NCBI RefSeq assembly: GCF_023061185.1
Contig: NZ_JAKGAK010000003.1
Span: forward strand, 186,001-250,000
Reading direction: 5' to 3'
Length of the DNA: 64,000 nt
Source of the DNA: Chromohalobacter beijerinckii
GTDB lineage: Bacteria; Pseudomonadota; Gammaproteobacteria; Pseudomonadales; Halomonadaceae
A program made the position numbers and the translations under genes. The notes under the pieces were generated by a model. It was given only the letters and a program-made list of their open reading frames with translations. It was not told the DNA's origin and searched no databases. The first letter of the stretch is position 1. Each line of letters opens with the position of its first letter. Positions 1 to 64,000 of the stretch are shown piece after piece.

Positions 1-322
1 GCGCGATGGAAAGATCTATGGGGGAAGCATCCATAGCCATGTTGGCGCTACGCAGGTACTCGGCCTCCTGACCATCGTCGAGGCTGTTGATCCAGGTGCC
101 GCTACCCACGCGGGCCTGTACCAAGCCCATCTTTTCTGCCTGGGCGTAGGCGCGCGAAACGGTCTGAACGCTCACCGCCAATGTCTCGGCAAGACAGCGG
201 TGTGGTGGCAGGCGTGTGCCGGGCGTGAGCTCGCCCTGGCGAATGGCCTCGGCGAGTGCTCGGGCAATGGCTAGATACTTGGGCCCATGGGCCGGGAGAT
301 AAGATGTCAGGTCAATTGTCAT
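1..322 (-). CDS. enuR: MocR/GntR-family regulator, EnuR-type, N-terminal part
   Basis: Reading leftwards from an ATG at 322, an open frame of 107 codons runs off the window. It begins MTIDLTSYLPAHGPKYLAIA and contains a GntR winged-helix domain with the typical stretch LPPHRCLAETLAVSVQTVSR (about residues 44-63), followed by GSGTWI at the wing. MocR proteins join this domain to a PLP-binding aminotransferase-like domain, which would lie outside the window. It is divergent from doeA, the usual position of EnuR, the repressor of ectoine catabolic genes that responds to PLP-bound catabolic intermediates. The DNA-binding domain is seen; the EnuR name is inferred from context and could be tested on the missing C-terminal domain. 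Confidence 0.8.
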   Translation of the reverse strand, partial: MTIDLTSYLPAHGPKYLAIARALAEAIRQGELTPGTRLPPHRCLAETLAVSVQTVSRAYAQAEKMGLVQARVGSGTWINSLDDGQEAEYLRSANMAMDASPIDLSIA

Positions 323-390
323 GACACAATAAAGCCTTTGACGGCAAGCAGCGCGTGAATGCTAGTATCGTCGACAACGCATTGATCGAC

Positions 391-430
391 AATTGTACTG
401 ATTTTCTTCCTTCCTTGTGTCAGTACAATT
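391..430. promoter_or_regulatory. Perfect 11-bp inverted repeat in the enuR-doeA intergenic region (candidate operator)
   Basis: AATTGTACTGA at 391-401 is matched by its exact reverse complement TCAGTACAATT at 420-430, with an 18-base spacer. It lies 75 bases before the doeA start in the 183-base space between the two divergent genes. A second palindrome-like sequence, ATTGTCATGACACAAT (315-330), overlaps the start codon of the regulator. The position suits an operator for the MocR regulator or for DoeX. The lack of a T-run and the location before a gene argue against a terminator. Confidence 0.5.
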
Positions 431-505
431 TATTTCATCGAATGCAGGGTCCTGCCTCCCGTCCGGGAGATCAGGGATGAGCAATTCTGTCGGGCGAGTG
501 GTGCC

Positions 506-1705
506 ATGTCTGAGGTTTCCCTGCCTTTCACTCGTGAGGAATACGCCGGCCGGCTGCACAAGGTGCGTTCGGCCATGGCCCAAAGAGGGATCGACGTACT
601 GATCGTCAGCGATCCGTCCAATATGGCGTGGTTGACGGGGTACGATGGTTGGTCTTTCTATGTGCATCAGTGCGTGCTGCTCGGCCTGGAAGGCGAGCCG
701 GTCTGGTATGGACGCCGCATGGATGCCAACGGAGCGCTACGCACCTGTTGGATCCATCCGGATAACATTACCTATTACCCGGATTATTACGTTCAAAATC
801 CCGATATGCATCCCATGGAGTACCTGGCGCAGTCGATCCTCCCGGATCGTGGCTGGCACGAGGGTACCATCGGCATGGAGATGGATAACTACTACTTTTC
901 CGCCAAGGCGTATTTGAGCCTCGTGCGCGAATTGCCGCACGCGCGTTTCGCGGATGCCAATTCGCTGGTCAACTGGTGCCGGGCGATCAAGTCGCCGCAG
1001 GAAATCGAGTATATGCGCATCGCGGCGCGGATCGTCGAGGGCATGCATTCGCGCATCCTTGAGGTCATTCAACCGGGTGTGCCCAAGAGCAAGGTAGTGT
1101 CCGAGATCTATCGCGTGGGCATCGAGGGCTGGGTCGATCCGCACGGGCGTGTCTACGGCGGTGATTATCCGGCCATCGTGCCCATGCTGCCGACCGGCAA
1201 GGACGCCGCCGCACCGCACCTGACCTGGGACGACACCCCGTTTCGCGAGGGCGAGGGCACCTTCTTCGAGATCGCCGGCGTCTACAAGCGTTATCATGCG
1301 CCGATGTCGCGCACGGTGTTTCTGGGCACGCCGCCGAGCCAGTTCCTGCGCGCTGAGTCGGCACTGCTCGAGGGCATCGAGAATGGCCTGGCGGTGGCCA
1401 AGCCGGGCAATCGTGCCGCCGACATCGCCATGGCACTGGGTGCAGCGATGGACAAGTACGGCTTCGACCGTGGCGGCGCGCGTTGTGGCTATTCCATCGG
1501 CATCAGCTATCCGCCGGATTGGGGCGAGCGTAATATCAGTCTGCGTCCCTCCGACGACACCATCCTCGAACCAGGGATGACGTTTCATTTCATGCCGGGT
1601 CTCTGGGAGGACGACTGGGGCCTGGAGATCACCGAAAGCATTCTGATTACCGAGACTGGCTGCGAGACGCTGGCCAACTTTCCACGCCAGCTGTTCGTGT
1701 GCTGA
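506..1705 (+). CDS. doeA: Ectoine hydrolase DoeA (EutD)
   Basis: A 399-residue protein of the M24 aminopeptidase-P/creatinase fold: an N-terminal creatinase-like domain (about 10-150) and a pita-bread domain (about 165-395). DoeA opens the ectoine ring to give N-acetyl-2,4-diaminobutyrate isomers in the cytoplasm. It is first in doeA-doeB-doeX, with doeB 31 bases downstream. The sequence includes the stretch SNMAWLTGYDGWSFYVHQ near residue 37 and NISLRPSDDTILEPGMTFHF near 345, as expected of ectoine hydrolases. Assignment as doeA rather than a generic M24 peptidase is supported by doeB, doeX, doeC, doeD and eutBC nearby. Confidence 0.93.
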   Translation: MSEVSLPFTREEYAGRLHKVRSAMAQRGIDVLIVSDPSNMAWLTGYDGWSFYVHQCVLLGLEGEPVWYGRRMDANGALRTCWIHPDNITYYPDYYVQNPDMHPMEYLAQSILPDRGWHEGTIGMEMDNYYFSAKAYLSLVRELPHARFADANSLVNWCRAIKSPQEIEYMRIAARIVEGMHSRILEVIQPGVPKSKVVSEIYRVGIEGWVDPHGRVYGGDYPAIVPMLPTGKDAAAPHLTWDDTPFREGEGTFFEIAGVYKRYHAPMSRTVFLGTPPSQFLRAESALLEGIENGLAVAKPGNRAADIAMALGAAMDKYGFDRGGARCGYSIGISYPPDWGERNISLRPSDDTILEPGMTFHFMPGLWEDDWGLEITESILITETGCETLANFPRQLFVC

Positions 1706-1736
1706 GTCGTGGGATGCGAGACGAGGAGAACATGAT

Positions 1737-2753
1737 ATGAGCAAGCGACCCAGCCCGGTGTCACCCACCGTCGATTTCGATGCCGATGGCATTCAGCACG
1801 GTTTTCTCAAGCTGCCGATCTCTACCGATGAATCGGCCTGGGGCGCGGTGATGATTCCGGTCACCGTCATCAACAACGGCGCGGGGCCCACGGCGTTGCT
1901 TACTGCTGGCAACCATGGCGATGAATACGAAGGCATCACGGCGCTTCTCAAGCTCAGCAATACACTGCGTGCCGAGGACGTGCGTGGCCGGGTGATCATC
2001 GTGCCGATCATGAACGTGCCCGCCGCGACTGCCGGCAAGCGTACGTCGGGATTGGATGGCGGCAATCTCAACCGCAGCTTCCCCGGCGACCCGGATGGCG
2101 GCGTCACCGAGCAAATCGCCGATTACTTCACGCGCGAACTGGTGCCGATGTGCGACGTGGCGTTGGATCTACATTCTGGCGGTCGTACCCTGGACATCTT
2201 ACCTTTCGCCGCCGCGCACCGCCTCGACGATCACGATCAGGAAGCGCAAAGCCTGGGCGGTGCAGTGGCCTTTGGCGCACCGGTGGCGATGATGATGTTC
2301 GAACTCGACGCCACCAAGCTCTACGACACCGCCGTGGAATCCCAGGGCAAAACCTTCGTTACCACCGAGTTGGGTGGCGGCGGCACGACCACGCCGGAGC
2401 GCATGGCCATCGCTGAACGCGGCGTGCGCAATTTCCTGATTCACTACGGCTTGATCGAAGGGCAGCTGGAATCCCCGGCCGGCCAGCAGGTATACGTGGA
2501 CATGCCCGATGCTTCTTGCTACGTGCAGAGCGAGCATAGCGGTCTGCTGGAGCTGAGTTTCGCGCTGGGCGAGACGGTGCGGCGTGGCGATGTGATCGCA
2601 CGGATATATGACATGACGCGAACCGGTAGCGAACCGATCATCTACCACGCAAAACGTGATGGCGTGTTAGTGGCGCGGCGCTTCCCGGCACAAGTGAACA
2701 TGGGCGATACGATTGCAGTGATCGCGGAAGTCGTCGATAGTCTCGAGCGTTGA
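1737..2753 (+). CDS. doeB: N-acetyl-2,4-diaminobutyrate deacetylase DoeB (EutE)
   Basis: A 338-residue zinc-dependent deacetylase of the succinylglutamate desuccinylase/aspartoacylase family. It removes acetate from the acetyl-diaminobutyrate made by DoeA, yielding 2,4-diaminobutyrate. Likely zinc ligands are seen in GNHGDEYEG (His60, Glu63) and ALDLHSGG (His146); TELGGGG near residue 209 is the usual active-site glutamate region. A C-terminal barrel-like segment follows (about 245-335). The ATG at 1737 follows the ribosome-binding sequence GAGGAG. It lies 31 bases after doeA and 19 before doeX, so one transcript is likely. Confidence 0.93.
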   Translation: MSKRPSPVSPTVDFDADGIQHGFLKLPISTDESAWGAVMIPVTVINNGAGPTALLTAGNHGDEYEGITALLKLSNTLRAEDVRGRVIIVPIMNVPAATAGKRTSGLDGGNLNRSFPGDPDGGVTEQIADYFTRELVPMCDVALDLHSGGRTLDILPFAAAHRLDDHDQEAQSLGGAVAFGAPVAMMMFELDATKLYDTAVESQGKTFVTTELGGGGTTTPERMAIAERGVRNFLIHYGLIEGQLESPAGQQVYVDMPDASCYVQSEHSGLLELSFALGETVRRGDVIARIYDMTRTGSEPIIYHAKRDGVLVARRFPAQVNMGDTIAVIAEVVDSLER

Positions 2754-2772
2754 GGATGGGTCGCCACACCAC

Positions 2773-3249
2773 ATGAAACTCGACCGCTACGACCTCAAGA
2801 TTCTCGACATTCTGTCTCGCGATGGGCGCATCACCAAGTCGAAACTGGCCGAGGCGATCAACCTCTCGGTGAGTCCCTGCTGGGAGCGCGTGCGGCGCCT
2901 GGAAAAAGCCGGCGTCATCGAAGGTTATGGCGCCCGGATCAACCCGACCTTGGTGGTCAAGCGCACTCCCGTCTGGGTGCAGATCGAGCTTGCGACCCAT
3001 CAGGCGGCTAGCTTCGCACGTTTCGAGAAAGCCGTCGCCGAGACACCGGAAGTGACCGAATGCGTCGCGGTAGGTGGCGGCGTCGACTACCTGGTCAAGT
3101 TCGAAACCGACTCCATCGATGCCTACCAGCGCACCATCGATGCCTGGCTGGTGGATGGCCTGGGGATCGAGCGCTACTTCACCTATATCGTCACCAAGAC
3201 CGTAAAACGCACCACACCGCCGTTGTCGTTGCACGACGACGAATCGTAG
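2773..3249 (+). CDS. doeX: Lrp/AsnC-family regulator DoeX
   Basis: A 158-residue Lrp/AsnC protein. An N-terminal helix-turn-helix (DLKILDILSRDGRITKSKLA onward, residues 7-60) is followed by an AsnC/RAM effector domain (about 70-150). It directly follows doeA-doeB, the arrangement known from Halomonas elongata, where DoeX is encoded with the ectoine degradation enzymes and binds upstream of them. Its ligand cannot be read from the sequence. Together with the divergent MocR gene, the cluster has two different regulators. Confidence 0.9.
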   Translation: MKLDRYDLKILDILSRDGRITKSKLAEAINLSVSPCWERVRRLEKAGVIEGYGARINPTLVVKRTPVWVQIELATHQAASFARFEKAVAETPEVTECVAVGGGVDYLVKFETDSIDAYQRTIDAWLVDGLGIERYFTYIVTKTVKRTTPPLSLHDDES

Positions 3250-3255
3250 CGCGCC

Positions 3256-4149
3256 ATGGATCATCGCCAACTTGCGTTTTTATGTGCCCTGGCGCGAGAG
3301 CGCCACTTCGGACGCGCCGCCAAGACGTGCCATGTGACCCAGCCGACCCTGTCGGCGCGCCTGCGGCAACTCGAGGAGGAGCTGGCCACGCCGTTGATTC
3401 GTCGCGGCCATCGCTTCGAGGGTTTCACCGCCGAGGGTGAGCGCGTGTTGGGACATGCACGCCGCATCCTCGGCGAGTTCGAAGCCCTACGCGGTGACCT
3501 GGCATCCTCGGCGCCGCTGGTCGGCCGCCTGACCCTGGGAGTGATCCCCACGGCACTGAATGCGCTCACCGAGTTGCTGCCGCCGCTGCGCGCCGCGCAT
3601 CCCGGCCTCGTTCTGCGCGTGCGCGAACTGGCGACGCCCATGTTGGCGCAGGGCCTGGAAGACGGTGACTTGGACCTGGCGATCGGCTACCTGGATGCGC
3701 CGGCGATGGCGGGGTTCGCGCATCGTCCCCTGTTCGATGAATATCCCGCCCTGGTGGCATCCCCCGCGCACTTTGCCGTGCCCGAGGCACCGCAGTGGGC
3801 GCAGTTGGCCGAGTACCCGCTGTGTCTGCTGACCCCGGACATGCATCAGCGCCACTTGCTGGAAAGGCGCTTGGCGGGCCAGGGGCTGACGCTGACGCCT
3901 GCCCTCGAAACCGATGCTACCGCGGCATTGGGGGAATGGCTGCTTGCGGGGTTGGGCGTATCGGTGTTACCCGAGCAGTTCGTGCGCCGCCGCTGGCTAC
4001 AAGACGGCGAAGGGGCGCCCGGCCTCGTGGCGCGTCGCCTGCCCGGCGAGGGAGACCGTGTCGGCATGCTGTGGCCACAGAGGACACCGCGCGGGCGGCG
4101 CCTGCAAGCCGTGCTCGACCTGTGGCAAGCGGTATCCGGGGCGACTTGA
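3256..4149 (+). CDS. LysR-family transcriptional regulator
   Basis: A 297-residue LysR protein: N-terminal winged helix-turn-helix (MDHRQLAFLCALARERHFGR onward, residues 1-60) and a two-lobed substrate-binding domain (about 88-290). It begins 6 bases after doeX, so it may be read with doeABX. The fdhD gene and a molybdopterin oxidoreductase follow on the same strand after about 200 bases, so it could instead control those. Similar genes are often placed beside fdhD/YdeP-type genes, but I cannot decide the target. Residues 3-58 contain the conserved AAKTCHVTQPTLSARLRQLE recognition-helix region. Confidence 0.88.
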   Translation: MDHRQLAFLCALARERHFGRAAKTCHVTQPTLSARLRQLEEELATPLIRRGHRFEGFTAEGERVLGHARRILGEFEALRGDLASSAPLVGRLTLGVIPTALNALTELLPPLRAAHPGLVLRVRELATPMLAQGLEDGDLDLAIGYLDAPAMAGFAHRPLFDEYPALVASPAHFAVPEAPQWAQLAEYPLCLLTPDMHQRHLLERRLAGQGLTLTPALETDATAALGEWLLAGLGVSVLPEQFVRRRWLQDGEGAPGLVARRLPGEGDRVGMLWPQRTPRGRRLQAVLDLWQAVSGAT

Positions 4150-4356
4150 TCGAGCCGCTCTATCGATGCATCGCTTAGTTCGATTGGCCTAGGCGTGAAA
4201 GGACGCGCTAGGGTGAACGACGTACTTCGTGTTTCCGTTCGGGCGCGGGGCGAACGCTCCGGCAGCGAGTCCGCCTGAGGGGAAGTCGATGCCCGCGCGG
4301 GCGTTACACAGGATGTGTCTCGCGTCGGTCATTTCGTTTCCCGATGGAACCTTTAT

Positions 4357-5136
4357 ATGCCACTAGAGCCGATGAAATCGCATTCATTTTCCGCTGCCTC
4401 GCGCTATGACGATCAGCGCGACCGGCCTTTGCGGACGCTCGATGGCCCACAGGAACAACCGCTGACCCTGTCGCTCAACGATACCGCCATGGTGACGTTG
4501 TTGGCGACGCCCGAAGCCCTCGAGCCGCTGGCGCTGGGGCATGCCTTCACGGCGGGCTGGATCGAACGCGCCGAGCAGGTCGAAGACATTCGTGTGTCAC
4601 GGCTGCGTCACGGGCAGTTGGTGCGGCTGTCGGTTTCGTCGCAGGTCGAAGCGCGCGCTGCTAGTCTGCAACGTGCCGGGGCCTCGGTGTCGAGCTGTGG
4701 CGCCTGCGGGGTAGCCGAGGAGTCGCAGTTGATGCAGGGGCTTAAACGTTTGCCGTCGTGCGCGCCTCTGCCGCCCTGGGCCTTGATGCGCGGCGTGGAA
4801 AGTTTGCAGCGTCACGCCCGTGCCGGGCTGCATATGGCGTTGGCCCTCGACGGCGATGGCGAGGTAGTGGCGCGCGGCGTGGATATCGGACGCCACAACG
4901 CCCTGGACCGAGTCATCGGCGAAGGGTTGGTACATGGCGAAATGCCGGCGGCGGTGTTGCTTTCCAGCCGCTGTAGCATGGAACTGGTGCAGAAGACCGT
5001 GCGTGCCGGTATCGCGACCCTGGCCACGCTGTCGTTACCCTCGGCCCTGGCGGTAGAAATCGCGCGTGCCTGCGACCTCAACTTGATCTGTTGTCATCGC
5101 GGCCGGCACCTCGAACGCCTGAGTGGCGCGACATAG
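4357..5136 (+). CDS. fdhD: Formate dehydrogenase accessory sulfurtransferase FdhD
   Basis: FdhD transfers sulfur from IscS to the molybdenum cofactor of formate-dehydrogenase-type enzymes. The 259-residue frame carries the essential cysteine pair in SSCGACG (Cys114 and Cys117 from this start) and the conserved VDIGRHNALDRVIG and LLSSRCSMELVQK blocks. Upstream in-frame starts exist at 4315 and a later one at 4372; none has a strong ribosome-binding site, so the start is uncertain by about 15 residues. It directly precedes a YdeP-like molybdopterin enzyme, which is probably its client. The 165 bases before 4315 hold no gene. Confidence 0.93.
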   Translation: MPLEPMKSHSFSAASRYDDQRDRPLRTLDGPQEQPLTLSLNDTAMVTLLATPEALEPLALGHAFTAGWIERAEQVEDIRVSRLRHGQLVRLSVSSQVEARAASLQRAGASVSSCGACGVAEESQLMQGLKRLPSCAPLPPWALMRGVESLQRHARAGLHMALALDGDGEVVARGVDIGRHNALDRVIGEGLVHGEMPAAVLLSSRCSMELVQKTVRAGIATLATLSLPSALAVEIARACDLNLICCHRGRHLERLSGAT

Positions 5137-5214
5137 CGCCGGATGCTTACCAGGAGCTTTTTCTGCCGTCATCGCGTCATCCTTTCACTTCTTCACTAAG
5201 TCACCGAGATTGTC

Positions 5215-7638
5215 ATGGCTTCCCATCATCAGACTCCGTTACCCGACGACCGCAAGGCGCCTCCCGCAAGTGAAGCCGGGGAACGTCTCCCCGAGGCGGA
5301 TGCAACCCTGACCCGCGCGCCTAGCGTCGAACCCTACACTGGCCCGGCCGGGGGCTGGGGTGCGATGCAAAGCGTGGGACGCCACCTCAAGCGTAGTAAG
5401 GCGCCGTTCAAGGGAGCGCGGGCATTGCTGTCCACCAATCAGCCGCAAGGCTTCGATTGTCCGGGCTGCGCGTGGGGCGATCCGCTACACGGCTCGTCGT
5501 TCGAGTTCTGCGAAAACGGCGTCAAGGCGGTGGCTTGGGAAAGCACCAAGAAACGCGTCACGCGGCGCTTTTTCGAGCGTCACACGCTGAGCGAGCTGCG
5601 CGGGTGGGATGACTTTCGCCTCGAGGATCAGGGCCGGCTCACCGAGCCCATGAGTTATGATGCGGCCAGCGACCGCTATGTCCCCATCGACTGGGAGGCG
5701 GCGTTTGCGCTGATCGCCGAACGCTTGACGGCACTTCCCGATCCCAACCGTGCGCTGTTCTACACCTCCGGGCGGGCCAGCAACGAAGCGGCGTATCTGT
5801 ATCAGTTGTTCGTGCGCCTCTATGGCACCAACAATTTTCCGGACTGCTCGAACATGTGCCACGAGGCCAGTGGCGTGGGCATGGATGCCAGCCTGGGCGT
5901 GGGTAAAGGTACTGTCCAACTGGAAGATTTCGAACATGCCGATACCATCTTGGTCTTCGGCCAGAACCCCGGCACCAATCATCCACGGATGCTCGGCGAT
6001 CTACGCCGTGCGGCGGAGCGGGGCGCGCGTATCGTCAGCTTCAACCCGCTCAAGGAGCGTGGTCTGGAACGGTTCGCCGATCCCCAGAACAAGCGCGAAA
6101 TGCTCACCCAGGGCAGCCATCGCATCTCCTCGCATTACTATCAGCCCAAGATGGGGGGCGACATGGCGGCGGCGCGCGGTATCGCCAAGGCATTGTTCGC
6201 GCTCGAGGCCCAGGGAGACTTTACGCCGGATCGCGCCTTCATCGAGTCGCACACTGCCGGCTATGAGCAGTGGCGGACTCAGGTCGAGGCCACGCCGTGG
6301 GCGGACATCGAGGACCAGGCTGGACTGGCGCGCACTCAGATCGAGGAAGTGGCGGATATCGTCGCTCGTGCCGAGCGCATGATCATCACTTGGGCGATGG
6401 GCATTACCCAGCACGAGCATTCGGTGGATACCGTTCGCGAGCTGGTCAACTTGCTACTGCTGGGTGGCCACATCGGGCGCCCCGGTGCAGGGGCTTGCCC
6501 GGTGCGCGGACACTCCAACGTGCAGGGTGACCGCACCATGGGCATCGACGAGAAGGCGCCCGCGCGGCTGATCGATGCTCTAGAGGCGCGTTATGGAAAA
6601 AGCGGTGTCACCATGCCGCGTGCGCCGGGTTATAACACCGTGGGTGCCATTCGCGCGCTGGAGCTGGGTGAGGCCGATGTCTTCATTGGGCTGGGCGGCA
6701 ACTTCACCCGGGCCACGCCGGACAGTCAGCGCACCGAGCGCGCCTTCCGACGCCTTGGGCTCAATGTGCAGATCAGCACCAAACTCAATCGTAGCCATCT
6801 GATTACCGGTGGCGATGCGCTGATCCTGCCGTGCCTGGGCCGTACCGAGATCGATCGCCAAGGCGAGGCGGGCGCGTCGCAGCAGGTCAGCGTCGAGGAT
6901 TCGATGTCGATGGTGCACGGCAGTGCCGGCATTCAGGAGCCGGCTTCCGAGTGGCTGCGTTCAGAGCCCGCGATCGTTGCAGGTATCGCCAAGGCCACGC
7001 TGACACGGGTGTTGCCAAGGCGCGGAGTGGCGCCCGACGTCGTCGATTGGGACGCCTTGGTGGCGAACTACGACCGCATTCGCGACGAGATCGAGGCAGT
7101 CATTCCCGGTTTCGAGGACTTCAATGCGCGTCTGGGGCAGGCAGGTGGCTTCTGGTTGGAAAACGCCGCCAGCCAACGCCGCTTCAATACATCATCCGGT
7201 CGGGCCACGTTCTGTGCCGCGCCGCTGCCCGAAGCGGTGATGCACCAGCGCCTGCACGCACGCCGCGATGACGGCTGGCTGACACTGCAGACGCTGCGCA
7301 GCCACGATCAGTACAACACTACCGTTTACGGTTACGACGACCGTTACCGAGGCGTCAAGGGCCAGCGGCGGGTGGTGTTCGTCAATCCCGCCGACCTCAC
7401 GCGACTGGGGCTCGAAAGCGACCAGTGGGTCGATCTGGTGGGGCTCGATCACGAGGGTGAGCCCCGTCGCGCCCCGGCATTCAGGGTCGTCGCCTACGAA
7501 ACTCCCGAAGGGTGCGCCGCCGCCTATTATCCCGAAACCAATGCGTTGGTGCCGTTGGAAAGCGTCGGCGTGGGCACTGATACGCCCACTTCCAAGGCGG
7601 TCGCGATACGCCTGGAGCCGAGTCAGCGAATCGTTTGA
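5215..7638 (+). CDS. FdhF/YdeP-family molybdopterin oxidoreductase
   Basis: An 807-residue protein of the FdhF/YdeP (CbbBc-like) molybdopterin family. Near residue 82 it has FDCPGCAWGDP, the cysteine pair of this family, followed by FCENG, in place of the four-cysteine cluster motif of classical formate dehydrogenases. The Mo-bisPGD domains span about 130-680, including YTSGRASNEAAYLYQLFVRL and CPVRGHSNVQGDRTMGI, and a molydopterin dinucleotide-binding domain closes the protein (about 690-800). The electron acceptor and substrate are unknown; YdeP proteins are linked to acid resistance or formate oxidation in some bacteria. It is paired with fdhD 78 bases upstream. Confidence 0.85.
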   Translation: MASHHQTPLPDDRKAPPASEAGERLPEADATLTRAPSVEPYTGPAGGWGAMQSVGRHLKRSKAPFKGARALLSTNQPQGFDCPGCAWGDPLHGSSFEFCENGVKAVAWESTKKRVTRRFFERHTLSELRGWDDFRLEDQGRLTEPMSYDAASDRYVPIDWEAAFALIAERLTALPDPNRALFYTSGRASNEAAYLYQLFVRLYGTNNFPDCSNMCHEASGVGMDASLGVGKGTVQLEDFEHADTILVFGQNPGTNHPRMLGDLRRAAERGARIVSFNPLKERGLERFADPQNKREMLTQGSHRISSHYYQPKMGGDMAAARGIAKALFALEAQGDFTPDRAFIESHTAGYEQWRTQVEATPWADIEDQAGLARTQIEEVADIVARAERMIITWAMGITQHEHSVDTVRELVNLLLLGGHIGRPGAGACPVRGHSNVQGDRTMGIDEKAPARLIDALEARYGKSGVTMPRAPGYNTVGAIRALELGEADVFIGLGGNFTRATPDSQRTERAFRRLGLNVQISTKLNRSHLITGGDALILPCLGRTEIDRQGEAGASQQVSVEDSMSMVHGSAGIQEPASEWLRSEPAIVAGIAKATLTRVLPRRGVAPDVVDWDALVANYDRIRDEIEAVIPGFEDFNARLGQAGGFWLENAASQRRFNTSSGRATFCAAPLPEAVMHQRLHARRDDGWLTLQTLRSHDQYNTTVYGYDDRYRGVKGQRRVVFVNPADLTRLGLESDQWVDLVGLDHEGEPRRAPAFRVVAYETPEGCAAAYYPETNALVPLESVGVGTDTPTSKAVAIRLEPSQRIV

Positions 7639-7831
7639 TGCGTTGGTGATACGTGTCGTACGACCAAAGTTGTGACGCATGACCGGTGTTGCGGCGCTAT
7701 GCTATTAAATACTACATAAGCGTCGCCACATAAGTTGGACTACACAAAATATTCGGACGACGCTATTAATGCCCCTCTTATAACCGGGGGCACGCCGCTC
7801 AACTTAACGGGATCGCCCGGGAGGTGCTGTC

Positions 7832-8488
7832 ATGGAACTGTTCATCCAGACTGCATTGGGGTTTCCTTTCGCCTTCTTTCTCATCTTGCTGGCACTAGTG
7901 GCAATTTACTGGTTGTTGGCCGGGCTGCGCGTCATACGCGTCTCGTGCTTCGACCATGACAGCCTGCGTGACGATCATCTCGCCAGTACCTTGATTTCCC
8001 TGGGCTTTGCAGGGGTGCCAGCGTCATTCGCGCTGAGTGCCTTGATCGTCACCGCTACGCCTATCGCGTTCGCTCTAAGTTTGGTGCTGCAATGGTTGCC
8101 GCTGGGGCTGCTACGTCTGCCGCTGGGCTTTCTGGCTATCTGGGCGGCTTTCGCGCTGGCGTCGTCACCGAGCGTTGCTGCCTGCCACGGCTTGGCGCGG
8201 CGTTTTCATCATTCGCGTCGGGCCTCTCCGCGCTGGCTGTTGGGCGAAACCGTCGTGGTGCGTCAAGCAAGCGACAGCGAAGGGCGCTGCCAGGCGACGC
8301 TGGAAAGCGATTCCGATGTGGTCGTGACCCTGCATGGCAAAGGGAACGGCTGCATCGCTGGTGAGCGCCGCGTGCTGGTCAAGCATGTCGCCCGTGAGGA
8401 TGCGTATCGTGCGGTGCCCGCCGAAGAGTATCTGGATGCCCACGCACGCCTGCGTAAGCTGCATTTACTACCGCGCCACGATATCTGA
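7832..8488 (+). CDS. Inner-membrane protein with C-terminal OB-fold, YqiJ-like
   Basis: A 218-residue protein with hydrophobic segments at about 8-30, 55-80 and 85-112, then a soluble tail (about 130-210) that looks like the OB-fold/NfeD-type domain of the DUF1449/YqiJ family. YqiJ proteins accompany a flotillin-like partner (YqiK) in E. coli; no flotillin gene is beside this one. The ATG follows the ribosome-binding sequence GGGAGG. The 193 bases upstream (7639-7831) hold no gene, only a weak GC hairpin near 7770-7792. Its role here is unknown and it does not obviously belong to ectoine catabolism. Confidence 0.55.
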   Translation: MELFIQTALGFPFAFFLILLALVAIYWLLAGLRVIRVSCFDHDSLRDDHLASTLISLGFAGVPASFALSALIVTATPIAFALSLVLQWLPLGLLRLPLGFLAIWAAFALASSPSVAACHGLARRFHHSRRASPRWLLGETVVVRQASDSEGRCQATLESDSDVVVTLHGKGNGCIAGERRVLVKHVAREDAYRAVPAEEYLDAHARLRKLHLLPRHDI

Positions 8489-8729
8489 GCGAATCGCCCC
8501 GATGCCGCCCCTGCTTGCGGCGGTGGGGCGTAAAAAATGCGACGCAGAAAAAAACGCCCTTCCTGGAGCGTGACTCGAAAAAAACCGGTGTCGATCACCC
8601 CATCAGACAAAAACTCTCCCGCCTTGTGCTGCTTTACCCTGTGGGCATCGGATGAACGTCGTCCGCCACGACCTATCCGGGCCGATGCTAGTCAACTCAG
8701 GCCCGGTTCGTTTTTGGGAGAAGTAGCGC

Positions 8730-10199
8730 ATGAAACTCAACGATCCGCGTCTATTGCGTCAGTACGCTTATATCGACGGTAAATGGACTCATGGCGACGG
8801 CGGTCGCGAAGAAGCGGTCGTCGATCCCGCCACGGGTGAAGTGCTGGGTCACATTCCCTGGCTCGAGGCTCCGCAATTGCGGGAGGCGGTAGATGCCGCG
8901 GATGCTGCCTTTGCTCAGTGGCGGGCGCTGCGTGCCGATGAGCGTGCCGAGCGTCTTCAGGCGTGGTATGACCTGCTGATCGAGCATCGCGAAGATCTGG
9001 CGGTCATCATGACGCGCGAGCAGGGCAAGCCGTTGCCCGACTCACGCGGCGAGATCGAATATGGCGCCAGCTTCATCAAATGGTTCGCCGAGGAAGGTAA
9101 GCGTACCTTCGGGCAGACCATTCCCAGTCATATCCCCAACGCCGCTCTGGGGACGCTCAAGGAGCCGGTGGGGGTGGCCGCATTGATCACGCCCTGGAAC
9201 TTCCCGCTGGCGATGATCACGCGCAAGGCCGGAGCCGCGCTGGCCGCCGGCTGCACGGTCATCGTCAAGCCGGCCGGCGAGACGCCGTTCTCGGCCCTGG
9301 CGCTGGCGGAACTCGCCGAACGTGCCGAAATTCCTGCCGGGGTCTTCAACGTGGTGTTGGGTGAGCCCGCCGAGGTGTCCAAGCTGCTGTGCGAAGAAGA
9401 GCGCGTCAAGGCGCTGTCGTTCACCGGCTCCACCCGCGTTGGGCGGTTATTGCTGGAGCAGTCCGCCAATAGCGTCAAGCGCGTCTCGCTGGAACTGGGC
9501 GGCAATGCGCCGTTCATCGTCGGCCCCGACATGGATCCCGCCGAGGCCGCGCGTGCCGCAGTCGCCGCCAAGTTCCAGACCGGTGGGCAAGATTGCCTGG
9601 CCGCCAACCGGATCCTGGTGCACGAGTCGATCCATGACGAGTTCATCGAGCAGTTCGTCGCCTGCATGGAAACACTCAAGGTCGGCAATGGCCTGGTGAC
9701 CAATATCGATATCGGCCCGCTGATTCATCAGCAGGCGGTGGAGAAGGCGGCGAGCATTGTCGACGATGCCATTTCGCGCGGCGCGACGCTGGTGCATGGC
9801 GATCAATCCATGGCACCGGGACCCAATTTCTTCATGCCCACCTTGCTCACCGGTGTGACGCCCTACATGAAGTCCTGGCGTGAGGAGAGCTTCTCGCCGG
9901 TGGCGGGAGTCACCGCTTACAAGGATGACGATGAGGTCATCAAGCTGGCCAACGATACCGAGTATGGCTTGGCGGCCTATGTCTATACCCACGACATCCG
10001 CCGCATATGGAAGCTTCTGCGTGCCCTGGAGTACGGCATGGTGGCGATCAACTCGGTGAAGATGACCGGTCCGCCGGTACCCTTCGGCGGCGTCAAGCAG
10101 TCCGGCCTCGGGCGTGAGGGCGGCACTGCCGGCATCGAGGAATATCTGGAGACGAAGTTTTATTGTCTGGGTGCCTTGGGTTCTGTCTCTGGGAGCTAG
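8730..10199 (+). CDS. doeC: Aspartate-semialdehyde dehydrogenase DoeC (ALDH superfamily)
   Basis: A 489-residue NAD(P)-dependent aldehyde dehydrogenase closest in style to succinate-semialdehyde dehydrogenases. The catalytic glutamate lies in SLELGGNAPF (Glu255) and the catalytic cysteine in GGQDCLAANR (Cys289); the dinucleotide-binding segment is at about 150-240. In ectoine catabolism DoeC oxidises aspartate semialdehyde to aspartate, the last step. Adjacent doeD supports doeC over gabD. The ATG is preceded by GGGAGAAG. The 241 bases upstream (8489-8729) contain an imperfect GC-rich inverted repeat near 8492-8532 and otherwise nothing recognised. Confidence 0.85.
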   Translation: MKLNDPRLLRQYAYIDGKWTHGDGGREEAVVDPATGEVLGHIPWLEAPQLREAVDAADAAFAQWRALRADERAERLQAWYDLLIEHREDLAVIMTREQGKPLPDSRGEIEYGASFIKWFAEEGKRTFGQTIPSHIPNAALGTLKEPVGVAALITPWNFPLAMITRKAGAALAAGCTVIVKPAGETPFSALALAELAERAEIPAGVFNVVLGEPAEVSKLLCEEERVKALSFTGSTRVGRLLLEQSANSVKRVSLELGGNAPFIVGPDMDPAEAARAAVAAKFQTGGQDCLAANRILVHESIHDEFIEQFVACMETLKVGNGLVTNIDIGPLIHQQAVEKAASIVDDAISRGATLVHGDQSMAPGPNFFMPTLLTGVTPYMKSWREESFSPVAGVTAYKDDDEVIKLANDTEYGLAAYVYTHDIRRIWKLLRALEYGMVAINSVKMTGPPVPFGGVKQSGLGREGGTAGIEEYLETKFYCLGALGSVSGS

Positions 10200-10207
10200 C
10201 TTTTCCG

Positions 10208-10330
10208 GGAGCTAGCTGCGCTCGGCCTGACGGCGTTGGGCCCGACATCGAACATGCTCATTTACGGCCAGTAAACTCCGCTGTTCTCCGTCGGGCCCGC
10301 CTGGTCAGGCCGTCGCTCGCAGAGCTCTCT
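10208..10330. repeat. Long imperfect inverted repeat between doeC and doeD
   Basis: The left arm contains CGGCCTGAC and GGGCCCGAC (from about 10226); the right arm carries GTCGGGCCC and GTCAGGCCG (about 10288-10311), so the arms pair with a six-base mismatch block between. Pairing extends outward through GAGCT and TGCGCTC-like sequence. The centre has a smaller palindrome, TTTACGGCCAGTAAA (about 10261-10275). A short direct repeat GGGAGCTAGCT occurs twice at the left edge. It could be a dispersed intergenic repeat or a structured RNA segment processed between doeC and doeD; no T-run marks it as an ordinary terminator. Confidence 0.55.
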
Positions 10331-10380
10331 AGTTTTGTGCCCCCACTCTGTTATTTACGATCATTTTTTAGGAGCCAGAC

Positions 10381-11787
10381 ATGAGTCAGCACCAAGACCT
10401 GGTCGATCGCGATCGCAAGGTCACTTTCCATGCGTCCACGCATCTACGCGATTTCGCGCACGGCGATGTACCGGGGCGTGTAGTCACCGGCGGCCAGGGC
10501 ATCAATATCGTCGACAAGGACGGCCGCGAGTTCATCGACGGTTTCGCCGGTCTTTATTGCGTCAATATCGGTTATGGGCGTACCGAAGTCGCCGAGGCGA
10601 TCTATCAGCAGGCGCTGGAGCTGGCCTATTACCATACCTATGTCGGCCATTCGAACGAGCCGCAGATCCAGCTTTCCGAGAAGATTCTCGAGCTGGCCGG
10701 GCCGGGCATGTCCAAGGTTTACTATGGCATGTCGGGTTCCGATGCCAACGAGACGCAACTCAAGATCGTGCGCTATTACAACAACGTCCTTGGACGGCCG
10801 CAAAAGAAGAAAGTGATCTCGCGGCAGCGCGGATATCACGGTTCCGGCATCGCCTCAGGCTCGCTGACCGGCCTCAAGGCGTTTCACGATCATTTCGACC
10901 TGCCCATCGACGGCATCCTGCATACCGAAGCGCCTTACTATTATCACCGTGGCGCCGAGCAGGAGGGCATGAGCGAGCGCGAGTTTTCCCAGCATTGCGC
11001 GGCCAGGCTCGAGGAGATGATTCTGGCCGAAGGCCCGGACACCGTGGCGGCTTTCATCGGCGAACCGGTGCTGGGAACCGGCGGTATCGTGCCGCCGCCC
11101 GAGGGCTATTGGGAAGCGATCCAGGCGGTCTTGAGCAAGTATGACGTGCTGCTGATCGCCGATGAAGTGGTGTGCGGCTTCGGACGCATCGGTACCGATT
11201 TTGGTAGTCATCACTACGCCATCAAGCCCGACCTGATCACCATCGCCAAGGGCCTGACCAGCGCCTATCAACCATTGTCAGGCGTCATCGTCGGCGATCG
11301 CGTGTGGCAGGTGCTGGAGCAGGGCGCCGGTGAATACGGCCCCATCGGCCACGGCTGGACCTATTCAGGCCATGCGCTGGGTTGTGCTGCAGGGCTCGCT
11401 AACCTGGCCATCATCGAGCGCGAAGGGCTGACCGCCAATGCCGCCGAGACCGGCGCTTATTTGCAGCGGCAAATGCAGCAGACATTCGGCGAGCATCCGC
11501 TGGTGGGGAACGTGCGTGGTGTGGGCATGTTGGCGGCGCTGGAATTCTCGCCCAATCCGGCCAAGCGTGCGTTCTTCGACCCCGCGCTCAAGGTCGGCCC
11601 GCGCGTAAGTGCCGCCGCGTTGAGCGAAAACCTGATCGCACGCGCCATGCCGCAAGGTGACATTCTCGGCTTCGCGCCGCCGTTGGTGACGACTCGCGAT
11701 GAGGTCGATGACATCGTCGCTCGCGCCAAGCGCGCCGTCGACAAGGTGACCGACGAATTGTCTCGTTCGGGGGACTTGAAAGCCTGA
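10381..11787 (+). CDS. doeD: L-2,4-diaminobutyrate transaminase DoeD (class III aminotransferase)
   Basis: A 468-residue class III PLP-dependent aminotransferase. The PLP lysine is in TIAKGLTSAY (Lys290) and the cofactor-binding aspartate in LLIADEVVCGFGR (Asp261). It would convert diaminobutyrate from DoeB to aspartate semialdehyde for DoeC. AGGAGC lies eight bases before the ATG. It sits 181 bases after doeC, separated by a large inverted repeat, and is followed 53 bases later by eutB. Biosynthetic EctB is also a class III aminotransferase, but the absence of ectA and ectC here favours the catabolic role. Confidence 0.88.
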   Translation: MSQHQDLVDRDRKVTFHASTHLRDFAHGDVPGRVVTGGQGINIVDKDGREFIDGFAGLYCVNIGYGRTEVAEAIYQQALELAYYHTYVGHSNEPQIQLSEKILELAGPGMSKVYYGMSGSDANETQLKIVRYYNNVLGRPQKKKVISRQRGYHGSGIASGSLTGLKAFHDHFDLPIDGILHTEAPYYYHRGAEQEGMSEREFSQHCAARLEEMILAEGPDTVAAFIGEPVLGTGGIVPPPEGYWEAIQAVLSKYDVLLIADEVVCGFGRIGTDFGSHHYAIKPDLITIAKGLTSAYQPLSGVIVGDRVWQVLEQGAGEYGPIGHGWTYSGHALGCAAGLANLAIIEREGLTANAAETGAYLQRQMQQTFGEHPLVGNVRGVGMLAALEFSPNPAKRAFFDPALKVGPRVSAAALSENLIARAMPQGDILGFAPPLVTTRDEVDDIVARAKRAVDKVTDELSRSGDLKA

Positions 11788-11840
11788 GAGCGCCTTGCCT
11801 ACTGTGATGAGGGGTACCTGCGAACGTTGCGCGAGGGCAC

Positions 11841-12836
11841 ATGGCCGATCTCCAGTCTGATATCAATTTAGCGTCGATCTACCACGCTCGTGCGCGCCTG
11901 CGAGGGCAGGTGGCGCGAACGCCGCTGATTCGGTCGCAGGCGCTATCGCAACGTTTCGAGTCCGAGGTATTCCTCAAGCTGGAAACCCGTCAGCCCACGG
12001 GGGCGTTCAAGTTGCGCGGTGCGACCAACATGATTGCCGCGCTGATCGAACGCGACGGACGCCAAGCGTTGGCGCGTGGCGTAACCACGGCCTCGACAGG
12101 CAATCATGGCCGTGCCGTCGCCCACGCCGCGTATCAACTGGGGATTCCCGCTGTCATCTGTCTGTCGCGGCTGGTGCCCGACAACAAGGCCGCGGCCATC
12201 GAGGCCTTGGGCGCCGAGGTGCGGCGTGTCGGGGAGAGTCAGGACGACGCCTTCGACGAGGTCGAGCGTCTGGTGGCCTCGGGCATGACGGCGATTCCGC
12301 CTTTCGACGATCCGCTGATCGTGAGCGGGCAGGGCACCATCGGCCTCGAGCTGATGGAGGATCAACCCGCGCTCGATCGGGTCCTCGTCGGGCTTTCTGG
12401 CGGCGGCCTGCTGGGAGGCATCGGCGCGGCGGTAAAGGCGATTCGTCCTGCGACGCGGGTGACCGGGATCAGTCTTTCCCAAGGCGCGGCGATGTGGGAA
12501 AGCCTCCAGGCCGGGCATCCGGTCAACGTGGCGGAAGTCGAGAGTCTCGGTGACTCGCTGGGTGGCGGCATCGGATTGGACAATCGCTGTACCTTCGCGC
12601 TGGTGCGCAAGGTAATGGATGATCATTTCCAGGTCTCGGAACCTGCCATCGCCCGTGCCATGATCGACTTGCTCGACGCCGAGAAGATGCTGGTCGAGGG
12701 GGCGGCGGCCGTGGGGCTAGCGGCGCTCGACGAACATGATCTCGACATTCGTGGCCAGCGCGTGGCATTGATCGTCTCCGGCAACGGTGTGGCATTGGAA
12801 ACGTTTGACCGCGCTCGGGCGTTGGCGGGAGCCTGA
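11841..12836 (+). CDS. eutB: Hydroxyectoine utilisation dehydratase EutB
   Basis: A 331-residue PLP enzyme of the serine/threonine dehydratase fold (type II). The PLP lysine is in TGAFKLRGA (Lys57), and the phosphate-binding glycine loop is SGGGLLGG near residue 185. EutB is thought to act with EutC in turning hydroxyectoine-derived intermediates into those of the ectoine route. eutC follows after 60 bases of very pyrimidine-rich spacer, the typical eutBC order. A biosynthetic or catabolic threonine dehydratase is the alternative; the genomic context decides for EutB. Confidence 0.85.
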   Translation: MADLQSDINLASIYHARARLRGQVARTPLIRSQALSQRFESEVFLKLETRQPTGAFKLRGATNMIAALIERDGRQALARGVTTASTGNHGRAVAHAAYQLGIPAVICLSRLVPDNKAAAIEALGAEVRRVGESQDDAFDEVERLVASGMTAIPPFDDPLIVSGQGTIGLELMEDQPALDRVLVGLSGGGLLGGIGAAVKAIRPATRVTGISLSQGAAMWESLQAGHPVNVAEVESLGDSLGGGIGLDNRCTFALVRKVMDDHFQVSEPAIARAMIDLLDAEKMLVEGAAAVGLAALDEHDLDIRGQRVALIVSGNGVALETFDRARALAGA

Positions 12837-12896
12837 TACTTCCCCCTTCTTGTTACTTCCCTTCTTCATTCTTTTCTCTTCCGTCTGGAGGACGTC

Positions 12897-13856
12897 ATGC
12901 AGCTCCATCAACGCGAAGCCATCGAAGCCGCCGTTCAACTGGACAGGGAGGCCTTGACCGTCATCGAGTCGGGATTCGCGGCCCTGGGGCGTGGCGAGGC
13001 CGTGCAGCCGCCGATCCTGTCGATGGCCATCGAAGAGTCCAATGGCGAGGTCGACGTCAAAACCGCTCACATTCGCGGTTTCGAGCGCTTCGCCATCAAG
13101 GTGAGCTCGGGGTTCTTCGACAATCCCAAGCAGGGGTTGCCCAGCCTCAACGGGCTGATGATGATGTTCTCGGCCCGCACCGGGCTGGTAGATGCCGTGC
13201 TCTTCGACGAAGGCTATCTGACGGCGGTACGCACGGCGCTCGCGGGAGCGCTTTCCGCCAAGTATCTGGCGCGTGAAAACAGCCGTCGCGTGACGGTCCT
13301 CGGCGCCGGCGAACAGGCTGAATTGCAGATCGATGCCTTGCGTCTGGTGCATGATATCGAGACCGTCGATGTCTGGGCGCGTCGGCGTGAGGCCGCCGAG
13401 TCTTATGCCGAGCGGTTGCGGCAGCGTGACCTGACGGTCAATGTTCACGACGATGTCCATGCGGCGTGTCGTGAGGCGGATATCATCGTCACCGCGACAC
13501 CTTCGCAACAGCCGATTCTCGAGGCCGCCGATCTCCCCGAAGGCGTTCATGTCACGGCGATGGGCTCCGACAGCCCGGACAAGCGCGAGCTTGACGATAG
13601 CGTGATGACCCGCGCCGATGCCTTCGTCTGTGATACCCGCGCGCAAAGCGAGCACAACGGTGAGCTCAAGGCCTTCGTCAAATCCGGCGAAGCGGCGGCC
13701 AACGTGCCGTTCAAGGTCTTCGAACTTGGCCAAGTAATCGACCGAGGGCTGACGCTACGCCTTTCGAGTGCCAGCATCACCGTCTGCGATCTCACCGGCA
13801 CCGGCGTGCAGGATACGGCGATTGCCGATTACGCCCTGAGGCGGTTGGAAGCCTAA
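12897..13856 (+). CDS. eutC: Ectoine/hydroxyectoine utilisation protein EutC
   Basis: A 319-residue member of the ornithine cyclodeaminase/mu-crystallin family. A substrate-binding part (1-120, 295-319) surrounds a Rossmann domain with VTVLGAGEQAELQIDAL (about 123-139). It is paired with eutB and has a good ribosome-binding site, GGAGG, seven bases before the ATG. In hydroxyectoine users EutC is proposed to act with EutB on the hydroxylated intermediate; the exact reaction cannot be read from the sequence. It ends the ectoine block: the next gene is a phosphatase after 142 bases. Confidence 0.88.
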   Translation: MQLHQREAIEAAVQLDREALTVIESGFAALGRGEAVQPPILSMAIEESNGEVDVKTAHIRGFERFAIKVSSGFFDNPKQGLPSLNGLMMMFSARTGLVDAVLFDEGYLTAVRTALAGALSAKYLARENSRRVTVLGAGEQAELQIDALRLVHDIETVDVWARRREAAESYAERLRQRDLTVNVHDDVHAACREADIIVTATPSQQPILEAADLPEGVHVTAMGSDSPDKRELDDSVMTRADAFVCDTRAQSEHNGELKAFVKSGEAAANVPFKVFELGQVIDRGLTLRLSSASITVCDLTGTGVQDTAIADYALRRLEA

Positions 13857-13962
13857 ACAGAGTGCGTTCTGGCGCGGTCTAGGTCTCGTCTGGAACGTGC
13901 CTCGTGGCGTGCCACTCAATCGTCATGGGGCTGCCATGTCGTCGTCATGCCCTCTTGAGATG

Positions 13963-13985
13963 CTGAGTGAATAATGGACACTCAG
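13963..13985. promoter_or_regulatory. Inverted repeat CTGAGTG-N9-CACTCAG upstream of phoD
   Basis: CTGAGTG (13963-13969) and CACTCAG (13979-13985) form a perfect 7-bp inverted repeat 13 bases before the phoD start codon. It could be an operator or a hairpin over the leader of the mRNA. No regulator is assigned. Confidence 0.35.
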
Positions 13986-13998
13986 TGGAGAGTTGGCG

Positions 13999-15549
13999 AT
14001 GCGATATTCCCGCCGCGATGTATTGGGATGGGGCGTCAAGGCTGGCGCGGCGTTAGGCGCCGTATCGGTGGCGCCGTCGATCGTGCTGGCCGAGTCACGT
14101 CGCCCGCAGGTGACCTCGGGGGTGATGAGCGGCGACATGCTGAGTGACCGGGCGATGCTCTGGTCGCGCAGCGATCGCCCCGCGCGGATGCTCGTCGAAC
14201 TGGCTGACAATCCCGCCTTCCATGGCGCGCGTCAGGTGCGCGGCCCCGAGGTGCTGCCGAGCGGTGGCCTGGCCGGCAAACTGGATGTCGTGGGGCTCGG
14301 CGACATCGATATGCTGCACTACCGCGTGCGCTTTGCCGCTCTGGATGATCCGCGTGCTCTGAGCGAGCCGGTCGAGGGACGTCTACGCCTGCCGCCGTCC
14401 CAGTCGCGAGACGTACGCTTCGTGTGGTCCGGCGATACGGTCGGGCAAGGCTGGGGCATCGACGAATCGCGTGGCGGCATGACGATTTACGACACCATGC
14501 GTCGCCAGCGTCCGGATTTCTTCATCCACTCCGGCGATACCGTCTACGCCGACGGCCCTCTGGAAGAGAGCGTGACGCTCGCCAATGGCGAAACCTGGCG
14601 CAACGTGGTCACCCCGGCCAAGCAGAAAGTGGCGGAAACGCTGGACGAGTATCGTGGCCAGCACAGTTACAACCTGCTTGATGCCAACCTGCGGCGCTTC
14701 AATGCCGAGGTGCCCATGCTCGCGCAATGGGACGATCACGAGACGACCAACAACTGGTACCCCGGCGAGTGGCTCGAGGATGAGCGCTACACGGAAAAGA
14801 ACGTATCGCTGTTGGCGGCACGCGGACGTCAGGCCTTTCTCGAGCATACGCCGGTGCGCCAGCGCCCTACCGCGCCGGGACGTATTCATCGGCGCTTTGC
14901 GTATGGGCCCTCGCTGGAGGTGTTCATGCTCGACATGCGCACCTATCGTGGCGCCAACAGCCGCAATCGCCAGACCGAGAGCACCGCGCAGACGGCCTTT
15001 CTGGGGGAGGATCAGTTCGACTGGCTACGCCGTTCTCTGAAAGAGTCCACAGCGACATGGAAAGTCATCGCTTCGGACATGCCCATCGGCCTGGTGGTCA
15101 GCGATGGCGATGCGTACGAGGCCATCGCCAATGGTGATTCGGGTGCCCCCTTGGGACGTGAGCTGGAGATCGCCAGGCTGTTGCGGGCGATCCGCGACGA
15201 CAAGATCAAGAACGTGGTGTGGCTGACGGCGGACGTGCACTACACGGCGGCGCATCACTATTCGCCGGAGCGGGCCAGTTTCCAGGAATTCGCGCCTTTC
15301 TGGGAATTCGTCAGCGGTCCGCTGCATGCTGGCACCTTCGGCCCTGGCGAGCTGGATACGACCTTCGGTCCCGAAGTGATCTTCCAAAAGGCACCGCCCG
15401 AAGGCGAGTCGAACCTGCCGCCGTCACGGGGCTATCAATTCTTCGGCCAAGTCGACCTCGACGGCGACAGCGAGACATTGACCGTGAGCCTGATGGACGC
15501 CGCCGGCAACATGCTGCATCGCCAGCAGTTGACGCCGGAGAGGGTGTAA
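13999..15549 (+). CDS. phoD: PhoD-like alkaline phosphatase/phosphodiesterase, Tat-exported
   Basis: A 516-residue precursor with a twin-arginine signal peptide: MRYSRRDVLGWGVKAGAALG, then an AxA-type site near residue 33. The mature part has the PhoD metallophosphatase fold: a beta N-domain (about 40-130) and a catalytic domain with FVWSGDTVGQ, DFFIHSGDTVYADG and MLAQWDDHETTNNW, then a C-terminal VVWLTADVHYTAAHHY. These are the metal-binding blocks of PhoD, which hydrolyses phosphomonoesters/diesters in the periplasm. The ATG at 13999 (after GGAGAG) is preferred to a TTG six bases earlier. It converges with lysE with about 60 bases between and no clear terminator. Confidence 0.88.
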   Translation: MRYSRRDVLGWGVKAGAALGAVSVAPSIVLAESRRPQVTSGVMSGDMLSDRAMLWSRSDRPARMLVELADNPAFHGARQVRGPEVLPSGGLAGKLDVVGLGDIDMLHYRVRFAALDDPRALSEPVEGRLRLPPSQSRDVRFVWSGDTVGQGWGIDESRGGMTIYDTMRRQRPDFFIHSGDTVYADGPLEESVTLANGETWRNVVTPAKQKVAETLDEYRGQHSYNLLDANLRRFNAEVPMLAQWDDHETTNNWYPGEWLEDERYTEKNVSLLAARGRQAFLEHTPVRQRPTAPGRIHRRFAYGPSLEVFMLDMRTYRGANSRNRQTESTAQTAFLGEDQFDWLRRSLKESTATWKVIASDMPIGLVVSDGDAYEAIANGDSGAPLGRELEIARLLRAIRDDKIKNVVWLTADVHYTAAHHYSPERASFQEFAPFWEFVSGPLHAGTFGPGELDTTFGPEVIFQKAPPEGESNLPPSRGYQFFGQVDLDGDSETLTVSLMDAAGNMLHRQQLTPERV

Positions 15550-15611
15550 TACGAGCACCCCGGCCCCATCGCCGCGTTCCGACATTGAGGCTTGAGAACG
15601 GCAGGGAAATG

Positions 15612-16220
15612 CTATGAATCGATAAGCGGTAAGGCGACGTATTCATACCCGATAACCAAGCCCGTCAGAGCCAAAAGAAGCGCCAGGATGATATTGATGA
15701 GCCGCAATAAGGAGTGATCACGAATGGCTTTTCCCATCACGCTACCCAGTAATGCGTAGCTTCCAGGTGCGCCAGTTGCCAGCACGCCGATGAGTAGCGC
15801 CACCATGACGAGGCCTGGCCCTTCTATATGCATTGCGGGTAGCTGGATGGTCGCGATGGGTAGCGTGGCGACGATGCCTTTAGGGTTGAGTAATTGCATT
15901 AACAACCCTTCCTTGAAGCGCAAGGGACGCGATACCGCATCCACATCGTTCCTGTGAGGAGTGGATCTGGCTATCTTGATCGACAGGTAAAGAATGTAAA
16001 ACGTGCCGAGCGCACTGATGATCAGGAGTGCCTTTCCCTGGATGAACACGCCTCCCAGCCAGCCAAACAGTAGAAGCATCAGCCACATCGCTGTGCCGAC
16101 TCCGATGAAAAATCCTGTCGATTCCTTGGCTTGCCCGTTGATTCCGGCATTCAGGCCAAGCAGGTTCACCGGCCCGGGCGTGTACATCACGCTTATGGCA
16201 TAGGCGAGCATCGCGAGCAT
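15612..16220 (-). CDS. LysE/RhtB-family amino acid exporter
   Basis: A 202-residue inner-membrane protein with about six hydrophobic segments and the LysE-family start MLAYAISVMYTPGPVNLLGL (GPVN motif near residue 17) and a second conserved block, LMQLLNPKG, near residue 105. Such proteins export amino acids or related compounds. An AraC-type regulator lies 17 bases upstream on the same strand, so the two are probably co-transcribed and the regulator may control the exporter. The substrate is unknown. Confidence 0.85.
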   Translation of the reverse strand: MLAMLAYAISVMYTPGPVNLLGLNAGINGQAKESTGFFIGVGTAMWLMLLLFGWLGGVFIQGKALLIISALGTFYILYLSIKIARSTPHRNDVDAVSRPLRFKEGLLMQLLNPKGIVATLPIATIQLPAMHIEGPGLVMVALLIGVLATGAPGSYALLGSVMGKAIRDHSLLRLINIILALLLALTGLVIGYEYVALPLIDS

Positions 16221-16237
16221 GAGGGTTTCCTGTCTTG

Positions 16238-17068
16238 CTAGGTAAAAATATGGGCTTGGTATTGTCGTGGTGTCATGCCGTAAATACGCTTGAAACGGCG
16301 ATTGAAATGACTGAGGTCAGAAAAGCCACAGCATAAGGCAGCCTCCATGACACTCTCGCCGTTTTCGAGGTGGCGCCGGGCGGCATTGACCCTGCAGTTC
16401 AATACATATTGGTGCGGCGTAATTCCGTACTGTGTCCTGAACGTTCTCAGGAAGTGATACTTGGAAATGTTGGCGGAATGGCTGATGTCATCCAGGCTGA
16501 TATCGTATCTGGCATTTTCATGAATGAAGTCCTTCGCCCTTTCGAGCAGCGAGTCCGGCCGCCTGGCCCGCTCGTTTGGGGCAAAATTTCCGGCGCGCTC
16601 AGCCAGGTGAGCCGCAATGCGATACAGAGCATATTCTTGCTCGATCTGACTCGTCTCCTGTTCCTCGATCATGCGTGACAGGGCGATGATCTCGTCGCGC
16701 AAGGGGACATCTTTCATGAGGGTGGGGGCCAGGCGAGTGGCCTGCAGGTCTTGCACGCCGATGGCATTGGCAATGAGCGGGTCGAGCTCGTCGGGGTGAA
16801 TATAGAGCATGACATAATCGAGGGCGTCGCCGCCCCCGGCGTGGCCGTCATGCACCTCATCGGGATGCAGGGTGATCACGCTACCTGGTGGGCTGCGGTG
16901 AAATTCACCGTTGCTGAAGAAATCCTGACGTCCCGCCAGTGTGACACCCAGTGCATATTCTTCATGCGCATGGCGGTCGTACTGGAAGTCGTTCATCGTG
17001 GCATGCAATGCAGTGATGCGTGCCACATGCCGGCTTTTCATGAACCGGAAACGACTCGTGGATTGCAT
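16238..17068 (-). CDS. AraC-family transcriptional regulator
   Basis: A 276-residue AraC protein: an N-terminal cupin-like sensor (about 20-105, including HAHEEYALGVTLAGRQDFF) and two helix-turn-helix motifs at the C-terminus (about 175-275), ending with the family signature CCGFSDLSHFNRRFKRIYGM. AraC regulators of this type that sit beside LysE exporters usually activate the exporter. The gene is divergent from exoD; the 210 bases between them hold no other feature I can name. Confidence 0.87.
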   Translation of the reverse strand: MQSTSRFRFMKSRHVARITALHATMNDFQYDRHAHEEYALGVTLAGRQDFFSNGEFHRSPPGSVITLHPDEVHDGHAGGGDALDYVMLYIHPDELDPLIANAIGVQDLQATRLAPTLMKDVPLRDEIIALSRMIEEQETSQIEQEYALYRIAAHLAERAGNFAPNERARRPDSLLERAKDFIHENARYDISLDDISHSANISKYHFLRTFRTQYGITPHQYVLNCRVNAARRHLENGESVMEAALCCGFSDLSHFNRRFKRIYGMTPRQYQAHIFT

Positions 17069-17278
17069 GTGGTGTCCTCCTTACGTCCCGGTCGTGCCAT
17101 GACAACGCCACTTTAGCGCGTCACGAGGGAGCGGGCTTGAACGAAATTGCGCACTTCGTGCTTTCGGCGTCTCGGGTGCGTACCGCCAGGGCCAGTACGG
17201 ACTTGTCTGCTGCATGTCGGCATGGGGGACCGGGCCTGCTAGGCTGCAAGCTCGGTTCATGAAAGGTAGGGCGCGTGC

Positions 17279-17881
17279 ATGTCGGAAAGGGAACATCAGG
17301 AACTCGCGGGATTGGCTCACTTGCTCGAGCGGATCGGGCAGGCGCCCCGGCGCGACGATGAACGTGTCCAGCTTGGCGATATGCTGACGGCGGTGGGGCA
17401 GGGGTCGTTTGGCTCCTTGCTGCTGGTGCCCGGGGTGATCACGCTATTGCCGCTGGTGGGCGATATCCCGGGCGTGCCCACGCTCATGGCGCTGTTGGTG
17501 CTATTGGTGGCGGGCCAACTGCTGCTTGGACGCCGCACGTTCTGGTTGCCGCAATGGCTTTTGAAGCGCTCGGTTTCCCGAGCCAAGCTGGACAAGGCGG
17601 TGGCCTGGATGCGTAAGCCGGCCCGGGCCATCGACCGCTTGTTGAAACCGCGTCTGACGTGGCTGACCCAACGTGCCGGTACCTATCTCGTGGCGCTTTT
17701 CTGCTTTCTCATTGCCTTGGCCATGCCACTGATGGAAGTGGTGCCTTTCTCGGCCAATGGCGCGGGGCTTGCCTTGATGATGTTCGGCTTGTCGCTGATG
17801 GCCAACGATGGCCTTTGGGCGCTGCTGGCGCTGATCCTCACAGGCGGCACGGTGGGAGCGGTGATCGTCGCGTTGCTGTGA
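17279..17881 (+). CDS. exoD: ExoD-family membrane protein
   Basis: A 200-residue ExoD-like protein (exopolysaccharide synthesis ExoD family, function poorly understood) with hydrophobic segments at about 45-60, 68-85, 133-160 and 170-198. The frame is full length with MSEREHQELAGLAHLLERIG as the start. Its 3' part (from 17668) recurs almost unchanged at 45377, on the far side of the nitrate-respiration genes. That makes this gene the left boundary of a probable insertion. Confidence 0.82.
   Translation: MSEREHQELAGLAHLLERIGQAPRRDDERVQLGDMLTAVGQGSFGSLLLVPGVITLLPLVGDIPGVPTLMALLVLLVAGQLLLGRRTFWLPQWLLKRSVSRAKLDKAVAWMRKPARAIDRLLKPRLTWLTQRAGTYLVALFCFLIALAMPLMEVVPFSANGAGLALMMFGLSLMANDGLWALLALILTGGTVGAVIVALL
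17668..17853 (+). repeat. Direct repeat, copy 1 (3' part of exoD)
   Basis: By eye, this 186-base segment matches 45377-45562 in the same orientation with six mismatches (about 97 %). The last 27 bases of exoD (17854-17880) then diverge from the other copy. The two copies flank about 27.5 kb holding all the nitrate/nitrite genes. Confidence 0.92.
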
Positions 17882-17984
17882 GGCCTGTCAGTAATGGTGC
17901 TCCGAGCCGGCCCTCAGGCTTTGGGCGGCGGATAATGACACATAGCCTAGGCACCTAGTCGTGCATCGAACATAGTTTGCTTTG

Positions 17985-18212
17985 GTCGAGGATGACTGAT
18001 GGCGCTCGACGAGGCCACGGCAGTCTTCATGGTTCAGGCTGTCCCAGCAACGGCTAACGCCGATCGCCAGGACGTGGGTACGGCGCAGCGCCTCGGCGGG
18101 ATAGAGGTACGTGGTCTGCTGCGAGATCAGACTCAACTCGCCCAGCGTGCCGCCGCGCTCGACGCAGCGGATCGTTCCAGGTGGCCGTCGTCGGTGGCAC
18201 GCAACAGCCGCA
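17985..18212 (-). pseudogene. Possible remnant of a Crp/Fnr-type cyclic-nucleotide-binding domain
   Basis: Just after the moeA stop codon the minus strand reads VRLLRATDDGHLER; after a change of frame it reads IRCVERGGTLGELSLISQQT and then EALRRTHVLAIG. The order and spacing resemble a cyclic-nucleotide-binding beta-barrel (LGEL block, then THVLAI). There is no start, no helix-turn-helix and the frame is broken, so any gene is dead. The likeness is by eye and weak. The rest of the space between exoD and moeA (17882-17984) shows nothing. Confidence 0.3.
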
Positions 18213-18217
18213 CGGCG

Positions 18218-19471
18218 TCAGATGGCGAATTGTGCAACGGGCAGGAATGCATAGTCGTTTCCTTCCATCACCGGCGTGTCGCCGGGCACCATGAGATAGC
18301 CGTCCGCCTGGCAGGCCGCGCCGAGCATGGCCGACCCCTGGCCGCCGGCCAGCTGGGCTATGGGTTCGAGTTCGGCATGATCGAGAACGACGCGCAGCAA
18401 CTCGCGGCGCCCGTGGGTGGCGCGACGGCTGAAACCCGCCTTGACGGAAAACTGCTGAAGCGGGCGTGGATGCCGGCCCTGGCAGGCCTGCACGAAGGCC
18501 TGTCCCAGCACCTGCCAGGTCACCAGTGCCGCGACCGGGTTGCCGGGCAGACCGAGCAGCGGCACGTTGCCGTCGGCCCCATGGAGACGGCCGAAGGCGA
18601 AGGGCTTGCCGGGCTTCATCGCAACACCGTGGAAAATCAGCTCGCCGAGCTCGGCGAGCACCGGGCGAACGTGGTCCTCCTCGCCGGCCGAGACGCCACC
18701 GGTACAGATCACCACGTCGGCACGGTCACGCGCCTGGCATAGTGCCTCGCGCAGCGCGGCGGCGGTATCGGCAACGATGCCCAGGTCGACGACGGTGCAG
18801 TCCTGCTGCTGGAGCAGGGCGTCGAGCATGACGCGGTTGCTGTTGTAGAGCTGGCCCGAGGCCAGGGGCGTGCCCGGCTCGACCAGCTCGTCGCCGGTGG
18901 AGAGCAGCGCCACCCTGAGGCGGGCGAAGACTTCGACCTCGACGATGCCCTGGCTGGCCAGCAATGCCAGGCCGGCGGCGTCGAGGCGCTGGCCGGCGGG
19001 CAACAGCGGCGCGCCTGCGAGGCACTCTTCGCCGCGTTGGCGGATATTGGCGCCGGGTAGTGCTTCGCCCTGGACATGCACGCGGCCCCAATCATCGATG
19101 TGGCAGCGTTCCTGCGGGACGACGCAGTCGGCGCCGGCCGGGAGCGGCGCGCCGGTGAAGATGCGTGCACAGCCGCCCTCGCCAAGTGGGGCCGGCGCGC
19201 AGCCCGCCGGAATGCGCTGGAGCACCGGCAGACCGTCGTGAGGGGCTGCGAGATCGGCAATGCGCAGCGCATAGCCATCCATGGCGCTGTTGTCGGCGCC
19301 GGGCATGGCTAGGCGGGCACTGATCGGCGCGGCGAGGATGCGCCCCAGCGCGGCATTGCGCGGGCAGCGTTCACGCGCTACCGGTGGATGCGCGGCGGCC
19401 AGCAGGCGTCGGCGGGCGTCTTCCAGATCGAGAAGGCCGGGAGTGAGGGTAGCGCAGCTGACGCAACTCAT
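18218..19471 (-). CDS. moeA: Molybdopterin molybdenumtransferase MoeA
   Basis: A 417-residue MoeA, which inserts molybdate into adenylylated molybdopterin. Visible blocks are NSAMDGYALR (about 65-74), a GEALPGANIRQRGEE-like block (about 136-150), LLSTGDELVEPGTPL (about 196-210), VVICTGGVSAGEEDHVR (about 255-271) and LLGLPGNPVAALVTW (about 310-324). The ATG at 19471 overlaps the moaB stop codon (ATGA), so it is the last gene of narHJI-parvulin-moaB-moeA. A much longer open frame upstream of this ATG is only the antisense extension over moaB. It would supply the cofactor to NarG. Confidence 0.92.
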   Translation of the reverse strand: MSCVSCATLTPGLLDLEDARRRLLAAAHPPVARERCPRNAALGRILAAPISARLAMPGADNSAMDGYALRIADLAAPHDGLPVLQRIPAGCAPAPLGEGGCARIFTGAPLPAGADCVVPQERCHIDDWGRVHVQGEALPGANIRQRGEECLAGAPLLPAGQRLDAAGLALLASQGIVEVEVFARLRVALLSTGDELVEPGTPLASGQLYNSNRVMLDALLQQQDCTVVDLGIVADTAAALREALCQARDRADVVICTGGVSAGEEDHVRPVLAELGELIFHGVAMKPGKPFAFGRLHGADGNVPLLGLPGNPVAALVTWQVLGQAFVQACQGRHPRPLQQFSVKAGFSRRATHGRRELLRVVLDHAELEPIAQLAGGQGSAMLGAACQADGYLMVPGDTPVMEGNDYAFLPVAQFAI

Positions 19472-20061
19472 GCCGGCTTCTCCTCGACGCGCTCCGCGGC
19501 CACTGGCGTTGTGGCGGGTTGCCGACTGACACAGGGCGTGGCATCGGGGCGAACCATGGCGACGAAATTGCAGGGCCGGGTGCGGGCGTCGAGCTGCGAG
19601 GCGAGGATGCCGTCCCAGGCGGTGGCACAGGCCTTGGGCGAGCCCGGCAGGGCGAACACCAGGGTGTGGTTGGCCACCCCGCCGATGGCCCGGGACTGGA
19701 TCGTCGAGGCGCCGATATCGCCATGGGATATCTGCCGGAACAGCTCGCCGAAGCCGTCGATGGCCTTGTCGAACAGCGGCGCAAGCGTCTCGGGGGTGGT
19801 GTCGCGTGGCGTGAAGCCGGTGCCGCCATTGACCAGCACGGCATGGATGTCGTCGCGGGCGATCCACTCGGAAACCACCGCGCGGATACGGTAGATGTCG
19901 TCCGGCACGATGCGCCGCTCGCCCAGCCAGTGGCCGGCCGCGATGAGGCGTGCGCAGAGCAGGTCGCCGCTGCCGTCGCGGTCGAAGCCACGGGTGTCCG
20001 AGACTGTCAGCACCGCGATGTTGAGCGGCACGAAGGGCGCATCGGCGTGAATGTGGGCCAT
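19468..20061 (-). CDS. moaB: Molybdenum cofactor biosynthesis protein MoaB
   Basis: A 197-residue MoaB/Mog-type protein, adenylyltransferase-like in molybdopterin activation. The core LNIAVLTVSDTRGFDRDGSG and VLVNGGTGFTPRDTTPE are the conserved phosphate/substrate loops; HTLVFALPGSPKAC follows. The start MAHIHADAPFVPLNI is preceded by GGAGGA. The C-terminal 20 residues extend past the usual core. The stop overlaps the moeA start by four bases. It belongs to the narH-led operon, a common place for Moco genes in denitrifying gammaproteobacteria. Confidence 0.9.
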   Translation of the reverse strand: MAHIHADAPFVPLNIAVLTVSDTRGFDRDGSGDLLCARLIAAGHWLGERRIVPDDIYRIRAVVSEWIARDDIHAVLVNGGTGFTPRDTTPETLAPLFDKAIDGFGELFRQISHGDIGASTIQSRAIGGVANHTLVFALPGSPKACATAWDGILASQLDARTRPCNFVAMVRPDATPCVSRQPATTPVAAERVEEKPA

Positions 20062-20126
20062 GGAATCCTCCTCGTCCACCCGTGGGTGGCGGCAATATGA
20101 AATTACGGAGCGCATCTGTGAATGAC

Positions 20127-20960
20127 TTACTGCATCAGTGCGCCGGTACTCTCGTCGTCCAATGCAACGCCGCTCACGCCCAGGCGCGCTTCCAGCGCCA
20201 GCAGGTAGTGACGCAGCGCGCGGCGTGTGGCCTGTTCGCGCAGGGTATGTCGGACCCGCTCGGCGGCTTTGGCGTAAGGCAGGGCACGGCCACCGTCGCG
20301 CTGGTCGACGCTGACCACATGCCAGCCATAGCGCGAGGCCAGCGGCCGGTCGTGCAATCCTTCGGGCAGACGTTGCAGGGCGCGGTCCAGCTCGGCCACG
20401 GTCTGCCCCGGCGTCAGCCAGCCCAGCTCGCCGCCGTCGTCCTTCGACGGGCAGGCGGAGTGGCGCTGGGCGAACTCGATGAAACGCTCGGGCATCGACT
20501 GCAACTCGGCGATGAGCGTCCGGCCCAGACGGTACTGACGATCGCGGGCCTCGGCATCGTCCGGGGCGGCGGCCAGCAGAATATGGCGTACCGCCAGGCG
20601 CAGCGGTTCGCTGAAGCGCTCGGCGTTGGCCTCGAAGTAGCGTTGACAGTCGGTTTCGGCGGGCTCGGGTACCTCTAGTTCCGCGTCCAGCAGGGCGGCC
20701 AGGGCCGCCTCTTCGCCATCCTCGACGTCCCAGCCCAGCTCGTCGCAGCGCTGGCGCAGCAGCTCGCGCACGACCAGGGCGCGCGCCGCCTGCAATTGGG
20801 CTTCTTCCACGGAGTCGGCCTGATGGTACTGCATCTCCCGGGCGATCTCGTCGGTGGGGATGTTCACGTCGCCAACCCACACCGGCGGGATCGCCATGGT
20901 CTGCGCGTTGTCGGGCAGGGTTTCGAGTGAAATCAGTTGCATGGGATTGCCCTCATTCAT
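20127..20960 (-). CDS. Parvulin-type peptidyl-prolyl isomerase of the nar operon
   Basis: A 277-residue protein with an N-terminal helical part (about 30-100) and a parvulin domain (about 120-225), with VRHILLAA, FIEFAQRHSACPSKDDGGEL and RPLASRYGWHVVSVD. Similar NifM/parvulin genes follow narI in nar operons of Pseudomonas and Halomonas, where they are thought to help nitrate reductase mature. No signal peptide is seen, so it is cytoplasmic. Its ATG overlaps the narI stop codon (ATGA), and moaB follows after 65 bases. Its client is not proven. Confidence 0.85.
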   Translation of the reverse strand: MNEGNPMQLISLETLPDNAQTMAIPPVWVGDVNIPTDEIAREMQYHQADSVEEAQLQAARALVVRELLRQRCDELGWDVEDGEEAALAALLDAELEVPEPAETDCQRYFEANAERFSEPLRLAVRHILLAAAPDDAEARDRQYRLGRTLIAELQSMPERFIEFAQRHSACPSKDDGGELGWLTPGQTVAELDRALQRLPEGLHDRPLASRYGWHVVSVDQRDGGRALPYAKAAERVRHTLREQATRRALRHYLLALEARLGVSGVALDDESTGALMQ

Positions 20961-21634
20961 GCTTTACGACGCACGATTTGATAACGGCGACCAATGTAGC
21001 CCAGCGGCGCGCTCCACACGTGCACCAGACGGGTGAACGGGAACACCAGCACGATGGTCAGGCCGAGCAGGATGTGCAGCTTGTAGACCAGCCCGATCTC
21101 GGCCAGATGCTCGGCGGCGCCACCCTTGAAGAACACGATGGACTGCGCCCACTCGGCCAGCTCCAGCATCGCGCCACCATCCAGATGCCCCATCGCCGGG
21201 ATGATGGTCAACAGCCCCAGCGACACCTGGGCGACCAGCAGCGCCAGGATCACGATGTCGGCACGGCTGGAGGTGGCCCGCACACGCGGGTTGGTCAGGC
21301 GGCGATGCAGCAGCATGGCACCGCCGGTCAGGCACATCAGCCCGGCGATGCCGCCGACGACGATGGCGATGATCTGCTTGCTGCCGGCGCTGATGAACGG
21401 GGCGTAGACCCAGTGCGGGGTGAGCAGGCCGACCAGGTGGCCGAAGAAGATCACCAGGATACCGACGTGGAACAGGTTGCTGGCCAGGCGCATCTGGCGC
21501 TTGGAAAGCATCTGGCTGGAGCCGGTCTTCCAGGTGTACTGGCCATGATCGAAGCGCAGCAGGGCGCCGGCCAGGAAAATGGTGCCCGCCACGTAGGGAT
21601 ACAGGCCGAACAGCAGTTCATTGAGATAGTTCAT
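20957..21634 (-). CDS. narI: Respiratory nitrate reductase gamma subunit NarI
   Basis: A 225-residue membrane cytochrome b with five hydrophobic segments. It oxidises quinol and passes electrons to NarH. The heme-ligating histidines are expected in ASNLFHVGILVIFFGHLVGL (about 51-70) and in YKLHILLGLTIVL with the TRLVHVWSAPLGYI end (about 180-215). The start MNYLNELLFGLYPYVAGTIF is typical of NarI. It lies 17 bases after narJ and its stop overlaps the parvulin start. Its closest narG partner is not in the same operon but about 11 kb away. Confidence 0.95.
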   Translation of the reverse strand: MNYLNELLFGLYPYVAGTIFLAGALLRFDHGQYTWKTGSSQMLSKRQMRLASNLFHVGILVIFFGHLVGLLTPHWVYAPFISAGSKQIIAIVVGGIAGLMCLTGGAMLLHRRLTNPRVRATSSRADIVILALLVAQVSLGLLTIIPAMGHLDGGAMLELAEWAQSIVFFKGGAAEHLAEIGLVYKLHILLGLTIVLVFPFTRLVHVWSAPLGYIGRRYQIVRRKA

Positions 21635-21651
21635 GACGGCAGACTCCTGAC

Positions 21652-22389
21652 TCAGTGACCTAAAGTGGCGTCGACGACGGGCGGTACGATGCGGATCGGC
21701 ATCTCGGCCTGGGACTGGCGCTTGAGTTCCGCCTGGCGACGGCCGGTGGCGGACTGCAGGGCACAATCCTCGTCGGAGGCGGCGTTGAAGCGCACGGCTT
21801 CCTCTTCCCACACCGCGTCGAGGGCGGCGGGGGTGTCGTCGCGCGCTTCCTTGCTGACCGCCTCGGCGTGCTCGTCGATGGCGGTATCGGCGCCGACCAT
21901 GGCCAGCAGCGCGGTGGGCACTAGTGCATGGTCGGACTCGCGTTCCCGCAGGCGGGCGGCGAGCAGCGCCAGGATATGGGCGATATCGCTCAGCTGCTGG
22001 GCGATGTCGGCCTCGTCGCGGGCCGACAGGTACTCGAGGAACACCGGCAGGTAGTCCGGTAGTTCGCGAGCGCTGAGCTCGAAGCCGGCCTGGCGGTACT
22101 GTTCGAGCAGGTCGACCATGGCCTGGCCACGGTCGCGGGATTCGCCGTGGACGTGCTCGAACAGCAGCAGCGAGGTCGACCGGCCCTTGTCGAACAGCGC
22201 CACGTAGTCGGCCTGCAGATCGAGCAGGTCGCTGGTCGCGATACGCCCGATCCAGCCATGCAGCGCGGCGCGCTGGGGATGGCTCAGGTGGGCTTCGTCG
22301 GCGATGACGTTCTGCATCTCGGTGGCGGCCCGCTGCAATTCCTCGGTGGGGTAGTCGAGCAGACGGGCAAGTACGATCAGGCTACGCAT
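21652..22389 (-). CDS. narJ: Nitrate reductase assembly chaperone NarJ
   Basis: A 245-residue NarJ (TorD/DmsD family), the cytoplasmic chaperone that holds apo-NarGH until the molybdenum cofactor is inserted. The conserved block DYVALFDKGRSTSLLLFEHV is at about 61-80, followed by HGESRDRGQAMVDLL. The start MRSLIVLARLLDYPTEELQ overlaps the 3' end of narH by eight bases. The extra C-terminal segment after about residue 180 is variable in the family. Confidence 0.94.
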   Translation of the reverse strand: MRSLIVLARLLDYPTEELQRAATEMQNVIADEAHLSHPQRAALHGWIGRIATSDLLDLQADYVALFDKGRSTSLLLFEHVHGESRDRGQAMVDLLEQYRQAGFELSARELPDYLPVFLEYLSARDEADIAQQLSDIAHILALLAARLRERESDHALVPTALLAMVGADTAIDEHAEAVSKEARDDTPAALDAVWEEEAVRFNAASDEDCALQSATGRRQAELKRQSQAEMPIRIVPPVVDATLGH

Positions 22390-24010
22390 TGGACTCTTCC
22401 TCCGGCGCGGGGCGTTTCGGGGCCGGTGTCGGCGTGTAGTGGTTGACGGCCTCTGTCGTGGCCAGAGCCGTGGGTTCGTCATCCGGGTGGGTCATTGGCT
22501 TGACCAGCATGGTGGTTTGCCTGCGCGCGCCGAACAGGCTGGCATCGCTGTCGCCGCCATGGCAGCCATTGCCGAACGAGAAGCCGCAGCCGCCGCGTTC
22601 GGGGAAGGCATCTCGGGCCTGCTCGCGATGGCTGGTGGGGATCACGAAGCGGTCTTCGTAATTGGCGATGGCCAGGTAGCGGTACATCTCCTCGACCTGG
22701 GCTTCGGTCAGGCCCACGGCGTCGAGCACCTCCTCGGCCCTGTGGCCGTCAACCTGCTGGGCACGTTTGTACAGACGCATCGCCATCAGGCGCTTGAGGG
22801 CGAGCACCACGGGCTCTTCCTCCCCGGCGGTGAGCAGGTTGGCGAGATAGCGTACCGGGATGCGCAGCGACTCGATGTCGGGCAGCACGCCGTCGCTTTC
22901 GATGTGTCCGGCCTCGGCGGCGGACTGGATCGGCGACAGCGGCGGCACGTACCACACCATCGGCAGGGTGCGGTACTCCGGATGCAGCGGCAGCGCCAGG
23001 CCCCAGTCCATGGCCAGCTTATAGACCGGCGAGGCCTGGGCGGCCTTGATCACGTTCTCTGGAATGCCGTCACGTTTGGCCTGGGCGATCACCTCGGGGT
23101 CGTTCGGGTCGAGGAAGATCTCGCGCTGGCGGTGGTAGAGGTCGCGCTCGTCGGGGGAAGACGCTACTTCCTGGATACGGTCGGCGTCGTACAGCAACAC
23201 GCCGAGATAGCGGATGCGGCCCACGCAGGTCTCGGAGCAGACCGTCGGCATGCCGGACTCGATGCGCGGGTAGCAGAAGATGCACTTCTCGGACTTGCCG
23301 GTCTTCCAGTTGTAATAGATCTTCTTGTAGGGGCAGCCGGAGATGCACATGCGCCAGCCGCGGCACTTGTCTTGGTCGATCAGCACGATGCCGTCTTCCT
23401 CGCGCTTGTAGATCGCGCCACTCGGGCACGACGCCACGCACGTCGGGTTGAGGCAGTGCTCGCACAGGCGCGGCAGGTACATCATGAAGGTGTTCTCGAA
23501 CTGGCCGTAGATGTCGGCCTGGACCTGCTCGAAGTTCTTGTCCTTGCGGCGCTTGGAAAACTCGGTGCCGAGGATCTCTTCCCAGTTGGGCCCCCATTCG
23601 ATCTTGTTCATGCGCTGCCCGGTGATGGCGCTGCGCGGGCGCGCCACGGGCTGGTGCTTGCCTTCGCCGGCCTGATGCAGGTGCTGGTAGTCGAAGTCGA
23701 ACGGCTCGTAGTAGTCGTCGATCTCGGGCAGGTCGGGGTTGGCGAACAGCTTGGCCAGTACCCGGTAGCGACCGCCGATGCGCGGCTGGATGGAGCCGTT
23801 CCTGTTGCGCAGCCAGCCGCCTTTCCACTTCTGCTGGTTCTCCCACTCCTTCGGGTAGCCGATGCCGGGCTTGGTCTCGACATTGTTGAACCAGGCGTAC
23901 TCGACCCCCTCGCGGCTGGTCCAGACGTTCTTGCAGGTCACCGAGCAGGTGTGGCAGCCGATACACTTGTCGAGGTTGAGGACCATGCCCACCTGCGAGC
24001 GAATTTTCAT
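22382..24010 (-). CDS. narH: Respiratory nitrate reductase beta subunit NarH
   Basis: A 542-residue iron-sulfur subunit carrying electrons from NarI heme to NarG. The N-terminal cluster motif CIGCHTCSVTCKNVW is at residues 16-30; further cysteine groups occur in LCEHCLNPTCVASCP, CRGWRMCISGCP and the CIFCYPRIESGMPTVCSETC region. One cluster has tryptophan in place of a cysteine (CRGWRMC), as in the [3Fe-4S] site of known NarH. It is first in narHJI-parvulin-moaB-moeA and has its own FNR-type box and NarL site upstream. narG, normally directly before it, is missing here. Confidence 0.96.
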   Translation of the reverse strand: MKIRSQVGMVLNLDKCIGCHTCSVTCKNVWTSREGVEYAWFNNVETKPGIGYPKEWENQQKWKGGWLRNRNGSIQPRIGGRYRVLAKLFANPDLPEIDDYYEPFDFDYQHLHQAGEGKHQPVARPRSAITGQRMNKIEWGPNWEEILGTEFSKRRKDKNFEQVQADIYGQFENTFMMYLPRLCEHCLNPTCVASCPSGAIYKREEDGIVLIDQDKCRGWRMCISGCPYKKIYYNWKTGKSEKCIFCYPRIESGMPTVCSETCVGRIRYLGVLLYDADRIQEVASSPDERDLYHRQREIFLDPNDPEVIAQAKRDGIPENVIKAAQASPVYKLAMDWGLALPLHPEYRTLPMVWYVPPLSPIQSAAEAGHIESDGVLPDIESLRIPVRYLANLLTAGEEEPVVLALKRLMAMRLYKRAQQVDGHRAEEVLDAVGLTEAQVEEMYRYLAIANYEDRFVIPTSHREQARDAFPERGGCGFSFGNGCHGGDSDASLFGARRQTTMLVKPMTHPDDEPTALATTEAVNHYTPTPAPKRPAPEEESNA

Positions 24011-24163
24011 ATCACGGTCTCCGCAGTAGTTGTGTCTTCAACCAGTCGGCAGCGTGCATCAGGGCCGGGCGGTGTCCGCCGGTGCAAGCCGCTGCTCGAT
24101 GTCCCTGGACCCGTTGAAGCGTTGTTTCGTCAGCCACTTTGGTCCTTTCGGTGAGGGAGGTTT

Positions 24164-24177
24164 TTGACTCGAATCAA
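24164..24177. promoter_or_regulatory. FNR-type box upstream of narH
   Basis: TTGACTCGAATCAA matches the FNR/ANR consensus TTGAT-N4-ATCAA at nine of ten defined positions. It lies 154 bases upstream of the narH start codon. Confidence 0.72.
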
Positions 24178-24213
24178 GTCGCCGGGTCCACCGCCCGGTG
24201 CCGAGGCGCCGTG

Positions 24214-24229
24214 TACTCCCTTGGGGGTA
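24214..24229. promoter_or_regulatory. NarL-type 7-2-7 site upstream of narH
   Basis: TACTCCCTTGGGGGTA consists of two inverted NarL heptamers separated by two bases, the arrangement bound by phospho-NarL. Further single heptamer-like sequences (AGGAGGTA near 24291, GGGGGTAG near 24323) are close by. The rest of 24011-24414 holds no gene. Confidence 0.6.
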
Positions 24230-24362
24230 GTCGCGCCGGCGTTGGCAAGCAATTGTTTTAAAATATGTTTTTTTGCTCGGATTATGCCTTAGGAGGTAGC
24301 CGCGAAAAGAGGCAGGCTCTTTGGGGGTAGGGGCGCCGGAAGACCTACGACGGGCAACAATG

Positions 24363-24391
24363 AAGAGAGCCGGCTATTGCCGGCTCTCTTT
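24363..24391 (-). terminator. Hairpin terminator after narK2
   Basis: AAGAGAGCCGGC and GCCGGCTCTCTT form a perfect 12-bp stem with loop TATT, 24 bases after the narK2 stop codon. The T-run on the minus strand is short and interrupted. Confidence 0.65.
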
Positions 24392-24414
24392 CCAGTCGTG
24401 CGATCAGGGCGGTA

Positions 24415-25812
24415 TCAGCAGGGTGTCTCGGCATTCCTACGGGTGTAATAGAACCAGGTCAGGCCCATGCACAGCGCATAGAAGACGATGAAGCCGTAGA
24501 GTGCCGATTCCGCACCGCCGGTCAATGCGATGGAGCTGCCGAAGGTCTTGGGAATGAAGAAGGCACCGTAGGCGGCGATCGCCGAGGTAAAGCCGATGGT
24601 TGCCGCGGATTCCTTGTCGCCCTGCTGACGTTGTGCCGCGCTATCGAGGTTCGGCATCAGGCGCGCCACCTCCTGGCGGAAGATCTCGGGAATCATCTGG
24701 AAGGTGCTGGCGTTGCCTACTCCGGTAAAGAAGAACAGCAGCAGGAACATGGCGAAGAAGCCCCAGAACGCGCCCGGCTGGTCCTTGATGCCGAGGAAGA
24801 ACAGTACCCCGGCGACACAAATGATCATCCCCGCGAACACCCACAGCGTGACCCGGGCACCGCCGAAGCGGTCCGAGACCCAGCCGGTGCCGGCACGCGA
24901 CAGCGCCCCCACCAGCGGCCCCAAGAAGGCGAACTTGAGTACGTCGACCTCGGGGAACTGATTGGATGCCAGCAGCGGAAAGCCGGCGGAATAGCCGATG
25001 AAACTGCCGAATGTGCCGGTATAGAGCATGCACATCAGCCAGTTGTGCTTGCGCTTGAAGATGACCGACTGATCCTTGAACGAGGAGCGCGCGCTGGCGA
25101 TGTCGTTCATGCCGAACCAGGCGGCCGCGGCGCCGAGCAGGATGAACGGCACCCAGATGAAGCCGGCGTTCTGCAACCACAGGCGCTGGCTATCCCCCAG
25201 CATCTGCGGCTCGCCGCCCAGCGCCCCGAAGACCCCGGCGGTGATCACCAGCGGCACCACGAACTGCATGACGCTGACCCCCAGGTTGCCCAGGCCGGCA
25301 TTGAGCGCCAGGGCATTGCCTTTCTCGCGCTTGGGGTAGAAAAACGAGATGTTGGCCATGCTGGAGGCGAAATTGCCGCCGCCGAAGCCGCACAGCAGTG
25401 CCACGATCAGCATCACCAGATAGGGGGTATCCGGGTTCTGCACCGCAAAGCCGATCCACAGCGCCGGCAGCGCCAGCGAAGCGGTCGACAGCGCGGTAAA
25501 GCGTCGGCCGCCGACGATTGGCACCATGAAACTGTAGAAGATGCGCAGTGTGGCGCCGGACAAACCTGGTAGCGCGGCCAGCCAGAACAACTGGTTGGAG
25601 GTGTAGTCGAAACCCACTTGGGGCAGTTTGGCGACCACCACCGACCAGACCATCCATACGCAGAAGGCCAGCAGCAGACAGAAAATGGAGATCCACAGGT
25701 TGCGGGTGGCAATGGACTTGCCGATGCTCCCCCAGAACTCGGTGTCCTCGGGTCGCCAGTCGGTGAGTACCCGCGACTGCTCACCTTTGTGTAGCGTGTT
25801 GTCCATGGACAT
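24415..25812 (-). CDS. narK: Nitrate/nitrite transporter, NarK2-type
   Basis: A 465-residue major facilitator protein with about 12 membrane segments, most like the NarK2 (nitrate/nitrite antiport) type. The NarK family signature is seen in FGGGNFASSMANISFFYPKR (about 132-151) and in the later FTGVGNASTFQMIPEIFRQE (about 355-375). The ATG at 25812 follows GGAG; a longer open frame upstream runs over narK1 antisense-wise and is not coding. It is 68 bases after narK1, so the two form a pair, like narK1-narK2 in denitrifiers. Confidence 0.92.
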   Translation of the reverse strand: MSMDNTLHKGEQSRVLTDWRPEDTEFWGSIGKSIATRNLWISIFCLLLAFCVWMVWSVVVAKLPQVGFDYTSNQLFWLAALPGLSGATLRIFYSFMVPIVGGRRFTALSTASLALPALWIGFAVQNPDTPYLVMLIVALLCGFGGGNFASSMANISFFYPKREKGNALALNAGLGNLGVSVMQFVVPLVITAGVFGALGGEPQMLGDSQRLWLQNAGFIWVPFILLGAAAAWFGMNDIASARSSFKDQSVIFKRKHNWLMCMLYTGTFGSFIGYSAGFPLLASNQFPEVDVLKFAFLGPLVGALSRAGTGWVSDRFGGARVTLWVFAGMIICVAGVLFFLGIKDQPGAFWGFFAMFLLLFFFTGVGNASTFQMIPEIFRQEVARLMPNLDSAAQRQQGDKESAATIGFTSAIAAYGAFFIPKTFGSSIALTGGAESALYGFIVFYALCMGLTWFYYTRRNAETPC

Positions 25813-25880
25813 GCTCGTTATCTCCTGATAGTTGCTCTTGGCGACCGGGGCCCAGCGCTCCGGTTGCACCGTTTTCGTGG

Positions 25881-27233
25881 TTAGGTTCGGGCATCCGTCT
25901 CCCCGGTCTTCCGACGGTTTCCGCCCGTCGATTCCTGGACTTCCGGCAGGTATCGATAGCCCTCCTCCGAGAGCTCGGGGATGCGCCGGCGCTCCATGCG
26001 CCGGATCGCCATGTGCATCCAGACCAGGGAAACGGCGACGAGCACGAACATCACCATGTAGGAGGTGGTCCACACGCCCGTGAGGTCGAGTACGATTCCG
26101 AAGGTAATGGGCAGGAAAAAGCCACCCAGGCCGCCGATCATGCCCACCAGGCCTCCGACGGAGCCGACGTGATTCGGGTAGTAGACGGGGATGTGCTTGT
26201 AGACGGCCGCCTTGCCCAGGGACATGAAGAAGCCGAGCAGCACCGTGAGCACCACCACGCCCCACAGAGGCATCGCCAGGCTGAACTCGATCAGGCCTTC
26301 CTTGCCCTGAACGGCGTATCGAGTCTCCGGGTAGGCGAGCAGGAACAGGCACACCAGCGAGACAATGAAGGTCAGATACATTACCGCGCGGGCACCGAAA
26401 CGATCGGAGAGGTAGCCGCCAAAGGCCCGGAACACGCTTGCCGGCAGCGAATACAGCGCCGTGAGAGTGCCGGCGACCGCGATGCTCACGTCGTAAGCGC
26501 CGACGTAGTAGCGCGGCAGGTAGGAGGCGAGGGCGACGAAGCCGCCAAACACGAAGAAGTAGTAGAGCGCGAAGCGCCATACCTGGGGGTGACGCAAAGG
26601 CTCGAGTTGGGTGAGTGCGGAGGTGCCATGTGCGCCGGCACGGCGACGGGCCATCGTCATCGGGTCTTCCTTGGTGAATACCCAGAAAACCACCGCCATG
26701 ATCGCCAGGACCACGGCGTAGATCACCGCCGTGTGCTCCCAGCCGAGGGCGATCAGCAGAAACGGGGCACCGAAATTGGTGATCGCCGCGCCCACGTTAC
26801 CGGCGCCGAAGATCCCCAGTGCGGTGCCTTGGCGCTCTTCCTCGAACCAGTAGGAGGTGTAGGCAATCCCTACGATGAACGACCCGCCGGCCAGACCCAC
26901 ACCGAGCGCGGCGATCAGGAACATCCAGTAGGTCTCCACATAGGAGAGCAGGAATACGCACACCGAGGTTACGAGCATGAGGATGCTGAACACCCGGCGG
27001 CCGCCGAGTTGTTCGGTCCAGATACCGAGGAAGATCCGGCTGATGGAGCCGGTCAGCACAGGGGTTGCGACCAGGATGCCGAACTCCGTCTCGCTGAGGC
27101 CGAGATCCTGCTTGATCCTCACGCCGATAATCGAAAAAATCGTCCACACCGCAAAGCACACGGTGAACGCTACAGTGCTCAGCGACAGTGCCCGATACTG
27201 ATCGGGCCTCGTTACGCCTTCCAGATTCTTCAT
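25881..27233 (-). CDS. narK: Nitrate transporter, NarK1-type
   Basis: A 450-residue major facilitator protein with 12 predicted membrane segments, NarK1-like (proton-coupled nitrate uptake). The conserved GGSFIVGIAYTSYWFEEERQ segment (about 115-134) includes one nitrate signature; SVGGLVGMIGGLGGFFLPIT (about 363-382) is the second. It is the first gene of narK1-narK2. Its promoter region is shared with narX and contains an FNR-type box and a NarL 7-2-7 palindrome. The unusually long C-terminal tail (about 425-450) is charged. Confidence 0.92.
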   Translation of the reverse strand: MKNLEGVTRPDQYRALSLSTVAFTVCFAVWTIFSIIGVRIKQDLGLSETEFGILVATPVLTGSISRIFLGIWTEQLGGRRVFSILMLVTSVCVFLLSYVETYWMFLIAALGVGLAGGSFIVGIAYTSYWFEEERQGTALGIFGAGNVGAAITNFGAPFLLIALGWEHTAVIYAVVLAIMAVVFWVFTKEDPMTMARRRAGAHGTSALTQLEPLRHPQVWRFALYYFFVFGGFVALASYLPRYYVGAYDVSIAVAGTLTALYSLPASVFRAFGGYLSDRFGARAVMYLTFIVSLVCLFLLAYPETRYAVQGKEGLIEFSLAMPLWGVVVLTVLLGFFMSLGKAAVYKHIPVYYPNHVGSVGGLVGMIGGLGGFFLPITFGIVLDLTGVWTTSYMVMFVLVAVSLVWMHMAIRRMERRRIPELSEEGYRYLPEVQESTGGNRRKTGETDART

Positions 27234-27373
27234 GATAGCCTTCCTGACACGAAAGAAATGATCGAGTGGGATTCAGGACGAGAACGGATAATATGCTTGA
27301 CTTGTTGGCTTGCCATCGCGAGCCCTCCCGCTGGAACCTGAGGCCACCATAGGCACGGTGCACTCGACCGTTG

Positions 27374-27387
27374 TTGACGCGAATCAA
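27374..27387. promoter_or_regulatory. FNR-type box between narK1 and narX
   Basis: TTGACGCGAATCAA matches nine of ten consensus positions and has the same form as the box before narH. It is 141 bases upstream of narK1 and 170 upstream of narX. Confidence 0.72.
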
Positions 27388-27424
27388 GGGAGCTCATGGG
27401 GCGGGCGGGGTAGGCTAGCGTGGC

Positions 27425-27440
27425 TACCCCCTAAGAGGTA
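27425..27440. promoter_or_regulatory. NarL-type 7-2-7 site between narK1 and narX
   Basis: TACCCCCTAAGAGGTA is a NarL-type inverted heptamer pair; the palindrome extends outward to GGCTAC and GTAGCC. It is followed by an AT-rich stretch (27447-27484) suited to a promoter for narX. Confidence 0.62.
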
Positions 27441-27556
27441 GCCAGATATTTTTATTCATCGTTTTGTTTTATAAGCATTTTTAACAAGCATGGGGTCACG
27501 CTGAGGTCCGCTGAAGCGGTAGCGAGGCATAGGTGGTAGTCCCGTCTGGAGCGCGC

Positions 27557-29392
27557 ATGTCCCAATCCCTCACCCGTTCGCTGATCTTCCGGGCCGGCCT
27601 CGCCATGGCGGGGATCGTCGTTCTCGCCCTGACCAGCATGCTCGGGTCGATCATGATCGCCGAGACCGCCAGTGGCGACGCCGCGGCCATCAACCAGGCT
27701 GGCACCCTGCGCATGCAGGCCTACCGTCTGCTGAGCACGCACCTGCAGGCCCCAGTGGATGGCGAGGTGCTGCGCCAGCGGATCGAGCGCTTCGATGCCG
27801 ACCTGACCAGCCCGGTCATTACCGGATTGATTCCCGACGATCCGCAGCATCCTCTGACCCAGCGCTACGCCAGCGTGACCGAGATGTGGCAGGACATGCT
27901 GCGCCCGGCCCTGCTGGCCGCCGAGTCACGCCCCTCCCGGGCTCTGGTTGACCAGACCGCCGAATTCGTCGGTGAGGTGGATCGCCTGGTCGGCCAGTTG
28001 CAGCAGGGCGCCGAGTCGCGAATCCGAATGCTGCATCTGCTTCAGGGCATCGTTCTGTTCCTGACCCTGATTCTGGTGCTGGGGACCATGTACAAACTGG
28101 TCAATGACGTGATGCCTCCGCTGCGTGAGCTGTTCCACGTGGTCAATCGGGCGCGCCACGGCGACTTCACAGGGCGTGTGGCTTATGAGGGCAACGATGA
28201 ACTGGGCCTGATCTCGCGCACCCTCAACCAGATGAACGAAAGCCTGTCGCGGATGTATGCGGAACTCGAGCAGCGGGTGGAGGCCAAGACGATCGAACTC
28301 AAGCGCAGCAACGAGTCGTTGCGGCTGCTCTACGAGGCCGCACGGCAGCTCAACAGCTCGACCCCCGGCAGCGAGGACTTCCGCGACGTGCTCAATCGTC
28401 TGGAAGGGGTCACGGGGCTCGGCCCGATTACCCTGTGCCTGTCGCAGGGCGAGGCCGAACGTGCCTATCAGCGTATTTCCACCCAACTGGGCGATCGCCC
28501 CGATTTCTGCCGGGCGCCGGACTGCGGCCCCTGCCTGAGTGGCGATCGGGTGCCGCCGCGGGTACGCCCGGTGGTGGTCAGCGAGTCCGACCGCCGCTAT
28601 GGCGTGTTGTTGATGCAGCACCCGGCGGGGGCCCCTCCGCTGCGCTGGCAGATGGACCTGGTCGAGACTGTGGCGGGACTGATTGCCACGGCGCTCTCGC
28701 TGGCTCAGAACAACGACGAGCAGCGTCGTCTGGCGTTGATGGACGAACGTGCGGTGATCGCCCGGGAGCTGCACGACTCGTTGGCCCAGTCGCTCTCGTA
28801 TCTGAAGATCCAGGTGGCGCGCCTGCAGATGCTGATTCGTCAGCAGAATTCGTCAGCCGATCAGGATGCGGTCATCGACGAACTGCGCGAGGGACTGAAC
28901 TCGGCCTACCGGCAGCTGCGCGAGCTGCTCAATACCTTCCGCCTGAAGATGACCGAGCCGGGGCTCGAGGCCGCGCTCAACGAGACGGTGCGTGAATTCG
29001 CCCAGCGCACTGAGCTGAAAATCCTGCTCGAATACGAGCTGCGGCACTGTCCGCTGACCCCCAACGAGGAGATTCATGTGCTGCAGATCGTGCGCGAGGC
29101 GCTCTCCAACGTGGTTCATCACGCCAGGGCCGAAAACTGCGATATTCACTTGCAGACCACCGACTCGGGGCAGGTCAGGGTGTCTATCCGCGACGACGGG
29201 GTGGGCTTGCCCGAGCAGCACGTGCGGCTCAACCACTATGGCACCACGATCATGGACGAGCGTGCCACCGGCCTGGGCGGCGCACTCGAAATGCACAATC
29301 GCGCCGAGGGCGGAACGGAAGTGGTACTGCGTTTTATCCCGCAGGTCACCGCCGGGAGCGAATCGGTCAATCTGCTGGGAGGAGCTCAATGA
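27557..29392 (+). CDS. narX: Nitrate/nitrite sensor histidine kinase NarX
   Basis: A 611-residue membrane sensor. Membrane segment 1 is at about 12-34. The nitrate-sensing P-box AINQAGTLRMQAYRLL is at about 44-59. Segment 2 is at about 158-182, then HAMP and coiled coil, a cysteine-bearing linker (CRAPDCGPC, about 318-326), the phosphorylated histidine in ARELHDSLAQSLSYL (His406) and an ATPase domain with IREALSNVVHHA-like and DDGVGLP blocks. The start at 27557 is preferred to an upstream one at 27533 because it gives the normal short cytoplasmic N-end. narL overlaps its stop codon. Confidence 0.93.
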   Translation: MSQSLTRSLIFRAGLAMAGIVVLALTSMLGSIMIAETASGDAAAINQAGTLRMQAYRLLSTHLQAPVDGEVLRQRIERFDADLTSPVITGLIPDDPQHPLTQRYASVTEMWQDMLRPALLAAESRPSRALVDQTAEFVGEVDRLVGQLQQGAESRIRMLHLLQGIVLFLTLILVLGTMYKLVNDVMPPLRELFHVVNRARHGDFTGRVAYEGNDELGLISRTLNQMNESLSRMYAELEQRVEAKTIELKRSNESLRLLYEAARQLNSSTPGSEDFRDVLNRLEGVTGLGPITLCLSQGEAERAYQRISTQLGDRPDFCRAPDCGPCLSGDRVPPRVRPVVVSESDRRYGVLLMQHPAGAPPLRWQMDLVETVAGLIATALSLAQNNDEQRRLALMDERAVIARELHDSLAQSLSYLKIQVARLQMLIRQQNSSADQDAVIDELREGLNSAYRQLRELLNTFRLKMTEPGLEAALNETVREFAQRTELKILLEYELRHCPLTPNEEIHVLQIVREALSNVVHHARAENCDIHLQTTDSGQVRVSIRDDGVGLPEQHVRLNHYGTTIMDERATGLGGALEMHNRAEGGTEVVLRFIPQVTAGSESVNLLGGAQ

Positions 29393-30030
29393 GCGAAACA
29401 CGCATCCTGATCGTCGACGACCATCCGCTGTTCCGGCGCGGCGTGCGCCAGCTGGTCGAGATGGATCCGGACATGACCATCGCCGGCGAGGCATCCAACG
29501 GCGCCGAAGCCGTCGAGGCCGCCGGCACGCTCGAGCTTGACCTGATCCTGATGGATCTGAACATGGCCAGGATGGATGGGCTGGAGGCCCTGCGTCAGAT
29601 TCGCAGCAATGGCGTCGATACGCGCCTGGTGATGCTCACGGTGTCCGATGCCGACGACGATGTGGTCGCCGCGCTGCGTGCCGGTGCCGACGGCTACCTG
29701 CTCAAGGACATGGAGCCCGAGGACCTGCTGGCGCGTATCAAGGAGGCCGCCGAGGGCAAGCTGGTGATCAGCCCACAGCTCGCCGCCATCCTGGCGGGCA
29801 TCGTCAGCGGCGGCCGCGCCGCACCCGCCGATGCGTTGTCGTCGCTCACCTCGCGCGAACTGGATATCCTGCGGACGCTGGCCCGCGGCATGAGCAACAA
29901 GATGATCGCGCGGCGGCTCGATATCACCGAGGGCACGGTGAAAGTTCACGTCAAGAATCTGCTCAAGAAACTCGGCCTGCGTTCGCGGGTGGAGGCGGCG
30001 GTGTGGGCGGTCAATCATGGAGTTTCGTAA
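29389..30030 (+). CDS. narL: Nitrate response regulator NarL
   Basis: A 213-residue response regulator: receiver domain with Asp10-Asp11 and phospho-acceptor Asp56 (DLILMDLNMARMDG) and LLKDMEPEDLL, then a LuxR-type helix-turn-helix (about 148-210, LTSRELDILRTLARGMSNKM). It starts inside the narX stop codon (ATGA). Phosphorylated by NarX, it would bind the 7-2-7 sites seen before narH, between narK1 and narX, and between narG and fnr. It converges with the DUF2945 gene nine bases further on. Confidence 0.95.
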   Translation: MSETRILIVDDHPLFRRGVRQLVEMDPDMTIAGEASNGAEAVEAAGTLELDLILMDLNMARMDGLEALRQIRSNGVDTRLVMLTVSDADDDVVAALRAGADGYLLKDMEPEDLLARIKEAAEGKLVISPQLAAILAGIVSGGRAAPADALSSLTSRELDILRTLARGMSNKMIARRLDITEGTVKVHVKNLLKKLGLRSRVEAAVWAVNHGVS

Positions 30031-30039
30031 GAAGAACCG

Positions 30040-30255
30040 TTACTCGTCGATCTTGCACAGTGCCGAGTCCTTGTGCATGGCGATGTGATCGGTCTTGTCG
30101 CTCTTGATCTCGTACTGCGGTTCGTCCTCGCTGGCATGACGCCTATGTCCCTTGTATTCGGTATCGCGGGTGTGGACACGGATGACCCGACCGCTGACAT
30201 GGCCCGCCTCCGAGTTCCAGCGGACGCGATCGCCTACCTTGAAACGTTTAGCCAT
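30040..30255 (-). CDS. DUF2945 (HVA1-like) small protein
   Basis: A 71-residue basic protein, MAKRFKVGDRVRWNSEAGHV onward, with the Tudor/SH3-like pattern of the DUF2945/HVA1 family. Members are short, often stress-linked and uncharacterised in bacteria. It has no close operon partner: the next gene on the strand starts 60 bases upstream. There is no visible link to nitrate respiration other than location. Confidence 0.78.
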   Translation of the reverse strand: MAKRFKVGDRVRWNSEAGHVSGRVIRVHTRDTEYKGHRRHASEDEPQYEIKSDKTDHIAMHKDSALCKIDE

Positions 30256-30315
30256 GTTGGCCCTCCATTGCGAGGATTAGTGGAGTCGCTGCATCCAGCA
30301 TAGACCTCTGTCGGA

Positions 30316-30720
30316 TTACTGAATATCGACGGCATCGCCACGGCGGTCGAACGCCAGGAAGTTATCGATGCTGCCCATCTGCAAGGCTTCGACCATACGC
30401 TGAAGGGGGCGTTCGGCCTCTTCGCTGGTCGGCGGGTTCGTGCCGTCACCGGCCAGGGCGGCGACAAAGACGATGTCCCAGGCCACGCCAGTGAGTCGGG
30501 ATTCCACGACCAGCGATTCCATGTCGCTCAGTTCATCCAGCGTCTTGTCGACGCACAGGGCCGGTGTCAGCACGCCGCCTTCACCCTGTTCGAAGCGTTT
30601 GCGCTGCTGCGTGTCGGGATTGTCGGGCAGTTCGGCCCTGGCGAAGACGAACAGCAGGCGTTGGGGATCGGGCTGGCGGTGCGCTTCGCTGAGAAGCTTG
30701 GCGTAGTTGGCAATGGCCAT
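30316..30720 (-). CDS. Small conserved protein of unknown function
   Basis: A 134-residue protein, MAIANYAKLLSEAHRQPDPQ onward, with the pattern PQRLLFVFARAELPDN (about 19-34) and a central acidic LDELSDMESLVVESRL. I believe near relatives in Halomonas and Pseudomonas carry database names such as ribonucleotide reductase subunit alpha, but nothing here resembles that enzyme and the name is probably an error. An FNR-like box lies 90 bases upstream. No membrane segment or signal peptide is seen. Confidence 0.72.
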   Translation of the reverse strand: MAIANYAKLLSEAHRQPDPQRLLFVFARAELPDNPDTQQRKRFEQGEGGVLTPALCVDKTLDELSDMESLVVESRLTGVAWDIVFVAALAGDGTNPPTSEEAERPLQRMVEALQMGSIDNFLAFDRRGDAVDIQ

Positions 30721-30809
30721 ATGGCTTTCCTCAAGAGAATGTCGGCTGGACAACGCGTGATTTAACACGCGACATAGCCCCACACTGACCGGTCCGGCTT
30801 ATGGCTTTG

Positions 30810-30823
30810 ATGACTTCAATCAA
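30810..30823. promoter_or_regulatory. FNR-like box before the 30316-30720 gene and nhaP-like gene
   Basis: ATGACTTCAATCAA matches the FNR consensus except at positions 1 and 5. It lies in the 328-base space between two divergent genes, closer to the leftward one. The space also holds a GCGTG-N6-CACGC inverted repeat near 30755-30770. Confidence 0.42.
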
Positions 30824-31048
30824 TGTTGGTTGGATATCTAACGAGACTGCGTAAAAAAACACTGTTTTAGGAGTAAGATATGCAGCAATTCTCCTGTGCG
30901 CCACTTATGCGCGACAAGAGGCACCAGGGCAACGACGCCGAGCGTGGTTCTTTTGGGGTATTGCCAAAGGGTTGCAGAGATGCCGCATGGCAGTCGATAG
31001 CTATTGGTGAAAGACTTTCTTAGTGACCTATCCGGCCCCGCCAACACC

Positions 31049-32668
31049 ATGGACATACTCAATCTCGTTTTTCTGCTCACCCTGGCCGTTGGCGTCAGCC
31101 GAATACTGGCCAACATCATCCCCTTGCCCCTGCCTATCCTGCAGATCCTGATGGGCTGCCTGCTGGCTTCACCGCTTTTCGGGATGGAAGTCGAGCTGGA
31201 CCCCGAGATCTTCATGATGCTGTTCATTCCGCCGTTGCTGTTCTACGACGGCTGGAAGATTCCCAAGAAGGAGTTCACCGATCACGGCGGGCAGATCGCC
31301 GCCATGTCGCTGCTGCTGGTGCTGGTCACTGTGGTGGCGGTCGGTTACTTCATCCACTGGCTGTTGCCTTCGATTCCGCTGGCGGCCAGTTTCGCGCTGG
31401 CCGCGATCCTGTCGCCCACCGATGCGCTGTCGGTGATCGCCATCGCCCAGGGGCGCCTGCCGCGCCATATGTCGCACCAGCTGGAAGGCGAGGCGATGAT
31501 GAACGACGCCACGGGGCTGGTCTCGTTCAAGATAGCCATCGCGGCCGCCATGACCGGCGGCTTCTCGTTGCTCTCCGTGTCCGGCGAGTTCCTGATGGTG
31601 GCGTTGGGTGGCCTGCTGATCGGTGGCGCGCTGAGCTGGACGGTTGGCAAGATCAAACAGTGGATGACCGCGCGCAACCTCTATGATCCGGCCACCTACG
31701 TGGTCACCATCCTGTTGCTGCCGTTCGCGGCGTTCTACCTTGCCGAGCATGCCGGCATGTCGGGCATTCTCTCGGCGGTGGCCGCCGGCATGGTGCAGAG
31801 TCGTGTCGACATGCTGCCGGTGAAAACCAGCACCCGCATCCTAAATCGCAGCATCTGGGAAATGCTCGACTTCACCTTCAACGGCGTGGTGTTCCTGCTG
31901 CTCGGGCTGCAGTTCCCCGGGATCGTCGAGCGTGTGTGGGCGGATTCCGCCACGCAGAGCTACGCGATGGGTACGCTGGTGCTCTACGCCGTCGTGCTCA
32001 TGGCGCTGCTGCTGGCGATCCGCTTTGCCTTCATCTATGCCTACCACTGGATCGAGACCCGCCTGCTCAAGCCGCGAGCCAAGGGCGGAGAGAACCAGCC
32101 GCTGCTGTTGATCACCACTCTTAGCTCGGTGGCCGGCGTGCGTGGGGCAATTACCCTCGCCGGCGTGCTTTCGGTGCCGTTGTTCATCAATGGCGCGTCT
32201 TTTCCCGGGCGCGACCTGATGATCTTTCTGGCGGCCGCGGTGATTATCCTGTCGTTGCTGATCGGCGCGCTGGGCATTCCCTACTTTTTGAAATTCCTGT
32301 CGCTGAACGACCTCAAGGAGCACGAACGCGAGTTGCTGAAGGCACGGCAGATCGCCTCCCAGGCCGCTGTCGACTGGCTGGAAGAGTGGTCAAAGGCACA
32401 ATCGAGCGACGAGCCCGAACCGAAAGGATCGGTGACGGCCCGGATCATCGATTCCTATCGTCAGGAAATGCAGGCGATGGCGATGGAGCGTGACGATCGG
32501 GCCGACCAGGCGCATCAGCTTCACCAACTGGAAACGGATTTGCGCATCCGAGCCATTCAAGCCCAGCGCAAGGAACTCTATCGGTTGCGCAAGCGGCGGC
32601 ATATCGATGAACAGATGCTGCAGACCCTGATTCGCGAACTGGATTACGAAGAGGCTGCGCTTCAGTAG
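31049..32668 (+). CDS. Na+/H+ antiporter, CPA1 (NhaP) family
   Basis: A 539-residue antiporter with about 12 membrane segments (1-415) and a long charged cytoplasmic tail with heptad-like character (about 420-539). The ion-site region ILSPTDALSVIAI (about 110-122) and MMNDATGLV (about 148-156) contain the TD and ND residues of CPA1 antiporters; LLLGLQFPG and GVRGAITLAGVL are further family blocks. An upstream in-frame start at 31004 is possible. It sits alone between narXL and narG, ends in a strong terminator and may help sodium/pH homeostasis during nitrate respiration. Confidence 0.87.
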   Translation: MDILNLVFLLTLAVGVSRILANIIPLPLPILQILMGCLLASPLFGMEVELDPEIFMMLFIPPLLFYDGWKIPKKEFTDHGGQIAAMSLLLVLVTVVAVGYFIHWLLPSIPLAASFALAAILSPTDALSVIAIAQGRLPRHMSHQLEGEAMMNDATGLVSFKIAIAAAMTGGFSLLSVSGEFLMVALGGLLIGGALSWTVGKIKQWMTARNLYDPATYVVTILLLPFAAFYLAEHAGMSGILSAVAAGMVQSRVDMLPVKTSTRILNRSIWEMLDFTFNGVVFLLLGLQFPGIVERVWADSATQSYAMGTLVLYAVVLMALLLAIRFAFIYAYHWIETRLLKPRAKGGENQPLLLITTLSSVAGVRGAITLAGVLSVPLFINGASFPGRDLMIFLAAAVIILSLLIGALGIPYFLKFLSLNDLKEHERELLKARQIASQAAVDWLEEWSKAQSSDEPEPKGSVTARIIDSYRQEMQAMAMERDDRADQAHQLHQLETDLRIRAIQAQRKELYRLRKRRHIDEQMLQTLIRELDYEEAALQ

Positions 32669-32675
32669 GCATGGG

Positions 32676-32705
32676 AAAGCCAGTCGCCATGGCGACTGGC
32701 TTTTT
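32676..32705 (+). terminator. Rho-independent terminator after the NhaP-type antiporter gene
   Basis: AAAGCCAGTCGCC and GGCGACTGGCTTT pair perfectly over 13 bp around an AT loop and are followed by a run of T, eight bases after the stop codon. Confidence 0.93.
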
Positions 32706-32713
32706 CGTCAGGA

Positions 32714-32991
32714 TCAGCGGCCGTGTGTCGATGGCCGGCGAGGGGAGAGTGGCTCAAGCCGCATGAGGCGGGCGTGCCCGAAGTGCTCGTAGTGACGCCG
32801 CTCGGCGGGCACGCCGAGTTCTTGCAGCGCCTCGTCGATCGCGGTCATGAAGCCCTGTGGATCGACGAAATAGCATTCGGGCGAATCGTCGGGTAGGTAG
32901 CGTCCAGCAACTCGCGGTTGACGCGGCCGATGTGGTCGGCCCGGTCGTCCCGTTCCCCCCGTTCGTAGAGTGTCACCGATGTCGATGTGCC
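32714..32991 (-). pseudogene. hmp: 3' remnant of a flavohemoglobin (Hmp) gene with a frameshift
   Basis: The minus strand first reads SVTLYERGERDDRADHIGRV and NRELLDATYP, then, one frame over, DSPECYFVDPQGFMTAIDEA, LQELGVPAERRHYEHFGHAR and a stop at 32714. The second part matches the end of the FAD/NAD domain of Hmp (consensus CGPxxFM, LGVPxxRIHYEFFG). A single lost base near 32888 explains the frame change. The globin and most of the reductase domain are absent. Hmp detoxifies NO, so a broken copy beside narG fits the region. It lies downstream of the narG terminator. Confidence 0.75.
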
Positions 32992-33022
32992 GGGGTAACT
33001 GGTCGGGTGGTAAACCGTGCCG

Positions 33023-33057
33023 AACGAAATTGCCCCACTGATGTGGGGCAATTCGTT
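33023..33057 (-). terminator. Hairpin terminator of narG
   Basis: AATTGCCCCAC and GTGGGGCAATT (33028-33053) pair perfectly around TGAT; pairing extends through AACG/CGTT with one bulged base. It begins 20 bases after the narG stop codon on the minus strand, so narG is transcribed on its own. Confidence 0.85.
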
Positions 33058-33076
33058 GGCAGGTGAGTCGCTGGCT

Positions 33077-36000
33077 TCAGCCTTCCACTTTGGCCTGCAC
33101 GCTGTCGTTGCCTTCGTCGTCGAGCCAGTCGATGTTGTGCATCTTGCGCACCAGCACAAACTCATCGCGGTTGGAGCCCACGGTGCCGTAGTAGTTAAAG
33201 CTGTAGGAAAGCTGCGCGTAGCCGCCGATCATGTGGGTCGGCTTGGGGCATACCCGAGTGACCGAGTTGTGAATGCCGCCCCGGGTGCCGGTGATCTCGG
33301 AACCGGGGATATTCACGATGCGCTCCTGGGCGTGGTACATCATCGCCATGCCGTTCTTGACTCGCTGGCTGACCACCGCCCGGGCGGCAATGGCGCCGTT
33401 GGCGTTGTAGGCTTCGATCCAGTCGTTGTCTTCCACGCCGATGGACTGGGCGTCGTCTTCAGACATCCAGATGATCGGCCCGCCCCGGGACAGCGTCTGC
33501 ATCAGCAGGTTGTCCGAGTAGGTGGAGTGAATCCCCCACTTCTGGTGCGGCGTGAGGAAGTTGAGCGCGATTTCCGGATTGCCGTTGCCCTGGGGCTCGG
33601 ACACGCTGGCCGCCGCCTTGGTGTCAATGGGCGGACGATACACCAGCAGACTCTCGCCGAAGGCGCGCATCCAGGGATGATCCTGATACAGCTGCTGGCG
33701 GCCGCTCACCGTGCGCCACGGAATCATCTCGTGAACGTTGGTGTAGCCGGCGTTGTAGGACACGTGCTCGTCCTCGAGCCCGGACCAGGTGGGGCTTGAG
33801 ATGATCTTGCGCGGCTGGGCCACCACGTCGCGGAAGCGGATCTTCTCGTCTTCCTTGGGCCTGGCCAGATGGGTGTGGTCGCGACCGGTGATTTTCGACA
33901 GCGCCCCCCAGGCTTTTACCGCTACCTGGCCGTTGGTTTCCGGGGCCAGGGTGAGAATCATCTCGGCGGCGTCGATGGCGCTGTCGAGCAGCGGCTGGCC
34001 TTTCGCCGGGCCGTCGAGTTTGCGGTGGTTGAGGTTGCGCAGCAGCTCGACTTCACTTTCGGTTTGCCAGTTGATGCCCTTGCCGCCGTTGCCGACGCTC
34101 TCAAGCATCGGGCCCACCGAGGTAAAGCGCTCGTAGGTTTCCGGGTAGTTGCGCTTGACCTCGACCAGGCTCGGCATGGTCTTGCCCGGAAGCGGCTCGC
34201 ACTCGCCCTTTTTCCAGTCGAGCACCGCGGTTTGCGCAAGCTCCCCGGGGGAGTCGTGCTGCATGGGCAGGGTGACCAGGTCGGTCTCTTCGCCCAGGTG
34301 GCCTACGCAGGCCTTGGAGAACGCCTTGGCAATACCCTTGTAGATGTCCCAGTCGCTGCGCGACTCCCACGCCGGGTCGGTGGCCGCGGTCAGCGGGTGG
34401 ATGAAGGGGTGCATGTCCGAGGTGTTGAGGTCGTTTTTCTCGTACCAGGTTGCCGTGGGCAGCACGATGTCCGAGTACAGGCAGGTGGTGGACATGCGAA
34501 AGTCCAGGGTCACCAGCAGGTCGACCTTGCCTTCCGGGGCCTCGTCGTGCCACTTGACCTCTTCGGGCTTATGCGCGCCGGCCTCGCCCAGGTTTTTGCC
34601 CTGGATGCCGTGGCGGGTGCCCAGCAGGTACTTGAGCATGTACTCGTGGCCCTTGCCCGAGCTGCCCAGCAGGTTGGAGCGCCAGATGAACAGGTTGCGC
34701 GGGAAGTTCTGCGGATTGTCCGGGTCTTCCGAGGCAAAGCTTAGCTTACCGCTCTTGAGCTGGTCGACCACGTAGTCGGCGGTGCCCATGCCGGCCTTTT
34801 GTGCCGCGCCTGCCAGGTGCAGCGGGTTGGTGTTGAGCTGGGGCGCGGACGGCAGCCAGCCCATGCGCTCGGCGCGCACGTTGTAGTCGATGAGGTTGCC
34901 GGAGTAGTCCTTGGCCTGAGCCAGCGGCGAGAGCAGCTCCTTGATCTCGAGTTTCTCGTAGCGCCACTGGCTTGAGTGGTTGTAGAAAAACGAGGTGCCG
35001 TTCATGTGGCGCGGCGGGCGCTGCCAGTCAAGGCCAAAGGCCAGCGGCGTCCAGCCGGTCTGCGGGCGCAACTTCTCCTGGCCCACGTAGTGCGCCCAGC
35101 CGCCGCCGCTCTGGCCGATGCAGCCGCACAGGATCAACATGTTGATCAGGCCGCGGTAGTTCATGTCCATGTGGTACCAGTGGTTCATCCCGGCACCGAC
35201 GATGATCATGGAGCGGCCGCTGGTCTTGTGGGCGTTGTCGGCAAACTCCCGGGCAATGCGGATCGCCTGCTCGGCGGGCACGCCGGTGATCTTCTCCTGC
35301 CACGCGGGCGTGTAGGGGCGCAGCTGACCGTAGTCGGTAGCGCCGTCGTCTTCGCCCTCGGCGCCGAAGCCGCGGTCGATGCCGTAGTTGGCGCACATCA
35401 GGTCAAAGACGGTGACCATCAGCACTTCCGTGCCGTCGGCCTTGGTGACCCGCTTGACCGGCAGGCTGTGGTAGAGGATCTCGTCGTGGACGCCTTCGTT
35501 CTTGACGCTTTCGAAGTGCTTGTGCTCGATGCCGCCAAAGTACGGAAACGCCACCCGAGCCACTTCGTCGCGACGTTTGTCGAGGCTCAAAAGCGGCGCA
35601 AGCTCGGCGCCGTCTGCGTCCAGGGACTCCAGGTTCCACTTGCCGCGGTTGACCTCGTCCTCGCCCCAGCGAAAGCCGATGGAGCCGCGCGGCACCACCA
35701 GCTGGTCCCGGGCTTCGTCCCAGACCAGGGTTTTCCATTCGGGGTTGTTGCCCTGTCCAAGGCTCGCCTCGAAGTCGCTGGCGCGCATCTGCCGGCCCGG
35801 CGCGTAGCTGCCGTCTTCGCGCGGCTCGAGCTCGACCAGGCACGGCATGTCGGTGTAGCGGCGCACGTAGTCGGTGAAGTAGGCGCTGGGATTGTCAAGG
35901 TGGAATTCCTTGAGGATCACATGCCCCATGGCCAGCGCCAGGGCGGCATCGGTGCCCTGCTTGGCCGACAGCCACTCGTCGGTGAGCTTGGAGACTTCGG

Positions 36001-36856
36001 AATAGTCCGGGGTGATCGAGACGGTCTTGGTGCCCTTGTAGCGGACTTCGGTGAAGAAGTGGGCGTCCGGCGTGCGCGTCTGGGGCACGTTGGAGCCCCA
36101 GGCGATGATATAGCCGGAGTTGTACCAGTCGGCGGATTCGGGTACGTCGGTCTGCTCGCCCCAGGTCTGGGGGCTGGCCGGCGGCAGGTCGCAGTACCAG
36201 TCGTAGAACGACAGGCAAACGCCGCCGATCAGCGACAGATAGCGCGCCCCGGAGGCGTAGGAAATCATCGACATGGCGGGAATCGGCGAGAAGCCGATGA
36301 TGCGGTCCGGGCCGTACTGCTTGGCGGTGTAAACGTTGGACGCCGCGATCAGGGTTTCCAGCTCGTCCCAGTCGGCGCGCACGAAGCCGCCCATACCGCG
36401 AACCTTCTTGTACTGCGCGGTCTTCTCGGGGTTCTCGACGATGGAGGCCCAGGCCAGCACCGGATCGACGTGCTGGGCCAGCGCCTCGCGCCACAGCTTG
36501 ATCAGGCGCTTGCGCACCAGCGGGTACTTGAGACGGTTGGCGCTGTAGATATACCAGGAGTAGCTGGCCCCGCGCGGACAGCCGCGCGGTTCGTGGTTGG
36601 GCAGGTCGGGACGGGTGCGCGGATAGTCGGTCTGCTGGGTTTCCCAGGTGACCAGGCCATTCTTGACGTAGATCTTCCAGCTGCACGAGCCGGTACAGTT
36701 CACCCCGTGGGTGGAGCGCACGATCTTGTCGTGCTGCCAGCGGGCGCGATAACCGTCTTCCCAGTCGCGGGTTTCGTCACGGGTCTCGCCATGGCCATTG
36801 GCAAATGCCTCTCGGGGCTTGCCCAGATACTGCAGTCGGTCGAGGAAATGGCTCAT
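33077..36856 (-). CDS. narG: Respiratory nitrate reductase alpha subunit NarG
   Basis: A full-length 1259-residue catalytic subunit on the cytoplasmic side of the membrane, reducing nitrate to nitrite at a Mo-bisPGD centre. The FS0 cluster ligands are visible in STHGVNCTGSCSWK (His50, Cys54, Cys58) with a fourth cysteine in EPRGCPRGAS (about 93). The molybdenum-ligand aspartate is in YDWYCDLPPASPQTWGEQTD (about 219-238). The start MSHFLDRLQYLGK is typical. It is monocistronic: its own FNR box and NarL site upstream, its own terminator downstream, and narH-narJ-narI about 9 kb away in the same direction. Confidence 0.97.
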   Translation of the reverse strand: MSHFLDRLQYLGKPREAFANGHGETRDETRDWEDGYRARWQHDKIVRSTHGVNCTGSCSWKIYVKNGLVTWETQQTDYPRTRPDLPNHEPRGCPRGASYSWYIYSANRLKYPLVRKRLIKLWREALAQHVDPVLAWASIVENPEKTAQYKKVRGMGGFVRADWDELETLIAASNVYTAKQYGPDRIIGFSPIPAMSMISYASGARYLSLIGGVCLSFYDWYCDLPPASPQTWGEQTDVPESADWYNSGYIIAWGSNVPQTRTPDAHFFTEVRYKGTKTVSITPDYSEVSKLTDEWLSAKQGTDAALALAMGHVILKEFHLDNPSAYFTDYVRRYTDMPCLVELEPREDGSYAPGRQMRASDFEASLGQGNNPEWKTLVWDEARDQLVVPRGSIGFRWGEDEVNRGKWNLESLDADGAELAPLLSLDKRRDEVARVAFPYFGGIEHKHFESVKNEGVHDEILYHSLPVKRVTKADGTEVLMVTVFDLMCANYGIDRGFGAEGEDDGATDYGQLRPYTPAWQEKITGVPAEQAIRIAREFADNAHKTSGRSMIIVGAGMNHWYHMDMNYRGLINMLILCGCIGQSGGGWAHYVGQEKLRPQTGWTPLAFGLDWQRPPRHMNGTSFFYNHSSQWRYEKLEIKELLSPLAQAKDYSGNLIDYNVRAERMGWLPSAPQLNTNPLHLAGAAQKAGMGTADYVVDQLKSGKLSFASEDPDNPQNFPRNLFIWRSNLLGSSGKGHEYMLKYLLGTRHGIQGKNLGEAGAHKPEEVKWHDEAPEGKVDLLVTLDFRMSTTCLYSDIVLPTATWYEKNDLNTSDMHPFIHPLTAATDPAWESRSDWDIYKGIAKAFSKACVGHLGEETDLVTLPMQHDSPGELAQTAVLDWKKGECEPLPGKTMPSLVEVKRNYPETYERFTSVGPMLESVGNGGKGINWQTESEVELLRNLNHRKLDGPAKGQPLLDSAIDAAEMILTLAPETNGQVAVKAWGALSKITGRDHTHLARPKEDEKIRFRDVVAQPRKIISSPTWSGLEDEHVSYNAGYTNVHEMIPWRTVSGRQQLYQDHPWMRAFGESLLVYRPPIDTKAAASVSEPQGNGNPEIALNFLTPHQKWGIHSTYSDNLLMQTLSRGGPIIWMSEDDAQSIGVEDNDWIEAYNANGAIAARAVVSQRVKNGMAMMYHAQERIVNIPGSEITGTRGGIHNSVTRVCPKPTHMIGGYAQLSYSFNYYGTVGSNRDEFVLVRKMHNIDWLDDEGNDSVQAKVEG

Positions 36857-37011
36857 TATATCTTGCCTCTATGGAGTCCGGTCAGGAGTCAGGGAGTCGT
36901 CTCGGTCATATCGCCGGGGCCAATGAGGTATGGCTGCGCCAGCAGGCTTGCCATGGCGAACCTCCCATGCATGAACTGAACCCACCATAAGGAGCCTACG
37001 TCGGGTCGATT

Positions 37012-37025
37012 TTGATTTCAGTCAA
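37012..37025. promoter_or_regulatory. FNR-type box between narG and fnr
   Basis: TTGATTTCAGTCAA matches nine of ten FNR consensus positions. It is 156 bases upstream of narG and 137 upstream of fnr, so it could serve narG activation, fnr autoregulation or both. Confidence 0.72.
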
Positions 37026-37070
37026 GTTGGGTAGCGAACTCCTTCGCTTACCTCGCAATATCACCCGGAC

Positions 37071-37086
37071 TACCTCTAAAGGGTTA
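37071..37086. promoter_or_regulatory. NarL-type 7-2-7 site between narG and fnr
   Basis: TACCTCTAAAGGGTTA forms two inverted heptamers separated by AA. It is the third such site in the region and 46 bases from the FNR box. Confidence 0.58.
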
Positions 37087-37097
37087 TCGGGGGCTAA

Positions 37098-37143
37098 GCG
37101 GGGGTTGGGTAACATCGTGCTCATGATGTTGCGTAACCCCCGC
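37098..37143. promoter_or_regulatory. Imperfect hairpin in the fnr leader
   Basis: GCGGGGGTT plus AACATC on the left pair with GATGTT plus AACCCCCGC on the right; four central bases do not pair and the loop is about eight bases. It ends immediately before the ribosome-binding sequence AGGAAGGAG of fnr, so it could affect translation or be an operator. Confidence 0.45.
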
Positions 37144-37161
37144 AGGAAGGAGAAATACGCC

Positions 37162-37908
37162 ATGACCCGCATTGCCACGCTGAGCGAATCGCGCGATAGC
37201 TGCCACAACTGTCGTCTGCGCACGCTGTGCCTGCCCGACAATCTGCCGAAGGAAGACATCGGGAAGCTGGAAGGGATCGTGCAGCGTCGCAAGCCGGTAT
37301 CCCGGGGGGGCTATCTATTCCAGGCCGGGCAGCGTTTCAACTCGATCTATGCGGTGCGCACCGGGGCCGTGAAGACGTCGACCCTGATGGCCAATGGCGA
37401 CGAACATATCTCGGGATTTCACCTGCCGGGCGAAGTCATTGGCCTCGATGCCATCGTCTCGCGGGATCACCCGTCGAGCGCGATCGCCCTGGAAACGGCC
37501 AGTATTTGCGAGATTCCTTACGCCGAACTGGAAACCCTGAGCGAACGCACGCCGGCCCTGCAGCATCGGCTGATGCGCATCATGAGCCGCGAACTGCTCG
37601 CCGAGCAGAGCACCAATCATCTACTGTCGCGTCGTTCCGCTGAACAGCGCCTGGCCGTCGTGCTGCTCAAGTTCTCGGAGCGCTTCGCCGATCGTGGCCT
37701 CTCGGCGTTGCGCTTTCGCTTGCCGATGTCGCGCCTCGACCTGGGCAACTACCTGGGCCTGGTGCCCGAGACCATGAGCCGCACCTTCCGCCGCCTGGAG
37801 GAGCAGGGCCTGGTCAGCATCGCCGGAAAGGAGATCGAGATCGTCGATAGCGGCGCGATGAAGGCACTGGCATTCGGCGCGGAAGATTCACAGACGGCGC
37901 GGACCTGA
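37162..37908 (+). CDS. fnr: FNR/ANR-type oxygen-responsive regulator
   Basis: A 248-residue Crp/Fnr protein that senses oxygen through a [4Fe-4S] cluster. The cluster cysteines are visible: Cys14, Cys17 and Cys23 in SCHNCRLRTLC, and Cys116 in ASICEIPYAEL. A cyclic-nucleotide-type barrel (about 30-140) is followed by a dimer helix and a helix-turn-helix (about 185-225) with ETMSRTFRRLEEQGL, the recognition helix type that reads TTGAT-N4-ATCAA. The ATG at 37162 follows AGGAAGGAG; an upstream in-frame start is less likely. It is divergent from narG. Confidence 0.93.
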   Translation: MTRIATLSESRDSCHNCRLRTLCLPDNLPKEDIGKLEGIVQRRKPVSRGGYLFQAGQRFNSIYAVRTGAVKTSTLMANGDEHISGFHLPGEVIGLDAIVSRDHPSSAIALETASICEIPYAELETLSERTPALQHRLMRIMSRELLAEQSTNHLLSRRSAEQRLAVVLLKFSERFADRGLSALRFRLPMSRLDLGNYLGLVPETMSRTFRRLEEQGLVSIAGKEIEIVDSGAMKALAFGAEDSQTART

Positions 37909-37936
37909 GCGGGAGCGCGATGCATCTCATGGCGGC

Positions 37937-37950
37937 GTGACTTCAGTCAA
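37937..37950. promoter_or_regulatory. FNR-like box before the HemN-like gene
   Basis: GTGACTTCAGTCAA matches the core TGAC-N4-GTCA of an FNR-type site. It is 27 bases before the GTG start and 60 before the ATG of the HemN-like frame, so the promoter must be close or the ATG start is right. Confidence 0.45.
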
Positions 37951-37976
37951 CCTGGCCGTCCGCAGCGGGCGCTAGA

Positions 37977-39341
37977 GTGAGTCTGGATATACTCGCTCTG
38001 GTAATCGAAATGACCCGCTTCCTCAATCCTGTTCTTCTCGGTAAGCATGATCGTCCGGCTCCGGATTATGGGATCTTTCCCAGCCTGGTCCGCTTTCCTG
38101 CAAAGCTCACAGCAGACGATTACCGGCTGGCGGCGCATGGCAGTAACGAAGACCCCATCCCCAAACCATTGACGGCTCATGTGCATGTGCCCGCCAGGTT
38201 GGGCCACGAGGTCAATGGGGTGGCTCGCTATCTGTCTTATCTCAAGCATGAAATAGCGCTTCAGGGGAGTCTGTTTGATGTCGACCGCTGCATCGAGCAG
38301 CTTGTTCTGACTGGGAATGGCGCGGGGTGCCTTGGCGATGACCAGTTGGCCGGCCTGATGACCGAGTTGCGTCGCCATTTCGGGCTGAAGCGCAGCCGCG
38401 ACAGGGACTTTTCGCTGCGCACCGGGCCGAACCGTCTGTCGCCGCAACGCTTGGCCGATTTGATTGCCCTTGGCTTCAACCGGTTCAATATCGATATACG
38501 GGATTCCGGGGCCGCGGCGATAGAGCGCCTGGTCGAGATCCAGGCCGCGTCTCGCCAAGCTTATCTTCACCCGCCCACTCTCGAGTTGGCGCTGCGGCTG
38601 CCTGGACGGACGCCCGCTGGTTTCTCGGCGCTGCTCGAACGCTTGGTATGCCTACGTCCCGAGCGTATTACCCTGTCTCGCGATGTAGGTCACTGCACAG
38701 CTGACTGGCCAAGGGGCTCTGGCGGTTCAGTGCCGGGCGATCAGGGCGGTACGCCCGAGCGTAGCGAGACCTTGGCCCTCCTTGTACAAGGTATAGAACG
38801 CCTGGTGGCGGAGGGCTACGTACATACAGGCATGGGGCGGCTTGTCCTTTCCAGCGATACGTTGGTAGCAGCGCAACGCCGTGGGTGGTCGCAGCGCTGC
38901 CTCGAGGGCTATCACCTCCACGGCGATTCCGACTGTATCGGGTTCGGTGTTGGTGCGATCAGCCATGTCGCCGATGGGTACTACCAGAATGCGCGAAAAC
39001 TGTCGGACTATCACGCCCGCCTGGATGTCGGTGAGCTGGCCGTCTGCCGGGGCTATGAGCTGAACGCCGATGACCGGGTGAGGAACGATGTCATTCAGCA
39101 CCTCATGGCGAAGGGCAGCGTACGTTATGCGACTATCGAGAAACGTCACCGCATCGTATTCCGCAATTATTTTGCGCCGGAGTTGCAGGCCCTGCAGGAG
39201 ATGGCCGGCGATGGTCTGGTCGATATCCGACGCGGCAGCATGGCATTGACGCCACCGGGACGGTTACTGCCGAACCGTCTCGCCATGGTCTTCGACGGCG
39301 CCTTCAGCGAATCGAAACCGCGGTACTTGCAGATGGTTTGA
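37977..39341 (+). CDS. HemN-like protein lacking the radical-SAM cysteines
   Basis: A 454-residue protein (from a GTG; an ATG at 38010 is the alternative) that aligns over its length with HemN, the oxygen-independent coproporphyrinogen III dehydrogenase encoded at 43845-45233. Shared landmarks include YLSYLKHEIALQGSLFD, SDCIGFGVGAISHVADGYYQ and LLPNRLAMVFD. The radical-SAM motif is gone: where HemN has HIPFCMSLCYYCAC, this protein has HVHVPARLGHEVNG (68-81), and the following SAM-binding GGGTPTY is changed to TGNGAGC. It therefore cannot carry the usual cluster. It may be a heme-binding or regulatory paralogue, or a decaying gene that is still open. Confidence 0.8.
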   Translation: MSLDILALVIEMTRFLNPVLLGKHDRPAPDYGIFPSLVRFPAKLTADDYRLAAHGSNEDPIPKPLTAHVHVPARLGHEVNGVARYLSYLKHEIALQGSLFDVDRCIEQLVLTGNGAGCLGDDQLAGLMTELRRHFGLKRSRDRDFSLRTGPNRLSPQRLADLIALGFNRFNIDIRDSGAAAIERLVEIQAASRQAYLHPPTLELALRLPGRTPAGFSALLERLVCLRPERITLSRDVGHCTADWPRGSGGSVPGDQGGTPERSETLALLVQGIERLVAEGYVHTGMGRLVLSSDTLVAAQRRGWSQRCLEGYHLHGDSDCIGFGVGAISHVADGYYQNARKLSDYHARLDVGELAVCRGYELNADDRVRNDVIQHLMAKGSVRYATIEKRHRIVFRNYFAPELQALQEMAGDGLVDIRRGSMALTPPGRLLPNRLAMVFDGAFSESKPRYLQMV

Positions 39342-39413
39342 TCGGCGCTGCCACGTTGACATCGTGCGGAGGGCGCCGTTGTCTTGGAGGGGACGGCGGT
39401 TGACGATGAGTTA

Positions 39414-40799
39414 TCAATGCTCGGGGGCGCGCGGGGCCTGAAAAATGTCGCTGTTGCTATCGCCATGTACCGTCAGGAAGCCTACGAGGCCTTTCTCGAC
39501 ACGGGCCAGGGCGTGGTCCACCAACGTATATTTACCTGGATAATCGACCTTAAACTCGACCATGGCGGTGCTGCCTGGGGGGACTGAGATGGTCTGCACA
39601 TCGGTCAGCGGAGGACTGGTCAACGATCCTAGGTTGTAAACCTTGTCGAAGGTCTCACCGATGATATGGAAACTGGACGTTTTGTTGGGGCCGCCGACGC
39701 CGAAGAAGATACGCACGGTTTCGCCGACTCTGGCTTCCATCTTGTGGATGCCGGTCAATGCGCCAACCGCGCCGTTGAACGTGAAATACTCGGGACGCTC
39801 GTCGAGCAGCTTGTCGAGCGATAGCGCCTGCGGTCCCGGGCTGCCGTGGCGTTCGCGGGTGTAGAGCTCGCCCTGCATGACATAGAACTCCCTGTCCACC
39901 GGCGGCAGACCGCCTTCGGGCTCGACCAGGATCATGCCGTACATGCCGTTGGCGATATGCTGAGCGACCATCGGCGTGGCGCAGTGATAGACATAGAGCC
40001 CCGGTGCCAGGGCCTTGAAGGTAAAGTGCCTGGTTTGGCCCGGGGCAACCTGCGTGACCGCTGCGCCGCCACCGGGACCGGTGGCGGCATGCAGGTCGAT
40101 CGAGTGAACATGCTCGCTGAACTCGTCGTTGCTCAGGTTGACGGTTACCCGGTCGCCGACCCGAACACGCAGCAAGGGGCCGGGAACCTTGCCATCGAAG
40201 GTCCAGTAGCTGTAGCTCGAGCCATCGGCAAGGCGGGCGACGACCTCACTAGTTTCCAGATCCAGTGTGACATGCCGAGGCGCGCGCGTGCCGACCGGCT
40301 GGCCCACCGCTGTCGGGTCCTGCGCGATGGTGCCCGTGTCGTCAGCCGACGCTTCCCGTGCTTCGCCAACGATAAGGCGGCCGAGCATGCCCATCGCCTT
40401 GTGGCCGGGCAGCGAGCAGTAATATTCGAAGGTCCCGTTCTTGTCGGCCTTGAAGACGATCGTGGTGACCGCCCCCCGGGTGCTGACCTTTCCAGAATCG
40501 GCACCGAACTCGGGCACCACGATGTCGTGGATGACGCCGTCCCCATTGATCAGCTTGATCCGGACGATGGCACCCTCGGGAGCGCTCAGGTCGGGATTGA
40601 CCTGCCCCTTTATGGAGCCGGTTGCGCCGACGAATGCCAATCGGCCGTCAGTGAGCGCGGTACGTAGTGTGTAGCTCACATCCGGCGTCGCATCGCCGGG
40701 AACCGGCTCGTCCTGGGGCGCCGCGAAGCCGGCTGCGCACGCCAGTCCGGTCAACAGCACAAGCATGCCAGCAATCAACCGACGGGGAACTCTATTCAT
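39414..40799 (-). CDS. nirK: Copper nitrite reductase NirK with N-terminal cupredoxin domain
   Basis: A 461-residue precursor with a Sec signal peptide (about 1-27). Residues about 45-145 form an extra cupredoxin-like domain with its own type-1 copper pattern: HDIVVPEFG and YYCSLPGHKAMGM. Two more cupredoxin domains make the NirK core: SEHVHSIDLHAATG and YVYHCATPMVAQHIANGMYG supply type-1/type-2 copper ligands, and SSFHIIGETFDKV the second-domain histidine. It reduces nitrite to NO in the periplasm. The three-domain form recalls Hyphomicrobium NirK. An FNR/NNR-like box is 74 bases upstream. Confidence 0.93.
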   Translation of the reverse strand: MNRVPRRLIAGMLVLLTGLACAAGFAAPQDEPVPGDATPDVSYTLRTALTDGRLAFVGATGSIKGQVNPDLSAPEGAIVRIKLINGDGVIHDIVVPEFGADSGKVSTRGAVTTIVFKADKNGTFEYYCSLPGHKAMGMLGRLIVGEAREASADDTGTIAQDPTAVGQPVGTRAPRHVTLDLETSEVVARLADGSSYSYWTFDGKVPGPLLRVRVGDRVTVNLSNDEFSEHVHSIDLHAATGPGGGAAVTQVAPGQTRHFTFKALAPGLYVYHCATPMVAQHIANGMYGMILVEPEGGLPPVDREFYVMQGELYTRERHGSPGPQALSLDKLLDERPEYFTFNGAVGALTGIHKMEARVGETVRIFFGVGGPNKTSSFHIIGETFDKVYNLGSLTSPPLTDVQTISVPPGSTAMVEFKVDYPGKYTLVDHALARVEKGLVGFLTVHGDSNSDIFQAPRAPEH

Positions 40800-40872
40800 G
40801 AGGTCTTATCCTTGCCCTGCTGGGACAATCTTGAAATACGCTCCACGTTAGCATCGCGAAGGACGCCCATTA

Positions 40873-40886
40873 TTGATTCGTCTCAA
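40873..40886. promoter_or_regulatory. FNR/NNR-type box upstream of nirK
   Basis: TTGATTCGTCTCAA differs from TTGAT-N4-ATCAA at one defined position. It is between the SirB2-like gene and nirK, both leftward, which gives nirK its own promoter. Confidence 0.58.
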
Positions 40887-40954
40887 GGAGCCCGCTTCGA
40901 GGGTTCGACCGCGTGTTCGCAAAGGGCCGCCGGCGTCGGCATGGCGGCGAAGTC

Positions 40955-41380
40955 TCAGACACCTGCCAGCCAGGAAAGTGGATGGTGATTCATCGCCGCG
41001 CCGACGATGTACAGGAAGATGACGATGGCTACGAGTGACGCCACGGCGCGAAGGGTCGCTGTCCTGCCGCGCTTGATGGCCAGGGTACCAACGATGATGT
41101 AGGCCACCAGGCCGATCAGCTTGGCCGCCAGCCACGGTTGCTGGGTAGGCCAGGCTTGCGACATGACCATCAGTGCGATGCCCGCCGCCAGCAGCACCGT
41201 GTCGATGAGATGCGGCAGCACCTTCACCCAGCGCTGCCGACGTCGCGGCGACTCCCTCACTGACCACCAGGCGCGCAGGATGAACAGCGCCAGACTGAGA
41301 GCAGCGGCGGTGATGTGGAGTTGCTTGATCAGGGAATAGTCCACGCGGACCTCCACCAGGAAATAGCCGCCTTCCAGCAT
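40955..41380 (-). CDS. SirB2-family membrane protein
   Basis: A 141-residue protein with four membrane segments of the SirB2 family, starting near SLIKQLHITAAALSLALFIL, with LPHLIDTVLLAAGIALMVMS in the middle. The family is of unknown function. The ATG at 41380 is used; a GTG eight codons later would give a more typical N-end. It lies upstream of nirK in the same direction but with a probable separate promoter between them. A role in nitrite reduction is not established. Confidence 0.8.
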   Translation of the reverse strand: MLEGGYFLVEVRVDYSLIKQLHITAAALSLALFILRAWWSVRESPRRRQRWVKVLPHLIDTVLLAAGIALMVMSQAWPTQQPWLAAKLIGLVAYIIVGTLAIKRGRTATLRAVASLVAIVIFLYIVGAAMNHHPLSWLAGV

Positions 41381-41474
41381 GTCATGTCAGGGGGGGGAGC
41401 GTTGCACGACAGCATGGCGCGCAGCCAGTGGAGTGGCAAGCCATACGTCACGCCCTCGAACGGGCCGACGGCGG

Positions 41475-41582
41475 TTCGACACCCTCGAGGGGCGTCGCAT
41501 CTCGCTGATGGTCGAGGATCTTGACATCATCTTGACCCTGGGGCTAGAGGAAGGGCTGGCGCAGGGTCGCCTGGGCAAATGA
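41475..41582 (+). pseudogene. Possible 3' remnant of an SCP2-domain protein (UbiT-like)
   Basis: The plus strand reads FDTLEGRRISLMVEDLDIIL and then TLGLEEGLAQGRLGK before a stop at 41580. LEGR-hydrophobic-S-x-x-V-x-D-hydrophobic-D resembles the SCP2 core of UbiT (YhbT), a protein of oxygen-independent ubiquinone synthesis often near denitrification genes. No start or upstream part is present. The match is short and by eye only. Confidence 0.32.
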
Positions 41583-41692
41583 CTGGAGCGGTTGGCGCGT
41601 CGCGATCATGGTGCCCAGTCATCCCGGCCTGCCCCGGAGACGACAGGATGGATGGGGTAGTCAACGCGCGGGGCGGTATCGCATGACTTGCC

Positions 41693-41706
41693 CTGACTAA
41701 AGTCAA
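41693..41706. promoter_or_regulatory. FNR/NNR-like palindrome upstream of the P450 remnant and nnrS
   Basis: CTGACTAAAGTCAA has the TGAC-N4-GTCA core of FNR/NNR sites. It is over 400 bases before nnrS, with a P450 gene remnant between, so its original gene may have been lost. Confidence 0.4.
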
Positions 41707-41728
41707 GGCTCCTGCGCGCTCGTTCTGA

Positions 41729-42127
41729 TCTGATGGCCTTACCCTGCTGTGGGGCTCGGCCAATCGAGACGAGGCGGTATTCGGCGATCCGGATGAGTTC
41801 CGGCTGGATCGCGATCCAGATCTGAACCTGTTGTATGGCGGCGGTGTTCATGTCTGCCTGGGGGCGCCCCTGGCGCGCATTGAATTGCAGCTGTTCCTGC
41901 AAGCGCCGCTCGGACATACCCGGGCGCTGGTTGCCGTAGCGGACAAGCCCGCCGTCAGGGCGCGCTTTCCGGCGGGTGGCTACTCGCGGGTTTGGAGACG
42001 CAGACGAAACGCTGAGCTTTCCATGGCTTCATCCTGTGCTATTCGAAGGCATGTCCGGGGAGGGGGAGACATCCAATGCCTGATACGGCCACGCCAATCA
42101 TTTCAATCGGGAGCATCCGGGCCATGA
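41729..42127 (+). pseudogene. 3' remnant of a cytochrome P450 gene
   Basis: From a stop codon at 41726 the plus strand reads LTLLWGSANRDEAVFGDPDE, FRLDRDPDLNL and LYGGGVHVCLGAPLARIELQ. The last part is the heme-cysteine signature of bacterial P450s (FGxGxHxCxGxxLAR with Tyr for Phe), and NRDEAVFGDPDEFRLDR is the segment that normally precedes it. About 300 upstream residues are missing. P450-like homology fades near 41990; the open frame then runs into the nnrS start region. Confidence 0.8.
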
Positions 42128-43323
42128 ATGACACGACCAGCCTCCGCCATGACAACGGCCCCGTGCTGCTCGCCTTTGCGTTCCGGTCTTTCTTCCTGCT
42201 CACCGCGCTCTACGCGGCGGGCCTGGTAGCGGCATGGGTCGCCTTCCTGTTCGGCGGGCTGCCCCTGCCGCTGGGTGTGAATCCGGTCCAGTGGCATGCG
42301 CATGAGCTGCTCTTCGGCATGATGCCGGCAGCCATCGCAGGGTTTTTGCTCACCGCCATGTGCAACTGGACGGGAGCGTCGCCTCTGAAGGGTGGCGGCC
42401 TGCTGGCGTTGATTCTGCTATGGACAGCGGGGCGGGCGGCAATGTGGCTGTCGGGCTGGCTGCCGCTGTGGCTGGTCGCGGCGATCGACCTGGCCTTCCT
42501 GCCGGCAATGGCGGCCTATGTCGCGCGAGTACTGCTGCGGCATGGCAATTACCGCAATCTGGTGCTGGTTGCGCTGCTTTCCCTGCTCACCGGAGCCAAC
42601 CTGTTGATGCACCTGGGGTTCAGTAGGCCCTGGCTTGGCGGGGGACGGCTGGGTGAAGTCCTGGCGCTGGATTTGATTGCCACGCTCATGGTCGTAATCG
42701 GCGGTCGGATCACACCGGCGTTCACTGCCAACTGGCTACGCATGCAGGGCAAGGATCCCACCCAGGTGAGACGCTCGGAGGCGCTGGATCGTGCGGCCTT
42801 CTGGAGTATGGTCGCTATACTGCCGGTCGACTTGGCGATGCCGTTTCCCGTGCTAACCAGCCTCATGGCATTGTTCGCCGCACTCGTCAATGGTTGGCGA
42901 CTCCATGCTTGGCGGGGTTGGAAGGCCTCGGGGGAGCCCCTCATATGGATTCTTCACTTTGCCATGGCCTGGATTGTCGTTGCCCTGCTTCTCAAGGCGA
43001 TGACGCCTTGGTTGGCGCTATCTCCCAGTGTCTGGATGCACGCGATGGGGGCCGGAGCAGGCGGTACCTTGATACTGGGCGTGATGACCCGTGTAGCGGT
43101 GGGGCATACGGGGCGGCCAATGCGTCTGCCGCGTTTGGCGATATGGATCTATATCGCTGTCATCACTGCGGGGGCGGTGCGAGTGATTGCGGCCTTCGTG
43201 CCGCAACTGGCCTATCCTGCGCTCACCGTCTCGGCAGTGGCCTGGGTGGTTGCTTTTCTACTTTTCGTGCTTATCTACTGGCCGATCCTGAGCCGACCAC
43301 GCGCTGACGGGCGCCCCGGCTGA
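42124..43323 (+). CDS. nnrS: NnrS family protein (NO-stress/denitrification membrane protein)
   Basis: A 399-residue protein with about 12 membrane segments of the NnrS family, heme- and copper-containing in Rhodobacter and linked to relief from NO stress. Family landmarks are NPVQWHAHELLFGMMPAAIA (about 56-75), VVIGGRITPAFTANWLR (about 191-207) and GGTLILGVMTRVAVGHTGRP (about 304-323). An upstream in-frame start at 42076 would add 16 residues. It converges with the membrane protein gene at 43368. In a genome making NO through NirK, it would act in tolerance. Confidence 0.92.
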   Translation: MNDTTSLRHDNGPVLLAFAFRSFFLLTALYAAGLVAAWVAFLFGGLPLPLGVNPVQWHAHELLFGMMPAAIAGFLLTAMCNWTGASPLKGGGLLALILLWTAGRAAMWLSGWLPLWLVAAIDLAFLPAMAAYVARVLLRHGNYRNLVLVALLSLLTGANLLMHLGFSRPWLGGGRLGEVLALDLIATLMVVIGGRITPAFTANWLRMQGKDPTQVRRSEALDRAAFWSMVAILPVDLAMPFPVLTSLMALFAALVNGWRLHAWRGWKASGEPLIWILHFAMAWIVVALLLKAMTPWLALSPSVWMHAMGAGAGGTLILGVMTRVAVGHTGRPMRLPRLAIWIYIAVITAGAVRVIAAFVPQLAYPALTVSAVAWVVAFLLFVLIYWPILSRPRADGRPG

Positions 43324-43367
43324 ATGCAAGCTCGGAATATGGTGAAACCCATTGCCGTCTGGGATGT

Positions 43368-43841
43368 TCATATCCAGAACCAGCCGTGGCTACCTGCCAC
43401 CGCCCCCGCGATCGTAATCAGGCTGATGACGAGCAGGAACCAGTGCAGCCCCTGGACGAGCCGAAACGTGGATCCGGGGGCGCGTTCGGCGCGTGCATGG
43501 AGCCAGCGGTGCAGGAATAGCGGCTCGAACACGAACAGCATCAGCGTGAAGATCAGCCACACCACGATCATGGCGTGAATCCACCAGTACTCGATCATCG
43601 TCAGGCGCTGCCAGCCGACGACATCCAGCATGTAGAAACCGCTGAGTCCCGCCAGCAGCGTGGTGATGCGTGCCTGCCAGGCAAAGCGTGCTTCCACTTT
43701 CTCGAAGAATGCCACGCGCTCCGTATCGCTTTTGAAGCGCTTCACTGCCGGTAGCAGGACGGTGGTCACCATCGCTACGCCGCCGATCCATAGCACGACG
43801 GCCAGCACATGCACGACCCGGGCCAGAAAGTAGTATTCCAT
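43368..43841 (-). CDS. Four-helix integral membrane protein, CopD/DUF2269-like
   Basis: A 157-residue protein with four membrane segments and histidines near the membrane faces, MEYYFLARVVHVLAVVLWIG onward and FEPLFLHRWLHARAER. The pattern recalls small CopD-like or DUF2269-like proteins seen beside denitrification genes, but I cannot fix the family. It starts four bases after the hemN stop codon, so it is transcribed with hemN. A heme or copper link is possible because of the conserved histidines. Confidence 0.6.
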   Translation of the reverse strand: MEYYFLARVVHVLAVVLWIGGVAMVTTVLLPAVKRFKSDTERVAFFEKVEARFAWQARITTLLAGLSGFYMLDVVGWQRLTMIEYWWIHAMIVVWLIFTLMLFVFEPLFLHRWLHARAERAPGSTFRLVQGLHWFLLVISLITIAGAVAGSHGWFWI

Positions 43842-43844
43842 GTG

Positions 43845-45233
43845 TCACACGGTTCTCGAAAACAGGCCGCGCTGGCCCTCGCCCAAGTAGGCGTCGAAGG
43901 CCATGGCTACGCTGCGCATCATCAGTTTCCCCCGGGGCAATAGCCTCACTGCACCTCCCTCTATCGCCACCAGGCCATCGGCGATATGCCCGGAAAGCTG
44001 ATCCAGCGAATCGGCGAAGTAGCGAGCGAATTCGATATCGTAGCGGCGTTCGAAATGTGCCATGTCGATACGGCCATGGCACATCAGGGCCATGATCACA
44101 TCACGGCGCAGGCGGTCATCGTCATCGAGTCGGTAGCCGCGCTCGACCGGCAGGCGGTCGGCATCGAGGCAAGCATAGTATCGGGAAAGCGTCTTGGCAT
44201 TCTGGCTGTAGCTGTCGGCCACCTTGCCGATGGCGGAGATACCCAGGCCGATCAAGTCGCAGTCGGCATGCGTGGAGTAGCCCTGGAAGTTGCGTTGCAA
44301 GGTGCCGTTTTGGCGGGCCTGGGCGAGTTCGTCATCGGGCAGCGCGAAGTGATCCATCCCGATGTAGATGTAACCCGCGGCGGTCAGGCGCTGGATGGTC
44401 AGCTCAAGCAGTTCCAGCTTGCGCTCCGGCGGCGGCATGTGCTCGGGGCGAATCAAGCGTTGCGCCTTGAACCTGCTGGGCAGGTGAGCATAGCTGTAGG
44501 CGGCGATGCGGTCCGGGCGGATGTCGATGGCCTTGCTCAGCGTGGCGTCGAAGCTCTCCACGGTCTGCAGTGGCAGGCCATAGATCAGGTCGACGCTGAT
44601 CGAATCGAAATCGGCCTCGCGAGCCGCCTCGACCAGAGCGCGGACCTGGGCTTCGCTCTGGATGCGATTGACGGCGGCCTGCACGTCCGGGTCGAAATCC
44701 TGCAGCCCGAAGCTCAGGCGGTTGAAGCCCAGTTGCCGCAGGCCGTGAAGCCGTTCGGGCGTGACCGTGCGCGGGTCGACTTCCACGGAAAACTCATGCG
44801 CACTACGGGTATCGAAGCGAAAAGCCTGGCGCAAGGCGCCCATCAGCTCGGCGAGCTGCTCGTCGGTGAAGTAGGTCGGCGTGCCGCCGCCCAGGTGGAG
44901 CTGGGTCAGCCGACGGTCGGCGTCGAACAGTTCGGCCTGCAGGGCGATCTCGCGCTGCAGGTAATCAAGGTACTCGGCGGCTTTCTCGGCCTTCCGGGTA
45001 ATGATTTTGTTGCAGGCGCAGTAGTAGCACAGGCTCATGCAGAACGGGATATGGACATAGACCGACAATGGCTTGGGCAACGGGTCGCCGTTGCTCGTCT
45101 CGATGGCTTGCCGGTAGTCGTCCTTCGCGAAGGATTCATGGAACTGCGGTGCGGTCGGGTAGGACGTATAGCGTGGCCCGGGGAAGTCGTACTTGCTGAC
45201 CAGGGCACGGTCGAAGACCTGCGTTTGGTTCAT
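43845..45233 (-). CDS. hemN: Oxygen-independent coproporphyrinogen III dehydrogenase HemN
   Basis: A 462-residue radical-SAM enzyme for heme synthesis without oxygen. The cluster cysteines are present in HIPFCMSLCYYCAC (Cys65, Cys69, Cys72), with the family pattern CxxxCxxCxC, and the SAM-binding LHLGGGTPTYF follows. The HemN C-terminal domain (about 365-460) is complete. It supplies heme for NarI and other anaerobic cytochromes. It shares an operon with the small membrane protein downstream. A second, cysteine-less HemN homologue is 4.5 kb away in this window. Confidence 0.95.
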   Translation of the reverse strand: MNQTQVFDRALVSKYDFPGPRYTSYPTAPQFHESFAKDDYRQAIETSNGDPLPKPLSVYVHIPFCMSLCYYCACNKIITRKAEKAAEYLDYLQREIALQAELFDADRRLTQLHLGGGTPTYFTDEQLAELMGALRQAFRFDTRSAHEFSVEVDPRTVTPERLHGLRQLGFNRLSFGLQDFDPDVQAAVNRIQSEAQVRALVEAAREADFDSISVDLIYGLPLQTVESFDATLSKAIDIRPDRIAAYSYAHLPSRFKAQRLIRPEHMPPPERKLELLELTIQRLTAAGYIYIGMDHFALPDDELAQARQNGTLQRNFQGYSTHADCDLIGLGISAIGKVADSYSQNAKTLSRYYACLDADRLPVERGYRLDDDDRLRRDVIMALMCHGRIDMAHFERRYDIEFARYFADSLDQLSGHIADGLVAIEGGAVRLLPRGKLMMRSVAMAFDAYLGEGQRGLFSRTV

Positions 45234-45257
45234 GATCCTGCTATCCGAGGGGGAGTG

Positions 45258-45590
45258 ATGAGGGTACTATACGAGGTCTCGCCGTCGCCGAAGTTGCTTT
45301 CGATCATTTTCGGTGCGATCGGTATCGTCCTTGCTCAAAGGCAACCGCAAGGTGTCGGCTTGAGCGGTAAGGCCTTCCAACGTGCTGGCACCTATCTCGT
45401 GGCGCTTTTCTGCTTTCTCATTGCCCTGGCGGTGCCACTGATGGAAGTGGTGCCTTTCTCGGCCAATGGCGCGGGGCTTGCCTTGATGATGTTCGGCTTG
45501 TCGCTGATGGCCAACGATGGCCTCTGGGCGCTGCTGGCGCTGATCCTCACAGGCGGCACGGTTGGCGGCGTGGCTTACGCCTTGTTGTAA
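45258..45590 (+). pseudogene. Chimeric, 5'-truncated exoD copy (110-codon open frame)
   Basis: The frame starts at an ATG preceded by GAGGGGGAG and reads MRVLYEVSPSPKLLSIIFGA; from about residue 40 on it is the exoD C-terminus (FQRAGTYLVALFCFLIALAV onward) and ends in its own stop. The first 40 residues match nothing I recognise. The exoD part covers the last two membrane segments. It may be translated, but looks like a by-product of the rearrangement that duplicated the end of exoD. The final codons (GGVAYALL) differ from the intact gene. Confidence 0.75.
45377..45562 (+). repeat. Direct repeat, copy 2 (3' part of exoD)
   Basis: Same orientation and about 97 % identical by eye to 17668-17853, with six mismatches in 186 bases. 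The flanking sequence differs on both sides. Confidence 0.92.
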
Positions 45591-45600
45591 TACCCTACCT

Positions 45601-46530
45601 TTAAAAGGCGGTCTCACCGCCATGATCGGCGTGGAATTCGTGCTGCAGCCAGTCCAGCAGTGCCAGCGTTTCCACCCGCGATTGAGCGCCTTGTCGTGTA
45701 TACACCGAGAGCGCGTCGCTGAGTGGCAGTGACGCCTCGAACGGTCTCACGAGCTGGCCGTTTTGCACCAGGCGCTCGGCCGTGCGCCGCCAGCCCAGGG
45801 CGATACCGTGGCCGGCGAGTGCCGCCTGAAGCACGAGCGGGTAACTATTGAAAATCATGCCGTTTCCCAGGATGGGCACGGAGTGCCCCATGGCGCGTAG
45901 CCAACTGTCCCACTCGAACCAGTCCGGTGTGTCGGCCCTATGGTGCAGTAAACGATGCTCGGCGAGGTTTGCCAGCGTGATGGGGTGGCACTGTGCGGCG
46001 AGATAATCGGGACTGCAAATCGGAAAGATCTCGTCGGACGCGGTGAAGGATAGCGCGTGGCTGCCGCTGGGGCGCCCACTCGTTTGCAGCGCGACATCGA
46101 AATAGTCGTGATGCTCGGCCACGGGGCGTGTCGAGGTGACCAGGCGTACCTCGATTTCCGGGTGCTGCCGGTTGAACGCGGCGAGACGCGGCATGACCCA
46201 GTAGAAGGCTTCGCAGAGCTGGCAGAAGAGTACTACCACGCCGTCATGCACTTCCTCTCGCAAGGTATTGGCATGCGTTGCGACGCTCTCCAGAGCGGTA
46301 CTCACCGTGCGCCCGAACTCGCGGCCAGCGGCGGTGAGGAAGACCCCCCGGTTGCGACGCTCGAATAACGATACGCCGAGGTTTTCCTCCAGGGCGCGAA
46401 TCTGGCGGCTGACGGCGGCCTGGGTGAGATGCAACTCCTCGGCGGCACGCGAGAAGCTTTCCAGGCGTGCGGCAGCCTCGAAGGGCATCAGGCTGGCGAG
46501 TGGGGGCAGGGCCTTGCCGAGTCGGTTCAT
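45601..46530 (-). CDS. LysR-family regulator, GcvA-like
   Basis: A 309-residue LysR protein: winged helix-turn-helix at the N-end (LPPLASLMPFEAAARLESFS, then EELHLTQAAVSRQIRALEEN) and a substrate-binding domain (about 92-295). The start at 46530 gives the typical GcvA-like N-end; an open extension of eight codons exists upstream. It is divergent from an EamA transporter gene with 104 bases between, the classic pairing of a LysR regulator with its target. It lies at the right edge of the proposed insertion. Confidence 0.88.
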   Translation of the reverse strand: MNRLGKALPPLASLMPFEAAARLESFSRAAEELHLTQAAVSRQIRALEENLGVSLFERRNRGVFLTAAGREFGRTVSTALESVATHANTLREEVHDGVVVLFCQLCEAFYWVMPRLAAFNRQHPEIEVRLVTSTRPVAEHHDYFDVALQTSGRPSGSHALSFTASDEIFPICSPDYLAAQCHPITLANLAEHRLLHHRADTPDWFEWDSWLRAMGHSVPILGNGMIFNSYPLVLQAALAGHGIALGWRRTAERLVQNGQLVRPFEASLPLSDALSVYTRQGAQSRVETLALLDWLQHEFHADHGGETAF

Positions 46531-46634
46531 ATAAGATCCATAATCACAGCTCATGGAAAGTGACGTATAACTCGTTTGTCGTGCATGCCTGGGGCGCGCA
46601 CTCTTGAGCGGCTTCTTGCTCAGGGAGAACGTTC

Positions 46635-47630
46635 ATGAAGCCGATAATTGGGGCACAAACCTCAGAATGGCAAGGCATCGGTTGTATTGTCGCCTCGGTC
46701 TTCTGCCTCTCGATGGCCGACGCTCTGGTTAAGTATATCAGCGATGACGTGGGTGTTTGGCAGCTGTACGTGCTGCGTGCGCTTTTGGCGTCGCCGCTTT
46801 TGGGGTTGCTGCTCGGAAGACGTGGCGTGATGCGTCTGGGACGAGCGCTGCTACGCCGCTGGGTGCTGGTCAGAACCGGTTTGTTGATGGCGATGTGGTT
46901 GACCTTCTATGCGGCGCTTCCGACGTTGACGCTTTCCATGGCGGCGGTGGCGCTGTACACCTCGCCACTGTTCATTGCCTTGTTCGCTGCCTGGTTGGCC
47001 GGCGAGCGGCTCTCGACAGGAGGCTGGTTGGGGATCGTCTTGGGCTTTGCCGGCGTGGTGCTGATATTGCGCCCGGGGACGATGCATTTCACGCCCATGG
47101 TGGCACTGCCGCTGCTGGCGGCGGTGTGTTATGCGCTGGCCTGCGTGGTGACGCGTGTTCATTGCCGCGACGAAGCGCCGTTGGTGCTTTCCGGGGCGCT
47201 GAATCTGGGCTTTCTGTGTCTGGGGGCGGTGGGCTGTCTATGGATGACGCTGCACGGGCAGCTACCGGCCGATGGCACCACGCCGACCTTCCTGACGGCG
47301 CCCTGGCGTTCGCTTCCAGCCGAAGCCTGGTGGCTACTGGCGGGACTGGCGATACTCTTCGTGCTGGCCAGCAGCACGGTGGCCAAGGCTTATCAAATGG
47401 CCCCGTCTGCCTTGATCGGCATTTTCGATTACACGTATCTCATCTTCGCGGCCGGTTGGGGATGGTGGCTGTTCAGCGAGACGCCGGATGTGGCCACGGC
47501 GGTGGGCATGTTGTGCGTGGGCGTGGCGGGGGTGTGCGTCTGGCGCGCCACGCCCGCCTGCATGCCGTCCGTTACCGCATCGGTCGGCACCGAGACCCGA
47601 TCCGGCTATCCGGCGGGACCGCCGAGATAA
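46635..47630 (+). CDS. EamA/DMT-family transporter
   Basis: A 331-residue drug/metabolite transporter with about ten membrane segments and two EamA repeats (about 13-145 and 158-305). Features include FCLSMADALVKYISDDVGVW at the start and AYQMAPSALIGIFDYTYLIF in the second repeat. The ATG follows GGGAG. The substrate is unknown. The divergent LysR gene probably controls it. Confidence 0.86.
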   Translation: MKPIIGAQTSEWQGIGCIVASVFCLSMADALVKYISDDVGVWQLYVLRALLASPLLGLLLGRRGVMRLGRALLRRWVLVRTGLLMAMWLTFYAALPTLTLSMAAVALYTSPLFIALFAAWLAGERLSTGGWLGIVLGFAGVVLILRPGTMHFTPMVALPLLAAVCYALACVVTRVHCRDEAPLVLSGALNLGFLCLGAVGCLWMTLHGQLPADGTTPTFLTAPWRSLPAEAWWLLAGLAILFVLASSTVAKAYQMAPSALIGIFDYTYLIFAAGWGWWLFSETPDVATAVGMLCVGVAGVCVWRATPACMPSVTASVGTETRSGYPAGPPR

Positions 47631-47852
47631 CGATGCCATTGTTTAACCTGGGGGCTGGATGCAGGTTGAGTCGTCCGCGATCCTTCCCTATTATACATAG
47701 GGGATAGACGTTACCTCAACACGGACAAGGAGCTGTCGCATGTTGGCAGGTGGCGTTCAGGACCGCTATCTAGTCTTTGAAATTGAGTGTGCGAAAGTGC
47801 AAGGCCAAGGTATGGCCAAGATTCGTTTGAGTCAGCAACGCGAGGGATTCGC
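47631..47852. other. Intergenic region before the complex-I-like cluster, with a small hairpin
   Basis: This 222-base space has no convincing gene. CCCTAT-TATAC-ATAGGG (47686-47702) is a perfect 6-bp inverted repeat. It lies where the promoter or operator of the eight-gene cluster is expected. AGGGAT lies just before the NuoA-like start. Confidence 0.4.
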
Positions 47853-48200
47853 ATGGAGCTGTTCGCCCTTCTAATCATTCTGATTCTTGCACTGGGCGCC
47901 GGGCTGCTGATGCAGTGGTTGCCCATGCGTCACCAGCCGCGGCCCAGTTGGTCTCAGCGCGCGCCGTTTCTGGGCGGGGGGACGCCCGACAGCCACGCCT
48001 GGAACCGCTACCACGTTCGCTACTACTCCATGACGCTGCTGTTGATCGCCTTCGAGATGGAGATGATGTTCATGTACCCGTGGGCGGTCGTGTTCGTCGA
48101 GAAGGGCATGAAGGCCATGATGGAGATGGGCATGTTTCTCGCCATCCTGTCGGTGGGCATCGTCTATGCCTGGCGTGAGGGGGTGTTCAAGTGGCAGTGA
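47853..48200 (+). CDS. Complex-I-like subunit A (NuoA-like)
   Basis: A 115-residue protein with three membrane segments, like NuoA. The conserved acidic pair of NuoA is present in LLLIAFEMEMMFMYPWAV (about 66-83), and RYYSMTLLLIAFEMEMMF matches the family core. The ATG at 47853 is preferred to an upstream extension without a ribosome-binding site. It overlaps the next gene by ten bases. In true complex I this subunit lies beside the quinone site. It opens an eight-gene run without NADH-oxidising subunits. Confidence 0.88.
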   Translation: MELFALLIILILALGAGLLMQWLPMRHQPRPSWSQRAPFLGGGTPDSHAWNRYHVRYYSMTLLLIAFEMEMMFMYPWAVVFVEKGMKAMMEMGMFLAILSVGIVYAWREGVFKWQ

Positions 48201-49501
48201 GCTGGCTGCACAAGTTCGCCGCGCGTGGCCGCGTCCCCGTGTTTCCCGTGCTGGGCAAGCAGGGGGATGGCGTACTGCGGCACCTCGCGTTATCGCCGCG
48301 AATCGAACTGGTCGACTCGCCTCGTCATGCCAGTGTCTTGCTGGTGGCGGGGGAGGTTCCGGCCGACCGCTGCGAGCCCCTGCGCCGGGTGCATGACCAA
48401 TTGCCATACCCTTTCACGACGCTGTGGTTTCGCAGCGAACCCTGGCCGCATCTGGAACGCGTGGCCCGTATCGACGATCTCGACGACCTGCCCGGTGCAC
48501 TGGTCACGGCGCATCGCGAACTGATGGAAGGTCGCCGCGGCAGTGCCCATCGTCTCCTGCCGGACGAGCCGCCCAATCCATGGGAAGGCGAGGGCGATTT
48601 CGGCCAGGGCGGTGAAGGCATGATGGGCGGGGTGCCCTACGGGCGGCCCATGGCCATGAACATGGAGGATGACATTCGCGACGGGTTGACGCTGGATTCA
48701 CTGACGTTCCGGCTGGGGCCGTTCTTCTTCGCATTTCCGCCCGGCATGGCGGCGGAGATCACCCTGCAGGGGGATCTCGTGCAGACATGGAAAACGCAGC
48801 TGGCGCCGTATCCACAGCCTCTCGATGAGGTGTTTTTCGACGCTCGCCAGCGCCCCGTCCCCATTGCGGAGGTCGAGCTTGCCCGGGCTCGCCATCACCT
48901 TCACCAGCTGTTCCATGCATTGCATCTGGCGGGCCTGGAGAACGTGAGCCTGCGGACCTTGCGTCTGGCGCATGGATTGTCGACGTCGAGTACCCTCGAT
49001 GGGCTGCGGCGCGCACTATCACGTCGCGGCTTCTTTCGCCTGACGGCGGGCGGCGGCGTGCTCGGCCCCGAGCAGGCACGCATGATCGGCGGGCCCGCCG
49101 CCCGAGCCGCCGGACTGGATGATGATCTGCGCGCGGAGGATGCCGGCTATCGACGACTGGGATTCTCCCCCGTCTGTCAGACTGCGGGCGATACCCATGC
49201 TCGCTGGCGGCAGCTTCTGGACGAAATCGACCAATCCCTTCATCTGGCCCGTCTGGCCGAACGCGACAGGGTACACACGGAGCGAACAGGCAGCGTCGAG
49301 ACACCGCGTGGCCCCTGGTCGGCGCGGCGGCCGGCGGATGCGAGCGCGCTCTTCGACGAGCTGTTACCCGGGCTAGAGTGGGGCGATGCCCTGGCGACGG
49401 TCGCCAGTCTGGATGTCGCGGGGTTGGCCGATCAACCTGTCGGCACACGGCCATCCGGCGAGTCCCGGGCGGTACGGGGAGGTACCGGGAACGATGTTTA
49501 G
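48191..49501 (+). CDS. Fused NuoB-like/NuoD-like protein without Fe-S ligands
   Basis: A 436-residue protein (GTG start). Residues about 35-110 follow NuoB in order (SPRHASVLLVAGEVPADRCE, PLRRVHDQLPYPF) but all cysteines that bind cluster N2 in NuoB are missing. Residues about 150-420 follow NuoD: DSLTFRLGPFFFAFPPGMAA, RMIGGPAARAAGLDDDLRAE and GSVETPRGPW. The NuoD end that normally holds a cysteine motif reads SLDVAGLADQPVG. Only two cysteines are present in all. It overlaps both neighbours and so is an integral part of the operon. It cannot pass electrons as in complex I. Function unknown. Confidence 0.75.
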   Translation: MAVSWLHKFAARGRVPVFPVLGKQGDGVLRHLALSPRIELVDSPRHASVLLVAGEVPADRCEPLRRVHDQLPYPFTTLWFRSEPWPHLERVARIDDLDDLPGALVTAHRELMEGRRGSAHRLLPDEPPNPWEGEGDFGQGGEGMMGGVPYGRPMAMNMEDDIRDGLTLDSLTFRLGPFFFAFPPGMAAEITLQGDLVQTWKTQLAPYPQPLDEVFFDARQRPVPIAEVELARARHHLHQLFHALHLAGLENVSLRTLRLAHGLSTSSTLDGLRRALSRRGFFRLTAGGGVLGPEQARMIGGPAARAAGLDDDLRAEDAGYRRLGFSPVCQTAGDTHARWRQLLDEIDQSLHLARLAERDRVHTERTGSVETPRGPWSARRPADASALFDELLPGLEWGDALATVASLDVAGLADQPVGTRPSGESRAVRGGTGNDV

Positions 49502-50417
49502 CGAGCTGTTTCTGCCGGTTCTCATGGTGATCTTCATGCTGGTTGTCGGCGGTTATGCCGTTGCCGTGCTCGATCGCCTGGTTGCCAGCGCGCTTGGCGT
49601 CCCCCAGGCCGGAGGTATCTGGCTGGCGCCGATGGCGCGCGGCGCCTGGTTGCTGACCCAGCACGCCAATGCCACCGAAGCGCCGGACTGGCGGGCCTGG
49701 CGGCTGGCACCGGCCCTGTATCTGGCATTGGCGGCGGGCGGGCTGGCGGTGGTGCCATGGTCGGCATCGCTGGTCGCCACGGATCTGGTCACCAGCGTGG
49801 TGCTGTGGGGCAGCGTGGAAGCGCTGGCGACCGTCGTCATCTTCTTGCATGGCTGGTCGGCGAATTCGCTACTGGCCTTGATCGGCGGGTACCGGTACGT
49901 GGCGCTGGGGCTCTCCTACATCCTGATCAGCATGTTCGTGCTGATCGGCGTGGCATTGCCGGCCGAATCGCTGCAGTTCACCCAGGTGGTGGCTTCGCAG
50001 GAAGGCCTGTGGAATGTCATCCGCCAGCCGCTGGGACTGCCGCTGTTTCTCATCGTCGGCCTGGGCATGACCTTCTGGGGGCCGCTGAACCTGGCCGATT
50101 CGACGGATCTTGCCGGCGGCACGGCCTCGGAGATCTCGGGGCCGCCACGGCTGGTCTGGGACATGGCCCGGGCGGCCATGCTGGTCGCGTTCAGCGGCGT
50201 GGCAGCGACTGCCTTCCTGGGGGGCTGGCTGGGGCCCTGGCTGCCCGGCCCGTTATGGATATCCCTCAAGATGCTGGCAGTATTGAGCGTGCTGCTGTTG
50301 CTCGGGCGGCTACTGCCGCGACTGGCGCCGGAGCGCTGCGTCACCTTGATGTGGGTCGTGTTGCTGCCGCTGTCGTTCATCGATCTGGTATGGGCCGGGA
50401 TAGGAGCGCTGTTGTGA
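49494..50417 (+). CDS. Complex-I-like subunit H (NuoH-like)
   Basis: A 307-residue membrane protein with eight or so hydrophobic segments in NuoH position and topology. Conserved traces include ALGVPQAGGIWLAPMARGAW near residue 35 and LIGGYRYVALGLSYILISMF near 128, but it is more divergent than the other membrane subunits and has fewer charged residues in the quinone-channel loops. The ATG at 49494 lies inside the stop of the fused B/D gene, and its own stop overlaps the next start. In complex I NuoH links the peripheral arm to the membrane arm. Confidence 0.75.
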   Translation: MFSELFLPVLMVIFMLVVGGYAVAVLDRLVASALGVPQAGGIWLAPMARGAWLLTQHANATEAPDWRAWRLAPALYLALAAGGLAVVPWSASLVATDLVTSVVLWGSVEALATVVIFLHGWSANSLLALIGGYRYVALGLSYILISMFVLIGVALPAESLQFTQVVASQEGLWNVIRQPLGLPLFLIVGLGMTFWGPLNLADSTDLAGGTASEISGPPRLVWDMARAAMLVAFSGVAATAFLGGWLGPWLPGPLWISLKMLAVLSVLLLLGRLLPRLAPERCVTLMWVVLLPLSFIDLVWAGIGALL

Positions 50418-51052
50418 TGGAGAGCATGAATCACGGCCTCGGTGTCGATATCGCGTTTCTGCTGCTGGCCACGCTGGCGGTGGTCACCGGGTGGCGCGTG
50501 TTTCGCACCGATTCGATGGTACGGGCCTCTTTCTTTCTGCTGGTGTCGTTCATCGCCGTGGGTGTGATCATGATCCTGTTGGCGGCGGAATACCTGGGCG
50601 TTGCCATGTTCTTCATGATGGCCGTGGAAATGACGGTCATGGCGCTGTTCATGGTCATGTTCATGATGAACCCGGCCGGCCTGAATCCCATGAACATGGT
50701 CCATCAGGAACGTATCGCCATCGGGGCCGGCGTCGCCGGTTTTCTGATACTGGGCGCCATGGCCCTGTTGGCGACCTTTCCCGATCAACCGGTGCCGGCA
50801 GGCCTCGAGCCCGTCAGATCACTGGGCAACGAAATGCTCGGTGAGTCGATGCTGATTTTCGAATCGGCGGGCCTCGTGCTGCTGACCACCATGATCGGCG
50901 TGGTGGTGCTGTCGAGCCATCGCGGGCGCTATGGCGCGGCGGCGGAGGGCTCGATGCCGCCGGGGCTGGAACCGGGCGGCGACCCGGCAGGCAAGCCCGA
51001 GGAGGACGAAGCGGGCGAGGGTGGGCATCACCATCATCACCATCACCACTGA
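50417..51052 (+). CDS. Complex-I-like subunit J (NuoJ-like) with a natural His8 tail
   Basis: A 211-residue protein with five membrane segments, NuoJ-like, with AEYLGVAMFFMMAVEMTVMA near residue 56. The ATG at 50417 overlaps the NuoH-like stop. After the last membrane segment an acidic, glycine-rich tail (PGLEPGGDPAGKPEEDEAGE) ends in GG followed by eight histidines (51026-51049). Such a terminal histidine run is unusual and could bind metal. A much longer open frame upstream is antisense/out of frame and not coding. Confidence 0.82.
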   Translation: MESMNHGLGVDIAFLLLATLAVVTGWRVFRTDSMVRASFFLLVSFIAVGVIMILLAAEYLGVAMFFMMAVEMTVMALFMVMFMMNPAGLNPMNMVHQERIAIGAGVAGFLILGAMALLATFPDQPVPAGLEPVRSLGNEMLGESMLIFESAGLVLLTTMIGVVVLSSHRGRYGAAAEGSMPPGLEPGGDPAGKPEEDEAGEGGHHHHHHHH

Positions 51053-51079
51053 GCGGCACAGCCAGGCAGGGAGGCTTGC

Positions 51080-51385
51080 ATGACACTCACCACACTTTTG
51101 CTATTGGCAGCGGCACTGATCGGTATCGGGATCTATGGCGCGCTTTCCCAGCAGTCGTTCGTGATGCTGATGATGGGTCTGGAGCTGATCCTCAACGGTG
51201 TCATGCTGGCGGCGGTGGCGTTCTGGGCCTTCAGCGGGGCCGGGGTGCCGGAAGGGCAACTGCTGACGATCATCGTCATGGCCGTGATGGCCATCGAGAT
51301 GGCGATGGGGTTCGCCCTGGTGGTCGCGGCCTTCCGCGGTAAACAGGCCGACATGACCGAATCGCTGACCGGGCTGAAACACTGA
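51080..51385 (+). CDS. Complex-I-like subunit K (NuoK-like)
   Basis: A 101-residue protein with three membrane segments, NuoK/MrpC-like. The two membrane glutamates important for proton transfer in NuoK are present: MMGLELILNGVMLA (about 32-45) and MAVMAIEMAMGFALVV (about 67-82). It follows the J-like gene by 27 bases with GGGAGG before the ATG, and its stop codon overlaps the start of the L-like gene (TGATG). Confidence 0.9.
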   Translation: MTLTTLLLLAAALIGIGIYGALSQQSFVMLMMGLELILNGVMLAAVAFWAFSGAGVPEGQLLTIIVMAVMAIEMAMGFALVVAAFRGKQADMTESLTGLKH

Positions 51386-53271
51386 TGCTGTGGTCCGTTC
51401 CTATCTTGCCGCTGCTGGCGGCCCTCGTCATTCATGGGGTCGGCAAGCGCTGGCCGGGCGACGACAGGGGCCGTGCCGTGCTGACCCTGGCGGTGGTGGC
51501 GATCACGGTCGCTACCTTGCTGCTCGTGAGTGTCGCGGTCACGGTGGACTGGAGCGGCACCTATCGCTGGAGTTCCCGAGTCGTTCTGTCGCTCGGGATG
51601 ACATCCGCGAGCGCCGTGTTCGCCATCGTCGTGCCACTGATCGCCGCGCCGATCATCGTCTACAGCGCCTACCATGAAGCATCGCCGGTCAGTGGCGGGG
51701 GAGCGGCGCGCCCCCCCGTCGGACTGGTGGCGCTGCTGACGGCGTTCGTCGGCGCGATGGAACTGCTCGTCCTGGCCGAGGATTTCGTCACCCTGCTGAT
51801 CGCCTGGGAACTGGTCGGGGCATGCTCGTGGGCGCTGATCGCCCATGAATGGCAGAAGGCCGGCAACCTGCGGGATGCCACCTGGGCGTTCCTGGTCACT
51901 CGCTTCGGGGATCTGGGGCTGTACATCGCCGCGGCGGCAGCGTTCGCCGGCACGGGCTCGTTTGCCTTTGCAGACCTGGCTCAACTCGATGGGTGGCGGC
52001 TGGACGTGTTCGTTGCCGGCGCCGTGCTGGCCGCCGCCGCGAAATCCGCCCAGGTGCCGTTCTCTCCCTGGCTGTTTGCTGCCATGTCCGGGCCGACACC
52101 GGTGTCGGCATTGCTCCATGCGGCGACCATGGTCGCGGCGGGGATCTACCTGGTGGTCCGGCTGCATGCGGAACTCTCCGCCGTCGCCTGGTTTGCGCCG
52201 GTCGCCATCACGCTGGGGCTGACCACTGCCCTGGCAGGGGGACTGGTGGCCTGTCTTCAGGGCCATGCCAAGAAGCTGCTGGCCGCCTCGACATCGGCCC
52301 AGTATGGCCTGATGTGGCTGGCGGCAGGGGCGGGCTTTCCCGGCGTCGCCCTGGTGCACTTCGTCACGCATGCATTCACCAAAGCGGCGCTGTTCCTGGC
52401 CGCCGGCATCGCCGAACGCCATGTCGACAGCTATTCGCTGACGGCGATGCGCCTGGGTCGCCTGCTTCCTGGCGTCGCGGCAGCCAGCATGGTGGCCAGC
52501 CTGGCGCTGGCGGGCGTCGTTCCGCTGAGTGCGGCGTGGAGCAAGGAGAAGATCGTCACGGCCGCCGGCCATCAGGCGCCCTGGCTGGCCGTGATCGTCG
52601 CCGTGGCGGCAGGGCTCAGTGCGCTGTACGCCACGCGCTTTCAACTGCTGGCGTTCGGGCGGGGGCGGCATGACCGCATGAGCGAGGCTGTCTCCCGGCC
52701 CGGCCACTCCTGGGCGGAAGCCGTCGCGCTCTATCTGCTGGCGGCAGGCACATTGGCACTGTCGCTACTCTGGTGGCCCGGTGTCGGAAATGGCCTCGCC
52801 GATTTGCTGTCCGTGCACTTTCCCGGGACCAGGCCGTGGGAACTCATCCTGTCGCTACTGCTGGTGGCGCTGGGCATTGGCCTGGGTGCCTGGGCGGTGC
52901 GTCGTGAGGTGTCGAGCCAGCAGAGCGAAACGCGTACCGCTATGGCGGACTGGTTTGGCCTGCCAACGCTGTCAGCACGTGGCGTGAATGCCGTGATGAT
53001 GTTCAGCCATGGCCTGGCACGCTTCGATGATCGCGCCGTGGATGCCGGGATCCGGGGCAGTGCCCGCTTTGGTGCGTGGCTGGCCAGGCTGGGAGAACGG
53101 CGTGGCGAAGGCGCGTTCGATGGTGCCACGAACCAGCTCGCGAAGGGCATCGACTGGGCGGGACAAGTGGCACGTCGGGCGCATACCGGGCAGATGCATC
53201 ACTACTACACCGGTATCGCGGCCGGACTCGCCGCGATCCTGATCATCCTGAGCATAGGAGCGCTCCTTTGA
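51385..53271 (+). CDS. Complex-I-like subunit L (NuoL-like proton-pumping subunit)
   Basis: A 628-residue antiporter-like subunit with about 16 membrane segments. Key proton-path residues of NuoL are kept: the glutamate in LLIAWELVGACSWALI, the lysine in LAAAAKSAQVPFSPWL followed by SGPTPVSALLHAATMVAAG, and a late lysine in PLSAAWSKEKIV. The long C-terminal segment with a lateral-helix-like part (about 490-600) suggests true NuoL rather than an MrpA fragment. It starts on the stop of the K-like gene; the M-like gene starts inside its own stop codon. Confidence 0.9.
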   Translation: MLWSVPILPLLAALVIHGVGKRWPGDDRGRAVLTLAVVAITVATLLLVSVAVTVDWSGTYRWSSRVVLSLGMTSASAVFAIVVPLIAAPIIVYSAYHEASPVSGGGAARPPVGLVALLTAFVGAMELLVLAEDFVTLLIAWELVGACSWALIAHEWQKAGNLRDATWAFLVTRFGDLGLYIAAAAAFAGTGSFAFADLAQLDGWRLDVFVAGAVLAAAAKSAQVPFSPWLFAAMSGPTPVSALLHAATMVAAGIYLVVRLHAELSAVAWFAPVAITLGLTTALAGGLVACLQGHAKKLLAASTSAQYGLMWLAAGAGFPGVALVHFVTHAFTKAALFLAAGIAERHVDSYSLTAMRLGRLLPGVAAASMVASLALAGVVPLSAAWSKEKIVTAAGHQAPWLAVIVAVAAGLSALYATRFQLLAFGRGRHDRMSEAVSRPGHSWAEAVALYLLAAGTLALSLLWWPGVGNGLADLLSVHFPGTRPWELILSLLLVALGIGLGAWAVRREVSSQQSETRTAMADWFGLPTLSARGVNAVMMFSHGLARFDDRAVDAGIRGSARFGAWLARLGERRGEGAFDGATNQLAKGIDWAGQVARRAHTGQMHHYYTGIAAGLAAILIILSIGALL

Positions 53272-54755
53272 TTTTGACTGCAGCCCTGGGGCTTCCCATG
53301 CTGGGGGCCCTCGCACTCGCCGTTTCAAGCCGTTGGACCGAGACCGCGGCTCGCCGGTGTGCCATCGTGGTCTCGGTGTTGCCGGTGTTGTTGCTGGCCT
53401 GGGCGTGGCGACAGTTCGATCCGCAAGGTGTGCTATTCCAGTTCGTCGAGGAGGTGCCCTGGGTCCCCAGCCTGGGCATGGGCTACAGGTTGGGCGTGGA
53501 TGGCATTGCCCTGGCTGTCGCGACGATGAGCGCTCTGGTCTTCTCGGCGAGTATCGCCTACCCCGTGGATACGAAGCATCAGCCTCGCCAGTACTACGCC
53601 TGGATGCTCTTCCTGCAGTCCGTGTCACTGGGTGTCTTCCTGGCGCTGGACCTGCTGCTTTTCTATGTCTTTTTCGACCTGAGCCTGGTGGGGATGTTCT
53701 TCCTGATCGGCCGTTGGGGACATGGCCAGGCGCAGCTCGCCGCGTTCAAGTTCTTTCTATACACCTTCTTCGGCTCGCTGTTGCTGCTGTTGGCGATCAT
53801 CGGGCTTTATCTGTCGGTCGAACCGCGTACCTTCGACATGCGCGTGCTTATCGAGCAGCAACCGCTGGCGGGCGCGGGCATGACGGCTGGCCTGGTGTTC
53901 CTCGCCCTCATGCTCGGCTTCGCCATCAAGACACCGGTGGTGCCTGTGCATACCTGGCTGCCCCAGGCGCATGTCGATGCCCCGGGGCCGGTCTCGGCGA
54001 TTCTCGCTGGGGTGCTGCTCAAGATGGGCACTTACGGGATCATCCGCATTCCATTCGCCATGATGGCGGAGACGTTCTCTCGCTATGCCCTGATCATTGC
54101 ACTGTTCGCGGTCGCGTCGATTCTCTACGGGGCCTTCGTGGCTCTTGGTCAGAGTAACCTGAAGCGACGCATTGCCTACACGTCGGTCAATCACATGGGC
54201 TACACGGTGCTGGGGATCGCGGTGGCCGGGGCCCTGATCCAGGACACCGAGTATGCCCGCGAGCTGGCCCTGGTGGGGGCCACGGTGGAAATGGTGGCGC
54301 ACGGCCTGATTACCGGGGCGCTGTTCCTCATCTGTGGCTCGTTCTGGCAGCGTACCGAGGAGTATGACCTGGACAGCTATGGTGGTCTGCTTCGTCAGGC
54401 CCCGTGGCTGACCGCCTTCGCCGTGCTCGCGTCCTTTGCCAGCCTGGGCCTGCCCGGCCTGGCCGGTTTCGTGGCGGAGTTCCATATCTTTGCCGGCACC
54501 TTCGGTGTCTATCCATGGCTCGCCGTCATCGGTGTGCTGGGCATCCTGGTGACGGCGGCGCTGTTTCTGCAGATGCTGCAGAAGGTGTTCTTCGGGGCGA
54601 TGCCGGAGCGCTGGGCGCAGTTCGAGGATCTGCGTCCCATCGAGTGGGGCGTGCTCGTGGTGCTGTCGGCAGGCTTCGTGCTCATCGGCGTGGCGCCGGC
54701 GTTTCTGCTGACCCTGGTCGAAGCATCGGCGGCACTGCTGGTAGGAGGCCGCTGA
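53268..54755 (+). CDS. Complex-I-like subunit M (NuoM-like proton-pumping subunit)
   Basis: A 495-residue antiporter-like subunit starting at a TTG inside the stop of the L-like gene. The central lysine is kept in FAIKTPVVPVHTWLPQAHVD, and the later glutamate in GLAGFVAEFHIFAG. The membrane-5 glutamate (WE in E. coli NuoM) is replaced by aspartate in FYVFFDLSLVGMFFLIG. It has about 14 membrane segments. Its stop overlaps the N-like start (TGATG), so translation is probably coupled. Confidence 0.9.
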   Translation: MILTAALGLPMLGALALAVSSRWTETAARRCAIVVSVLPVLLLAWAWRQFDPQGVLFQFVEEVPWVPSLGMGYRLGVDGIALAVATMSALVFSASIAYPVDTKHQPRQYYAWMLFLQSVSLGVFLALDLLLFYVFFDLSLVGMFFLIGRWGHGQAQLAAFKFFLYTFFGSLLLLLAIIGLYLSVEPRTFDMRVLIEQQPLAGAGMTAGLVFLALMLGFAIKTPVVPVHTWLPQAHVDAPGPVSAILAGVLLKMGTYGIIRIPFAMMAETFSRYALIIALFAVASILYGAFVALGQSNLKRRIAYTSVNHMGYTVLGIAVAGALIQDTEYARELALVGATVEMVAHGLITGALFLICGSFWQRTEEYDLDSYGGLLRQAPWLTAFAVLASFASLGLPGLAGFVAEFHIFAGTFGVYPWLAVIGVLGILVTAALFLQMLQKVFFGAMPERWAQFEDLRPIEWGVLVVLSAGFVLIGVAPAFLLTLVEASAALLVGGR

Positions 54756-56164
54756 TGCCTATCGGTGACGTATTGCCGGAAATCAGCCTGACGCTCGGCG
54801 CCGTGGCGATTGTCCTGTTCGCCAGCTTCGTCCGTCAGCGGCAGCATCACTGGGCAGCCGTGCTGGCCCTGCTCGCCATCGGCCTCGGTGCGGGGCTGAC
54901 CGTCGCGCAATGGGGCGGGACGCCGCGGCTGACGTTTTCCGGTGTCTGGGCGCTGGATGGCGTGGCGCTTGCCAGCAAGCTGGTCGTGCTGATCGCCGGT
55001 GCGCTGGTCGTCGCGATGTCGCCTGAATGGATGCGGACCGATCGCCGCCATGGCGAGTACTATGCGCTGGTGCTGTTCGCTCTGCTGGGCGTCATCATGA
55101 TGGCATCGGCCAGCGATACCATGGAGCTGGTGTTGGGCGTGCTGCTGTCCTCGGTGGCGAGTTACCCGCTGGCCGCCTATCACCGTGGCTGGGCGCCCGC
55201 GCTGGAGGCCGGGATGAAGTATTTCCTGATCGGCGCCTTGACCAATACGTTGTTGACGATCGGAGTGGTGGTGCTGTTCGGCCTGACCGGCAGTACCGGG
55301 TATCCGGATATCGCCCAGGCGCTTGCCACGGACAGCGACCGCCTGGCACTGACTATCGCCACGGCCTGCGTGGTGCTGGGGCTGACCTTCAAGCTGGCGG
55401 CGTTTCCGGCTCACGCCTGGATGCCGGACGTGGCGCAGGGTTCACCGGTACCGGCGGCAGCCTTCCTGACCGTCATTCCCAAGATCGGCGCCGCGGTAGC
55501 GCTGGCCCGCTTCGTTTCCCTGTTGCCGCCGGATGTCGCCTGGCGAGCGATCGTGGCATCGATCTCCGTCGCCACCATGACGCTGGGCAACGTGGCGGCG
55601 TTGCGCCAGACGGACGTGCGTCGCCTGCTGGGCTGGTCATCGGTTTCCCAATCCGGATATGCCCTGATGGCCATTGTGGTGCTGGGTGTCAGCGACCAGG
55701 CCCTGCCGGCGCTGGTGTTCTTCCTGGCGAGCTATGCCACGGCCAACCTGGCCGCCTTCGCCGTGGTCACGCACCTGCGGGGACGTACCGCATTGGACGA
55801 TTACCGAGGATTGGCCCGGCACGCACCGATCGCGGCCACGATACTGATCGTGTCGCTGTTATCCCTGGTGGGCATCCCGCCGCTGGTCGGCTTCTTCGGC
55901 AAGCTGATGCTGTTTCGCGTCACCCTCGAGGGCGGTTACGCCTGGCTGGCGCTCGTGGCGGTGATCAACACCGTCGTCTCGCTGTTCTATTACTTGCGCA
56001 TCGTCGCGCCGATGATGTTCGGTAGTCGCCAGTCCGCCGTGCATGTGCTGTCGGGCCAGTGGGCGCGCTCCGCGATGGCCGTGGCGGGCGTGCTGCTGAT
56101 CGTCGGAGGGCTCGGCGCGGAAGCTCTCTCGTTATTCACAGGCTCGATACGCTTTGCCCTGTAG
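54755..56164 (+). CDS. Complex-I-like subunit N (NuoN-like proton-pumping subunit)
   Basis: A 469-residue antiporter-like subunit with 14 membrane segments. Key residues are kept: glutamate in ASDTMELVLGVLLSS, lysine in LGLTFKLAAFPAHAWMPDVA and lysine in LVGFFGKLMLF. It begins in the stop of the M-like gene. It is the last of eight coupled genes; egtB starts 63 bases later with its own ribosome-binding site. Presence of NuoN as well as L and M separates this cluster from Mrp antiporters and from simple DabB-type transporters. Confidence 0.9.
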   Translation: MPIGDVLPEISLTLGAVAIVLFASFVRQRQHHWAAVLALLAIGLGAGLTVAQWGGTPRLTFSGVWALDGVALASKLVVLIAGALVVAMSPEWMRTDRRHGEYYALVLFALLGVIMMASASDTMELVLGVLLSSVASYPLAAYHRGWAPALEAGMKYFLIGALTNTLLTIGVVVLFGLTGSTGYPDIAQALATDSDRLALTIATACVVLGLTFKLAAFPAHAWMPDVAQGSPVPAAAFLTVIPKIGAAVALARFVSLLPPDVAWRAIVASISVATMTLGNVAALRQTDVRRLLGWSSVSQSGYALMAIVVLGVSDQALPALVFFLASYATANLAAFAVVTHLRGRTALDDYRGLARHAPIAATILIVSLLSLVGIPPLVGFFGKLMLFRVTLEGGYAWLALVAVINTVVSLFYYLRIVAPMMFGSRQSAVHVLSGQWARSAMAVAGVLLIVGGLGAEALSLFTGSIRFAL

Positions 56165-56227
56165 GCCCCGGCGGGCCTGGCCTGCCGGATCCACGTCAAT
56201 GGAGTGATATTGAGAAAGGAGTCGTCC

Positions 56228-57532
56228 ATGTCACCCGCTCAAGGTTTGACAATCGAAACGCCAGATAGCCTGCATATCAAGGAATGGTTGCGCGCGTACC
56301 AGCGGATCCGTGCCGCCACCGAGGCCATTTGCGCGCCTCTGCACAAGGAAGATTACATGGTGCAGAGCATGCCGGATGTCAGCCCTCCGAAATGGCACAT
56401 CGCTCATGTCAGCTGGTTCTTCGAAGCCTTCATTCTGAAACCGTTTCATCCCGCCTACCAGACTCTCGACCCCGCGTACGACCACCTCTTCAATTCCTAC
56501 TACGTGACTCACGGTACGCCGTTTCCCCGGCCCGAACGCGGCATGATCTCGCGGCCAACCGTGGACGATGTCTATCGCTATCGCGCTCACGTCGACCGGG
56601 CCATGGAAGAGCTGCTTAATGACCCACCTCAGGAACATCTCCAGGAGATTCTCCGACGTCTCGAGCTGGGCCTGCCGCATGAACAGCAGCATCAAGAACT
56701 GCTGCTGATGGATATCAAGCACATCCTGGCCCAGAACCCGCTGTGCCCGGCCTATCGGGACGACCTGGCGCCGACGCCTGTGCATGAAGTCGCTGCGCTC
56801 GGCTGGCATGCCTATCCGGCCGGCGTCCAGTACATCGGCCATGACGACACCGAAGAGGGGTTTGCCTATGACAACGAGATGGGGCGCCACCGCCAGTTCG
56901 TCGAGGCTTTCCAGATCGCCGACCGTCCGGTGACCAACGGCGAGTTTCTCGAATTCATGCGGGCGGGCGGATACGACAAGCCCGATCACTGGCTGTCGGA
57001 CGGCTGGGCCACGGTCAAGGCCGAAGGCTGGCAGGCGCCGCTCTACTGGGTCGAGCGTGACGGTGTCTGGCACCACTACACTCTGGGTGGCCTGGTGCCG
57101 GTCGACATGAACGCGCCAGTGTGCCATGTCAGCTTCTATGAAGCCGATGCCTATGCGCAGTGGGCCGGTGCCCGCCTACCCACCGAGGCTGAGTGGGAGA
57201 CAGTGGCTCATGATGCCGCCATTCAGGGGAACTTCGTCGAACAAGATCATCTGCAGCCGGTCTCCGCCGCCGGGTCCACAGGTGTGCTGGGACAGATGTT
57301 CGGTGATGTCTGGGAGTGGACGGGCAGCGCCTATCGCCCCTATCCGGGATTTCGCAAGTTGCCGGGCAGCCTGGGGGAATACAACGGCAAGTTCATGTCC
57401 GGCCAGATGGTGTTGCGAGGCGGCTGTTGTGCGACGCCGGCCGATCACATCCGCGTCACCTATCGCAACTTCTTCCCGCCTCATGCCCGCTGGGCATTTT
57501 CCGGTTTCCGTCTTGCCAAGGAGAGCCTCTGA
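56228..57532 (+). CDS. egtB: Ergothioneine biosynthesis protein EgtB-like sulfoxide synthase
   Basis: A 434-residue iron enzyme: a DinB-like domain (about 15-175) and a formylglycine-generating-enzyme-like domain (about 190-430). Iron-binding histidines are seen in PPKWHIAHVSWFFE and LPHEQQHQELLLMDIKH; the C-terminal part contains FGDVWEWTGSAYRPYPGF and MVLRGGCCATP. EgtB joins cysteine or gamma-glutamylcysteine to hercynine. The ATG follows AGGAG. The methyltransferase EgtD is not next to it; argC follows on the other strand. An OvoA-like role is less likely because no methyltransferase domain is fused. Confidence 0.87.
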   Translation: MSPAQGLTIETPDSLHIKEWLRAYQRIRAATEAICAPLHKEDYMVQSMPDVSPPKWHIAHVSWFFEAFILKPFHPAYQTLDPAYDHLFNSYYVTHGTPFPRPERGMISRPTVDDVYRYRAHVDRAMEELLNDPPQEHLQEILRRLELGLPHEQQHQELLLMDIKHILAQNPLCPAYRDDLAPTPVHEVAALGWHAYPAGVQYIGHDDTEEGFAYDNEMGRHRQFVEAFQIADRPVTNGEFLEFMRAGGYDKPDHWLSDGWATVKAEGWQAPLYWVERDGVWHHYTLGGLVPVDMNAPVCHVSFYEADAYAQWAGARLPTEAEWETVAHDAAIQGNFVEQDHLQPVSAAGSTGVLGQMFGDVWEWTGSAYRPYPGFRKLPGSLGEYNGKFMSGQMVLRGGCCATPADHIRVTYRNFFPPHARWAFSGFRLAKESL

Positions 57533-57618
57533 TTAACGTCGTGACCCTGGCCACACCGCTCGCTAACGGCAAGCGGCTCCCATTGAGGCATGATCGGCCA
57601 TGGGTTGAGCCCCGGCGC

Positions 57619-58566
57619 TCACGCCGAGAGGCCGCTGGCCTCGTCCACGCCCAGGTGCAAGTTCATGCTCTGTACGGCGGCGCCGGCGGCCCCCTTGCCT
57701 AGATTGTCCAGCCGAGCGACGAGTGAAACCTGCTCATGGTTGCCGAACACGAACAGGTCGGCTCGGTTGGTGTCGTTGCAGCCCTGCACCTCGAAAAAGC
57801 CGCCATCTAGATTGGCCGGGTCCTCAAGAGGCATGACGCGGACGAAGGTCTCGCCCGCGTAGTGATCGGCGTAAGCCTTGCGCAGCGCCTCCGCCGTGGT
57901 GCCGGGGCTAAGTTGGTCGACATGCAGGGGAATCGTCACCGAGAGGCCCTTGAGGAAGGGGCCGACGATCGGCTGGAAAACCGGGATGCGCTCGAGCCCG
58001 CCGTGCACGCGCATCTCCGGCAGATGCTTGTGGGCCAGCCCCATGGCGTAGGGACGTGGGGCGGCAAGACGATCGTCGTGGCCGGCCTCGTACTCGGCGA
58101 TCAACTTCTTGCCGCCGCCGCTGTAGCCGGTGATCGAATGCGCTGCCAGCGGCGTGTCGGCGGGCAGCAGGCCAGCGTCGACCAGCGGCCGCGTAAGCAT
58201 GATGAAGGCGCTGGCATGGCATCCTGGATTGGCGATGCGCTTGCTGGCGCGAATGGCATCACGCTGGCCTGGCGTCAGTTCGGGTAGGCCGTAGGTCCAC
58301 TTGGCATCGGTGCGAAAAGCCGTGCTGGCATCGATCAGGCAAGTTTGGGGATTGTCGAGCAGCGCTGCTGCCTCGCGAGAAGCGGCATCCGGCAAGCACA
58401 GAAAGGCCACATCAGCGGCGTTGAGAAGACGTGCACGCTCGGTAGCATCCTTGCGCTTATTGCTGTCGATACGCAGCAGTTCGATGTCCTCGCGTGCCTC
58501 GAGATAATCCAGCAGCCGCAGCCCAGTAGTGCCTTCCTGACCGTCTACGTATACCTTGAATGCCAT
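57619..58566 (-). CDS. argC: N-acetyl-gamma-glutamyl-phosphate reductase ArgC (type 2)
   Basis: A 315-residue NADPH-dependent enzyme of arginine synthesis, type-2 ArgC. The Rossmann start is [20 protein letters not shown] (about 1-20); the catalytic cysteine is in [15 protein letters not shown], followed by [13 protein letters not shown]. The ATG at 58566 follows a poor ribosome-binding site; an upstream extension is open but does not look like ArgC. It converges with egtB. It is divergent from the HAD hydrolase gene. Confidence 0.92.
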
Positions 58567-58766
58567 GGGAAATTCGTTGCCTCGTTGACCGGGTCCGTAC
58601 ATGCTGGCAGCACCTGCCAGCGTATTGTCCTCCATTGTGCGTCGATGCGGCCGCGCTGTCATGTTTCCGGGCGTCAATCCGCTTGTCGTGACTCGCAAAA
58701 ACGACCAATCTGAGAAGGGTTGGGACTTCGTGTCACCCACTGAGACAAGCGTGATAAGGACGACAT

Positions 58767-59447
58767 ATGAATAAGCGTGTATTGGCTTTCGATGTCTATG
58801 GCACCTTGATCGACACCCACGGTGTCGTGGAAGCCTTGAACAAGGAACTGGGCGATACCGACATGGCGTTGCCTTTTTCGCAGCGTTGGCGGGATAAGCA
58901 ACTCGAGTTTGCCTTCCGTCGCTCGCTGATGGGGGCCTATGCGAGCTTCGCCGATTGCACGCGCGATGCGCTGGAATTCACCGACCGCGCCATGGGCAGC
59001 CAGCTTTCGGAAGTCGCCAAGGATCGGTTGATGGCGCTTTATGGGCGCTTGCCGGCGTTCCCCGATGTCGCGGCGGGGTTGGCACGCTTGAGCGATGCCG
59101 GCATGTATTGCGTGGCGTTTTCTAACGGCACCCAGGAGGCTGTGACGGAATTGCTGGCGCAGGCGGGTATCCGCGAGCGGTTCGACGCTATCGTTAGTGT
59201 CGACGATATCAAGCGCTTCAAGCCCGACCCCGCCGTGTACGCCTATCTGCGCCAATGCACCGAGTCGAACGCTGCCGATACCTGGCTGATTTCCAGCAAT
59301 CCCTTCGACATCATCGGGGCCAAGTATGCCGGCTTGCACGCGGCCTGGGTACGTCGCAGCGCTGAGGCGCCTTTCGACCCCTGGGGCGATGAACCCGACA
59401 TGACGGTGAGCGATCTCGACGAGCTTGCCGAGCGCCTGGCGAGGTGA
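58767..59447 (+). CDS. Haloacid dehalogenase, type II (HAD superfamily)
   Basis: A 226-residue HAD hydrolase. Motif I is [14 protein letters not shown] with the nucleophile Asp9; motif II is [11 protein letters not shown], motif III lysine is in DIKRFKPDP, and motif IV is in [13 protein letters not shown]. This pattern is that of L-2-haloacid dehalogenases (type II). The natural substrate cannot be read from the sequence. Its end overlaps the next gene by four bases (GTGA). Confidence 0.9.
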
Positions 59448-61267
59448 GCTCGACAGGACACGCTCAGCCGCTGCGTCGCCTTGGCATAGGGCTGAGTGTA
59501 CTGGCGGCGCTAGTGCTGCTATTTCTGGTCGCCTGGCTGTGGGCGTTACCGGCGTATATCGACCAGCGCCTCAGCCAGACGCTGAGCGATCGCAGCGGCC
59601 GCCAAGTATCCATCGACGACGTCACCCTCACCCCATGGCGCCACCAGGTCACCCTCGACGGGCTACGTATTGCTGGTCAGGCCGACACACCGGTTTTCTT
59701 GAGCCAACGGGTAGTGGCGACCTTCGATTGGCACTCGCTGTTCGAATCGGGCTGGCGCTTCGAGCGAATCGAGTTAAAGTCGCCGCGGCTGCAACTGATC
59801 TGGCGCTCCGGAGGCGAGTGGAACCTGGCCCAACTATTCGGCGGTGACGGTGGGGGCGGTGAGTCGGCACCACTGCGTATCGCCCAACTCAACGTCAGCG
59901 ATGGCCGGCTGGACTGGATCAATCGGCGACCCGATGAGCCGCTGACGCTGAGCCTGAAAAGCCTCGATCTCGAAGTGCGCCATTATGACAATAGCGATGA
60001 TCGGCCCTTTTCTCTGCAGGGGCAGGCAGACTGGAATGGCGGCACGCTGAAGGGGGCGGGCGAGATGGGTTTCTCGCCGTGGACGGTGGATGTCGATCTC
60101 GAGGCGGACCAAGTGCCGCTGACGACGCTGTCCGGCTATCTGGCATACGTCGTTCGCGCCGAGCCGGCGGCAGGGTCGCTTGGCGCGCAGATTCGACTGC
60201 GTGCGGGCCGCGCCAGTGATGCCGGCACACAGGTCAACGGTCAGGGCGTGATCGAAGGGCTCGAGATGCGTGATCCTGAGAAGGATCAGACCATCGCCCG
60301 TGCTGAACGCGTCGCCGTGAAAGGACTGACGTTCGCCAGCGCGGTGCCTGAACTGACCGCCGAGCGGGTGTCGCTTGCAGCACCCTGGCTCGATGTGACG
60401 ATCGATGAACGACTCGACACTAACCTTACCGCCTGGCGGCCGCCGTCACCGAACAATGGTTCTGAGGATGGCGGTTCTGAGGATGATGGCTCCGAGGGCA
60501 GCGGCATGCGCTATGCGCTTGACACCCTAGCCATCGAGCGTGGCGCGGTGGCCTTCAGCGACCGTCACCTGCCGCGTCCGTTCGAGCTCGATTTTTCGGC
60601 ATTGAATGGTGAGTGGCGACACCTCAACTCCAACCAGCCGGGTGACGGCCAGTTATCGCTCGAGGGCCAGGTGGCCGACGGCTCGCCGCTACGCATAGAG
60701 GGTGCCTTCGACCCGCTCGGTGACGCCCTGAACGGCAACCTGAACTTGCACTTCGAGCGTCTCGACCTCAAGACCTTGGCGCCCTACCTGCGCGAGTTCG
60801 GTGGCTATGCCGTCGAGCGGGGCCAGGCGACGCTGGATCTCGACTACCGGCTCGAGCAAGGCCGCCTGAGAGCACAGAATCATCTTGTTTTGCATCGGCT
60901 CAAGCTTGGTGAAGAGGTCAATGCTTCGGCCACCGATCTGCCGCTCAAGACACTGGTCGGTGTCCTGAAGAGTGACGACGGCACTATTGAACTCGATATC
61001 CCCATGCGCTTGCCACTCGACGAACCAGGATCGGTGGATTTCGGCAGTGTTGCCGGTCAGGCGATCCGTGAGGCGCTTGAGAATCTGGTGTCATCGCCAC
61101 TGGAAACGCTCTCCGAGGTGGTCGGTGGCAGCGACGACAGTCACTCGGACGATGCAAACGATAATGGTGAAGGCACCCGTAGCGGTGAGAGTAATGAGAG
61201 CGGCGGAAGTGACGAGAGCAGCAAGGATGACCCCACACTCTACGAGCGTGCCCGCACCCGCCAGTGA
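59444..61267 (+). CDS. DUF748/AsmA-like protein with an acidic tail
   Basis: A 607-residue protein from a GTG start overlapping the HAD gene. One N-terminal membrane helix (about 15-35) is followed by a beta-rich DUF748 region of AsmA-like proteins (about 40-560), which are thought to act in the cell envelope, perhaps lipid transport. There are two low-complexity acidic stretches: SEDGGSEDDGSEGSG near residue 340 and a Ser/Asp/Gly-rich tail (about 560-600). The acidic composition is in line with a halophile. Function unknown. Confidence 0.75.
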   Translation: MSSTGHAQPLRRLGIGLSVLAALVLLFLVAWLWALPAYIDQRLSQTLSDRSGRQVSIDDVTLTPWRHQVTLDGLRIAGQADTPVFLSQRVVATFDWHSLFESGWRFERIELKSPRLQLIWRSGGEWNLAQLFGGDGGGGESAPLRIAQLNVSDGRLDWINRRPDEPLTLSLKSLDLEVRHYDNSDDRPFSLQGQADWNGGTLKGAGEMGFSPWTVDVDLEADQVPLTTLSGYLAYVVRAEPAAGSLGAQIRLRAGRASDAGTQVNGQGVIEGLEMRDPEKDQTIARAERVAVKGLTFASAVPELTAERVSLAAPWLDVTIDERLDTNLTAWRPPSPNNGSEDGGSEDDGSEGSGMRYALDTLAIERGAVAFSDRHLPRPFELDFSALNGEWRHLNSNQPGDGQLSLEGQVADGSPLRIEGAFDPLGDALNGNLNLHFERLDLKTLAPYLREFGGYAVERGQATLDLDYRLEQGRLRAQNHLVLHRLKLGEEVNASATDLPLKTLVGVLKSDDGTIELDIPMRLPLDEPGSVDFGSVAGQAIREALENLVSSPLETLSEVVGGSDDSHSDDANDNGEGTRSGESNESGGSDESSKDDPTLYERARTRQ

Positions 61268-61271
61268 GCAC

Positions 61272-62045
61272 TCAGTGCGACGGGTAACGCCTCAGCGGGT
61301 CCTGCCGGAAGTAGCGTCCCAGCAGCGCGTAGAGCTCAGGATAGGCGGCGTTCAGGACATCGGGGGCGGTGAAGAAGTACTCGCAGCAAACCGCGAAGCA
61401 TTCGCCGGGATGGCTGGCGGCGTAGTCGTCGATGGGGGGCGCGTCGCCGCGAGCCAGATGCGCTTGAAGGTCTTCCCACACGTCGGTAAAGACGCGGTGC
61501 CAGTCACGTGGATCGATATCGCGTGGCAAGGGTGGGAAGCCGTCGGCGTCCAGTGAGTTGCCCATGTCCAGCTTGTGGGCGAACTCATGAATGATGACGT
61601 TGAAGCCGCCCCAGCCGCCGCTTTCCTGGATGTCCGACAACGCCAGGACGATAGGCCCCTGATGCCAAGTCTCGCCGACGCGTTCGTCCTCGAATTCGTG
61701 GACCACGCCCGCCTCGTCCATCTCCGCGACCTTGCTGCGGAATGCCTCCGGCAGTACGCGCACCTCATGGACGTTAGCAAAGGCCTCGCGGGCGTCACCC
61801 TCCGACCAGTAGAGCGTCATCAGGCAGGCCTGGGCGACCAGCGCCAACCGTGCGGGAAGGTCGAACAACTCGTCATCGAATAATGAAAGCCGCTTGCGGC
61901 GAAGGAAGGCCCAGGCGCGCTCGCCGAGGCGGCGTGCGTCCTCATCGGGTAATGTCATCAATAGCGGTACCCGCGCAAGGCCCTCAGCCCAGGCCTCGGC
62001 GGGGAAGGGGTGACGCGCGCCACGCCAGGCGTTCCACCATTTCAT
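61272..62045 (-). CDS. mtfA: Zinc peptidase MtfA (Mlc titration factor)
   Basis: A 257-residue M90-family zinc peptidase. The HExxH motif is in NVIIHEFAHKLDMGN (about 147-161) and the third ligand glutamate lies in ECFAVCCEYFF near the end. In E. coli MtfA binds the Mlc repressor; here a role in glucose-uptake control is only inferred. The next gene upstream starts 40 bases away on the same strand, so the two may share a transcript. It converges with the DUF748 gene, with only four bases between. Confidence 0.92.
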   Translation of the reverse strand: MKWWNAWRGARHPFPAEAWAEGLARVPLLMTLPDEDARRLGERAWAFLRRKRLSLFDDELFDLPARLALVAQACLMTLYWSEGDAREAFANVHEVRVLPEAFRSKVAEMDEAGVVHEFEDERVGETWHQGPIVLALSDIQESGGWGGFNVIIHEFAHKLDMGNSLDADGFPPLPRDIDPRDWHRVFTDVWEDLQAHLARGDAPPIDDYAASHPGECFAVCCEYFFTAPDVLNAAYPELYALLGRYFRQDPLRRYPSH

Positions 62046-62084
62046 GACTGGGCTCCTTCTCGACGTCTCCCACGACGCATCGAT

Positions 62085-63656
62085 TCAAGCGTCTTCCTGG
62101 CGCGAGCCCGACTTCCATGACCAGTCGCGCCAGCGCAGGTCGAACAGATCCTGGCGGCGGTCCTTCAGGTTGGTGACCGAGCCTTCGTTGCGCACTACTG
62201 TGAGACGGGTCAGGTCGAGATCCGAGAACATGATCATCTCGGTATTGGGCGTGGTTTCGGCCAGCACCGCATCGTGGGGGAAGGCGAAGTCCGAAGGCGA
62301 GAACACCGAGGACTGTGCATACTGGATCTCCATGTTCTCGATCGAGGGCACGTTGCCGACACTACCGCAGAGCACCACGTAGCATTCGTTTTCGATGGCG
62401 CGTGCCTGAGAGCAGTGGCGCACACGCAGGTAGCCGTTCTTGGTATCGGTCCAGAACGGCACGAAGAGGATGTCCATGTCTTGATCGGCGAGCAGACGTG
62501 AGAGCTCTGGAAACTCGACATCGTAGCAAATCAGGATGCCGATTCGGCCGGCATCGGTATCGAAGACCTTTAGGTCATCGCCGCCCTCGATGATCCAGTC
62601 GCGGCGCTCTTGGGGGGTGATGTGAAGTTTGGCCTGCGCCTCTATGTCGCCGTCGCGGTGGAACAGGTAGGCGATGTTGTAGAGGTGCCCGTCGTCGTGT
62701 TCCTCGATCATCGAACCGGCGATGATGTTGATGTTGTAGGACACCGCCATGCGTGACAGCTCGGTCTTGAAGTGTTCGGTGAAGCCGGCCAGAAAGCGGA
62801 TGGCCGCGATTTGATCCTGCTGAGCGGCGCGGTCCTGCAGGCCCATCAGCGGCGCGTTGAAGAGCTCCGGGAAGACCGCGAAGTCGCTTTGATAGTCCGA
62901 CAGCGCATCGACGAAGTACTCGGCCTGCTGCAAGACCGCCTCCACCGAGGAGAACTCGCGCATCTGCCATTGCACCGCGCCGACCCGAATCTGGGTCTTG
63001 CGAGTGTCGAGCACTGACTCGGCCGGTTCGAAAAGGATGTTGTTCCACTCGAGCAGGGTCGCGTAGCCCTGAGATTTTTCGTCCTCCGGCAGGTACTTGC
63101 GCAACAGCCGCTTGACCTGGAAATCGTTGGCCAGTTGGAAGGACAGGATGGGGTCGTGGATCTCCTTGCGCGAGACCTGATCCAGGTACTCGGCCGGCGA
63201 CATGTCGCTGGCGTGCTGGTGATAGTTGGGAATCCGCCCGCCGGCAAGGATGGCCCGCATGTTCAACGATTTGCACAGATCCTTGCGGGCTTCGTAGAGG
63301 CGCCTGCCGAGCCGGTAGCCGCGATAAGCAGGATCGATCAGCACGTCCAGGCCATACATGGCGTCGCCTTTGGGGGCGTTGAGGATGATCTCCCGCTGAT
63401 CCATCAGATCGTCGTAGCGGTGCGGGTTGGAAAATTCCTCGTAGTCGACGCGAGCGGTCAGCGCCACGCCGACCAGTGTCTGGTCATCCTCGATGACGAT
63501 CTGGCCGTCGGGGAACTCGCTGATCAAACGCTCGATGGTGCGCTGCGGCCAGGCGCCGCCGAGATCGTGATAGACACGATCCATCAGCGTCTTGAGCTGT
63601 GGATAGTCCTCGGGCGTCAAGTTGCGAAGGTTGAGGTGAAGATCGTCGAGGGACAT
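62085..63656 (-). CDS. GNAT acetyltransferase-carbon-nitrogen hydrolase fusion
   Basis: A 523-residue two-domain protein. The N-terminal GNAT domain (about 8-190) has the acetyl-CoA loop region YRGYRLGRRLYEARKDL. The C-terminal domain (about 230-500) is a nitrilase-superfamily amidohydrolase with FAVFPELFNAP (Glu), HITPQERRDW (Lys-like region) and IGILICYDVEFPELSR (Cys). Such fusions occur in many proteobacteria, but their substrate is unknown. The ATG at 63656 gives the conserved start MSLDDLHLNLRNLTPEDYPQ; longer frames upstream are not supported. Confidence 0.87.
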   Translation of the reverse strand: MSLDDLHLNLRNLTPEDYPQLKTLMDRVYHDLGGAWPQRTIERLISEFPDGQIVIEDDQTLVGVALTARVDYEEFSNPHRYDDLMDQREIILNAPKGDAMYGLDVLIDPAYRGYRLGRRLYEARKDLCKSLNMRAILAGGRIPNYHQHASDMSPAEYLDQVSRKEIHDPILSFQLANDFQVKRLLRKYLPEDEKSQGYATLLEWNNILFEPAESVLDTRKTQIRVGAVQWQMREFSSVEAVLQQAEYFVDALSDYQSDFAVFPELFNAPLMGLQDRAAQQDQIAAIRFLAGFTEHFKTELSRMAVSYNINIIAGSMIEEHDDGHLYNIAYLFHRDGDIEAQAKLHITPQERRDWIIEGGDDLKVFDTDAGRIGILICYDVEFPELSRLLADQDMDILFVPFWTDTKNGYLRVRHCSQARAIENECYVVLCGSVGNVPSIENMEIQYAQSSVFSPSDFAFPHDAVLAETTPNTEMIMFSDLDLTRLTVVRNEGSVTNLKDRRQDLFDLRWRDWSWKSGSRQEDA

Positions 63657-63791
63657 GGCGGCGTCCTGCGTTGCGGATACGAAAGTGAGCGCTAGTGTAT
63701 CACGCGGGGGGGCGTGGCCCATGAGGCAACGGTGTGGGGGAGCCACCGGCAAACAGAGCATTGCCATCCTGACGGGTATGATCGCCAGCTC

Positions 63792-64000
63792 CTAGCGCAA
63801 TTGGCTGTCCTTGCTGCCGCGTCGATTGTAGCCACTGACGGTGGTGCGCTGCTTGTCGCGCTCGCTCTGACATGCGATGCACAACCGCACGCCTTTTATC
63901 GCTTCACGTCGTGCCTGTGGAATCGGGTCGCCGCATTCTTCGCAGTATTCGAGGCTTTCCCCGCTGGGTAGCTCGCTACGCGCGCGTTCCAGAGCGTCCT
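63792..64000 (-). CDS. DksA/TraR-family C4 zinc-finger protein, C-terminal part
   Basis: The last 68 codons of a leftward gene are in the window; its start is beyond the right edge. The zinc finger is visible in YCEECGDPIPQARREAIKGV and RLCIACQSE, the C4 pattern of TraR/DksA proteins, with the tail YNRRGSKDSQLR. Small proteins like YbiI end this way. No coiled-coil domain is seen in the part present. The 135 bases between it and the previous gene hold nothing else. Confidence 0.85.
   Translation of the reverse strand, partial: DALERARSELPSGESLEYCEECGDPIPQARREAIKGVRLCIACQSERDKQRTTVSGYNRRGSKDSQLR

Follow-up and report, generated by a model that had tools for sequence, protein, structure and literature searches.

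A complex-I-like eight-gene module of Chromohalobacter beijerinckii and its possible role in copper transport

Described systems and the composition of the module

In respiratory complex I, subunits A, J and K connect the quinone cavity with the antiporter subunits, and the quinone-site residues of NuoD are presumably a loop histidine and a tyrosine. In DabAB/MpsAB, a NuoL-type subunit is thought to use the proton motive force. The large subunit of group 4 [NiFe] hydrogenases has two CxxC pairs of NiFe ligands, and Ehr complexes are built from a distinct subunit set in which the hydrogenase-like subunits carry no cofactor. By our reading, the Mrp homologue of NuoJ is the C-terminal part of MrpA, within a putative Na+ domain (PMC7419157, available part).

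Two descriptions come closer to the locus studied here. In Marinobacter atlanticus, a NuoADHJKL 'complex I-like' operon lies inside a copper-resistance locus and is co-expressed with cop genes; the available text reports it for one strain, gives it as seven genes with M and N missing and proposes copper redox as the energy source (PMC8233155). The seven-gene partial NDH-1 operon nuoAHJKLMN of Salinispora and Kocuria is counted among marine adaptation genes and interpreted as a proton or sodium pump suited to a marine habitat (PMC3314556 and PMC6002675, available parts); the word 'copper' does not occur in PMC3314556.

The window, meaning the whole analysed stretch of 64,000 nucleotides, contains eight co-directional genes for complex I homologues (A, a B/D fusion, H, J, K, L, M and N; 47853-56164). 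The features are:

47744..47761, + strand: direct-repeat box, degenerate copy (4 mismatches), consensus ATTCAGnTTGCnTTCAGG, from the upstream alignment
47853..48200, + strand: NuoA-like subunit, rich in methionine (11.3% Met); PF00507, E 3.5e-24
48191..49501, + strand: peripheral NuoB/NuoD-like fusion subunit lacking Fe-S and quinone ligands
49494..50417, + strand: NuoH-like subunit; PF00146, E 2.3e-38
50417..51052, + strand: NuoJ-like subunit, TM3 filled with Met, His8 tail at the C-terminus; PF00499, E 5.7e-19
51080..51385, + strand: NuoK-like subunit, two channel Glu retained; PF00420, E 1.7e-15
51385..53271, + strand: NuoL-like antiporter subunit; PF00361, E 6.5e-42
53268..54755, + strand: NuoM-like antiporter subunit; PF00361, E 1.8e-65, and TIGR01972
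54755..56164, + strand: NuoN-like antiporter subunit; PF00361, E 2.3e-59, and TIGR01770 above cut-off
56228..57532, + strand: EgtB-like neighbour gene outside the complex; FGE-sulfatase and DinB_2

The NuoM-like gene has a TTG start, at 53268 or 53274. The EgtB-like family travels with the module in Halomonadaceae and adjoins it in 15 of 106 loci; in L037 this neighbour carries an egtB annotation.

An earlier note on this DNA had described an eight-gene same-strand complex-I-like module without C, E, F, G and I, and the Pfam matches and open reading frames of the window confirmed this; in the per-subunit HMM check, all eight proteins matched Nuo families. In the window, none of E, F, G and I lies between A and N. 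The module forms a family: in the 71 fetched loci that span A to N, the core queries adjoin directly and the gene order is identical (71/71), and the annotated plasmid copies also lack E/F/G/I. One copy (L149) stops within L, ahead of a recombinase gene, and was kept as is in the set. Before counting, duplicates were removed by name (L028, L029, L030, L076, L077, L132), as were L038 and L093, the latter being identical to L141 in the set; with L038 and L132 removed, the H. sulfidaeris plasmid that they represent is uncounted. In the trees, built from a hand-picked 36 of the 106 loci, the 37 sampled family rows of NuoH formed one clade separate from 13 canonical NuoH, and the sampled NuoM rows formed a single clade separate from canonical NuoM.

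The module shares with complex I the subunits A, H, J, K, L, M and N, a B/D-like peripheral protein with a NuoD fold and the channel lysines and glutamates. In contrast to complex I, it lacks C, E, F, G and I, has lost Fe-S and quinone ligands, and has Met-filled A/J/K, His/HMBD metal modules and, in many relatives, copper neighbours. Like Mrp (CPA3), it is redox-free and has antiporter-like subunits, the point of comparison being a cation path close to the homologues of NuoJ/K, but it lacks MrpB, E, F and G and has A, H and B/D instead. With DabAB/MpsAB it shares the NuoL-type subunit, whereas it comprises eight subunits with no DabA partner among them. The earlier statements that the module is neither Mrp nor DabAB held: none of the eight proteins matched the Pfam families of MrpB/E/F/G or of DabA (DUF2309). 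A CO2 link, also suggested earlier, is unsupported, and a CO2/carbonate role was dropped, as there was no DabA match among the eight proteins and no other pointer to CO2 in the data examined.

Complex-I-like genes within, and co-expressed with, a copper-resistance operon are common ground with the Marinobacter operon, which differs in being described, in the available text, without M and N, with copper-redox energy and with no family definition (PMC8233155). The Salinispora/Kocuria operons, compared by description from the available parts of the two papers, have the same seven nuo names, and a B/D gene could be annotated as hypothetical there; perhaps they are actinobacterial members of the family. 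The open-licence literature yielded no paper defining the eight-gene family. In their available parts, PMC8233155, PMC3314556 and PMC6002675 neither define it nor propose metal transport, and those of PMC6305408 and PMC8478169 contain nothing on the module. Hence, the system is 'undescribed', as the earlier note had it, with respect to a family definition, but such an operon was seen in PMC8233155 and partial NDH-1 operons are listed in PMC3314556 and PMC6002675, as far as these texts were available.

Electron transfer and proton channels

The window B/D protein has two cysteines in all (Cys61 and Cys329), and both the NuoB ligands of Fe-S cluster N2 and the two CxxC pairs of NiFe ligands are absent from it. 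A CC dipeptide, whatever its position, occurs in 9 of 105 family B/D open reading frames. At the quinone site, the position of E. coli NuoD His224 is proline in 104/105 family B/D proteins, and that of Tyr273 is a gap in 84/105 and proline in 18/105. With no E/F/G/I genes, no NuoB cysteines in the window protein and the quinone His/Tyr lost in the family, the electron chemistry is, by sequence, gone from the module.

The module might be the membrane part of a second complex I, with E/F/G/I supplied by the canonical nuo operon. The host has such an operon, complete, elsewhere in the same genome, and a PF01512 gene was found in 24/24 carriers tested (the NuoF family, which also includes other enzymes). 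We nevertheless regard this as very improbable, as the window B/D has no N2 ligands, the quinone residues are lost and the family alignment has gaps at many positions of canonical NuoD.

The residues of proton pumping in L, M and N had been reported as retained, which was borne out for the channel lysines and, with two exceptions, for the glutamates. NuoL E144, K229, K342 and K399 are retained in >90% of the family and H254 is also kept; the same proportion (>90%) holds for NuoM K234, K265 and E407 and for NuoN K217, K247 and K395. The exceptions are NuoM E144, which is Asp in most family members including the window, and NuoN E133, which is lost. In NuoK, E36 is present in 102/102 copies and E72 in 97/102, with Asp in the remaining 5. 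Judged by these residues, the module keeps the proton paths of L, M and N and the K glutamates.

Methionines, metal-binding parts and copper neighbours

Methionine was enriched in subunits J (median 9.2% vs 3.2% canonical), A (7.8 vs 1.7%) and K (8.9 vs 7.1%), while B/D, H, L, M and N were below canonical (the canonical reference comprised 5-12 proteins per subunit). The position of E. coli Tyr59 in J is Met in 103/103 copies, and M69, M71, M74 and H54 of A are present in 99-100% of the family; the J protein of the window carries the conserved Met set. The conserved methionines of J include positions 68, 72, 75, 79 and 83. The structural model of the NuoJ-like protein shows a helix at 60-84 followed by a loop at 85-97 (pLDDT 72, low confidence; used for helix limits alone), and its top Foldseek matches were NuoJ chains. 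A one-face Met stripe in TM3 of J was rejected: the seven methionines showed no significant single helix face (p 0.15), and the five of seven that do share one face are a subset picked afterwards.

A His-rich J tail was found in 70/103 copies and a heavy-metal-binding (HMBD) motif in 17/105 B/D proteins; one or the other was present in 86/102 copies. PF19335 HMBD and Complex1_49kDa were found in the same protein in L032 and L079 (two tested, both positive). In L042, the B/D frame upstream of the annotated start contains a long His-Gly-Glu repeat, and the B half is present.

A strict copper-resistance marker was found in the flanks of 33/76 loci vs 0/20 random 20-kb segments of carrier genomes (Fisher p 1e-4), where the 76 are the non-seed loci whose flanks amount to 8 kb or more, the seven annotated family loci that supplied the markers are excluded and kinship is uncorrected; because the loci are related, these counts are not independent. 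With short-flank loci (<8 kb) included, the marker was found in 40/99. The flanks of the other 43/76 loci had no strict marker, nor had the 64 kb of the window. In the HMBD clade, the marker was present at 3/11 loci, with L080 assigned there by tree position. Some copies, e.g. L080, lie amid housekeeping genes. The control with canonical nuo loci is weak: it gave 0 markers in 13 fetched loci, but just 12 of these hold nuo genes, with no more than 53 kb of flank in total.

Marker-free clustering of 1040 neighbour open reading frames from 106 loci gave multicopper oxidase (22 loci) and CopB (18) as the top families. Copper genes adjoin the annotated plasmid copies of Halomonas KO116, Roseivivax, Acuticoccus, Pseudonocardia, Arthrobacter FB24 and Rubrobacter. 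Among 121 Halomonadaceae genomes, CopB was present in 21/26 module carriers vs 41/95 non-carriers (p 0.0008, phylogeny uncorrected) and missing from 5/26 carriers. At the family level, with kinship uncorrected, the module is linked to cop/cue/cus genes above background, though not at the window locus. The earlier note missed this apparent link, which is visible only in the relatives, in their neighbours, Met-rich A/J/K and metal-binding tails and domains.

The absence of a nearby copper marker from many copies would suit an Mrp-like Na+/H+ or pH-homeostasis machine of halophilic or marine bacteria, with the copper genes as fellow passengers of mobile islands. Many listed carriers bear halophile or marine names, and the seven-gene partial nuo operons are termed marine adaptation genes in the available parts of PMC3314556 and PMC6002675. 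This explanation is rather unlikely: it leaves the Met set of J/A/K, the His tails and the HMBD domains unexplained, actinobacterial plasmid copies adjoin genes for a P1B-ATPase and a metal-sensitive regulator or for a multicopper oxidase, and two more Proton_antipo_M genes on C12, similar in size to MrpA/MrpD, suggest that the genome already has Mrp.

In a scan of 106 loci, 18 Halomonadaceae loci had the direct-repeat box at ≤2 mismatches immediately upstream of the module, and L116, L121 and L125 had it upstream of their copA oxidase; further matches have no assigned gene (L086, L111, L115 and one in L117). There were 0 matches in 400 kb of control sequence and none at ≤3 mismatches in the scan of the window. 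A CueR operator upstream of the module was dropped, as it occurred at ≤3 mismatches in just 2/92 upstream regions. The window copy is preceded by a CCCTAT/ATAGGG palindrome, which, as first patterned, was found in 1/92 upstream regions; L095 and L098, the two Chromohalobacter relatives, have its arms with a 2-base spacer, which are missing from L094, L096, L100 and L107. It is thus at most a feature of the genus Chromohalobacter.

Possible metal movement and its meaning

Given the copper-resistance surroundings in many relatives, the loss of the electron parts and the retained channels, the module may be a proton-driven copper transporter. Our preferred reading, held with a little less than even confidence, is that of a redox-silent complex I derivative that carries a soft metal, with Cu(I) as the likeliest candidate, through the inner membrane in a manner coupled to a flow of protons; Mrp, with its cation path, served as the working model. 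The cytoplasmic-side His/HMBD modules would collect the metal, which would then follow the Met-rich face of A/J/K/H, its passage being coupled to protons flowing inward via L, M and N. The result would be export of Cu(I) into the periplasm, with CopA, CopB and cytochrome c taking over there. Speaking against this reading are the lack of a marker in the 64 kb of the window, in the flanks of 43/76 loci and at 8 of the 11 loci of the HMBD clade, the degenerate box of the window copy and the 5/26 carriers missing CopB. More tentatively, the module would be a new class of metal pump, in which the A/J/K/H coupling element has turned into a methionine-lined Cu(I) path and the three proton channels drive export from a cytoplasmic His/HMBD collector.

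The same retained channels, together with multicopper oxidases and cytochromes c among the neighbours, would also fit a pump in which a Cu(I)/Cu(II) or copper-linked electron step drives protons outward via L, M and N, as put forward for Marinobacter in the available text of PMC8233155. This is unlikely, since the module retains neither a known electron carrier site nor a quinone-site residue and the genes for the oxidases and cytochromes lie outside it. We take these neighbour proteins to be periplasmic.

Metal uptake, in which the same machine runs inward and feeds copper to cuproenzymes, shares the metal-linked features of export, and sequence alone gives no direction. It seems quite improbable, as the genes linked to the module serve resistance (P1B-ATPase, CopA, CopB, CueR) and the metal-binding tails probably face the cytoplasm, in keeping with a donor site for export.

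Genome annotation labels most genes of this family as NADH-quinone oxidoreductase subunits, which may inflate complex I counts and hide a resistance function that is sometimes plasmid-borne. It is a long-standing question how the quinone chemistry of complex I drives distant proton channels. A natural homologue that has lost this chemistry, kept all three antiporter subunits and rebuilt just the A/J/K link with methionine offers a testable handle on the coupling. If the module moves copper, it would be a further type of copper transporter alongside P1B-ATPases and RND pumps, and the membrane coupling of complex I could run on metal-ion movement rather than on quinone reduction.

Extent and placement of the family

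Relatives of the module were collected by scanning GTDB contigs with an alignment of B/D, the fused NuoB/NuoD-like protein; 116 were found and 80 retained. They belong to Halomonadaceae, Salinisphaera, Marinobacter, Bowmanella, Stutzerimonas and many Alphaproteobacteria; by their labels, one MAG is Burkholderiaceae and three are Actinomycetota. The earlier note had proposed a synteny survey and a phylogeny of L, M and N. The order A-BD-H-J-K-L-M-N was found in all 71 retained loci having both A and N. Of the other nine loci, eight run into the end of a contig or fetched stretch, and the ninth, L149, is a natural broken copy (L149:12814-16678, a Kiloniellaceae MAG). It breaks off within L, a serine-recombinase-like gene comes next, and a multicopper oxidase lies upstream.

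In the trees of sampled loci, the family formed a single clade separate from the canonical proteins for both NuoH (37 rows, support 97/95) and NuoM (36 rows, 100/98). The window L and N had long branches and grouped with their E. coli counterparts, NuoL and NuoN. Two sub-clades were seen in these trees. That of the window has a short B/D; of the ten sampled rows of the other, nine carry HMBD (heavy-metal-binding, PF19335) motifs and His-rich linkers in B/D, and one (L080) has no motif. A different complex-I relative in another genome of the order (L036:2819-9913) matched the window B/D weakly. There, two NuoM-like proteins are followed by a D-like and a B-like gene that are not fused, and the relative is perhaps hydrogenase-like.

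The B/D profile scored at least 177 bits in 17 of 369 Gammaproteobacteria genomes (own included), and the next-best genome after the module carriers reached 51 bits; one additional genome, G469, gave a fragmentary match. A phylum-wide draw gave B/D matches at E 1e-15 in 4 of 299 genomes (own included). The module is thus rare and patchy. Among nine plasmid regions opened, it was visible in the annotation of eight and only as split matches in the ninth (H. sulfidaeris, L132).

The window genome also has a full canonical nuo operon (contig C5; the module is on C23) and two further antiporter-type genes of MrpA/MrpD size (contig C12). Hence, the module is extra and not the cell's complex I. The module described in the earlier note is confirmed as a real, coherent and redox-silent complex-I family.

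PMC8233155 describes a NuoADHJKL set inside a copper operon and co-expressed with it. Partial seven-gene NDH-1 operons are read as marine adaptation in PMC3314556 and PMC6002675, and a survey of complex I genes that includes plasmids (PMC12361115) does not use the word copper in its main text. Searches of open-licence papers turned up none that defines the eight-gene family or suggests metal transport for it.

Residues lost, kept and gained

The window B/D has two cysteines, neither within a ligand motif. Of 105 family B/D proteins, 104 have Pro where E. coli NuoD has His224; at Tyr273, 84 show a gap and 18 a Pro. Several canonical charged residues of NuoH are missing or shortened to Asp. A copper-redox pump, as put forward for Marinobacter in PMC8233155, is possible, but no known redox group remains in the module. 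For a redox-free complex-I relative with a cation path, Mrp is a precedent (PMC7419157).

The claim that L, M and N retain the pumping lysines and most glutamates was borne out. L retains E144, K229, H254, K342 and K399, M retains K234, K265 and E407, and N retains K217, K247 and K395. The exceptions are the E144 position of M (Asp in 79 of 97) and the E133 position of N (Leu in 92 of 94). In K, E36 was kept in 102 of 102 proteins and E72 in 97, with Asp in the other five.

Methionine was enriched only in A (median 7.8% vs 1.7% in canonical proteins), J (9.2 vs 3.2%) and K (8.9 vs 7.1%), the reference being 5–12 canonical proteins per subunit taken from carriers; B/D, H, L, M and N were below canonical. 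In J, M34, 67, 68, 72, 75, 79, 83, 84, 92, 94 and 145 and H96 occurred in every sequence aligned there and M159 in 98%; none of these residues is shared by the five canonical NuoJ. The position of E. coli Tyr59 is Met in 103 of 103 family J proteins. A low-confidence model predicts TM3 of J at 60–84, which would place M92, M94 and H96 in the following loop. M69, M71, M74 and H54 of A were found in 99–100% of the family, and M29, M31, M70 and M74 of K in 92–100%.

J has a His-rich C-terminal tail in 70 of 103 family proteins (canonical: 0 of 5), and 17 of 105 B/D proteins carry an HMBD motif; 86 of 102 copies have at least one of these two features. Outside this count is a third kind of His-rich module. 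On a Pseudonocardia plasmid (L042:12250-13722), the B/D frame extends beyond its annotated start and encodes, upstream of it, a long His-Gly-Glu repeat and a B-like half; the start codon was therefore probably annotated too far into the gene.

Copper genes and upstream elements

Annotated neighbours of plasmid copies
Halomonas KO116: copC, copD, plastocyanin/azurin, CopA oxidase, CopB
Roseivivax and Acuticoccus: cueR, P-type ATPase, oxidase
Pseudonocardia and Rubrobacter: P-type ATPase, "metal-sensitive transcriptional regulator"
Arthrobacter FB24: multicopper oxidase, sulfocyanin-like protein
Sulfitobacter: CusA/CzcA-type RND pump
Paracoccus: no such metal gene within the fetched stretch

A strict copper-resistance marker was present in 33 of 76 loci (63 markers in 924 kb) vs none of 20 segments of 20 kb drawn at random from carrier genomes (p 1e-4, the loci being related). 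The count used strict thresholds and flanks of at least 8 kb and excluded seven marker-source loci. Markers were found in 30 of 65 short-B/D loci and 3 of 11 HMBD-clade loci. None was found in 13 loci fetched as canonical nuo, a control that adds little because one lacks nuo genes altogether and the remaining 12 together provide only 53 kb of flank. Marine or halophilic habitat could lie behind part of this pattern, and the loci are related to one another.

Marker-free clustering of neighbours (106 loci, seven plasmid loci among them, some cluster names recognised by eye) gave multicopper oxidase (22) and CopB (18) as the commonest, followed by response regulator (15), EgtB (15), EgtD (12), cytochrome c (12) and P-type ATPase (12). 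Among 121 Halomonadaceae genomes, CopB was present in 21 of 26 module carriers vs 41 of 95 non-carriers. Some family copies are chromosomal and distant from any copper marker. The window copy has none within 64 kb, and the CopB of its genome is on another contig. The copper link is clear for the family in counts uncorrected for relatedness, but absent at the window locus.

Directly upstream of two copies lies a DUF326 Cys-rich small protein (L109:9151-9495, L118:9232-9570), which we take to resemble four-helix copper-storage proteins. Mercury-type genes (a MerA-type HMA-bearing reductase and small HMA-like proteins) lie just upstream of another copy (L102:5896-8413).

Features flanking the window module
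47686-47702: palindrome CCCTAT-N5-ATAGGG, upstream
47744-47761, + strand: degenerate box (direct repeat), upstream
56228-57532: EgtB-like (ergothioneine) gene, downstream

The box was found by aligning upstream regions. Allowing up to 2 mismatches, 18 of 106 loci have it ahead of the module, with zero matches in a 400 kb control. As it was derived from the same data, only copies away from the module count as independent. Such copies precede the copA oxidase in L116, L121 and L125 and occur 109 bases upstream of an APC permease in L037, L106 and L108. This APC-family permease recurs in the islands (L037:9160-10494, L106:3567-4901, L108:1379-2712; also L032, L034 and L040). The palindrome arms occur with a 2-base spacer in the Chromohalobacter relatives L095 and L098 and are absent from four Salinicola-type loci.

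EgtB adjoins the module in 15 of the 106 loci and EgtD in 12; no egtD was seen in the window after its EgtB-like gene. A copper-thiol link is a possible reason for ergothioneine genes travelling with the module.

Proposed mechanism

In complex I, quinone chemistry in the B/D/H cavity is coupled via A, J, K and H to three antiporters. In the family, this chemistry is missing, the antiporters are intact, and the A/J/K link has been rebuilt with soft-metal ligands and carries added metal-binding tails. Judged from the sequences, a metal/proton antiporter would be the simplest machine using all module parts. Methionine is a ligand of Cu(I) and Ag(I), and together with the copper-gene neighbours this makes Cu(I) the likeliest metal to be transported. 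The C-terminus of J is presumably cytoplasmic, as in the topology of complex I, and export would thus be favoured.
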